A stretch of DNA of 33,966 nucleotides, from positions 1-33,966 of the IMG/VR virus record IMGVR_UViG_3300042544_003954. One strand, 5' to 3'. Below, piece by piece: positions 1 through 33,966 of this stretch; position 1 is the first letter of the stretch, and every line of letters begins with the position of its first letter. Under the pieces are notes generated by a model. It saw only the letters and a program-made list of their open reading frames with translations. It was not told the DNA's origin and did not search any database. The translations under genes and the position numbers were made by a program. The DNA is from a virus.

Positions 1-356
1 GTATCTCCATTTGAATTAACAGCATCCGTGTCATAAATTAGAGATTGAGCTCCCTCATAAGAATTAGATATTTCATCTAGCAGAGCTGGGGCAGTTTCTT
101 TCTCAAATTCATAGAATATTTTATAGTAATTAACTCCATCAAATTGGGTATTGACCACTGCTCCTAGTCTAGGAATTGAAATATTTCCACTACCTAAAGA
201 AGATGAAAAAGAAAGACCAGAAATCTGTTCTGCCCAGGGAATGTCTTCAATTTCAAGTTCGTCAAAAAAACCGAACACTCTGACCCTAGCCCTCCCTTGT
301 TTAAGAGGATCATTTATATCTACTATTTCTCCGAGATGAACGTGAGGATTTGCCAT
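1..356 (-). CDS. gp5-like baseplate hub protein, N-terminal OB domain (partial)
   Basis: The minus-strand reading frame opens at an ATG at 356 and stays open for 118 codons to the window edge, so the C-terminal part is missing. Near the N-terminus it reads DINDPLKQGRARVRVFG, followed by a short acidic loop and IPWAEQIS. This matches the T4 gp5 / VgrG-type OB-fold opening (…DPLKLGRVRVRV…LPW…), the collar domain that sits on the gp27 hub at the tip of the tail tube. The next residues (PRLGAVVNTQFDGVNYYKIFYEF) continue the OB-fold pattern of a beta strand plus a short loop. It begins 1 nt after the stop of the upstream 791-aa gene and is the last gene of the tail operon visible here. Whether it carries a lysozyme domain and a beta-helix spike, as T4 gp5 does, cannot be seen. 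Assignment to the gp5/VgrG OB family is fairly secure; enzymatic activity is unknown. Confidence 0.75.
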   Translation of the reverse strand, partial: MANPHVHLGEIVDINDPLKQGRARVRVFGFFDELEIEDIPWAEQISGLSFSSSLGSGNISIPRLGAVVNTQFDGVNYYKIFYEFEKETAPALLDEISNSYEGAQSLIYDTDAVNSNGD

Positions 357-357
357 A

Positions 358-2733
358 TTATATTATTGGACTAGTTGGTGAATCAGTTTGGTCTGGTGGA
401 TTTAAAGTTCCAAGACTTATGTTAAATTTATCTGGACCTTTGGTGTTTCCTAAATCAATAGGAGCCATTGCAATAAAGTCCCCAGATGTCGGTGGGTAAA
501 TTTTTCCAATCTCCCCTCTCTGATAGTTAAACGTCGGTGGTGCATAAACTGGAGAAGGAGGTGAAGGAAAGGTATTTTCAGGAGATCTTAATTCAGATCC
601 CGAAGAAATTAAAGTCCCTGGAGAATAAACTTTTCCTATATCTTGGCCAGGAAATATTGAAGCTCCTGCTGGATCCGGGTAGACTTTTCCAGAAGGGTCT
701 TTATAAACTCTATCCGGAACCCCAAGATCTCCTCCTGGAACAGTAGGATAAACATCTCCTGCTGGATCAACATAAACTCTATCTGGAACTCCAAGATCTC
801 TTCCTGGAGAATTTGGATAAACATCTCCTGCTGGATCAACATAAACTCTATCAGGAACTCCAAGATCCCTGCCCGGAGAATTTGGATAAACATCTCCTGT
901 TGGATCAACATAAACTCTATCAGGAACCCCAAGATCTGGTCCAGGAACTCCAGAATAAACGTCCCCACCTGGTGCAGGATAAACTCTGTCGGGAACTCCT
1001 AGATCTGGTCCCGGAACCCCAGAATAAACGTCTCCACCTGGTGCAGGATAAACTCTTCCAGGAACACCTAGATCTGGACCAGGAACGTCTGGATAAACAT
1101 CTCCACCTGGTGCAGGATAAACTCTGTCGGGAACTCCTAGATCTGGTCCCGGAACCCCAGAATAAACGTCTCCACCTGGTGCAGGATAAACTCTTCCAGG
1201 AACACCTAGATCTGGTCCTGGAACCCCAGAATAAACGTCTTTATCCGTTTGTATAATTGGGTAAAGTCTATCCGGTGGACCACCAAGACCCATTGATTGA
1301 GGTGTAGGTAGATTTCCTTTAAATACATTATCTATACCTGTATCTGCTGCCCCATTTAAAAAATTCTGAGCATTGTTAAATCCAAATTGGCCACCTTGAT
1401 TGGTCAATCTGGCTAATTGGGAAGGGTTAAAAGTGTAGATATTTCCGAGTGAAGTTTGATCGATACCAGAAGTAGTTGGGTTTACAAGCTGACTAATTCC
1501 TTCGTTTATAAGATCACTAATAGCTTGAGATGTGATGTTAGTTAGTGCCTCCCTTCCTAAGCTAACGATGGTTTCTAAATCTAAAGTGTCAGAATAAATT
1601 TGAACCGAGCTTTTATTTTGATCGTATCCATCTGCAAGTACAAGATAATTATTATCCGTTCTGATGTTGGGGAATTGAGTTTTCATTCTAACCTTTCCAA
1701 CGTGGATCTTAAAAGATTGGGTAGCTGCATTTGGTTGTATCCCTACATCTACAGAAGTTTGTAATGGGGTACTTTCACTAAAATCGAATTCACATTGACT
1801 TAGCTCATAAATTAAAACTGGTTTTATCCCGCTTTGATCTTGCTGGTTTCTAAAAGAATCTACTTCGTTCATTAGTCCAGATTGGGATAAAACTCCTCTA
1901 GCAAATGAATTGAAAGCATTTCCAGGTGCACCTGGGCCAGATGGTTGTCTTTCTCCTTCTGGGGTATTTGAAATAGCTCCTCCTGGGTTTCTGTCGCTAG
2001 TAAGTAAAGAAGTAAGATCATCTAATTGTGAAATTACAGCAGAAGTTCCAGTTAATCTAGTCGTTTTGAAAAAATTTCTAATCTCCGTTACGTAAATCCA
2101 CATTGTGAATTTTCTCAAATTTCTAGGAACAAGCCATCTCATATTATCAGCATCAAAAGTTGCTTGATTATATAGATTTGCAAGAGCTGTCATTCTTAAA
2201 TTTAAAGATTCTAAACAATTTATTTTCAGTGTCTTCCTGTTTGTTCTTGCAGGATCGAAAGAATCCATACCCTGTTCGTCTTGAAATCCGGAAAGAGCAA
2301 TTTGTTCAAGTTTATCTAGACCATCTATGGATTGAAAAAACCAAGGAGCATTTGAATTTATGTTATTGAGAAGGATTTGAAATTGTTTTAAAGCATTTGC
2401 TCTTTTTAGACCATTTGATCCTCTATAAGAACCATCTCTCTCAAGCAAATAATTATAAGCAGAATAATAGGTAACATTGCTATTTACGTTTTGGTACTGA
2501 GGTTGACCAAATAAATTTTTTGGCATATTGGCAGCACCATTTACACTTGTATAATTGGGGATTCTTAGTAAAGGACTCGGGGCCCATCCATATTCCAGAT
2601 TTACCGGAAGAGATCCAAAATCAAATACAAACTTAAATCCAAGATAGGTTGGATCCTCATTCGCTCCTGAATTAGAAAGATTAAACCCTTTTAGAAATAA
2701 GGACCTATTTTTATCTGTTGCTTTAATTCCCAT
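358..2733 (-). CDS. Putative baseplate/tail structural protein with C-terminal PGPDLGVPDRVY repeats
   Basis: A 791-aa protein with no signal peptide or membrane segment. Residues 1 to about 480 look like a folded virion protein: aromatic-rich, with a helical section around PARTNRKTLKINCLESLNLR and a mixed alpha/beta section containing VLIYELSQCEFDF. From about residue 499 it is rich in Pro, Gly and Asp, and it carries eight tandem 23-residue units (see the repeat at 688-1239). A further Pro-rich tail ends in TSPTSPII. It lies between a gp27-like gene and the gp5-like hub with very short gaps (18 nt and 1 nt), so a baseplate or hub-proximal role is the best inference. I do not recognise a specific T4 counterpart for the N-terminal part. 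The repeats could form an extended flexible arm or a fibre attachment region. The start ATG at 2733 is the first in frame and follows an AT-rich leader. Confidence 0.5.
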   Translation of the reverse strand: MGIKATDKNRSLFLKGFNLSNSGANEDPTYLGFKFVFDFGSLPVNLEYGWAPSPLLRIPNYTSVNGAANMPKNLFGQPQYQNVNSNVTYYSAYNYLLERDGSYRGSNGLKRANALKQFQILLNNINSNAPWFFQSIDGLDKLEQIALSGFQDEQGMDSFDPARTNRKTLKINCLESLNLRMTALANLYNQATFDADNMRWLVPRNLRKFTMWIYVTEIRNFFKTTRLTGTSAVISQLDDLTSLLTSDRNPGGAISNTPEGERQPSGPGAPGNAFNSFARGVLSQSGLMNEVDSFRNQQDQSGIKPVLIYELSQCEFDFSESTPLQTSVDVGIQPNAATQSFKIHVGKVRMKTQFPNIRTDNNYLVLADGYDQNKSSVQIYSDTLDLETIVSLGREALTNITSQAISDLINEGISQLVNPTTSGIDQTSLGNIYTFNPSQLARLTNQGGQFGFNNAQNFLNGAADTGIDNVFKGNLPTPQSMGLGGPPDRLYPIIQTDKDVYSGVPGPDLGVPGRVYPAPGGDVYSGVPGPDLGVPDRVYPAPGGDVYPDVPGPDLGVPGRVYPAPGGDVYSGVPGPDLGVPDRVYPAPGGDVYSGVPGPDLGVPDRVYVDPTGDVYPNSPGRDLGVPDRVYVDPAGDVYPNSPGRDLGVPDRVYVDPAGDVYPTVPGGDLGVPDRVYKDPSGKVYPDPAGASIFPGQDIGKVYSPGTLISSGSELRSPENTFPSPPSPVYAPPTFNYQRGEIGKIYPPTSGDFIAMAPIDLGNTKGPDKFNISLGTLNPPDQTDSPTSPII
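688..1239 (-). repeat. Eight tandem 69-bp coding repeats (23-aa PGPDLGVPDRVY units)
   Basis: On the minus strand, eight consecutive 69-nt units encode 23-residue repeats of the form DVYSGVPGPDLGVPDRVY plus PAPGG. The five units nearest 1239 (PAPGG/VDPTG endings) are nearly identical in DNA and protein. The three nearest 688 have diverged to PNSPGRDLGVPDRVYVDPAG and then PTVPGGDLGVPDRVYKDPSG. Period and frame are kept exactly, and a degenerate ninth unit (KVYPDPAG…) follows. The near-identity suggests recent unit duplication, so copy number probably varies among relatives. Confidence 0.95.
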
Positions 2734-2751
2734 TGATGTGTATTTTTATAT

Positions 2752-4275
2752 TTATCTATTGTTCTGTTGAGTACTTCCGCTAACAACATTGATAGGAAAT
2801 GCTTTTGGCATTGACCCTGCACTGTTAAGAATCCATTCTCTTTTACATAAGTTTAGAATTTGATAGAACCCCTTTTCTGGACTCCAGCTGACAGTATACC
2901 CCATTAAAATATACTGGCCAGATAAAAATTGATCTAAAATTTTTCCATCTGTATTTTTTGAATTCTGATTAGAAGATCTACCGGTATTATCCATTCTTAA
3001 TCCTTTATCCGTAACATAGATTAGAACAGGTATTGCCTGCCCTCTATAGAATCCTGGAAAATAAGAAATTGTTTCTACTTGAAGGGTGAATTTAGTTACG
3101 TCGGATATATTTAACGGATTTTGAACTCTTGCCTGTAAATAGTTATCGTGAACTGATCCATTTTCTCCGGAATCTAAGATTCCCATCCATTTTGTTCTAA
3201 CCTCTTTTAAATATTCTTTTTCCGAAGCTCTTCCTCTCTGAAGAACCATATTTTCCCTTATGTTTTCTGTTGTTGTTGCTTGTATGCTGTAAGTGACTTC
3301 TTTTTCTGCTGGGGATCTCTGATATTGTGAACTTTCGTTATAAAGTTGAACAACTTGAATATATCCAGCCCCGTTTGTTACATTCCCGGCTTCGCTTAGT
3401 AGAGTGTAGCCGTTTATAAAAAAAGGATATCCTGCAAATTCTGGATCGTTGGTAACTGTCAAATAGGTTTCAATACTCTGAAGTTCTGTTCCGGTAAATT
3501 TAACATCATTTGCTTGTCCTCTACCTGCAGTAGGCTGAACTCTTACAAGCTGTGATATGTTATTAGCTTCCAATTGATTGTTAAGATTGACAAAATTTAA
3601 ATTGTAGTAAATGTCTACCCAAGTAGCATAAAAACTTCTATCATCTTTATATGAACTTTTGGTTACTTCCTTTATAAAATTATAATACGAAATAAATGGA
3701 CAAATCCAAGTCATTGAATCGTTTAAAGAAGAATCGTTTGTAGCAAATCCTAAATCTAAATCTTGGGAAACTGCGAATAAAGCATCCCGAGAAGTTCTAT
3801 TTGGATACGCTTTACAAACATCGGTATAAAATCCAGGAATTCTGCATTCCCCCAGGATAGAAAAAATTAGTAGGTTCCCTTCCGGGTCTCCGGAAACATT
3901 AGAATCTACACTAAGAACATTAAAATCCATTCGGATAGGTTTATAGACAGATACATTAGATCTTATATAAATTGAAATTATATCTCCGTCTTTAGGATAA
4001 TTAACTGTCAGAAACGTAGTACCACCCATATAAAATTTAAATTTCACTACCGGAAGAATTCCATTCATGTCCAAATGAAAATCCATCAGATACCTCTGAA
4101 CAAAATATCCATTGATGAAGATTACAGGAGTTGTGTATCCAGCTTCTTTATCGTCAGTATCGATTATGTCTGGATTTGGGTTATCAATATTACCCGATCT
4201 ATTTGCGATAGCAAGTTCGTCGAGGACTATTCCAGTTTTAGCATAATTTCTTATAATAGATTTTTCTGATGCCAT
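2752..4275 (-). CDS. Putative gp27-like baseplate hub protein
   Basis: A 507-aa beta-rich protein. Its N-terminal third (TPVIFINGYFVQRYLMDFHL, then VVKFKFYMGG, YPKDGDIISIYIRS) has the shape seen in tail hub proteins of the gp27 / late-control-D class: an N-terminal strand, then a field such as 'GDIISIYI' describing a barrel, followed by further barrels. No enzymatic motif is visible. It lies between a LysM/gp53-like protein (upstream, 11-nt gap) and the 791-aa protein and gp5-like hub (downstream). That order (LysM protein, hub, gp5/spike) is the one seen in contractile injection systems, which is the main reason for the call. An alternative is another baseplate wedge protein. The fold family is an inference from pattern and context rather than from a diagnostic motif. 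Confidence 0.5.
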   Translation of the reverse strand: MASEKSIIRNYAKTGIVLDELAIANRSGNIDNPNPDIIDTDDKEAGYTTPVIFINGYFVQRYLMDFHLDMNGILPVVKFKFYMGGTTFLTVNYPKDGDIISIYIRSNVSVYKPIRMDFNVLSVDSNVSGDPEGNLLIFSILGECRIPGFYTDVCKAYPNRTSRDALFAVSQDLDLGFATNDSSLNDSMTWICPFISYYNFIKEVTKSSYKDDRSFYATWVDIYYNLNFVNLNNQLEANNISQLVRVQPTAGRGQANDVKFTGTELQSIETYLTVTNDPEFAGYPFFINGYTLLSEAGNVTNGAGYIQVVQLYNESSQYQRSPAEKEVTYSIQATTTENIRENMVLQRGRASEKEYLKEVRTKWMGILDSGENGSVHDNYLQARVQNPLNISDVTKFTLQVETISYFPGFYRGQAIPVLIYVTDKGLRMDNTGRSSNQNSKNTDGKILDQFLSGQYILMGYTVSWSPEKGFYQILNLCKREWILNSAGSMPKAFPINVVSGSTQQNNR

Positions 4276-4286
4276 ATTAAATTAAA

Positions 4287-4874
4287 TTAGCTAGGTAAAC
4301 CATTAGGATTTGGTCCTGCTGCACTAGTGCTAGGTCCAAGAGCAATAACAGATGGTGTTTTTAGGGTTTGAACTTCTCCGTCCTGTAATAAATTAGGAGG
4401 AAGAGGCTCGGATATAGGATTCTTTGCTTTACTTTGTTGTTCTATGAAGTTTTTTCTGCTATCACTAGTTTTGAAAGCTTTATTTTCCTGAGATTTTCTA
4501 AAGGCAGTATTTGGATTGTCGGTAGTATTTCCACTGGTTAGAGTCATCTTCTTTTGTTCGAATGCAGATTCAAGTCCTTCAGCCTCAGGCATTGCAAAAA
4601 GAGTTCCAGTGCTGATTGCAAAAGGATTCGATATTCCATTAGTTTTCATAAGAGATCCTACGTTGGTTAAATTTCCATATCCTTGCAAACAAATTAGATC
4701 TGGTCTCATCTGTGCATCCTCGGGAACTCTATAAAATTGGCTAATTTTTAAATTTATATTGCCAAAACTAAGAGATGATCTGGTTAGATCTAGAATTCCT
4801 ATCCCCTGATTTTGAAGATCCTTATTGGGATTGAATATATTTTTATTTCTGGAAAGTGTGTCTATTTCTATCAT
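4287..4874 (-). CDS. LysM / gp53-like baseplate protein
   Basis: A 195-aa protein. Residues of about 40-95 read ISQFYRVPEDAQMRPDLICL, then QGYGNLTNVGSLMKTNGISN and PFAISTGTLFAMPE. This is the signature of the LysM-like fold of T4 gp53 and related contractile-tail baseplate proteins: 'RPDLIs…yGn…lw.iLk.NgIsNPf.i..G..l..P'. In these systems the protein connects the tail tube/hub to the wedges. The C-terminal half (from about residue 100) is Ser/Pro/Asn-rich, looks disordered, and contains a NPISEPLPPNLLQDGEVQTL linker. It is 11 nt from both neighbours in the tail operon. The LysM-type segment is clear. Which T4 protein it corresponds to is less certain. Confidence 0.7.
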   Translation of the reverse strand: MIEIDTLSRNKNIFNPNKDLQNQGIGILDLTRSSLSFGNINLKISQFYRVPEDAQMRPDLICLQGYGNLTNVGSLMKTNGISNPFAISTGTLFAMPEAEGLESAFEQKKMTLTSGNTTDNPNTAFRKSQENKAFKTSDSRKNFIEQQSKAKNPISEPLPPNLLQDGEVQTLKTPSVIALGPSTSAAGPNPNGLPS

Positions 4875-4885
4875 TTTTCTATCAT

Positions 4886-6784
4886 TTATTGATTTTCGAA
4901 AGTGCTACCAAATACTGTAGCTAGATTTATTACTCCTCCTGCGCTATCAAATGGAATATTATTTCCTTGTGTAGTTCCTTGAGATTCCAGAGATTGGCTA
5001 TTAGAATATACTGGTGCAGAAGATTGGTAAAGTCTTCCCCCTCCTCGATTGAACATAGATTCTATTTGACCTCTTTCTCTTTCTGTTGCATGCTGCAGCT
5101 GAATTGTAGCAGTTAATTCTGTTGGAAAATCATCAGGACCTAAATTCTCTCCAAACTCTATGCTAAGATCCAAACAAATAAGATTTCCTATCATTGCTAT
5201 AGGGTTGCAAGGATTTCCAACTACCAAGTGCCATTCCCCAACAGGAGCTCCCGTTAGAACAAGCTGAGGCATATAAACATTTTCTATAAATTTGTCAGCC
5301 ATTCCGGTTTTTACCAGATTGCTGAACTCATCAGAATCTAGAATTTTAAGCAATCCGTCCTTGATATTTCCTTCAGTTTGTCCCTCTAGATTCTTTAGAG
5401 CATTATTTAACCAATCTGTTGCTTTTGTTACTTGACTTACCGCACCAGATACAGTTCCAGCAGCTGGATCTGTAGAAGAAGAATTTGGATCCATTGAATA
5501 TAAAATTAAGGATTTAATATACCTTACTGGATCTGAATAAAATTGGTTTAACCCCGGATCTCCTCCTGGAAAATTAAAAGCCGGAAATCCATTATCATAT
5601 CTGATCTCGGGGGTTAGAAACTGTCCATAATTTGTACAAAGACCTAATAAATTACCAATAATATCCACCATTGCAGCTTTGGTATTGACTTCACCTACGG
5701 AGGTCAGCTCGTAATGGAATTTGATAGAAAATTGTTCATCATGTCCATTTAAACCTCTTGCCCTCATAGTAGCTTTAGTGATAGTATCTACCGAGGTCCA
5801 AATAAATTTACTTAAAGGTCCTCCCTCTTTCTCTGCCTTGTCCCTTAATGCAAAATTTACTTTTGCATTTGTAGTTTCTTCAAACCCAGAATTACTAGCA
5901 GACACAACTGACTCGGCAGCTTTTGTGATAACGCTAAATCCTGGGATCTTAGATGTAATCGCACTTAGTGTTGGGTTATCAGAAATTGCTTTAAAAATAC
6001 CTTGGTTTAAAGAAGACTGCTCTATTTTATCTTTAACATCATAAGGCTCCCATTTAAGACTCGTTGAAAACTTTAAAATTGAGTTTAATGTATTTTCTGT
6101 GTTTCCTCCCCACCAGGTAACTGCTTGAGCAACTGGCTGACCCGCTCCTTTAACTTTATATGCATCACTATTTTTAACCTTCGCTGGTAAGGATAAATTA
6201 TCTCTCATGGGACTTGGAAATCTTCTAAGAGTAATCATGTGATTATTAGGAATGTGGCCGTAATATTTACAATATAAAAAATCTTTCCAGAAGTAAGGGG
6301 CAGAAGCTCCTCCTATTATATAGGATCCGTGATCCCCAGGCCCAAATAAATAACTAAAAATATTGGATCTGGCTGTTTTTAAAACCCCTTGATTGGCAGC
6401 TGTCTGTCTTACTAAGAATCCTGCACTAGGATTTCTGGAAGCTCCTGAAATAGCATTAACTTCCGATATTCTAGCGTTTTGATCCGTTCTTTCCGAAAGA
6501 TAATAATTTTCAATAAAACTCGGATCATTGTTTCCTACTATAGAATAAAATAAATACTGAGCATAATTAGAATTCCCGTCTCTATAAGTAGCAGCATTGT
6601 AAAATAAAGATTTTGGTGTTGGACCTGCATAGGGATTTACTACTCCGCTATTATACCTAGCATTTACTAAATCCTTACTTGCGTTCTGAAGGAATGCTTG
6701 TGTATTCCCCGTGTTTAATCTCTGCCCATCTTGGGCATTTGCTTGGGGATTCCCCGTGGTTGGATCATTGGTGCTTAAACCCAT
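4886..6784 (-). CDS. Putative tail/baseplate structural protein (tube-proximal)
   Basis: A 632-aa protein with no signal or membrane segment. A conserved-looking core contains GHIPNNHMITLRRFPSPMRD (about residues 175-195). The C-terminal part reads TGAPVGEWHLVVGNPCNPIA, then MIGNLICLDLSIEFGENLGP and DDFPTELTATIQLQHATERE. This C-terminal section has the beta-strand rhythm of tail-tube-like domains (a 'P.. EW.L.VGNP' strand, then a strand pair before the helix ERERGQIESMFNRGGG). It is the first gene of the tightly spaced tail block and is followed by the LysM/gp53-like and hub genes, so a tube-initiator or baseplate-cap role (the position of gp48/gp54 in T4) is plausible. I do not recognise the family outright, so the call is structural protein only. 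Confidence 0.5.
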   Translation of the reverse strand: MGLSTNDPTTGNPQANAQDGQRLNTGNTQAFLQNASKDLVNARYNSGVVNPYAGPTPKSLFYNAATYRDGNSNYAQYLFYSIVGNNDPSFIENYYLSERTDQNARISEVNAISGASRNPSAGFLVRQTAANQGVLKTARSNIFSYLFGPGDHGSYIIGGASAPYFWKDFLYCKYYGHIPNNHMITLRRFPSPMRDNLSLPAKVKNSDAYKVKGAGQPVAQAVTWWGGNTENTLNSILKFSTSLKWEPYDVKDKIEQSSLNQGIFKAISDNPTLSAITSKIPGFSVITKAAESVVSASNSGFEETTNAKVNFALRDKAEKEGGPLSKFIWTSVDTITKATMRARGLNGHDEQFSIKFHYELTSVGEVNTKAAMVDIIGNLLGLCTNYGQFLTPEIRYDNGFPAFNFPGGDPGLNQFYSDPVRYIKSLILYSMDPNSSSTDPAAGTVSGAVSQVTKATDWLNNALKNLEGQTEGNIKDGLLKILDSDEFSNLVKTGMADKFIENVYMPQLVLTGAPVGEWHLVVGNPCNPIAMIGNLICLDLSIEFGENLGPDDFPTELTATIQLQHATERERGQIESMFNRGGGRLYQSSAPVYSNSQSLESQGTTQGNNIPFDSAGGVINLATVFGSTFENQ

Positions 6785-6800
6785 TTATATAATACATTTT

Positions 6801-7169
6801 TTATAGAATCTCGATGGTATAAGTAATCTCTTCATTTAAATCTTCTAAAAAATGTTTTAAATTTTCTACGAAAGTTAAAGAGATGTTCTTATGTACCACT
6901 AATATTCCATTACATTTAGTACTATATATTCCTTGTGTAATTTTCTTTGTAACTGAGTAATTAATAACAAATTCAGATTCTTTAGAAAGAGAATCTGAAT
7001 CATATCCAAGATCTTTGATGATTTTTCCAATATCCACTATGAACAGATCCTTGTCAGAGCAATATTTCTTTTTTGCCTCTTTAATAGAACATCCTGCCAA
7101 CAGAAATTTAACTTCCTGCAGATCACCAGGATCTATTTGATCTTCTTCAAAATAGTAATTATCTTCCAA
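6801..7169 (-). CDS. Unrecognised 122-aa acidic protein
   Basis: A 122-aa protein beginning MEDNYYFEEDQIDPGDLQEV. It is acidic at the N-terminus, followed by an alternating beta/alpha pattern (KDLFIVDIGKIIKDLGY, NGILVVHKNISLTFVENLKH) and a terminal strand EEITYTIEIL. No catalytic motif, signal peptide or membrane segment is visible. It starts 1 nt after the stop of the 84-aa gene and ends 16 nt before the 632-aa tail protein, so it is probably co-transcribed with the tail block. It may be a small tail-assembly factor or chaperone. The function is unknown. Confidence 0.7.
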   Translation of the reverse strand: MEDNYYFEEDQIDPGDLQEVKFLLAGCSIKEAKKKYCSDKDLFIVDIGKIIKDLGYDSDSLSKESEFVINYSVTKKITQGIYSTKCNGILVVHKNISLTFVENLKHFLEDLNEEITYTIEIL

Positions 7170-7170
7170 A

Positions 7171-7425
7171 TTATCTCTTTCCTAAAAATCCGTAAGGGTT
7201 TTCCTCTGAGGTTGATTCTTCAGAGTCTTTTTTATCTGTGTCTGAATTTTCTTCAGCTCGTAAAATTTCTTTATTTTTTAAGTCTTGTAGATGTTGGGTA
7301 TGAAATTGATCTCCCATTTGGATCGATCTTCTATACCTTTCTAACATTTGGTCCAAAGTTTCTTTTTTGGAAAGTAGACCAAACTGTTTTGCCATTGCTC
7401 TTCTATATCTTCTTGATTCGCTCAT
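7171..7425 (-). CDS. Unrecognised 84-aa charged helical protein
   Basis: An 84-aa protein. The N-terminal half is basic and helical (SRRYRRAMAKQFGLLSKKET, then LDQMLERYRRSIQMGDQFHT). The C-terminal half is acidic and Ser-rich (NSDTDKKDSEESTSEE) and ends in NPYGFLGKR. The open frame is short, but it sits with 1-nt and 11-nt gaps between co-directional genes and has the same base composition as they do, so it is probably real. The bipartite charge pattern suits a small assembly chaperone or a nucleic-acid/protein adaptor. No family is recognised. Confidence 0.65.
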   Translation of the reverse strand: MSESRRYRRAMAKQFGLLSKKETLDQMLERYRRSIQMGDQFHTQHLQDLKNKEILRAEENSDTDKKDSEESTSEENPYGFLGKR

Positions 7426-7436
7426 TTTTGTATATA

Positions 7437-8027
7437 TTAAGACTCTAAATCGTTTGATTTTTCTGCTCCAAATTCAAAATCGGTTGAAGGAGCTTGTACG
7501 TCTATTCCTAAGACGTATTTGAAAAGCTTTAAAAAAAGACCAGGAATAAATATGTCTTTTGCTTTCACGACATCATTTGCTGGTATAAATTTAAATTGGG
7601 ATTGGGATTCTTTTGTTGTTCCGTCAGTCTTTGGTATTTCTCTAGATACTCCAGTCACATCAACAGCAAAACAAGGCTGTTCATGATCTACGAATTTAGA
7701 AGAAGTAACAGATCCAAGATAATACCATTTAGAGATGTCAGGTACATTTAAACCAGTTTCTTCGTAAAGTTCTCTTTGAGCAGTTGAAAGAAGATCTCCG
7801 TCTTCATCTTCGGTGCATCCGGTAACTAGACTGATATTAATTCCACCCTCTCTAAAAGGATTTGGCTCGTGTAAAACTCCAATCGATAAAGGTAAACCTT
7901 GATCGTCAGAAGTAAAAGGCATAACTACCACATTAGTAAAAAGAGGTTTTATTCCTGTAAAGTTTCCACATTCTAAGAATTGGAATTCATCGTTTTCGTG
8001 TATGGTTTTAATCTTCGGAAAGTTCAT
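7437..8027 (-). CDS. Nudix hydrolase
   Basis: A 196-aa protein with a Nudix box. RELYEETGL (residues about 85-93) exactly matches the REUxEExGU half that binds the metal-diphosphate. The first half is off-consensus: after the Gly at about residue 70 there is one extra residue, and the usual Glu position is Gly/Asp (GCTEDEDGDLLSTAQ). Nudix enzymes cleave nucleoside diphosphates linked to another group (NADH, ADP-ribose, Ap3A, damaged dNTPs). T4-like phages often carry one. Substrate cannot be told from sequence. The strand FREGGINISLVTG before the box and YYLGSVTSSKFVDHEQPCFA after it fit the fold. It starts 20 nt inside the end of the upstream 217-aa gene, which implies translational coupling. 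The REUxEExGU half is intact, so it is probably active. Confidence 0.85.
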   Translation of the reverse strand: MNFPKIKTIHENDEFQFLECGNFTGIKPLFTNVVVMPFTSDDQGLPLSIGVLHEPNPFREGGINISLVTGCTEDEDGDLLSTAQRELYEETGLNVPDISKWYYLGSVTSSKFVDHEQPCFAVDVTGVSREIPKTDGTTKESQSQFKFIPANDVVKAKDIFIPGLFLKLFKYVLGIDVQAPSTDFEFGAEKSNDLES

Positions 8028-8661
8028 TTTTTTCTATTTCTTTTTTATTGATCTTTGAATCTGAATTTTTCTTTGCGTCGTAGAAAGAGGTTCTAATGGA
8101 TTCTGCAATTGCATTTCTAATGTCTTCTATCTCAACACCTTCAGTTACATAGTTCGAAATCTCTGTGTCTGCGTCTTCAAAAGAAGAAACTAAAACATTA
8201 TAAAGAGATTTAGTAGGAAGGTTGAGTTTTAAACTTATATTAACATTTACCCAATTAGGCTTTTGTTTCTTTAAAAGTTTATAAATTGGAGATTCTTCTA
8301 CCCCAACTTGAACAGTAGAATCATATTTTATAGAATTAACCTTTGATTCCTTAGGTGGCTGTGGGGAATTATTTTTTGCTGGAGCTGGATTGATCCCAAA
8401 ATCTACAGGAGAAGAAGGAAAAATGTCCATGAATTCTCTTAGAATTTCAATGTTGATTCTATTTCCACCTTTAAAATTTATAAATTTCATGGAATTTTCC
8501 TCGGAAACACTTTCGTATTTTTCAATCATTCCGGTCTGTTCTCCCTTAATCCATTGGAAATCCGAATTTGACAGCTCGGCTCTTAATTCTTCTAGAGATT
8601 TATCTTCTAAACTCATTTTATTTTTCTTTTTAAATATGTTAGCTATTATCGATTTCAACAT
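8008..8661 (-). CDS. Unrecognised 217-aa protein
   Basis: A 217-aa protein beginning with a basic stretch (MLKSIIANIFKKKNK) before a second possible start, MSLEDKSLEELRAELSNSDF at residue 16. Either start is possible; the first is kept because it lies just after an AT-rich leader. The middle has a Pro/Asn/Ser-rich linker (PAPAKNNSPQPPKESK). The C-terminal half is a compact alpha/beta domain (KPNWVNVNISLKLNLPTKSL, then YNVLVSSFEDADTEISNYV) ending in a charged Lys/Glu tail. Its 3' end overlaps the Nudix gene by 20 nt. No motif is recognised. Position suggests a tail-region accessory protein. Confidence 0.65.
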   Translation of the reverse strand: MLKSIIANIFKKKNKMSLEDKSLEELRAELSNSDFQWIKGEQTGMIEKYESVSEENSMKFINFKGGNRINIEILREFMDIFPSSPVDFGINPAPAKNNSPQPPKESKVNSIKYDSTVQVGVEESPIYKLLKKQKPNWVNVNISLKLNLPTKSLYNVLVSSFEDADTEISNYVTEGVEIEDIRNAIAESIRTSFYDAKKNSDSKINKKEIEKNELSED

Positions 8662-8755
8662 TTTATGTTGGGTTCTTTATATTATATCGGATTTAGATAT
8701 AATGTTTCCGACCAAATAAAATAATAGTGAACTTATTTTTATAGTTAATTGAGAA

Positions 8756-9727
8756 TTAAGAGTTTCGGGTCGAGGGAGAGTCTTTAGAATATTTTTCTCT
8801 AGCTCTAGAATAAATCTCATCCAGGGCAGATTCGTCTATAGTATTAGTTAGCATCTTTTTAATCCTGTTAATCTCAAATTCTCTTAACTTTACTTCTTCT
8901 GGATTTTTTTTAGAAGGAGGTCTCCAGTCGTGATTTTTTAAAATTGAATTTAAATAATTCATAACAGGTTCATGATATAGAGTCGGATCTTTCTTCATAC
9001 TAGAATGAAAAAGATACTTATGAATTGGATCTTTATACACATCGCTAAATTTTTCTGCTCTTCTAGTAAACTTACCCTTTGGAGTAGAGAAAGTAGTTTC
9101 AAATCCAGTTCCATCTTTACGTATTTCCACCTCGGGGGAATATGAATCTTTATTCAGATAAATTTTTAAACTTTTAAGAAAATTGTTATCGTTTTTTTTC
9201 CTAAGTTCTATTTCTGATCCATTGTCCAAATATGCAATCCAATGTAGATCTTTTTTCTTTTCGATGTTTTTAATTTCAGATTCTATTCCGAAAAGATCTA
9301 AGATATCGGAAATGTCTTCGTGTGCAGAATCAGATTTATCAACAGTAAAAAATTTAGATTCGATAAAAGAATCTATAAAGGAATCAAAATCTTCTTGTTT
9401 TTCTTCATCCCACCATTTAGAATTTTTTCTAGTCTGAAGTATTGGGTTCTTAGGAGAACCGGTAATATCAAAACATCCCATAGAAAGTGGAAGAGATGAA
9501 CTTCCTCCAGGGTAATTGTATTTTAAAATTATATTTCCGTCTCCAGATTCTTCTGCTAGAAGAATTGAATCTGATTCTTCTCCCCCCTCGGAAGGGCAAG
9601 AAGTTCTGATCTTATACCCCCATTGATCCGAAAAGGGGCCTATGATTCCAAGATCTTTCTTATATGAATTTCCTTCATTAAGAGAATATGAATAATCGTC
9701 AAAGTTATATACAGAATTGAATTTCAT
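8756..9727 (-). CDS. Unrecognised 323-aa protein with possible capsid-targeting N-terminus
   Basis: A 323-aa protein starting MKFNSVYNFDDYSYSLNEGN. The N-terminus has the aromatic-rich lead and the SLNE|G site shared with head-associated proteins further upstream in this window (major capsid protein, protease-scaffold, 347-aa coiled-coil protein). After it come a beta-rich region (GIIGPFSDQWGYKIRTSCPS, GNIILKYNYPGGSSSLPLSM), a charged middle and a basic helical C-terminus (about residues 255-315). No enzyme motif is seen. Its ATG overlaps the TAA of the upstream 144-aa gene by one base, so the two are translationally coupled. A minor internal or structural virion protein is the inference; the function is unknown. 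Confidence 0.65.
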   Translation of the reverse strand: MKFNSVYNFDDYSYSLNEGNSYKKDLGIIGPFSDQWGYKIRTSCPSEGGEESDSILLAEESGDGNIILKYNYPGGSSSLPLSMGCFDITGSPKNPILQTRKNSKWWDEEKQEDFDSFIDSFIESKFFTVDKSDSAHEDISDILDLFGIESEIKNIEKKKDLHWIAYLDNGSEIELRKKNDNNFLKSLKIYLNKDSYSPEVEIRKDGTGFETTFSTPKGKFTRRAEKFSDVYKDPIHKYLFHSSMKKDPTLYHEPVMNYLNSILKNHDWRPPSKKNPEEVKLREFEINRIKKMLTNTIDESALDEIYSRAREKYSKDSPSTRNS

Positions 9728-10161
9728 TAGTCTCTACCAAAACTTACCATTACCTTGAAATCTTTTACTTCCATCGATTTTCTCATATCGATTCTAATCT
9801 GTGTTGGATATGTAGGAAGAATGTATTCCAAGGGATCTGCCATTACCATTTCTGGATTTATATTGATGCCAGGTTCGATTTCAAAATCGAAAGTTTTTTT
9901 ATCATTGGGATAATCATCTACAGCTATCTCAAGTTCTATTCTGTGGATTTTGAAGTCTATTCCATCTATCCCCTTTGTATTTCTGGAAACTACAGCTTCA
10001 TATTCAACTTCACACTTAGCATCATCTACGTTGGTTATTTCTGGTGGGTTCCCAATAACAACAATATCTGTGTAACCTAAACTGGAAATGAAATAGTGCT
10101 CATTAGAGAAATTTTTATTCTTTCCTGCAAAATAGCTATTATAATCTTCGACTCTTGGCAT
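9727..10161 (-). CDS. Unrecognised 144-aa beta-rich protein
   Basis: A 144-aa protein starting MPRVEDYNSYFAGKNKNFSN. Strand-like segments alternate (TDIVVIGNPPEI, CEVEYEAVVSRNT, GIDFKIHRIELEIAVDD, TFDFEIEPGININPEM, TQIRIDMRKSMEVKDFKVMV), which suggests a beta-sandwich domain like many small virion proteins. No catalytic or membrane motif. It is the first gene of its transcription unit: a TATATA-type box lies 17 nt upstream of the ATG, and the gene upstream is divergent. It couples through a TAATG junction to the 323-aa gene. The function is unknown. Confidence 0.65.
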   Translation of the reverse strand: MPRVEDYNSYFAGKNKNFSNEHYFISSLGYTDIVVIGNPPEITNVDDAKCEVEYEAVVSRNTKGIDGIDFKIHRIELEIAVDDYPNDKKTFDFEIEPGININPEMVMADPLEYILPTYPTQIRIDMRKSMEVKDFKVMVSFGRD

Positions 10162-10178
10162 ATAAATTAGATTCTTTT

Positions 10179-10190
10179 GTCTATATATCT
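10179..10190 (-). promoter_or_regulatory. AGATATATAGAC box, candidate late promoter
   Basis: The minus-strand sequence AGATATATAGAC lies 17 nt before the ATG at 10161, inside the divergent gap 10162-10246. The same box with small changes precedes other genes in this window at similar spacing (12015, 19491, 23411, 26728). It is interpreted as the -10-type element of a phage late promoter. No convincing -35 element accompanies it. Confidence 0.5.
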
Positions 10191-10211
10191 AAATTGAATT
10201 TTTATCATTCG

Positions 10212-10220
10212 AATATATAA
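10212..10220 (+). promoter_or_regulatory. AATATATAA box upstream of the plus-strand gene
   Basis: AATATATAA (then GTTAACTC) lies 26 nt before the ATG at 10247 on the plus strand. It resembles the GATATATA boxes used on the other strand, and it is the only promoter-like element in the gap for this lone plus-strand gene. In such AT-rich DNA a single match is weak evidence. Confidence 0.3.
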
Positions 10221-10246
10221 GTTAACTCAATAACTAAATTAAGGCT

Positions 10247-10960
10247 ATGAAAACTCTGAGTCCTGTTTGGTTTCTTAAAGATCCGATAGACGTCGAAGAA
10301 AAATACTATATTCTTCTGGATTTTCTAAAATCGGTCAGCCAAGAAATTAAAAAAGATAACTTCCATTCACCTCTTAGAACTGTCTTATCTCTTTCTAAAG
10401 AATTAGACCATTTCTACCAATACAGAACTCTAGAGAATTTCTTAGATGAGAATCTATCAGAAGAGGATTTAGATTTGCTGGATTCTTATGTTAATGGGTA
10501 TTTTTCAGATGATGAGGTTAGAGAAATAGATGAGATAATAAAAAATTCTCTCCGAGTGCTAGGAAAATATGCAGAGAGTGGTCTAAAACTTTTAAGAAGT
10601 CTGGAGGATCAAATTAAGATCCACAGTCTAGAAGTTGTAACCGATAATAAAAAGAATGGGATGGTTATATTTAGAAGCATGACTTCTAACGAGATCTTTA
10701 CCTACTGGTGGAATAAAACCGAAATTAGAATAGGGGAGGAAGTTAAAAAAGGCGTTATGATGAAGCCTATTTATATTCCGCACGATTACTATTCTATGTC
10801 TTATGAATTTATTATGTGCGAGATTCTAGTTGCAGCAGGAGTCGATTCTATGGAAAAATTCCCCTGTATTATCATAGAAATCTCCGAGACCTTTAATCAG
10901 AGCTCGGAGATTTTTAAAATTGCTAAGGAAAAATTCCTTAGGGAAATTGATCCAGATTAG
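10247..10960 (+). CDS. Unrecognised 237-aa protein on the opposite strand
   Basis: A 237-aa protein. The N-terminal half is helical and acidic (about residues 15-125, including NLSEEDLDLLDSYVNGYFSD). The C-terminal half is alpha/beta (KKNGMVIFRSMTSNEIFTYW, PIYIPHDYYSMSYEFIMCEI). No catalytic motif, signal peptide or membrane segment is recognised. It is one of only two complete plus-strand genes in the window, with its own divergent promoter region. Its last codons overlap by 4 nt the stop of the convergent gene 10957-11349. The isolated opposite orientation suggests a separately regulated or horizontally acquired gene, but base composition does not differ visibly from its neighbours. The function is unknown. 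Confidence 0.7.
   Translation: MKTLSPVWFLKDPIDVEEKYYILLDFLKSVSQEIKKDNFHSPLRTVLSLSKELDHFYQYRTLENFLDENLSEEDLDLLDSYVNGYFSDDEVREIDEIIKNSLRVLGKYAESGLKLLRSLEDQIKIHSLEVVTDNKKNGMVIFRSMTSNEIFTYWWNKTEIRIGEEVKKGVMMKPIYIPHDYYSMSYEFIMCEILVAAGVDSMEKFPCIIIEISETFNQSSEIFKIAKEKFLREIDPD
10881..10941. terminator. Two perfect hairpins at the convergent gene junction
   Basis: Inside the 3' end of the plus-strand gene there are two perfect inverted repeats. TCTCCGAG (10881-10888) pairs with CTCGGAGA (10903-10910), followed on the plus strand by TTTTT. CTAAGGAA (10923-10930) pairs with TTCCTTAG (10934-10941) across an AAA loop; read on the minus strand it is followed by CAATTTTAAAAA. The second fits a terminator for the minus-strand gene ending at 10957. 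The first has a plus-strand U-run but lies before the stop codon at 10960, so its role is unclear. Confidence 0.4.
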
Positions 10961-11349
10961 CCTTTGAATTCGTTAAGTCTTAGGACTTTAAATTCTTTAG
11001 CATTAAATTTTTCAGATTCGCTGGTATCCATATTGAAAACCGAGTTTGGCTGAGCTGCTTTATTTTGTAAATCAACAGTAGTCACACCAACACCATTTAC
11101 GTAATTTCTATCTCCTTGAGAATTAAATCCAGGGAAAGTAATACCAGCTTTATCTGGACTAAATACTGCATTTGCATATCCAACCCAATCATAAGCAGCT
11201 TGTCTTTTGATTTGGTGTAAACCAGTTTTTGCAGAACTCAATGGATCTTGATTTTCTGGGGCTAAAGGTTTAAATGTATCGTCCATAACTTTAGATCTAA
11301 ATTTCTTAAAATCTAAAATTTCTCTTTTTGAAATGTCTTCTAAATTCAT
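10957..11349 (-). CDS. Unrecognised 130-aa protein
   Basis: A 130-aa protein beginning MNLEDISKREILDFKKFRSK. After a charged helical N-terminus comes a Gly/Asn/aromatic-rich middle (YDWVGYANAVFSPDKAGITF, then PGFNSQGDRNYVNGVGVTTV) that looks like a structural, loop-rich segment. It ends KEFKVLRLNEFKG. No enzyme motif or membrane segment. It sits 18 nt downstream of the 209-aa gene and ends against the convergent plus-strand gene, so it closes that transcription unit. The Asn/Gly-rich composition and position among putative virion genes suggest a minor virion protein. The function is unknown. Confidence 0.65.
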   Translation of the reverse strand: MNLEDISKREILDFKKFRSKVMDDTFKPLAPENQDPLSSAKTGLHQIKRQAAYDWVGYANAVFSPDKAGITFPGFNSQGDRNYVNGVGVTTVDLQNKAAQPNSVFNMDTSESEKFNAKEFKVLRLNEFKG

Positions 11350-11367
11350 AATTTTTAAATTGTTTTA

Positions 11368-11997
11368 TTATCCTTGTGTGGTTCCTGTTGATGCTTTTCC
11401 TCCAAAGAGAGATTGAACCAAGTCAGTAGATCCAGATCCCGAAGCAGCTTTTTGTTTTAGTGCAGGGTCACTTGCCAAGGTTTTTGCTTCTGAAGGGGTA
11501 AAAGTGAAAGGACTCTTTTTAGGGGAACTTAAACCTCCTTTTCCTGCTGTAAGTATAGAAGTATACATAGAAATTAGATTTTCTCTAAATTCAGCTTTTC
11601 TAGATTGATTAGTAATCATTTCTTTTATTGCTCTGTAAATTAATCCGTTCTTATCTAAAGTTGAATTGAAAGATGAAGCAATTCCATCAACACCTTTGTC
11701 TGTAACTACCTCAATAGTTGCATCTGCCAATTTAGGAGCAATTTTACTTATAGGAAAATCTCCTTTTCCTGTTATAATATCCCAGTATTCTTTGAAATCT
11801 ACAGTCTGTACTAATTTAGAGATAATAGTCCCTAACAGAGATTCGGGTTTTATTCCTAAATATCCATATAGATATTCTGCTGCTTTACTTTTTACTAAAT
11901 CTGCTCCTACGTCTCCAAGATTTCCTAGTAGACTGGTAACATCAAATCCCTCATTTGCGGATTCAAATTCTGAAAAGTTCTTTATAATTTTACTCAT
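11368..11997 (-). CDS. Putative internal head protein with capsid-targeting-like N-terminus
   Basis: A 209-aa protein starting MSKIIKNFSEFESANEGFDV. The hydrophobic start, F-x-x-F pair (F8, F11) and A-N-E|G at residues 14-17 match the capsid-targeting/cleavage layout of the other proteins in the head block. The body is helical with repeated Gly/Leu patches (VTSLLGNLGDVGADLVKSKA, then YLYGYLGIKPESLLGTIISK), which look amphipathic and possibly membrane-active. The C-terminal 50 residues are low-complexity Ser/Gly/Thr/Ala. No catalytic motif. A GGATATATAG box lies 17 nt upstream of the ATG, so it probably starts a late transcript even though the upstream gene is co-directional. An internal head or ejected protein is an inference. 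Confidence 0.6.
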   Translation of the reverse strand: MSKIIKNFSEFESANEGFDVTSLLGNLGDVGADLVKSKAAEYLYGYLGIKPESLLGTIISKLVQTVDFKEYWDIITGKGDFPISKIAPKLADATIEVVTDKGVDGIASSFNSTLDKNGLIYRAIKEMITNQSRKAEFRENLISMYTSILTAGKGGLSSPKKSPFTFTPSEAKTLASDPALKQKAASGSGSTDLVQSLFGGKASTGTTQG

Positions 11998-12014
11998 TTA
12001 TAAGAATATTTTTA

Positions 12015-12026
12015 GACTATATATCC
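12015..12026 (-). promoter_or_regulatory. GGATATATAGTC box, candidate late promoter
   Basis: Minus-strand GGATATATAGTC lies 17 nt before the ATG at 11997, in the 45-nt gap after the asparagine synthase gene. It matches the boxes at 19491 and 26728 over GGATATATAG. The placement supports separate late expression of the 209-aa gene. Confidence 0.55.
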
Positions 12027-12042
12027 TTTCTAAAATAGTAAA

Positions 12043-13443
12043 TTATCTACCTTGGAGAAATAAATCTATGGCTTTATATCTGTATGCTATCTTGTCTTCC
12101 TTGATGCCTGGATTTTTAAGAGGAGCTTTATCCCTATTTATAATCTCCTCTGGGAGAAGTGGAGCAAAAGTATCTTTTAGAATTTTTTTATCCTTTCTCC
12201 ATTCAAGGGGAAGATTTAAAGCAAATCTAACAATCTCTAGATTTAGAAAAGGACTTCTCAATTCTAGAGTATGAGCCATTGACATTTTATCTAATCTTGG
12301 AAGATGGTAATATGTTAGCTCTTCAAAAATATCAGAAGCCTGTGAATCATACTCGTGAATTCTTCTATATCCACCAAATAACTCATCTGCTCCGTCCCCA
12401 CTTATAACAATTCTATGGTCGCTATTATCTTTGATTGCTTTGAAGAGATGATACTGGGGTATAACAGATCCTAAATCAATAGGAGTTTCGTTCCAGTATT
12501 GATAGATTATTTGATTCAAAGAATCATCCATATCATACTTTAGAAAATTTACTTTCTTGTCAAATTTCTCGGATAAGATATTTACAAATTCGGATTCTCC
12601 ATTTTCTATGCTATACCAAGTAACATCAGTGTCTGTTCCTTGAAGAATTGCTGCAATAATAGAAGAATCTAAACCACCTGAAATTAAGAGGGAGATTGGA
12701 TAATTTTTAGAGATCAATCTATTCTGAACTGACTCTATCATTTTTCTCCAAAGCCAATCCATGTGATCTTCGTAGGACTTTTCATAAAGTTCTGGAATAG
12801 GGGAATCCCAAAGTTTATAATAAGCAGGGTAAGTGGTTTTAAAATCTGGAGATTTTATATTGTAGTAGTAAATTGTATTTGGTATAAATCTCTTTACGTC
12901 AGTGTATGGAGTTCTGTTATCAGTATTGTATCCCCATTTTCTAGTTTCGGAAATGAAAACTTGATCTATTGGACTTTGATTGTATGCAAGACCTTTTATC
13001 TCTGAACATATTTCTCCATTCTCGCTATAGTATAAAGGTTTCTTTCCGAGTGGATCTGTGAAAGAAATTATGTCTCCTGTATTCGAATCGTAGATAACGA
13101 TAGCCCAGAATCCATCCCATAATTGAATATGTGGAAGGAACAAAGCAGTAAATAATTCAAAAGATCCACCTTTATACATTCCGAAGAGGGTACAAAGATA
13201 TTCTGTATCTGAAGAATAAACTACCCTATCATAGTTAAAAATCTCTCCGTTGAACATTAGATAAATTCCAGGGGATATTTCTCTTGGTTGGTTCCAAGTA
13301 TCCCCATCTTCTGTCTGTATAGGGAGCCTATGGTGACATAAGAACACGCCATTCTTCTCAACCACTGTTCTTTCTATCCCGCGATGTTTAATTGAGCCTA
13401 GAGAAGATTCGGATCCATCTAGAGTTAATAATATTCCACACAT
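12043..13443 (-). CDS. asnB: Asparagine synthase, glutamine-hydrolysing (AsnB family)
   Basis: A 466-aa two-domain enzyme. The N-terminal class II glutamine amidotransferase has its nucleophile Cys2 directly after the initiator Met (MCGILLTLDG), plus HHRLPIQ (Arg39), MFNGEIFNY (N65-G66-E67) and SSDTEY (Asp79), which correspond to the glutamine-binding residues of E. coli AsnB. The C-terminal synthetase domain has the ATP-pyrophosphatase loop SGGLDSS (from about 255), then VISGDGADELFGGYRRIHEY (SGDGADE motif) and the conserved MSMAHTLELRSPFL. The usual product is asparagine from aspartate, ATP and glutamine; AsnB-family amidation of other carboxylates is possible. It is shorter than E. coli AsnB (554 aa), but all key motifs are present, so it looks active. 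It sits 3 nt after the P-loop kinase gene, between virion genes, as an auxiliary metabolic gene. Confidence 0.93.
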   Translation of the reverse strand: MCGILLTLDGSESSLGSIKHRGIERTVVEKNGVFLCHHRLPIQTEDGDTWNQPREISPGIYLMFNGEIFNYDRVVYSSDTEYLCTLFGMYKGGSFELFTALFLPHIQLWDGFWAIVIYDSNTGDIISFTDPLGKKPLYYSENGEICSEIKGLAYNQSPIDQVFISETRKWGYNTDNRTPYTDVKRFIPNTIYYYNIKSPDFKTTYPAYYKLWDSPIPELYEKSYEDHMDWLWRKMIESVQNRLISKNYPISLLISGGLDSSIIAAILQGTDTDVTWYSIENGESEFVNILSEKFDKKVNFLKYDMDDSLNQIIYQYWNETPIDLGSVIPQYHLFKAIKDNSDHRIVISGDGADELFGGYRRIHEYDSQASDIFEELTYYHLPRLDKMSMAHTLELRSPFLNLEIVRFALNLPLEWRKDKKILKDTFAPLLPEEIINRDKAPLKNPGIKEDKIAYRYKAIDLFLQGR

Positions 13444-13446
13444 AAA

Positions 13447-13986
13447 TTATAATTCTTTAATTATAGATGATTCATCAAATTTGTTTTCAAAAACATAAAT
13501 TTCAAATTCGGAAGGATCTGTATTCTCTTTAAGATATTTAATGAACTTCTCATAGAGTTTTTTTTCTATAGAAGTATTGTCCATGAAATCCCAATTATCT
13601 TTGTTTCTGCTGGACTTGTTTGGATTGTCCCCATGGATATAATAAACTCTAGAATTTTTTAATAATCCGAGAGAAATTATTAGATCTAATTGTTTGTAAG
13701 CATTTTCTTCTGATATTCTCTTAGATAGTATTCCCCAAACGATTACAGTTAGAAATCCTCTATCCATTATCATATCAGGGAGAATACCTTCCCGATTCAT
13801 CTGTTGGATTGATATTTCTTTACCAAGAGCAAATAGGTGTATTCCTTCTGAAGAGTCTTCTAGTTTTAAAAGATTAAACCAATCCACAAATTCGAACTTA
13901 AAGATCGGAATTTTATTATAGGATGCTGCAAGGTTTGCAAGATGGGTTTTTCCGGAATTTCTAGCTCCTTCAAATATTGTAAGCAT
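13447..13986 (-). CDS. P-loop kinase, deoxynucleotide/nucleoside kinase-like
   Basis: A 179-aa protein with a Walker A motif at the N-terminus: FEGARNSGKTHLA, residues 5-17, G-x4-GKT. MIMDRGFLTVIVWG follows at residues 71-84 with a D-R pair, the position of the DR(S) motif in nucleoside and thymidylate kinases. A helical lid region (KSSRNKDNWDFMDNTSIEKK) and a C-terminal strand, EFEIYVFEN, follow. Size and motif order fit a small phage nucleotide kinase that phosphorylates a (deoxy)nucleoside or nucleotide. The exact substrate cannot be read from sequence; a polynucleotide kinase-like role is an alternative. It lies 3 nt upstream of the asparagine synthase gene, so the two form a small metabolic pair. 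Confidence 0.7.
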   Translation of the reverse strand: MLTIFEGARNSGKTHLANLAASYNKIPIFKFEFVDWFNLLKLEDSSEGIHLFALGKEISIQQMNREGILPDMIMDRGFLTVIVWGILSKRISEENAYKQLDLIISLGLLKNSRVYYIHGDNPNKSSRNKDNWDFMDNTSIEKKLYEKFIKYLKENTDPSEFEIYVFENKFDESSIIKEL

Positions 13987-14092
13987 ATAATTTATAGAGG
14001 AATGTTGTTAACTTGTTCCTTTATAAAATATAAGAATCCATTCAGTAAATTAATAGAATTTCTTTGCTAAGAATTCCTTAAATTTATCAGAC

Positions 14093-14848
14093 CTAGAATT
14101 TTATAGGATTTTTTTCTGATTCTGCCCAGGCTTTCAAAATAGCTTCTGCGCTTATTGGAATGGTAACACCCGCCTCAGGAAAATCAGAGGATTTAGAAGC
14201 AGAAAGTGTAGAAATTTTTCCAAGCTCGCTAGGACTCAAAGCTTTTACTATATTTTTTTCGAACTCTGGGGTTCTTTTTGACTTAAAATAATCGATGAAT
14301 CCTAAGAAAGGTGTTCCATTCAAAGGTCTTTTGTTTATACCAACTCTATCTCCCTCTCCAGACTTTTGATCGTTGGTGTTTCCCTCTATGGTAGTAATAG
14401 TTTTTGCAGAAGGATCCACGCTTAGAACAATTCCCGTATGCCCTAGACCTGCTCCAGGACGGCTCATAATAAAGATTTGACCGGGTTTAACTAGACTAGG
14501 ATCTGCTTTAGCTTTAGCTATATCAATTTTTAAGCTTTTATCCGCTTTATTCCAATGATCCTTAACCCCTGCAGTTTTTACTAGAGGATTCGTAGTTCCT
14601 AATGATTTAGATAGTTCTTGAAAAACATAATAAACAAACGCCATGCACCAAGGGTTTCCTCCAGGAAGTCCTGTGCTTTTAAGATAAGCAGTAACTTCGG
14701 GTCCCTTATTAGATCCTTTGGGGGATTCTTTAGTGTCTTTATGATCACCTAATATTTTAGCAAATTTATCTCCAGCTTCTTCTGGGTTACTAATAGACAT
14801 TTCTGCTTCTAAAATAAATTCTCTAAATGAGTAAATTCTTTTCATCAT
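14093..14848 (-). CDS. CHAP-domain peptidase/amidase with capsid-targeting-like N-terminus
   Basis: A 251-aa protein (starting Met-Met at 14848; the second Met is equally possible). Residues 51-180 form a CHAP domain: NPWCMAFVYYVF with Cys68, GHTGIVLSVD with His137 and IEGNTND with Glu155/Asn157, the Cys-His-Glu/Asn arrangement of peptidoglycan amidases and endopeptidases. The first 16 residues, MMKRIYSFREFILEAE, closely resemble the capsid-targeting leader of T4 internal proteins, with a FILE|A site where T4 has FIAE|A. This suggests head packaging and clipping. A Ser/Ala-rich tail follows the domain. No signal peptide, transmembrane segment or holin neighbour is seen, so it does not look like an ordinary lysis endolysin. 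The 3' end may be frameshifted (see findings). The 805-aa gene lies 4 nt upstream. Confidence 0.82.
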   Translation of the reverse strand: MMKRIYSFREFILEAEMSISNPEEAGDKFAKILGDHKDTKESPKGSNKGPEVTAYLKSTGLPGGNPWCMAFVYYVFQELSKSLGTTNPLVKTAGVKDHWNKADKSLKIDIAKAKADPSLVKPGQIFIMSRPGAGLGHTGIVLSVDPSAKTITTIEGNTNDQKSGEGDRVGINKRPLNGTPFLGFIDYFKSKRTPEFEKNIVKALSPSELGKISTLSASKSSDFPEAGVTIPISAEAILKAWAESEKNPIKF

Positions 14849-14852
14849 AATT

Positions 14853-17270
14853 TTATTCGATAGGAACCTTATAGATTCTCTTAGATTCTCTTTTTGAAAG
14901 ATCGTCAGAAGTTTTAGCGTTCATTCTAGCAACTTGTTTTTCAACAATTGGTAGATGATGAGTTTTAGCTTCTTTTAAATTGTGTTCAAATACAGATTTA
15001 TTTCTGCTTTCCCCTGATTCTCTATCTTGTTTGTTAGCTTTTCTGATTCCTTTTTTAGTGTCTAGAATTGCAACTTGATCTGAACTTGGTTCGTCAGAAG
15101 CAAGAATTTCTTCAGAAGATAATTTTTTAAGTTCCGATTCTGTTAAAATCTCATCCATTATTATTTCTAAAACAGGAACAAATTTATCTCCCTTGCTATC
15201 AAAGGTAAAAGTTGTAGCATTGAATGCTATTAAATTTGCAAGTAGTCCAAAATCAGATTCGGTTAAGTCTTGAATTTTCTCATCGACTTGAGACCCTCTT
15301 CTAAATGCACTTTTGATTGACTCTAGAACATCAGAAGGAACATAATTGGTTTTATATTCTTTAGTTCCAAAATAAGAATAAAGTTTATCGTAAACTTTGC
15401 TATTTTCTTCTTTTTCTTCTCTGTTGTAATCAAAAATAGATTTAGCAAGGGAAGTTAAAGAATTCGTATCGATTCCTCCAAAATTAGAGTAATAGCTTGT
15501 ATACCATTCGGAAAAATTCTTAACGTCCTCGCTATCAGTATCTCCTGCAATTTCACTCCACTTAGGCCAGTTGCAAGGTTTCTTTGCACTAGTTGAAAGT
15601 CTTCTAGAAGCATATAATCCATCTATTTTACTTCCTTTGAAATCAACCCAAAAATATAAAGGGGGATCATTTTTATCTGCTTCCTCAGCAGTTTTAATCC
15701 ATCCATTCATAAATTCTGGGGTATATGATGCTCTGAGAGATCCATCTTCTCTTAAGAAGGTTTCTTCTTCCGCATCTTTAACTAACCCTTTGCTTCTTAA
15801 AATTTTAGCAAGAGTGTAAGCTAAATCTGTGTTATCTGAATTGTCTCCGTGGCCCAAAGCAGATCTTCCGCCTTTGGAAGTTGCAGGTTCAGAAAGTTCT
15901 TTCTCATATTTCTCTACTTCTGAAGCTAATTTATCTGCATCAATGTGGATAGAGGATTCGTTTACAAGGCCAAAAAACTGTGAAGAATTTAAAATTCTTG
16001 CATCGACAGATTTTCCTTTCATAAATTCTATGCTCTCGTTAACATATTCTTTTCTTAGAATGTCTAAACTGTCAGCGATAGATTCTTTATCTGAATTTGA
16101 AATCTTATCAGCATCCAAAATGATGTCAAGTAAATTTCTATCAAGTTCACCACTAACATTTTTATTTCCAAGAACTCCTTGTAGAGATTTAATGGCTACT
16201 TCGAAAGCTGAGGTAAATTTACCGTCCGCTCCTCCTCTTTTAACAAGAAGATCTTTAATCGGAGGAAAAGCATTCATTAGAGCTTTCTGAACGTTTGCAA
16301 TGATTAGAGATTCCTTAAATTTCTTATCTGTGTCTTTATCTCCAACTTTAATAGGAAAAACCATAGAAGTAACCTTCTTGTCGTGACCTTCCATTTTCTC
16401 TCTAGTTCGGTCTTCCACGCTAGCTTCTTCCACAGTAGCTCTAGTTAAAACGTCAAGTGCTCCAGAAAGAATTTCTTTTACATCCTCGAATTTAGAAGAT
16501 ATTTCGTCGTCGGATAGGATCTTTTTAAAAGGAGCTTCAGTAGCTTTAATGCAATATGTATAGAATTCTTTAGATAATTTATCGGTTTGTGATTCTAGAT
16601 CTTTCAAAGCTTTCTTTTCTTTCTCGTTAGAAATTTCTTTCTTTCCATCAATAACCGAAAGTTTCTGATCGATTTCACTGAAAATTCTGTGCCAGTTTCT
16701 TCCATATCCATTATCGTCGGTTTTTCCAACAGATTCTGGGATTAGAACTTTCTGTAATTTATTCTTTAAAGAATTAACTCTCCCTTTCAATCCCATCTGA
16801 ACAGATTCATTCAAAGCTTCTTTTTCGTGCTTATAAGCTTGGTCTAAAGCTTGAACATACCTAGTGGTTCTGGTTTGAAAATATTTGATGATTTTGTCTT
16901 CCAGTTTAGGGTCAACTTCAACAGATCTTTTTAAAGAATCTGCAAGTTGTTCCATTCCATCAATATAAAGAGATTTAACATCGGCAAAAGAAGAATGTTC
17001 CAGCTCTGATTCTTTTGCATAATCTTTCATCTTTGCTACCATCGATTTTAGAGATGAAGAATTTGCTGTGTCTTTTAATTTCTCCTTAACTGTTGTGATT
17101 TTTCTTTGCTTCGGTGTTGAAAAATCTACGGTTACTTTTTTAAAAATATCAAATAAAGAAGTTGATATTTTTTGCATCAACTCGTCAACAGATTCGTTTT
17201 CGAAAATTCTAAGAGTTTCCAAAGACATCATCTTTGCTATAGGGTTGGTATTTAAATATTTTGGTGTCAT
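14853..17270 (-). CDS. Large putative internal virion protein with possible peptidoglycan-binding segment
   Basis: An 805-aa, highly charged, largely helical protein. The N-terminus contains MMSLETLRIFENESVDEL (from residue 14), with an I-F-E|N cleavage-type site. The true start may be Met14 or Met15; the ATG at 17270 is kept because it follows the previous gene by 9 nt. Residues of about 328-388 (NVQKALMNAFPPIKDLLVKR, then GADGKFTSAFEVAIKSLQGV and GELDRNLLDIIL) have the 'DG.f…av..lQ…..G.ld' layout of peptidoglycan-binding domain 1; this is a pattern call and not certain. Later there is a Trp/Tyr-rich section (DPPLYFWVDFKGSKIDGLYA) and a basic C-terminus. No catalytic motif was identified. 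It lies between the coiled-coil head genes and the CHAP peptidase, consistent with a head-internal or ejected protein. The function is inferred from context only. Confidence 0.5.
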   Translation of the reverse strand: MTPKYLNTNPIAKMMSLETLRIFENESVDELMQKISTSLFDIFKKVTVDFSTPKQRKITTVKEKLKDTANSSSLKSMVAKMKDYAKESELEHSSFADVKSLYIDGMEQLADSLKRSVEVDPKLEDKIIKYFQTRTTRYVQALDQAYKHEKEALNESVQMGLKGRVNSLKNKLQKVLIPESVGKTDDNGYGRNWHRIFSEIDQKLSVIDGKKEISNEKEKKALKDLESQTDKLSKEFYTYCIKATEAPFKKILSDDEISSKFEDVKEILSGALDVLTRATVEEASVEDRTREKMEGHDKKVTSMVFPIKVGDKDTDKKFKESLIIANVQKALMNAFPPIKDLLVKRGGADGKFTSAFEVAIKSLQGVLGNKNVSGELDRNLLDIILDADKISNSDKESIADSLDILRKEYVNESIEFMKGKSVDARILNSSQFFGLVNESSIHIDADKLASEVEKYEKELSEPATSKGGRSALGHGDNSDNTDLAYTLAKILRSKGLVKDAEEETFLREDGSLRASYTPEFMNGWIKTAEEADKNDPPLYFWVDFKGSKIDGLYASRRLSTSAKKPCNWPKWSEIAGDTDSEDVKNFSEWYTSYYSNFGGIDTNSLTSLAKSIFDYNREEKEENSKVYDKLYSYFGTKEYKTNYVPSDVLESIKSAFRRGSQVDEKIQDLTESDFGLLANLIAFNATTFTFDSKGDKFVPVLEIIMDEILTESELKKLSSEEILASDEPSSDQVAILDTKKGIRKANKQDRESGESRNKSVFEHNLKEAKTHHLPIVEKQVARMNAKTSDDLSKRESKRIYKVPIE

Positions 17271-17279
17271 ATGATTCTG

Positions 17280-17567
17280 TTAGTAAATGTTTGCAGAACT
17301 TTTTTGTTTAGCTGATTCCGCCATCTGAGTCGCAAGAGTTGTCATTAGAGCTGGTAATTTTCCATAAGAAACTGCTTGCTTCTTAATGCTATCTATGTCT
17401 GCAGCAACGTTATTTGGGTCTGCTTTTTTCTTAGCCTTTGCCTCCTCTTTTGCAGCTGTAATTTCGTCATGAATTTTTGCTATTTCAAGTTTTGTTTGTT
17501 CTATTTTAGCATTCATTCCTTCTGCTTCAAAAAGGAAATTTTTATATCTGGTAATTAAATTAGTCAT
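17280..17567 (-). CDS. Small coiled-coil protein with capsid-targeting-like N-terminus
   Basis: A 95-aa protein starting MTNLITRYKNFLFEAEGMNA. Y8-x-x-F11 followed by L-F-E|A at residues 12-15 aligns residue for residue with the CHAP protein leader (FILE|AE). The remainder is a charged, Ala/Lys-rich helix (EQTKLEIAKIHDEITAAKEE, AKAKKKADPNN) with a basic, Ser-rich end. Size and composition resemble T4 internal proteins IPI-IPIII, which are small, basic and packaged in the head. It overlaps the upstream 287-aa gene by 8 nt. An internal head protein is a good inference from leader, size and position. No sequence family is recognised. Confidence 0.65.
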   Translation of the reverse strand: MTNLITRYKNFLFEAEGMNAKIEQTKLEIAKIHDEITAAKEEAKAKKKADPNNVAADIDSIKKQAVSYGKLPALMTTLATQMAESAKQKSSANIY

Positions 17568-18423
17568 TTAGAATTGCAATTTTTTCTCTTATTCTATCTA
17601 TTCTATCTCCTAATGCAGAGATCTTAGGGCTAAACTTAGTAGTTATTTCCTTTCTTTCCCTAGAAGTTGAAGCAGAACTTGATTCTTTCTCTTTTCTCTT
17701 TTTGAGCATTCTTAAATCGTTCATATAAGAATTCTTTTGATTTATTAAATCCCTCTTGAGAGATTTTATCTCTCTTGGAGAATATTCTTCAGTCTCATCT
17801 CTGAATTTAGAATTACTCATAGAGATAAGTGATTCAAGCTCAGAATCATCATAAGAGGAATCCTCTTCTGTGTCAATTTCTTTTTCTACCTTTTCGGCTT
17901 TTTCTTTTTTGCCTTGTAGAGAAGAATATGATCTTTTATATTTTCCATATAGATCATCTTGAATCCCTTTGTCCGAAAGGTTCTTGGATATTTTATAAAG
18001 ATTTTCTATTATTTCTAGATCAGATTCTGCTTTTTTTAGCTCCCAGTATTTACTAAGTCTAGGATTTCCTTGAACTATTTTATCACCTTTCGAATCCAGT
18101 ACTCTAACCTTTTGGTTCTTTTTTCTTAGAGAAATAGAAATTAACTCTGTATTGTTTTTTATCTTCTTCCTTAGTTCTTTCTCTTCTTTCTCTTCTAAGC
18201 TTCCTGATTCTATTTGGGATTTCATGGAATCATTTTCAAGTTCTAGTTTTTCCCATTCCTTAGAATACTCCTTCTCTGCACGAACTATGTCAGAAAGAAT
18301 TCCGTCTATTTCACTAACTTTACCTCCGAAGTTTTTGCTCAGCCAGTTATGGATGTTCTCCCCTAAGGATTCATCTATAGAATAATAAGCTTTATCCCAA
18401 TCTGTGAATTTTAAAGTAGTCAT
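17560..18423 (-). CDS. Coiled-coil putative internal head protein
   Basis: A 287-aa protein of long charged helices, starting MTTLKFTDWDKAYYSIDESL. Aromatic residues (F6, W9, Y13, Y14) precede S-I-D-E|S at residues 15-19, and L-G-E follows two residues later; both fit a T4-type head-protease site. The central segment KIVQGNPRLSKYWELKKAES resembles KIIEGNKRKSEYYDAGVSQD of the neighbouring 347-aa protein, which suggests the two genes are paralogues. Heptad-like Lys/Glu/Leu patterns run from about residue 40 to the end, broken by an acidic patch (IDTEEDSSYDDSELES). No enzyme motif. It lies 2 nt from the 347-aa gene and overlaps the 95-aa gene by 8 nt. It is probably an internal or core protein of the prohead. 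Confidence 0.6.
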   Translation of the reverse strand: MTTLKFTDWDKAYYSIDESLGENIHNWLSKNFGGKVSEIDGILSDIVRAEKEYSKEWEKLELENDSMKSQIESGSLEEKEEKELRKKIKNNTELISISLRKKNQKVRVLDSKGDKIVQGNPRLSKYWELKKAESDLEIIENLYKISKNLSDKGIQDDLYGKYKRSYSSLQGKKEKAEKVEKEIDTEEDSSYDDSELESLISMSNSKFRDETEEYSPREIKSLKRDLINQKNSYMNDLRMLKKRKEKESSSASTSRERKEITTKFSPKISALGDRIDRIREKIAILND

Positions 18424-18425
18424 TA

Positions 18426-19469
18426 TTAGCTATTTGATCTTTTTCTTCTTCCTCTTGGTTTTGAAGCTGCTGATGCTCCAGCTTCCTCTTTATCCGCTTT
18501 ACCTCCTTTGCTAGCTGTCAGAACAGGTTTAGCATTTTTTTGATTTTTGGTAAAATCCACGTATTTATCAAGCTTTTGATTCTTTCTGGATCCAGATCCT
18601 CTTAGAGCTTTCTCTATATCTTTCTTACGATCCTTCATCTTCTTTAAAGAAGCTTTGTTTGACTCTAAAGAGTCCTGATCTACTGGACTTAATCTTTTAT
18701 TTTTGTTTTGTATCCTTTTAACTTGTAATTCTTCGATTTTCTTTTCTAATTCTTCTATTTTAGAATCAATTTCATCTACTTGAGACGAAAGCTCGGATTT
18801 AACTTTTTCTTTTTTGTCCTCAGCTTCTTTTGCTTTTTTTTCTTCGCTTGCCTTCAATTCTGCCTGAGCTTTTTCGGATTCTACTTTAGCAGTTTGAATC
18901 TTAGTTTCAAGTTCTTTAATTTCTTTTGGATCTACATTAGATCTTGATTTTGCAAGCTTATATTCAAACTCTGCAATTGTTAACTCATCTTGAGATACTC
19001 CTGCATCATAATATTCGGATTTTCTCTTGTTCCCTTCAATTATTTTTTCTGCCACATCCTCAGTCTTCTCGATTCTTTTATTAATCATGTTTACGTAAGT
19101 CTTGTACTCATTCTCCTTGTTGGCTATGGTTTTACTTATTTTATCTGCGTTAGCAGTGTCTTTGTCATCCTGAGCTTTTTTTAGACTAGCATTCAATGAT
19201 TCAATTTCATCCTCATGAGAATATTTTTTGCTAAGAAGATCTTTTCGGTCTTTCAATATCATTTCTCTTGATTTATCTATCATATTGATAGAAGATAGAG
19301 ACCCTAAAAAAGTCTTGGATAAAGTGTTTTTAATTGAATCTAAGACTCCTTCGTTTAGTGATTCAATTTCTTCTAAATCCGCAGCTAAACTTTCTGCAAG
19401 TTCAGGGCTAATTTTTTCGGTTAGAGACATATTATCTACGAATTCTTGATAACTTGGGATTAATTTCAT
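18426..19469 (-). CDS. Coiled-coil putative prohead core/internal protein with basic tail
   Basis: A 347-aa protein starting MKLIPSYQEFVDNMSLTEKI. SYQEF is very close to the T4 capsid-targeting TYQEF. Three (L/I)-x-E sites follow: SLTE (E18), LAE (E26) and SLNE|G (E40), so its first 40 residues look like a removable leader. Long charged coiled-coil segments follow (for instance SQVDEIDSKIEELEKKIEEL). The last 20 residues are strongly basic (KPRGRRKRSNS), which suits DNA contact inside the head. It is directly downstream of the major capsid gene, past a strong terminator and with its own TATATA box, so it can be expressed independently of the capsid gene. It has a paralogue in the next gene. 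An internal core protein is the most likely role. Confidence 0.65.
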   Translation of the reverse strand: MKLIPSYQEFVDNMSLTEKISPELAESLAADLEEIESLNEGVLDSIKNTLSKTFLGSLSSINMIDKSREMILKDRKDLLSKKYSHEDEIESLNASLKKAQDDKDTANADKISKTIANKENEYKTYVNMINKRIEKTEDVAEKIIEGNKRKSEYYDAGVSQDELTIAEFEYKLAKSRSNVDPKEIKELETKIQTAKVESEKAQAELKASEEKKAKEAEDKKEKVKSELSSQVDEIDSKIEELEKKIEELQVKRIQNKNKRLSPVDQDSLESNKASLKKMKDRKKDIEKALRGSGSRKNQKLDKYVDFTKNQKNAKPVLTASKGGKADKEEAGASAASKPRGRRKRSNS

Positions 19470-19490
19470 CTTTGTAATTTAATTATTTAT

Positions 19491-19503
19491 GATCTATATA
19501 TCC
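19491..19503 (-). promoter_or_regulatory. GGATATATAGATC box, candidate late promoter
   Basis: Minus-strand GGATATATAGATC lies 21 nt upstream of the ATG at 19469 and 31 nt downstream of the capsid-gene terminator. This terminator-then-promoter order supports its being the start of the internal-protein transcript. It is the same 10-mer core as at 12015 and 26728. Confidence 0.6.
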
Positions 19504-19533
19504 ACCCGGATTTTATTTTTAATTTCAAGACAC

Positions 19534-19565
19534 AAAAAAAACCTCTGATTTCTCAGAGGTTTTTT
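19534..19565 (-). terminator. Rho-independent terminator of the major capsid gene
   Basis: CCTCTGA (19542-19548), loop TTTC, TCAGAGG (19553-19559) is a perfect 7-bp GC-containing stem. It is extended by an A-run (19534-19541) pairing with a T-run (19560-19565). On the minus strand the stem ends in eight Us, 27 nt past the capsid stop codon at 19592. The flanking A/T runs would allow it to work in both directions. Confidence 0.9.
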
Positions 19566-19591
19566 GTATAGTTGATTTCTAATTTTTAAGA

Positions 19592-21304
19592 TTAGTTTAA
19601 TCCTCCAACTGGAGTTTGAACGTAGAAAGTGAAGTATAAAGTTTCTGGGTTGAAACCTGCTTCTACTAATGCGTATCTTGATTTAACTGCGATCTTAGGA
19701 GACATAGTACCTTCAGAGATGGTTTGGATTGACTCCGCCATCATGTAAGGCATGAATTTAAGACCTGGTTCGTCGTCGCCACCTTTTCTACCTACTAGGA
19801 TTCTGTTATCAGAGAATCTCATGTTCTGGTCAACATATACTGTCATACCAGCTAGAGAACCTACTGGATATAGAGTTCCGTTGTTTTGAGTTAAAGTGTT
19901 AGCAAATGGAGCGAAAGTGAATTGGCTAATATCTTGCATTGCAGACGCTAGGTTAGCGTTAGTAACGATGAAGTTAGCTGGACCTCTTCTACCTCTATTA
20001 GCTACAACGTTAGCAGCTGCCAGGATTCTAGAGAATAATCTTCTTTGTAGAGTTGATAAGTTCTCGTATGTACCTGATGCAGGACCTCCTGGAATTGACA
20101 TGAACAATTGAGTATCTTCTTTTCCTAAGTAATCTAGAGCAGTAGAACCAGAAGTAGCACCGCCTATTACAAGGTTAAGGTTTAAGTTTTGACCTTCAAT
20201 TGCGTTGAAGTTGTAACAGTTAGACCATCCTAATTGGAATGCTCTAGATAAGATGTGCTTGTTGATAGCTTGAGAAACCTCATTTACCAATGCATTCTCG
20301 ATCATAGAGATAACATCAATACCAAACTGTTTGTTCAAATCTTGGATTTGCTCAGTTGTTACAGAAGCAGCTACTTGGAAAGTGTCAGCTTCAACGAATT
20401 TGGTGAAAGTTGTTAGACCCATTGAGTTGTAATAAGTGCTTTCCGCAACAGATCTCAACATTGGATTGTAAGACTTAGTACCATCTACGTATGGACCTTG
20501 GTAAGCTTGGTTGTCATAGAAACCAGCTCCAGAGAAACCTTGGATGTGATCTTCTAATGCTTTAACCAATTGAGCAACTCCAGTAGCATATCCACCGCCA
20601 GTAACACTACCTGCACTTCCTGTACCGATTGTAGAACCAGCAGCTACGATATCAGCAACAGTTTCACCTGCAGTAACCCCAGTGATTCTGAAGATTGGGA
20701 AGCCATCGATTCTAGAGTAACCTACGAAAGCAGTAGTTAAAGCAGCACCTGCAGAAGTAGCAGCAGCGATGTAGTAAACAGTACCTACTACTAAAGCAGA
20801 AGCTGTAGAACCTACAGGAACTTTAATCATTGTAGGAGCAACTGCTAAAGCTTCAGCAGCTGTAGTTCCAGCAGAGCTAGGACTGATTTTACCACCAGCA
20901 TACACATAATCTAAGTAAGATAATACTCCAGAAGGACCAGACATAGGGATAACTGGAACGATATCAAATCCTACAGTCTTCGCAGCTACTTGAATAGCTA
21001 ATGGAAGTAATGAAGGGAATTTATCGCCAGAACCTTGCCAGGTTGAGCTGTAGAATCCTTGGTTAGGGGTAAGACCACCGTTACTAACAGCACCTAAAGT
21101 AGATCCTGGGAAGTTTGGAGGTGTAACTGCACCCATACCGTTAACAACTGCTAAAGAGTTGTAAGCACCGGCAGATTCGTTTAATGAGTGGTAATGGCAA
21201 TATTTAGCTAACCACTGAGTTTTTGATGAATCGTTGATACCAGTTTTAGACTCGATGATTGGAGACCATGTATCAAAAATTTCTTGTTCGTTAATAAGTT
21301 TCAT
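19592..21304 (-). CDS. Major capsid protein, T4 gp23-like
   Basis: A 570-aa protein forming the head shell, with an HK97-type fold expected. The N-terminus (EQEIFDTWSPIIESKTGIND) parallels T4 gp23 (…LLNKWKPLLEGEGLPEI…). It is followed by SLNE|SAGAYNSLAVVNGMGAV, where cleavage after Glu43 would remove the propeptide, as gp21 does for gp23 in T4. The mature part contains LLPLAIQVAAKTVGFDIVPV, then IPMSGPSGVLSYLDYVYAGG, the T4-like 'P.M..PtG….yl…Y' block. An Ala/Gly/Thr-rich stretch at about residues 145-240 looks like an inserted surface domain. Later come RGRRGPANFIVTNANLASAM and QTISEGTMSPKIAVKSRYAL, typical of gp23 C-termini. Codons are noticeably more G+C-rich and uniform than in the neighbours, as expected for a highly expressed gene. 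The leader is A-rich with no Shine-Dalgarno. It follows the protease-scaffold gene by 25 nt. Confidence 0.95.
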   Translation of the reverse strand: MKLINEQEIFDTWSPIIESKTGINDSSKTQWLAKYCHYHSLNESAGAYNSLAVVNGMGAVTPPNFPGSTLGAVSNGGLTPNQGFYSSTWQGSGDKFPSLLPLAIQVAAKTVGFDIVPVIPMSGPSGVLSYLDYVYAGGKISPSSAGTTAAEALAVAPTMIKVPVGSTASALVVGTVYYIAAATSAGAALTTAFVGYSRIDGFPIFRITGVTAGETVADIVAAGSTIGTGSAGSVTGGGYATGVAQLVKALEDHIQGFSGAGFYDNQAYQGPYVDGTKSYNPMLRSVAESTYYNSMGLTTFTKFVEADTFQVAASVTTEQIQDLNKQFGIDVISMIENALVNEVSQAINKHILSRAFQLGWSNCYNFNAIEGQNLNLNLVIGGATSGSTALDYLGKEDTQLFMSIPGGPASGTYENLSTLQRRLFSRILAAANVVANRGRRGPANFIVTNANLASAMQDISQFTFAPFANTLTQNNGTLYPVGSLAGMTVYVDQNMRFSDNRILVGRKGGDDEPGLKFMPYMMAESIQTISEGTMSPKIAVKSRYALVEAGFNPETLYFTFYVQTPVGGLN

Positions 21305-21329
21305 AACTTGTTATTTTTTTATTTTTGTT

Positions 21330-23387
21330 TTATTTTTTTAGGAATTTACCATTTAAAGATTCTGCAATAAAGTTTAAATATTCGTTAGAATAAGCTTTAG
21401 TTGTTGTTCTCTCTACTGGTGTTTCGATACTTTCGCTTTCAACTAATTTTTGAAGACCAATGTTTCTACCAAGTTGACGTGTTGACCAGAAGTTTTTGAT
21501 CTGATAAGGGGTTTCTAAATTGTAGAAAGACGCTTGAGCAATCAAAGATTGTTTGTGTCCTTCGTTTAGACTTTCCCAAATCTGAGCGTATTCTGCCGGA
21601 GCTTCGTCTACGAATTTGTGTCCTGAACTTGGTTTTTGTTCTGTCTCCTCACTTTCGTTTAGAGCTTGTTCTGCCTTTTGGGTTTGAGCAGCTGGTTGCA
21701 TTCTTTCAGCAACTGTTTTGGTAAGGGTTTCAGTTTTTTGGGTTTGAACTGATTCTATAAGTGAATCTATCTTAGAAGAGATTGTTGTGTAATCTCCTGC
21801 AAATCCAGATTCGAATAGACCTGCGCTTGAAGCAAGGTCTGCCTTTTCTCTTGGGTTTTCACTTTCATTGATGCTACCTGCAAATGTAGTGTTTACATTT
21901 TCTGCGATATACTCAGAGTAAGCGATATTGTTTTTGATCTTCTCAGCTAAATAATCTGAATAAGAAATTCCTTTGTTCAAATTCTCAGCTAGATATTCAG
22001 AATAAGCGATACCTTTGTTAACATTTTCTGCTAGGTATTCAGTGTATCCGATTCCTTGATCTAATTTTTCTGCGATGTATTCACTGTATCCAATTCCTTG
22101 ATCTACTTTTTCAGCTAGATATTCAGAATAAGAAATTCCTCTATCAAGATTTTCAGCTAAGTATTCAGAGTAAGAGATATTAGTATCTACTTTTTCTGCT
22201 ACGTATTCTGAGTATTGGATAGACTCGTCTACTTTTTCTGCTAAATATTTAGAATATTCTACAGATTTGTCTAAGTTCTCAGCTACATATTCAGAGTAAG
22301 AAATAGATTTATCTACATTCTCAGCTAAATATTTAGAATAGGAAATAGTTCTGTCTAAATTTTCAGCTAAATATTTATTATAGCTAATGCTATTATCTAA
22401 ATTTTCAGCTAAATACTCTCCATATTGGATAGAATCATTTAGTGTCTCAGCTAGGTATTCTGAATATTTCTCTAACGTAGAAATTCTGTCTTCCAAAGAA
22501 GGTGAAGTTTCGTTGTTGTAAGTAGGTACCTGTGGGGTGTTGAAGCTTAGTGCTTGTCCTTCTTCTACCTTGTTGTCTTTTAAAGAAGCAATTTCAGCTT
22601 TCATAGCTTCCATTTCTCTTTTCAAAAACACCGTATAGTTGTTTAGATCTTCAGCACTTACAAATTCTCTGTTGCTCTCCATAATAGTGGATTTATTTTT
22701 ATCTTTGTTGATTATTTTTTTAAATTCTTCGTTATCTTTGACATTATATATCATCAAGCCAGAACCTTTTTTTATTCCTAATGCTTCATTTACGCATTCT
22801 AAATTGTTGGTTACGCTTTTATTCTTTCTATATATAAAATCTTCTGACGAAAAACCAGCACTTTCATAAACTCTTTCAAGTTGAGCGTCCTGAAATCCAG
22901 GATCTGCTACTAGATCGTAAGTGAATATTTTCTTGATTTGAACCTTTTTATCAGGACCAACATTACCTGCTGCTCTAGAAGAAATTGAAAGAGGAACACC
23001 TGCATCAACTAATCTTTTTGCGATTTGTCCTGCTGGGGTATCTAGAAGTCTAACTTTGATTTCTAAAATTCTTCCTTCTTTATTGTAGGTCAAATCTTCG
23101 ATAGTGTGTGAAACATTATTCAAAGAAATGTCAAATTTTTCCGGGTGGTCTAATTCTCCTACTAATCTTTTTTGTTTGATTTTATCTTTTAGATAATCAA
23201 GGTGAGGAAGATATTCTCCTTCTTCGTATACACGATTATTATTGTTTTCAACTCCAAATTGAGCTGCAGTTCCTCTAAGAATGTATTCTTTTCCGTCAGC
23301 AGTATTTTCCTGGCGAGCTTCAAGGATCTGATTCTGTTTTTCAAGAATAAAAACCATATTTTCGTTAAGTGATGAAATTTCGGGCAT
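21330..23387 (-). CDS. Prohead protease fused to scaffold (gp21 + gp22-like)
   Basis: A 685-aa protein in two parts. Residues of about 30-180 are a T4 gp21-like serine protease (family S77): GTAAQFGVENNNNRVY, RLVGELDHPEKFDISLNNVS with His81, and VDAGVPLSISSRAAG with the nucleophile probably Ser136, ending with TYDLVADPGFQDAQLERVYE. Residues 181-685 are scaffold-like: charged, low in Cys, helical, with fourteen 14-residue repeats at 308-503 (YSEYLAENLD… type). The C-terminal tail is rich in Glu/Gln/Ser and contains ALNE|S, SLNE|G and FIAE|S sites. In T4 the protease (gp21) and main scaffold (gp22) are separate genes; here one chain would build the core and then degrade it. It lies directly upstream of the capsid gene, as 21-22-23 in T4. 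A TATATA box precedes the ATG. Confidence 0.9.
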   Translation of the reverse strand: MPEISSLNENMVFILEKQNQILEARQENTADGKEYILRGTAAQFGVENNNNRVYEEGEYLPHLDYLKDKIKQKRLVGELDHPEKFDISLNNVSHTIEDLTYNKEGRILEIKVRLLDTPAGQIAKRLVDAGVPLSISSRAAGNVGPDKKVQIKKIFTYDLVADPGFQDAQLERVYESAGFSSEDFIYRKNKSVTNNLECVNEALGIKKGSGLMIYNVKDNEEFKKIINKDKNKSTIMESNREFVSAEDLNNYTVFLKREMEAMKAEIASLKDNKVEEGQALSFNTPQVPTYNNETSPSLEDRISTLEKYSEYLAETLNDSIQYGEYLAENLDNSISYNKYLAENLDRTISYSKYLAENVDKSISYSEYVAENLDKSVEYSKYLAEKVDESIQYSEYVAEKVDTNISYSEYLAENLDRGISYSEYLAEKVDQGIGYSEYIAEKLDQGIGYTEYLAENVNKGIAYSEYLAENLNKGISYSDYLAEKIKNNIAYSEYIAENVNTTFAGSINESENPREKADLASSAGLFESGFAGDYTTISSKIDSLIESVQTQKTETLTKTVAERMQPAAQTQKAEQALNESEETEQKPSSGHKFVDEAPAEYAQIWESLNEGHKQSLIAQASFYNLETPYQIKNFWSTRQLGRNIGLQKLVESESIETPVERTTTKAYSNEYLNFIAESLNGKFLKK
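21879..22466 (-). repeat. Fourteen tandem 42-bp coding repeats (14-aa YSEYLAENLD-type)
   Basis: Residues 308-503 of the protease-scaffold protein consist of fourteen uninterrupted 14-residue units (examples: YSEYLAENLDRGIS, YSEYLAEKVDQGIG, YTEYLAENVNKGIA). Tyr1, Tyr4, Ala6 and Glu7 are kept in every unit, and position 5 is L, I or V. Fourteen residues is exactly two heptads, which suits a long amphipathic helix. DNA identity between units is only moderate, so the repeat is kept by selection on the protein rather than by recent duplication. Confidence 0.95.
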
Positions 23388-23410
23388 TTCTACTTTGATA
23401 TTTTATGTTA

Positions 23411-23425
23411 CTTATATATCTATTC
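23411..23425 (-). promoter_or_regulatory. GATATATAAG box upstream of the protease-scaffold gene
   Basis: Minus-strand GAATAGATATATAAG lies 23 nt before the ATG at 23387, in the 75-nt gap after the 816-aa gene. It is a variant of the GGATATATAG box (AAG in place of AG after the TATATA core). It would give the protease-scaffold and capsid genes their own late start. Confidence 0.5.
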
Positions 23426-23462
23426 AAATTTCGAATTTTTTTCAAAATTATTTGATATTTTA

Positions 23463-25913
23463 TTAATCTTCTTCGTCTTCTTTAGAATCTACTGGTTTAA
23501 ATCCTGCTTGAATTCTTTCTGCAACTTTTAAAGCTGTCTCAAAAGAAGGATCTGAAGAGCTTATTTTTCTTTTTCTATCGGAATCAGCACCTCCAGATTT
23601 AAATTTGATCAAATAAGGTTCACCGGTTTTTCCATCCTTGTAAATTTTTACCTTTTTGATATATTCCCAGTCTTCTATTCCCAATTGTTCTTTCTCTTCA
23701 GGTTTTACAAAATCTAACAATTTAATCTTATCGTCTTTGTCCTTATCCTTAATCTTATCAACGTCAGGTAATCCTATAGCATTTAAAAATTCTGGATTGT
23801 CCCCGTGTTTAGATTTAATTTCATCTTTGGTAACTTCGATAGGAACTCCCCCTTCCATGTCTTCTGTTCCTCCTGTCGGAGCTACTATTGGAGTGTCTGC
23901 AATTTCAGTTTCAATTGAAATTGTTCCCTTTCTAGGATTTTTGGTATCTACATTTTGAATAGGTTCAATCTCAATAGCTTCGTTGTTTTTTGCTTTTAAA
24001 TATTGATTAGGAACGATGAAAGAATTCAGCTCAGGTAGAGTTTCACCCTCAAAAGAAGCATCTGCAAACTTAATTTCTTTAACCTCATAAGCAGCAATCA
24101 ATTGAGATTCTGTCAATTTTACATCTTCCGGTTTTTCTTTAGATTCGCCTCCTTCTTTAGGTTCATCTTCTTCAAAGATTACATCAAGATCTAAATAGTC
24201 TTCATTAATTGAAAAATTACTAAAGTCGGAAAAAGATAAAACTCCTTCCTCTGAATAAGCCAAAGATTCATTAGATTCTTTTGGTGCTTCCTTCTCTGAA
24301 GGAGAAAATGTAGCTTGAACCTTACTTACGTCAGTTAAATCTTTAACAAGAGTTCCGGTCACATTAACGTCCTTTCCTTTCTCTCCATATTTGAAATGGA
24401 AAGAATATTCGTCTGGAGCATCAGGAGAAACTTTAATCATTTCATCGTCAGATTCTTCAAAAACTTTATTAATTTCTTTCCAAGTGCAATACCCTTGGAA
24501 AAAAGCAGATGCACCAGCATCTTTTCCTCCAGGAGGAATTATCATTTTCCCAACTATATCATCATTGTCCACTAGGGATTTTAAACTTGCACCACTGCCA
24601 TTAAATGTTGCAGATTCGGAGAAAGAAAGAAAAATAGTTGGATTTTCCTTTAACATTTTATCGTATATTTCAGAATTTATAGAAACTAAATAGAATAAAG
24701 CTTCTCCTTTGAAATTTCCGATTTTAATAAGATTCATAGTAGTTCTAGTATCGTTGGAAACTACTATATTCATTAAAGCTCCTCCTATAGAGCTTTGTCC
24801 TGCTTCTTGTGTCCAGCAAACAGTAATTGCTGATCCGGCCGGAATAGACCCCGGGGAAAATTTATTTTGAGCATCTATACCCTCATCTTCAATCTCACCT
24901 AATCTAGGAGCTTGCTTCGTGCTTAACCAGTTGTAGGTTTGTTGAGCTGCCATAACTCCCGTTATAATCCACCCTATAGGGTTAGATCCCTTAGCAGCTG
25001 CTGAACCAGACTTTAAAGCATTAGTAATTCCTCCTGTAGTTTTAAGGGTTTTAATTAATCCTCCGCCATCTTTGATTGCCGCAGCAGTACCTTTTATAAA
25101 AGGAGTTAATCCTCCTAGATTCTTTATACTCTTGAAGATTTGCCATCCTTCTTTAGTGTTTTTTGCACTTTGAAGCATCTTCAATTGTCTCAAAAATTTA
25201 AGTGGCCCCGCAATTACCATGCTACCTTTTACTGCTAAAGCAACTGTTCCTAAAACAATAGCTCCTTTGAGTGCTATCCCACCTATCAATTTACCAACTT
25301 TAATAAGTGTATCTGATACTGAAGCCCCTTCTGGAAGAGGACCGGTTAATAAAGTTTCTGTGATTTCTCCAATGACTAATTTAGAATTAGCTCCGGAAGA
25401 AAGAGGTTTAAATTTATAAGCATTCCTAGTTTGTTCTACAGGCTGTCCGTCTTCTCCCTTGAGATCTAGAATTAAAGCATATTCCTCGTTCGGGGTTAAT
25501 CCACCTAAAGATATATCAGATATAATTTTTCCCTCTTTTAGAAGTTTATTGTAAGCAAAGACAAATTTAGTGTGTCTTTTTTGATCCTCAGGTCCAACAG
25601 AATCTCCACCTTCTTCTTTCTTATCTTCTTCCATCAATCTAGTAAATTCCTCAAAATTTACTACCGACGGATTTATCATTCCATTATCTGAGAAAAATTC
25701 AAAAAGCTCTTCGTCACTTATTGGTTCTTCGCTCTCTGCTTTCCATTCTCTAGGATGAGCCTTTAGCCATACTTGCCATTTGTCCGTAGGTGCCCACCAC
25801 TGAAAATCGTTCAGATCTATTTTTTCACCATCCTGGCCAATTGGGATTTCCACTAAAGGAATAGATTGACCCTTGGAGAAGTTACTGCTTTCTTTATTAA
25901 ATAAAAGTATCAT
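23463..25913 (-). CDS. 816-aa putative virion protein with Gly-rich hydrophobic segment
   Basis: An 816-aa protein of unknown family. The N-terminal region is Trp-rich (DFQWWAPTDKWQVWLKAHPR, residues 37-56) and then acidic. Residues 204-238 form a Gly/Ala/Val-rich hydrophobic stretch (KVGKLIGGIALKGAIVLGTV…), and Gly/Lys-rich segments continue to about 330, including a second hydrophobic patch at 312-325. This resembles membrane-active segments of ejected virion proteins. Residues 357-480 are beta-rich. At 558-572 the sequence SFSDFSNFSINED looks like an internal copy of the aromatic-x-x-aromatic plus I-N-E cleavage pattern. The C-terminal 240 residues are highly charged. It lies 2 nt after the nucleotidyltransferase gene and 75 nt before the protease-scaffold gene, where T4 has portal and core genes, but it does not resemble a portal protein. 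A head-associated role is inferred from position. Confidence 0.5.
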   Translation of the reverse strand: MILLFNKESSNFSKGQSIPLVEIPIGQDGEKIDLNDFQWWAPTDKWQVWLKAHPREWKAESEEPISDEELFEFFSDNGMINPSVVNFEEFTRLMEEDKKEEGGDSVGPEDQKRHTKFVFAYNKLLKEGKIISDISLGGLTPNEEYALILDLKGEDGQPVEQTRNAYKFKPLSSGANSKLVIGEITETLLTGPLPEGASVSDTLIKVGKLIGGIALKGAIVLGTVALAVKGSMVIAGPLKFLRQLKMLQSAKNTKEGWQIFKSIKNLGGLTPFIKGTAAAIKDGGGLIKTLKTTGGITNALKSGSAAAKGSNPIGWIITGVMAAQQTYNWLSTKQAPRLGEIEDEGIDAQNKFSPGSIPAGSAITVCWTQEAGQSSIGGALMNIVVSNDTRTTMNLIKIGNFKGEALFYLVSINSEIYDKMLKENPTIFLSFSESATFNGSGASLKSLVDNDDIVGKMIIPPGGKDAGASAFFQGYCTWKEINKVFEESDDEMIKVSPDAPDEYSFHFKYGEKGKDVNVTGTLVKDLTDVSKVQATFSPSEKEAPKESNESLAYSEEGVLSFSDFSNFSINEDYLDLDVIFEEDEPKEGGESKEKPEDVKLTESQLIAAYEVKEIKFADASFEGETLPELNSFIVPNQYLKAKNNEAIEIEPIQNVDTKNPRKGTISIETEIADTPIVAPTGGTEDMEGGVPIEVTKDEIKSKHGDNPEFLNAIGLPDVDKIKDKDKDDKIKLLDFVKPEEKEQLGIEDWEYIKKVKIYKDGKTGEPYLIKFKSGGADSDRKRKISSSDPSFETALKVAERIQAGFKPVDSKEDEED

Positions 25914-25915
25914 TA

Positions 25916-26710
25916 TTATTCTGTATAAATTTTATCGTATGCTTCTGATACAATATCTATCAATTTTCCTATATATCCTTCGTTTCTAAGCTTCTTAAAG
26001 GCGAGATTTCCTACGGAAAATTCTCCTCCTTTTTCAAGTCCTTCTTTCCTCATTTTACTGATTTTCTTCTTTAGAGCTTTGGCCCTTTTGAAAAGAGCTT
26101 TGGCATCTTTAGGTAGAGCAGTTGACGTGATGAGTTTATTTTCTAGTTCCTTTATCTGGTAAGCTATGCTTTCTGATTTTTTATCAACGTCATCTTCGTC
26201 TACTGTCGGAGGATCGAATTTAGGTTTTTTAACCCATTCGTTATTTAAAAGTGAGAAAAGTCCAGTTATGTGATGCGGATTTTTTGCATCTTGTAAGAAA
26301 ACTTCCACATCATGACCTCTCATTGTGATGTCGTGTCTTGTGTTCCAAATAAATTTTTCACCTTCTCCTGCTACTTCTATCACTTTTCTAGGAGCTTTAA
26401 TTTTATTAAAGTCAACTAGGACGTGAACGTCAAGATCAGAAAGATTCGTGTAGTTATAATTTGCAAGGGATCCTGTTAATTGAATATCATAAATTGGTGC
26501 TGTACCAACAACATCTTTTAGCTTATCATAGAAGTCTTCCCCTATATTTAGCAATTTTTTTCTAATTATTGGATCTAATACCCACTTTTCAGCGGTTCCA
26601 CTTTTGGAAACCTTCTTGGTCCAAAATTTTGGATTTAATTCATCGTTATAGAATGCACTGATTTGCTTCTCTAACAGAAAATAATTTTCGAATGACTTTA
26701 CTAACTCCAC
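25916..26710 (-). CDS. Pol beta-superfamily nucleotidyltransferase with capsid-targeting-like N-terminus
   Basis: A 264-aa protein. The catalytic core is LTGSLANYNYTNLSDLDVHV (residues 78-97): Gly80-Ser81, then Asp92-x-Asp94, the hG[GS]…DhD signature of the nucleotidyltransferase fold. A third acidic position lies in GHDVEVFLQD (Asp134/Glu136). All metal ligands appear present, so it is likely active, transferring an NMP to an RNA, protein or small molecule; the acceptor cannot be inferred. A helical, Lys-rich C-terminus follows (residues 165-262). The leader MELVKSFENYFLLEKQISAF has F7-x-x-Y10 and L-L-E|K at 12-15, aligned with the CHAP and 95-aa leaders, which suggests packaging into the head like T4 Alt. 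It is the first gene after a terminator and has a promoter box in the terminator loop. Confidence 0.85.
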   Translation of the reverse strand: MELVKSFENYFLLEKQISAFYNDELNPKFWTKKVSKSGTAEKWVLDPIIRKKLLNIGEDFYDKLKDVVGTAPIYDIQLTGSLANYNYTNLSDLDVHVLVDFNKIKAPRKVIEVAGEGEKFIWNTRHDITMRGHDVEVFLQDAKNPHHITGLFSLLNNEWVKKPKFDPPTVDEDDVDKKSESIAYQIKELENKLITSTALPKDAKALFKRAKALKKKISKMRKEGLEKGGEFSVGNLAFKKLRNEGYIGKLIDIVSEAYDKIYTE

Positions 26711-26715
26711 AAAAA

Positions 26716-26751
26716 AAGGATTATTTGAATCTATATATCCAAATAATCCTT
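26716..26751 (-). terminator. Terminator of the exonuclease gene with a promoter box in its loop
   Basis: AAGGATTATTTG (26716-26727) and CAAATAATCCTT (26740-26751) form a perfect 12-bp stem with a 12-nt loop. On the minus strand it is followed by seven Us, 22 nt past the exonuclease stop at 26773. The loop contains GATATATAGATT, the TATATA box of the next gene. Confidence 0.85.
26728..26740 (-). promoter_or_regulatory. GGATATATAGATT box inside a terminator loop, candidate late promoter
   Basis: Minus-strand GGATATATAGATT lies 17 nt before the nucleotidyltransferase ATG at 26710. It is nearly identical to the box at 19491 and sits exactly in the loop of the preceding terminator. It marks the boundary between the repair/metabolism genes and the head genes. 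Confidence 0.6.
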
Positions 26752-26772
26752 CTTATTATTTTCAGTTATTTC

Positions 26773-27495
26773 TTATACTGAAATCTTAGTCAAAACTTTA
26801 ATGACCGTGTCTACGTCTCTTTCGCAATAATCTTTGATTCTTTCAAAAGATTTTTCTTTGACAAAGATCTTAGATTTTTCTCCCCAGAAAACTCCGTGTA
26901 CCTTAGATCCTTCTATGTCTTCTTTCGGGGATTCTATCTCCAAAGAACAAGCTAACAGATCTAAACCTAGATATCTGTGAGACCAACTACCAAAAGAAAA
27001 AAGTTCAGCTGTATCTAAGATTGCAACTTCCCAGGGTTTTTTATCCCAAATCTGTAAACTTGATGACGGAGTTATTCCGTTGTACAACATCTTCTTACCG
27101 AGAAAAGGAATGTCAAACGATTTAATGTTGTGCCCGCAAATTTTCATTCCCTTTGATGCTGCATTTGATAGGATCTTATTTGATTTCGCTAGAATGTCCT
27201 TCTCGTCTTCTCCGAAGAAAGACGTAAATCTTGTAGATCCATCATCTCCAATGAGACCAAAAGAAACGCAAATCACCCTACCGAATTCTGCTTCCATTCC
27301 TGCCTTATGCAAATAGATATCAGCATCAGAAAGTTTAGCCATCTCGGGAGTATTATCTCTAAAGTATTTTGCTCTCTTAATCCACAACTTTGCAAGTCTT
27401 GGATTTTGCAATTCCATTTCCTCATAGGAAGGATATTGACCTGCACTTTCTACGTCGAAGTACAGGATATTTTTTAAATCTTCTTTTCTTATCAT
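26773..27495 (-). CDS. 3'-5' exonuclease, PolB-type DEDDy
   Basis: A 240-aa protein with the three exonuclease motifs of the DnaQ/PolB exonuclease fold: YFDVESAG (Asp14, Glu16; motif I), CGHNIKSFDIPFL (Asp128; motif II) and DYCERDVDTVIKV (Tyr223, Asp227; motif III, DEDDy type). All four acidic metal ligands and the Tyr are intact. It matches the stand-alone 'predicted 3'-5' exonuclease related to PolB' family, not a full polymerase. It would remove nucleotides from 3' ends of single-stranded DNA or RNA, in repair, proofreading or host nucleic-acid turnover. It is the last gene of the repair block (Fpg, UvdE-like and this gene in series) and ends at a strong terminator. It lies 18 nt after the glycosylase gene. 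Confidence 0.85.
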   Translation of the reverse strand: MIRKEDLKNILYFDVESAGQYPSYEEMELQNPRLAKLWIKRAKYFRDNTPEMAKLSDADIYLHKAGMEAEFGRVICVSFGLIGDDGSTRFTSFFGEDEKDILAKSNKILSNAASKGMKICGHNIKSFDIPFLGKKMLYNGITPSSSLQIWDKKPWEVAILDTAELFSFGSWSHRYLGLDLLACSLEIESPKEDIEGSKVHGVFWGEKSKIFVKEKSFERIKDYCERDVDTVIKVLTKISV

Positions 27496-27513
27496 TTTCT
27501 AATTTCTTCTAAT

Positions 27514-28329
27514 TTAACTATTCCATTTAGGATCGAACCAAAATCTTCTTCCGATATTGTCCATCATTGATGACATTTCTTTATTTCCGTAGCATTTCAT
27601 CCAGTCAGTCCAAGATCCAAGAGAGGTGTGGATTTCTACTCTTTTAGGGGTTTCCCAAGTGTATAGATTACCTCCCCCTAACAAATATGCTTGCTGTGGT
27701 ATCTCCGAACAGAGATCAAGTAATCTTTCTCCCTTCTCGGACACGATCGCGTCTCTAGCGGGCTGGAAAGGGTTGACGTCGTCAAGTCTATTGATGATCT
27801 CTGCTCTCAGATAATTACCAATTCCATTGAAATATTCTTGATTCATTAAAACCTCCATTAAAGGTTTATCAAATGCTCTCTTGTGTAGGTTATCTTTTAT
27901 TTTCTTCTTGAACGATTCCGGATCTAAAACTGGGTCTGGACCTCTTGAGATGTTCCACCATCCCCAATTCCATTTACCAAATCTTCTAACATCGACGAAA
28001 GCTAACATTCCACCATCAGAAGAATGAAAAAATAAGTGGGAGTTTTTCATGGTTTCTCCTGGCTCTAGCCACTTAAAATACCCTGACATTCCCATTGTCA
28101 TGATTATGTGCTTAACCTGGACTTCTCCTTGGTCTACAAATAAACTGGGAGTGGACAGGGTTAACATAAGTTCCTTTCCTCTTGAATTCGATGATATTTC
28201 AAATGGAAAATCAGCTTCCATTTCTTTTCCCTTGTGACTTGGGTTTTTAGAAATTCCGCTGAAAATCTTGTTCTCAACGACCCTATTGACATAATCTGAT
28301 GTCAATCTTACTTCTGCTAGTTCTGGCAT
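27514..28329 (-). CDS. Fpg/Nei-family DNA glycosylase
   Basis: A 271-aa base-excision-repair enzyme. The start MPELAEV fixes the reading: Pro2 (Schiff-base nucleophile) and Glu3 follow the initiator Met. The N-terminal beta-sandwich contains SNSRGKELMLTL (Lys52, the usual DNA-contact Lys) and MGMSGYFKW, then DVRRFGKWNWG. The helix-two-turn-helix is NQEYFNGIGNYLRAEIINRL. The normal zinc finger with four Cys is absent: the last 28 residues hold a single Cys, but keep NIGRRFWFDPKW, which parallels the zincless finger of NEIL1-type enzymes, including the lesion-reading Arg. It would remove oxidised bases and nick at the abasic site. An AATATACGGT-type box lies 9 nt before the ATG. It is followed by the exonuclease gene. 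Confidence 0.93.
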   Translation of the reverse strand: MPELAEVRLTSDYVNRVVENKIFSGISKNPSHKGKEMEADFPFEISSNSRGKELMLTLSTPSLFVDQGEVQVKHIIMTMGMSGYFKWLEPGETMKNSHLFFHSSDGGMLAFVDVRRFGKWNWGWWNISRGPDPVLDPESFKKKIKDNLHKRAFDKPLMEVLMNQEYFNGIGNYLRAEIINRLDDVNPFQPARDAIVSEKGERLLDLCSEIPQQAYLLGGGNLYTWETPKRVEIHTSLGSWTDWMKCYGNKEMSSMMDNIGRRFWFDPKWNS

Positions 28330-28338
28330 ATTTGAGTA

Positions 28339-28349
28339 AATATACGGTC
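28339..28349 (-). promoter_or_regulatory. ACCGTATATT box upstream of the glycosylase gene
   Basis: Minus-strand GACCGTATATTTACTC contains ACCGTATATT (plus-strand AATATACGGT), shared with 32336-32345 and 33564-33573. It also resembles the Bacteroidota -7 consensus TAnnTTTG (here TATATTTA). Only 9 nt separate it from the ATG at 28329, so a transcript from it would have almost no leader. Confidence 0.45.
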
Positions 28350-29243
28350 CTAGTCTGGAATTTTATTAATTACTATTGGTTTTAATGATTTACTTTCCTT
28401 CATGTATTTTATGCAGGAAAGATCTTTGTCTAGAGAATCCACTATAATATCAATCTCTAAATTGAAAGTTGGGATTCGATTAGAAAGGAATGAAGAAGGA
28501 GATGGGCTGGAAGGAACTCCAAACTCGTCCACCGCTTCTGGCTCAGAATGAATAAAAACTGGTTTTATATCATTTGACCAGGTGGAAGCACTCAAGAATA
28601 AGGCTTCTCTTGAACTCAATCCGCCGTTATTAAATTGATGAGGAAGGAATCTAAAACAGATGGGGATTTTAGTGGAGTAATAAACTCCAGAAAGCAAATC
28701 TGTTACAGAAAATAAACTAGGTTTTTCGTCGTTCATTACTGCTAATTTTCTAACCACATAATTTGGAAGAGACTTTACCTCTTCACTAAATCTAACAAGT
28801 GTTTCTTTTCTGTTTCCATAAGCACTTCCTACTCGGATTAGAATAGATGGTTCTTGAACACCTATGCAATCTAGAAAGTCTGAAACTTTCAAAATAATTT
28901 TTTTTGTGTCCTGGACAATTTCAGGTAGCTGAGAACCTAAGAAATATCCTTTTCCCAAGAAGAAAAAAATTCTAATCTTTTTAGCAGAGACAAGATTAGA
29001 AATAAGATCTATTTTATTTTGTTCTTCTGAATCCTCCTCAATGGAAGAAAAATCAAATTCTTGTAAATTTGTTTCTAGTAGGTCGAAGCAAAGCATCTGA
29101 ATACCATTTTCGGAATTATATTTTAAATGGTCGATTACAAAATCTAAGAATGAGTGTAAAGTCCAGATCTCTTTTTTAGAGACATCCCAGGACTTCATAG
29201 ATCCTAGATAACCTATTCTGTGAGCTGTTCTATTTAAAATCAT
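28350..29243 (-). CDS. UV damage endonuclease (UvdE)-like TIM-barrel protein, divergent
   Basis: A 297-aa protein with the UvdE segment order: HRIGYLGSMK near the N-terminus, a long helical part ending LKYNSENGIQMLCFDLL (like 'l..N…gI..fR.SS'), then SILIRVGSAYGNRKETLVRF (like 'iHvGg.yGdKe.al.RF'), VRKLAVMNDEKPSLFSVTDL (like 'l.lENDd…fs..dl'), IPICFRFLPHQFNNGGLSSR (like 'iP.vfD.hHh…n') and STWSNDIKPVFIHSEPE (like 'tW…..kpviH.S'). UvdE nicks DNA 5' to UV lesions using a three-metal site. Here several usual ligands are changed: R for H in IRVGS, M for E in VMNDE, and F-R for the D region. Catalytic competence is therefore doubtful. It lies in a row with the glycosylase and exonuclease genes. Confidence 0.6.
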   Translation of the reverse strand: MILNRTAHRIGYLGSMKSWDVSKKEIWTLHSFLDFVIDHLKYNSENGIQMLCFDLLETNLQEFDFSSIEEDSEEQNKIDLISNLVSAKKIRIFFFLGKGYFLGSQLPEIVQDTKKIILKVSDFLDCIGVQEPSILIRVGSAYGNRKETLVRFSEEVKSLPNYVVRKLAVMNDEKPSLFSVTDLLSGVYYSTKIPICFRFLPHQFNNGGLSSREALFLSASTWSNDIKPVFIHSEPEAVDEFGVPSSPSPSSFLSNRIPTFNLEIDIIVDSLDKDLSCIKYMKESKSLKPIVINKIPD

Positions 29244-29280
29244 ATAGAACTTATAGAAAAAATGTGGGTAAGGGTTTCAA

Positions 29281-29769
29281 TTAAGAACCGTCTGCTTTTT
29301 CACCTCCTACGTTGTTATTATAAACGTATGGAGAATTGTAAACATCAGATCCAATTTCACCAAGATTAAATTGAGATGCAATCTCTTTGTGGCCTTTGTC
29401 ACCCATGTCTAAGAATTTAATTGTATTGGGTACAACTTCAACGACAGATTCTTCCTTCTTATTATTTTTGGTTTTAACCTGAACAAAATATTTATAGCTT
29501 TTACCGTCTGAAGTAAGAACATTCTTAATTATCATCCCTGCAATCTTCTTCTTAGAATCTATTGGTCTTGCAATAACATAATCACCAACTTGAAACTGAG
29601 CACCTTTAATGTGTCTCGGAACATTTGGATCCGGACCAACTGACACAGAGAGATCCTTATAAGGTTTATAGGTAACTTTAAAAACACCATTAGCTCCTCC
29701 ATATCCATAAGTGTCTCCAAAGACTCCTGCGTCTTGAAAAAATTCATTTAGAGGTATAATGTGTTTCAT
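29281..29769 (-). CDS. Unrecognised 162-aa protein with SH3/KOW-like segment
   Basis: A 162-aa protein starting MKHIIPLNEFFQDAGVFGDT. The opening is of the same general type as the head-block leaders (hydrophobic start, N-E-F-F), but there is no following (I/L)-x-E site, so processing is not predicted. Residues of about 55-120 (QFQVGDYVIARPIDSKKKIA, then GMIIKNVLTSDGKSYKYFVQ and VKTKNN) look like a small beta-barrel of the SH3/KOW kind. The tail is Asn/Gly-rich. No catalytic motif. A TATATA box lies only 2 nt upstream of the ATG. It lies between the UVR-motif gene and the UvdE-like gene. The function is unknown. Confidence 0.65.
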   Translation of the reverse strand: MKHIIPLNEFFQDAGVFGDTYGYGGANGVFKVTYKPYKDLSVSVGPDPNVPRHIKGAQFQVGDYVIARPIDSKKKIAGMIIKNVLTSDGKSYKYFVQVKTKNNKKEESVVEVVPNTIKFLDMGDKGHKEIASQFNLGEIGSDVYNSPYVYNNNVGGEKADGS

Positions 29770-29771
29770 TA

Positions 29772-29784
29772 GAACTATATATCT
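29772..29784 (-). promoter_or_regulatory. AGATATATAGTTC box directly upstream of a start codon
   Basis: Minus-strand AGATATATAGTTC ends 2 nt before the ATG at 29769. The sequence is the shared TATATA box, but the spacing is too short for an ordinary leader. Either the mRNA is leaderless or the box acts in some other way. Confidence 0.4.
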
Positions 29785-29790
29785 AATTTT

Positions 29791-30318
29791 TTATTTGTTC
29801 TGTGCTTTGATCAAATCTCTGATCTTAGTTGCTAATTCATAATCCTCATTCTTCAGAGATTTTTCAAGCATCTCCTCCAAATTTACATTCTCGTTTGGCT
29901 TTGATTCAGAAGGGGTAATTTCCCCTTTAATGCTAATTCTTTGAGGGGAATATATTACCTCTAGATGAGGTTCTAAAACAAAGGTAAAATCTTCTCCCAT
30001 TTCTTCCATTTCCTCCTCGTCCATCTCATCATCAAAGGTGGAATCTAACTCCCATTCGTCGCTAACCCAATAGATGATCCAATGACCATAAGATAACTGA
30101 GGGATGTGATTTTTTATAGCGTGTTTAATCAAAGTTTTTAACTCGTTCTTGATGTCATTCTTATCTAAGTCTTCATTGAAAGGTTTTCTTTTTAAGCCAG
30201 GAATGACTTCGTTTCCTCCACCAACCCCCATCTTAAAAACTTTATAAACCTCTAGAATAGAATTCCAGTCTAGACTTTGTAATACCTTGTCCATCAATTT
30301 GGAATGTTCGGTCTTCAT
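29791..30318 (-). CDS. Protein with C-terminal UVR (UvrB/UvrC) motif
   Basis: A 175-aa protein. The last 30 residues, LEEMLEKSLKNEDYELATKI then RDLIKAQNK, match the UVR motif (L…l..al..E.YE.Aa.lRD.I), a helical hairpin used for protein contacts in UvrB, UvrC, ClpC and McsA. The middle is acidic (DDEMDEEEMEEMGED). Before it, SYGHWIIYWVSDEWELDSTF is a compact hydrophobic segment. No nuclease or ATPase motif is present, so it is not UvrB or UvrC itself; an adaptor that recruits a partner is the likeliest kind of role. It lies 16 nt after the methylglyoxal synthase gene, with a TATATA box 1 nt before its ATG. Confidence 0.65.
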   Translation of the reverse strand: MKTEHSKLMDKVLQSLDWNSILEVYKVFKMGVGGGNEVIPGLKRKPFNEDLDKNDIKNELKTLIKHAIKNHIPQLSYGHWIIYWVSDEWELDSTFDDEMDEEEMEEMGEDFTFVLEPHLEVIYSPQRISIKGEITPSESKPNENVNLEEMLEKSLKNEDYELATKIRDLIKAQNK

Positions 30319-30330
30319 ATTCTATATATT
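30319..30330 (-). promoter_or_regulatory. AATATATAGAAT box directly upstream of a start codon
   Basis: Minus-strand AATATATAGAAT abuts the ATG at 30318. It keeps the ATATATAG core of the other boxes, but the spacing is even shorter than at 29772. This is the second case of a box touching a start codon. Confidence 0.35.
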
Positions 30331-30334
30331 GTAT

Positions 30335-30706
30335 TTATTTTTGGTTAATTTGAACTGCTTTGATTAGCAAACTAGCAGTTGCGTAGTTTGTTGCAATTGG
30401 AATGTTGTAAACGTTACAAAGTCTTAGAAGCATTTGAACATCAACTTCATGGGCATGAGAGGTTAAGGGATCTATAAAGAAGATAACCCCATCAACATAT
30501 CCATTTGCTATCTCAGCTGCTATTTGAGCATCCCCACCATGCGGTCCTGATTTTTTCTTATCTACAGCAAGTCCAGCGTGCTCCAGATGTGTTCCAGTTG
30601 TTCCAGTTGCTACTATTAGATTCTGCTTAAAGAAATCTAATCTCTTCATCACAAACGCCACTAGATCCGGTTTTTTGTTGTCATGGGCTATCACTGCTAT
30701 TCTCAT
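30335..30706 (-). CDS. mgsA: Methylglyoxal synthase
   Basis: A 123-aa enzyme that converts dihydroxyacetone phosphate to methylglyoxal and phosphate. The start MRIAVIAHDNKK at 30706 is chosen because its ATG overlaps the TGA of the upstream gene by 4 nt (ATGA), and because homology begins there; an upstream in-frame ATG at 30763 would add 19 unrelated residues. Motifs match E. coli MgsA throughout: IAHD (His8), ATGTTG (33-38, phosphate binding), KSGPHGGDAQ (Asp59, the catalytic base equivalent of Asp71), FFIDPL (Asp79), HAHEVDV (His86, Asp89) and LLRLCNVYNIPIATNYATA. All active-site residues are kept, so it is very probably active. It is slightly shorter than bacterial MgsA (152 aa in E. coli). 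The gene sits among replication/repair genes of the phage, which is an unusual place for it. Confidence 0.95.
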   Translation of the reverse strand: MRIAVIAHDNKKPDLVAFVMKRLDFFKQNLIVATGTTGTHLEHAGLAVDKKKSGPHGGDAQIAAEIANGYVDGVIFFIDPLTSHAHEVDVQMLLRLCNVYNIPIATNYATASLLIKAVQINQK

Positions 30707-31143
30707 TTTTCTTCTTTTTCTTGATGCATTGATTTGATCTGGCTGTCCAGTTCTTTCACCCAAGAAAGGTATTTCTCTGGATAGTATTGTTTAAGTTCTC
30801 TTAGTTCCCTCTTAGAAACCTCGAATTTTTTCATGATGAATTTCTCAGTCTCCTCAAAGTCACTAAAATCTATCTTCTTTTCTTCTTTGCCCTCTTTCTT
30901 TTTAGTCTTCGTAAATATCCAAGGTGGGGTTTTAGAAAAGTGATTGGACATAGTTCCGTGCCACCAATCTACAACCGGTCTTGGATTTATCTTAACGTGA
31001 TTGAATTGGTTTGCTTGGATTGGAAATTGAATGCTCATGATCCTTTGAATCATGAAGAAATTTCTGACCTTATCGTTCTTCCCAACTTCCTCCCAGTCTT
31101 TCTTCTTCTTGAAGATTGTTTTTATTACGTCAAATAGTTCCAT
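30703..31143 (-). CDS. Unrecognised 146-aa basic protein next to RNase H
   Basis: A basic protein. The start MELFDVIKTIFKKKKDWEEV at 31143 is preferred because it follows the RNase H stop by one base; an upstream in-frame ATG at 31182 would add 13 residues overlapping that gene. The central part has QANQFNHVKINPRPVVDWWH and GTMSNHFSKTPPWIFTKTKK, a Trp/His/Pro-rich conserved-looking core. The C-terminus is helical and charged (FEVSKRELRELKQYYPEKYL). No known motif. In T4 the genes beside rnh encode DNA-binding, late-transcription and helicase-loader proteins (dsbA, 33, 59), so a replication or transcription accessory role is possible, but it is not shown by sequence. Its stop overlaps the start of the methylglyoxal synthase gene. 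Confidence 0.6.
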   Translation of the reverse strand: MELFDVIKTIFKKKKDWEEVGKNDKVRNFFMIQRIMSIQFPIQANQFNHVKINPRPVVDWWHGTMSNHFSKTPPWIFTKTKKKEGKEEKKIDFSDFEETEKFIMKKFEVSKRELRELKQYYPEKYLSWVKELDSQIKSMHQEKEEK

Positions 31144-31144
31144 A

Positions 31145-32281
31145 TTAGAAATTAGCGAAAGGATCAAAAGCTTTAGGAACACTTACTTCGGTTGTCCAAA
31201 CTGTTCCGTCTAAGATCTTTATTCTGTCTATAGTTATGTTCTTCTTAGGAAGTTCCATTCCTCTGGTTAGTTCTTCGTTACAAGATTCAGTAACAAATCC
31301 TGGCATTACCTCGGAGTCTAACCACATTAAAGTGTAGTTTCTTAGAATGTTTTTTGTTACCTTTTCTCTGTTTTCTGTGTTATCTACGTCTTTTAGAATT
31401 CGGAGTACAAATCCAGATATCCAGGATAGAAATTCCGAGTCTGCTAGCATTTCTTTGAAGGTAGAGTCTTTCCACTTAGATTGACTTAAAGATTCTAGGA
31501 TTTGCTCAGCTTTCTTAGGGGAAATACCATTGTTCTTTCCGCTTGCAGTTGGAACATACCATACTCCAGGAACTGCATCACCTTTATCTCCAGTTAGCAT
31601 TTTCATGAAGACAAAGTTTCTTCTGTTGACTTCTTCAACAGTAACTTTCTTTAGAAATTCTTTTACTTTATCTTTATCTGGTGAAATTGCAGCTGTCATA
31701 TCAAAGATAGAAACAGATTCGGTTTTATTTACCCAGTTGTCTTCCCAACCTGGAGGAACTGCTAAGATGTTATTCTTAGAATTGTTGTTCCAGATAACAG
31801 TCCAACCTTTCTCGTTGTGACGAGCCAGCTGGTGCATATCTTTATCCCCACTGATGATAATACAATTCTCACCGATAGAATTGAAATGTTCAGACCAGAA
31901 GTAAAGAAGATCATCACCTTCTGCACCTTTGACCTTAGAATAGATGAATCCCTGCTTCTCCATTTGCTGACCAAATTCTGCCATGAGATCAAAGAAGATT
32001 GTCCAGTCCACAGTTTCGTCTTTTACCCTGGTGGATTTATATCCTCCGTCTTCTATCTCAACATCCTTTCTCCAGGATCTACTATCGCAAGTAAATATTA
32101 ATCTACCACCTTGAGGAAGTAATTTTAGACCTGCACAGAGATCTGTAGCTATTTTTCTGATAAACATAGATTGTTCCCCTTTAGTTCCAAGAACCTCTGC
32201 AGGATCTTTTATTCCAAATCCACCAAAGACACCAAAGGTCTTGTGGAAAATATAGTTTCCGTCGCAAAGTATATTAATCAT
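31145..32281 (-). CDS. FEN-family 5'-3' exonuclease / RNase H (T4 Rnh-like)
   Basis: A 378-aa nuclease that removes RNA primers and 5' flaps. The acidic metal-binding positions of the FEN family are all visible: MINILCDGNYIF (Asp7), RLIFTCDSRSWRKD (Asp66), VKGAEGDDLLYF (Glu121, Asp123, Asp124), IISGDKDMHQL (Asp146, Asp148) and MLTGDKGDAVPGV (Asp232, Asp235; start of the helix-hairpin-helix). Basic residues SWRKD and YKSTRVKD after motif II suit 5'-end DNA binding. It is longer than T4 RNase H (305 aa). The C-terminus ends in AFDPFANF, an aromatic tail that could bind a clamp or SSB, but this is only a guess. It starts a minus-strand unit leading into the basic protein and methylglyoxal synthase genes. 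The conserved promoter block 32301-32345 lies upstream. Confidence 0.92.
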   Translation of the reverse strand: MINILCDGNYIFHKTFGVFGGFGIKDPAEVLGTKGEQSMFIRKIATDLCAGLKLLPQGGRLIFTCDSRSWRKDVEIEDGGYKSTRVKDETVDWTIFFDLMAEFGQQMEKQGFIYSKVKGAEGDDLLYFWSEHFNSIGENCIIISGDKDMHQLARHNEKGWTVIWNNNSKNNILAVPPGWEDNWVNKTESVSIFDMTAAISPDKDKVKEFLKKVTVEEVNRRNFVFMKMLTGDKGDAVPGVWYVPTASGKNNGISPKKAEQILESLSQSKWKDSTFKEMLADSEFLSWISGFVLRILKDVDNTENREKVTKNILRNYTLMWLDSEVMPGFVTESCNEELTRGMELPKKNITIDRIKILDGTVWTTEVSVPKAFDPFANF

Positions 32282-32300
32282 TTGTAATTTTATTTTTCAT

Positions 32301-32345
32301 TATAGATATATAGGGTTAGTTAATTTCATTTATAGAATATACGGT
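32301..32345 (-). promoter_or_regulatory. Conserved promoter block (TATAGATATATA … AATATACGGT), copy 1
   Basis: This 45-bp block lies between the RNase H start (32281) and the divergent homing endonuclease start (32347). Plus strand reads TATAGATATATAG, then TTAATTTCA, then AATATACGGT (32336-32345). The same three words in the same order occur at 33532-33573 upstream of the next minus-strand gene. ACCGTATATT on the minus strand is the likely promoter core for RNase H, 54 nt before its ATG. Confidence 0.55.
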
Positions 32346-32346
32346 C

Positions 32347-33189
32347 ATGGAAAATTATTATGTTTATATTTATTTAGATCCAAGAAAACCTGGGGTTTTT
32401 AATTACGAGGATCTCAGATTTGAATTTGAGCCCTTCTATGTTGGGAAGGGAACTAAAGGTAGATGCTTCAGTGGTATTAGAGATAAAAAATCCTGCAGGA
32501 AAGTTTCTAAGATAAATTCCATAATTAAAGATGGGAAATTCCCAATCATAATTAAGATTATAGAAGGAATAACAAATAAGGAATCTCAAATTATAGAAAG
32601 AACAACTATTTCTAAAATAGGTAGGGCAGACAGTAGTGAAGGTCCATTAACAAATATGACCTCCGGAGGAGAAGGTGGTTTGGGTCTAAAACATTCGGAC
32701 GTATGGAAAAAAACCTTATCAAAACCAATCCTTCAGTTCGATTTAGAAGGAAATGTTCTAAGTGAATATAATTCGGTTAAAGAAGCATCGGAAATTACCG
32801 GAACAATCAAACAAAATATATCAGCTAATCTTACCGGTAAATATAAATCGGCCGGAGGATTTATTTGGAAATATAAAGATCCTTCTCTCTCACTTCAAGG
32901 GCACTTGAAAAAATCCTTTGAAATGCCTAAACATTCGGAAGAGACTAAAAAGAAAATGTCATTCTCTGCAAAAAAAGGAGGGGATCATCACATGAGTAAA
33001 AAAATGGGGGATTTGCATCCTAGATCAAGAAAAATAATTCAAAAGAGCATGGAAGGAGAGACCGTTAGAATCTGGAATTCGATGTCGGATATTAAAAAAG
33101 AACTAGGGTTTAGCCCATCTAATATCTGTAGGTGCTGTAAGGGATCAGTTAAGAGAATTGGAGGATTTAAGTGGGAATATTTCCTTTAA
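32347..33189 (+). CDS. GIY-YIG homing endonuclease with NUMOD domains
   Basis: A 280-aa free-standing mobile endonuclease. The N-terminal GIY-YIG domain has YYVYIYLD (4-11) and FYVGKGTKGR (30-39) as the two signature strands, the latter with the conserved Arg. Glu in SQIIERTTISKIGR (about residue 85) is the metal ligand. NUMOD1-type DNA-binding repeats follow: PILQFDLEGNVLSEYNSVKE … GGFIWKY, and a second near the C-terminus ending GGFKWEYFL. A NUMOD3-like HSEETKKKMSFSAKKG lies between them. It cuts an intronless target to spread its own gene. It is on the plus strand against its neighbours and its ATG lies 1 nt from the AATATACGGT box. The last 23 nt overlap the 3' end of the convergent gene. 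The reading frame is intact. Confidence 0.92.
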   Translation: MENYYVYIYLDPRKPGVFNYEDLRFEFEPFYVGKGTKGRCFSGIRDKKSCRKVSKINSIIKDGKFPIIIKIIEGITNKESQIIERTTISKIGRADSSEGPLTNMTSGGEGGLGLKHSDVWKKTLSKPILQFDLEGNVLSEYNSVKEASEITGTIKQNISANLTGKYKSAGGFIWKYKDPSLSLQGHLKKSFEMPKHSEETKKKMSFSAKKGGDHHMSKKMGDLHPRSRKIIQKSMEGETVRIWNSMSDIKKELGFSPSNICRCCKGSVKRIGGFKWEYFL

Positions 33190-33496
33190 ATTTTTGTCTA
33201 TCTTCATCCTTACATTCATTTTTGGACAGTCTTTCTATTAGTTCTGGGTAATCTACAGCTTCAAGTCTTCTATCCCTTAAATCTTTCTCCCCTCGTATAT
33301 CATAAAATTTTCCGTCTATCTTGGTCCAAACGTGATTCCCGTCATAATATGCTTCGGATTCTTTAAATATTGACTTAAGTATCTTATAAAACTGGTAGCA
33401 ATTCCCCATAGCATATATAGCAATCGATCCACCAAAAGACTCTCTTATAGCTTTGATGATATCTAGTATTTCTGAATTTCTATCCACATTTATCAT
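33167..33496 (-). CDS. Small protein with Cys-His-Asp triad (papain-like fold suspected)
   Basis: A 109-aa protein. YAMGNCYQFYKILKSIF carries Cys33 at the head of a helix, AYYDGNHVWTKIDG carries His55 in a strand, and FYDIRGE carries Asp66. That C…H…D order and spacing is the minimal triad of NlpC/transglutaminase-like cysteine hydrolases. The 'GNCY.fy.iLk..f..aeayyd.nHv.tki.g.fYDi.G' pattern is a kind I associate with small uncharacterised phage proteins. The activity is not established; it may be a non-hydrolytic relative. The 3' end overlaps the homing endonuclease gene by 23 nt. It has the second copy of the conserved promoter block upstream (33532-33573). Confidence 0.6.
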   Translation of the reverse strand: MINVDRNSEILDIIKAIRESFGGSIAIYAMGNCYQFYKILKSIFKESEAYYDGNHVWTKIDGKFYDIRGEKDLRDRRLEAVDYPELIERLSKNECKDEDRQKFKGNIPT

Positions 33497-33531
33497 ATAT
33501 TTTTATTCTTATTGGTAATCTTATATTCCAT

Positions 33532-33573
33532 CATAGATATATAATGAGAATTAATTTCACACAAATATACGGT
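33532..33573 (-). promoter_or_regulatory. Conserved promoter block (ATAGATATATA … AATATACGGT), copy 2
   Basis: Plus strand reads CATAGATATATAA, TTAATTTCA, then AATATACGGT (33564-33573), matching 32301-32345 in word order. On the minus strand TATATTTG fits the Bacteroidota -7 consensus TAnnTTTG exactly. It lies 67 nt before the ATG of the minus-strand gene at 33496. Confidence 0.55.
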
Positions 33574-33617
33574 AAGAAAGATTGTTGAACTAAATTATAT
33601 TAACTAAATGAAGTTTT

Positions 33618-33966
33618 ATGAACAAAAAATTTTACAAATATTGGACGTTTCTGTGTCTTTATTATTTTACTAGCTTTACCCAACTTTTATTTTCTCAGGT
33701 TGGTTTTATGGGTTCGGGAACTATTACAGGCAATAATATTGACGTAAATACCCGCACACATCTTACCTCTAATGTCTCAGCAGGGAGTACTTCTATTTCG
33801 GTCAGCAACAGCAACTTATCTGGTTCTGTTTTTAGTGGCAATTTGTCATCTGGCGATTTAATCCTCATTATTCAAATGCAGGGTGCCACTATAAACATTG
33901 TAAATAATGCAACTTATGGTGCTATTACCAATTACAACAGTGCGGGACTGTATGAATTCAGGTGTG
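33618..33966 (+). CDS. Secreted Bacteroidota-type surface protein, N-terminal part (partial)
   Basis: A plus-strand frame from the ATG at 33618 is open to the window edge (116 codons). It starts MNKKFYKYWTFLCLYYFTSF, then TQLLFSQ|V: a basic N-terminus, a hydrophobic core and a Q|V-type cleavage region, a clear Sec signal peptide. The mature part has SNVSAGSTSISVSNSN and SSGDLILIIQMQGATIN, the 'aGs.s.tv……GDlIliiQMqGa' motif at the start of many large Bacteroidota surface proteins (gliding-motility-associated C-terminal domain type). Codon choice differs from the rest of the window (more C- and G-ending codons such as ACC, CGC, GGC, GTC, CAG). It could be host DNA, an assembly chimera or a cargo gene. 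No other protein in the window has a signal peptide. Confidence 0.75.
   Translation, partial: MNKKFYKYWTFLCLYYFTSFTQLLFSQVGFMGSGTITGNNIDVNTRTHLTSNVSAGSTSISVSNSNLSGSVFSGNLSSGDLILIIQMQGATINIVNNATYGAITNYNSAGLYEFRC

Follow-up and report, generated by a model that had tools for sequence, protein, structure and literature searches.

The window analysed here is the whole of a virus record, 33966 bases long, and the gene at its edge, which we call the cargo gene, is therefore cut by the record end. The DNA up to 33573 is that of a T4-like phage: its marker products are a Gp23-type capsid protein (PF07068 at 133.2 bits) and a prohead protease (a phrog_207 match, and PF03420 at 31.1 bits), both T4-like, together with a 5'-3' exonuclease and a GIY-YIG homing endonuclease. 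In a collection of 50,697 records, no phage exceeds 44% identity to the capsid protein, and 23 of the 33 records that it matches name Prevotella, Tenacibaculum, Chryseobacterium or Flavobacterium phages. The features toward the edge of the window are as follows.

31145..32281, minus strand: 5'-3' exonuclease of the phage, the locus marker used as query for finding relatives
32347..33189, plus strand: GIY-YIG homing endonuclease with NUMOD domains, 90% amino-acid identity to L016
33167..33496, minus strand: gene for a YunG-like protein (PF24591, 62.9 bits against a cut-off of 27), phage, codon score -0.144
33511..33573, no strand: divergent phage intergenic element with GATATATA and ACCGTATAT motifs, a copy of 32280-32345
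33574..33580, no strand: interval containing the phage/bacterial joint; the phage repeat stops at 33573 and bacterial homology begins at 33581
33581..33617, plus strand: bacterial 5' leader accompanying the cargo gene, aligning to L017 upstream of its start codon
33618..33965, plus strand: N-terminal 116 codons of the cargo gene (T9SS-type surface protein), cut by the record end, bacterium-like codons; residues 1-116 are 78% identical to L017:8001-8348

An earlier note on this DNA had described an abrupt change past 33573, from minus-strand phage genes to a plus-strand gene with different codon choice. The boundary was borne out: the phage-type intergenic element stops at 33573, and by BLAST the homology to a bacterial MAG (locus L017; 81% over 386 bp) starts at 33581, 37 nt upstream of the cargo start codon. 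The plus-strand ORF is present at the edge (116 aa, open at the record end), and the phage genes before it lie mostly on the minus strand, a run that is broken earlier by the plus-strand homing endonuclease. Since one of 497 background windows also got 28/43 identities in the leader comparison, we retested the leader match with shuffles; the 5' leader alone scored 34 against L017, a value equalled by 1 of 1000 shuffles. The difference in codon choice was confirmed as well, with the edge ORF scoring +0.076 per codon toward MAG genes and none of 319 phage stretches of 116 codons attaining this score (mean -0.10, maximum -0.019). Meanwhile, the homing endonuclease and the YunG-like gene have phage-like codons. 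Bacterial codon use in the cargo implies either recent residence in the phage or an artificial joint.

Across its first 49 nt, the element at 33511-33573 is an 80% copy of 32280-32328, a stretch that separates the exonuclease from the homing endonuclease. Within the element there is a GATATATA motif at 33536 (plus strand), pointing toward the cargo, and a ACCGTATAT motif at 33565-33573 (minus strand). Of the ten GATATATA sites in the window, nine fall in the 100 nt upstream of a gene start, zones that make up 9.7% of the window, and the only two plus-strand copies, at 32305 and 33536, each stand ahead of a plus-strand gene; the MAG stretches L017 and L018 contain none. Both motifs were defined in this analysis, and we regard them as putative promoters.

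The cargo protein and its relatives

The cargo ORF contains the stretch GDLILIIQMQGA, the surface-protein motif claimed for the edge, in a region conserved across 12 aligned sequences. As to the claimed Sec signal, the N-terminus (residues 1-27) is hydrophobic and, by eye, has a Sec-signal-like look. We considered the cargo as an AgmC adventurous gliding protein (NF047640, curated cut-off 275 bits) and rejected this assignment, because the AgmC_N-type match of the window ORF (24.1 bits, E 1.6e-5) lies far under the cut-off and L017 reaches 139.3 bits; the protein is related to that family and not a member of it. A literature search on AgmC with gliding motility returned no paper, nor did our searches of a paper library list one describing the cargo protein family in a phage.

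A search of 84,980 species genomes located 45 loci that encode a relative, most of them in Bacteroidota MAGs. The full-length relatives combine an AgmC_N-like part that is below the cut-off with T9SS type A or type B sorting tails; those from bacteria measure 777, 782 and 779 aa, and the bacterial relative L018 carries a C-terminal T9SS type A sorting domain. The predicted structure of L018 (7-sequence alignment) had a mean pLDDT of 40.2, too low for use. Among other viral contigs and phage records, no relative was found of the N-terminal part or of the junction-spanning pattern, in a searched set that may omit near copies of the record itself.

The same locus in related contigs

To place the cargo among related phages, contigs were collected by three markers, namely the exonuclease (14 loci), the homing endonuclease (18 loci, of which, beyond L062, the contig of L016, only the 3 also holding exonuclease and guanylate kinase were counted) and the guanylate kinase (15 loci, 8 being contigs already counted). 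Together these give 20 different contigs that hold guanylate kinase as well as exonuclease, L099 being excluded as it ends inside the kinase; as several of them plainly represent one phage seen in more than one sample, the count is one of contigs and not of independent phages. Neither the cargo nor the YunG-like gene occurs in any of the 20, and for the YunG-like protein no viral relative was found, 17 related records being empty too. In 9 contigs the homing endonuclease separates guanylate kinase from exonuclease, and the other 11 lack it; we compared this presence/absence site in the window (32347-33189), L003-L016, L063-L065 and L086-L088.

The other end of a cargo-type gene is found in L092, L093 and L094, IMG/VR contigs of a related phage from three metagenomes, where it adjoins the guanylate kinase tail-to-tail, in the orientation that the window predicts. 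Over 4879 bp that include the kinase/cargo junction, L092 is 99.98% identical to L093 and 100% identical to L094. Phage genes on the far side of the cargo, one of the tests proposed in the earlier note, are thus present in these related contigs and not in this record. The contigs hold 93 (L092), 93 (L093) and 413 (L094) cargo codons at the 3' end, and the L094 part ends in a C-terminal T9SS type A sorting domain (PF18962 at 42.2 bits, cut-off 27; TIGR04183 at 34.8 bits, cut-off 23), an end before which the window gene is cut. PF18962 exceeded its cut-off in 3 of 21 phage records, which are L092-L094 themselves, with weak matches in two further ones (LR756500.1, 19.6 bits; the record of L063, 14 bits).

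Taken in combined order, the locus reads exonuclease, homing endonuclease, YunG-like gene and cargo 5' end in the window, and cargo 3' end and kinase in L092-L094. The window piece represents residues 1-116, and the L094 piece begins near residue 368, as judged from a 47-residue overlap with L017; the reading frame is open over the 116 + 413 codons seen. No single contig covers the whole insert, whose 5' side is in the window and whose 3' side is in L092-L094; the two do not overlap and possibly come from different phages whose cargo is alike. L092 and L093 derive from separate metagenomes and break off at the identical base inside the cargo gene, which hints at a branch in both assemblies. 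That all four contigs end inside the cargo gene would be expected if a bacterial or variant copy were present in the same samples.

The probable bacterial source

L017 belongs to genome G018, a 2.5 Mb freshwater-type MAG with the submitter's label Chitinophaga pinensis, in whose family 4 of 70 genomes have a cargo-type gene. The 3' half of the MAG gene is on a separate contig (L118), where it encodes a protein part 88% identical to L094 and is followed by uvrA; in genome L104 the gene adjoins another gene whose start, by eye, matches the MAG uvrA. At the 3' end, homology between phage and MAG DNA runs over 1187 bp at 84.4%, extends beyond the stop codon through intergenic DNA and stops at the uvrA start in the MAG, which corresponds to the kinase stop codon in the phage. 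This 3' flank scores 87 against the MAG intergenic DNA between gene and uvrA, the best of 1000 shuffles reaching 33, and there is no uvrA DNA in the window or in L094. Because the gene is accompanied by bacterial DNA on both sides, as 5' leader and 3' flank, we read the direction of transfer as from bacterium to phage. Judged from sequence, the cargo source is a Bacteroidota lineage; together with a capsid nearest to phages of mostly Bacteroidota hosts, this upholds the proposal that the edge gene points to Bacteroidota as the host group.

Divergence from the MAG gene is similar in both pieces (dS 0.64 in the window, 0.77 in L094). The dN/dS ratios, 0.18 for the window part and 0.08 for the L094 part, are not assignable to the phage branch, and with three outgroups the amino-acid changes fall about equally on the phage and MAG branches. 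If the donor was a sister species of G018, as may be the case, some of the divergence could be older than the capture.

Interpretation and known phage-borne T9SS cargo

A whole bacterial surface-protein gene with flanking DNA appears to be carried by a large Bacteroidota phage, the donor resembling the likely host. We consider it very probable that this T4-like phage holds a complete bacterial gene of ~780 codons between the YunG-like gene and the guanylate kinase; the two joints, the bacterial flanks and the T9SS type A sorting tail are seen in the sequences, and the capture, transcription and export of the gene product are inferred. The gene would have originated in a relative of G018, with the neighbouring homing endonuclease possibly assisting its copying, and in infected cells the element at 33511-33573 would drive its transcription. 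Given its sorting tail and hydrophobic N-terminus, the protein is predicted to pass through Sec and then the host T9SS and so to reach the infected cell's surface; there it would most likely block further phage adsorption or alter adhesion. A more far-reaching version holds that the kinase-exonuclease interval is a landing site kept open by the homing endonuclease, in which host surface-protein genes are taken up and swapped between variants, re-coating infected cells via the host T9SS and barring rival phages; we regard it as rather improbable.

The earlier note had left three readings side by side, cargo, phage-host junction and chimera, and of these cargo is favoured, chiefly by the 3' end joined to the expected kinase in L092-L094. 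If the last 393 bases came from a co-occurring bacterium and were misjoined to the phage during assembly or library preparation, the abrupt switch to bacterial DNA and codons in the final 393 nt of the contig would follow, and the N-terminal part without a viral relative and the lack of cargo in all 20 related contigs that hold the two neighbouring genes are in keeping with this. However, an independent junction lies at the gene's other end, at the complementary place, in the right orientation and in three assemblies, and a chimera would require two unrelated misjoins, one at each outer edge of the gene. To find the two ends of a single bacterial gene at complementary phage places fits real cargo and not random chimerism, and we consider an artificial joint very unlikely; an abrupt host-like end does not alone prove a viral contig chimeric. 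An integrated phage, with the joint as a prophage end in a bacterial chromosome, is hardly credible. The MAG does hold the same gene chromosomally, beside uvrA, but an insertion between the two would place uvrA, and not the 5' leader, beside the YunG-like gene, and we rejected this reading because of the gene order and the lack of uvrA DNA in the window and L094. The T4-like character of the phage also speaks against it, as does the count of 0 of 70 genomes of the MAG's family with the phage capsid gene, a count made with no positive control.

If the cargo reading is right, the gene might still be an inert passenger, recently caught and neither expressed nor useful, as bacterial codon use and the absence of the gene from most relatives would suggest. 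We find this unlikely, though worth considering: the frame is open throughout the codons seen, a phage-type motif points at the cargo, and the changes relative to the MAG gene are mainly synonymous, possibly from before capture.

Phage-encoded T9SS cargo is already published, and what is new here is a member with a traceable source. According to the account of Cryophage (Bellas et al. 2020, PMC7468147), this Bacteroidetes phage, 76 kb in size, has flexible islands in which three variable genes encode T9SS type A sorting domains, and its authors suggested a hijack of the host T9SS, perhaps for superinfection exclusion. The likeness lies in such sorting-domain genes in a Bacteroidetes phage; the Cryophage cargo described there is an endoglucanase, a GH39 and a PA14 protein, whereas we see an AgmC_N-like surface protein in a T4-like phage with recognisable bacterial flanks. 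CrAss-like phages, as reported in PMC6949934, likewise encode T9SS sorting-domain proteins, near BACON ORFs; by that report they share with our case sorting tails encoded by Bacteroidetes phages and differ in having BACON repeats near head/tail genes, another protein and another phage type. The huge phage LR756500.1 resembles ours in its capsid (44% identity) and exonuclease (33%), and has an ORF (L106:3881-4990) with a T9SS-tail look and a signal-like start, but that product is 369 aa long, 24.5% identical over part and under the cut-off for PF18962. The chromosomal gene next to uvrA (L118, L104) has the same family, flanks and sorting tail, and differs in being bacterium-borne. If real, the window gene is a phage-borne surface protein traceable to its bacterial source down to the 5' leader and 3' intergenic DNA, it names a likely host lineage, and it could allow the phage to modify the surface of infected cells, offering a direct test of whether phages use T9SS to that end.

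Elsewhere in the phage record, 69 bp tandem units (7.8 copies, 703-1240) lie inside the ORF at 358-2733, whose 791-aa product has no Pfam match, and a 42 bp repeat array (21895-22415) encoding YSEYLAEN-type repeats follows the protease part of the prohead protease ORF (21330-23387). The record also has an asparagine synthase gene with a glutamine amidotransferase domain (12043-13443), and adjoining DNA repair genes for a Fapy-type glycosylase and a UvdE-type UV endonuclease (27514-29243).
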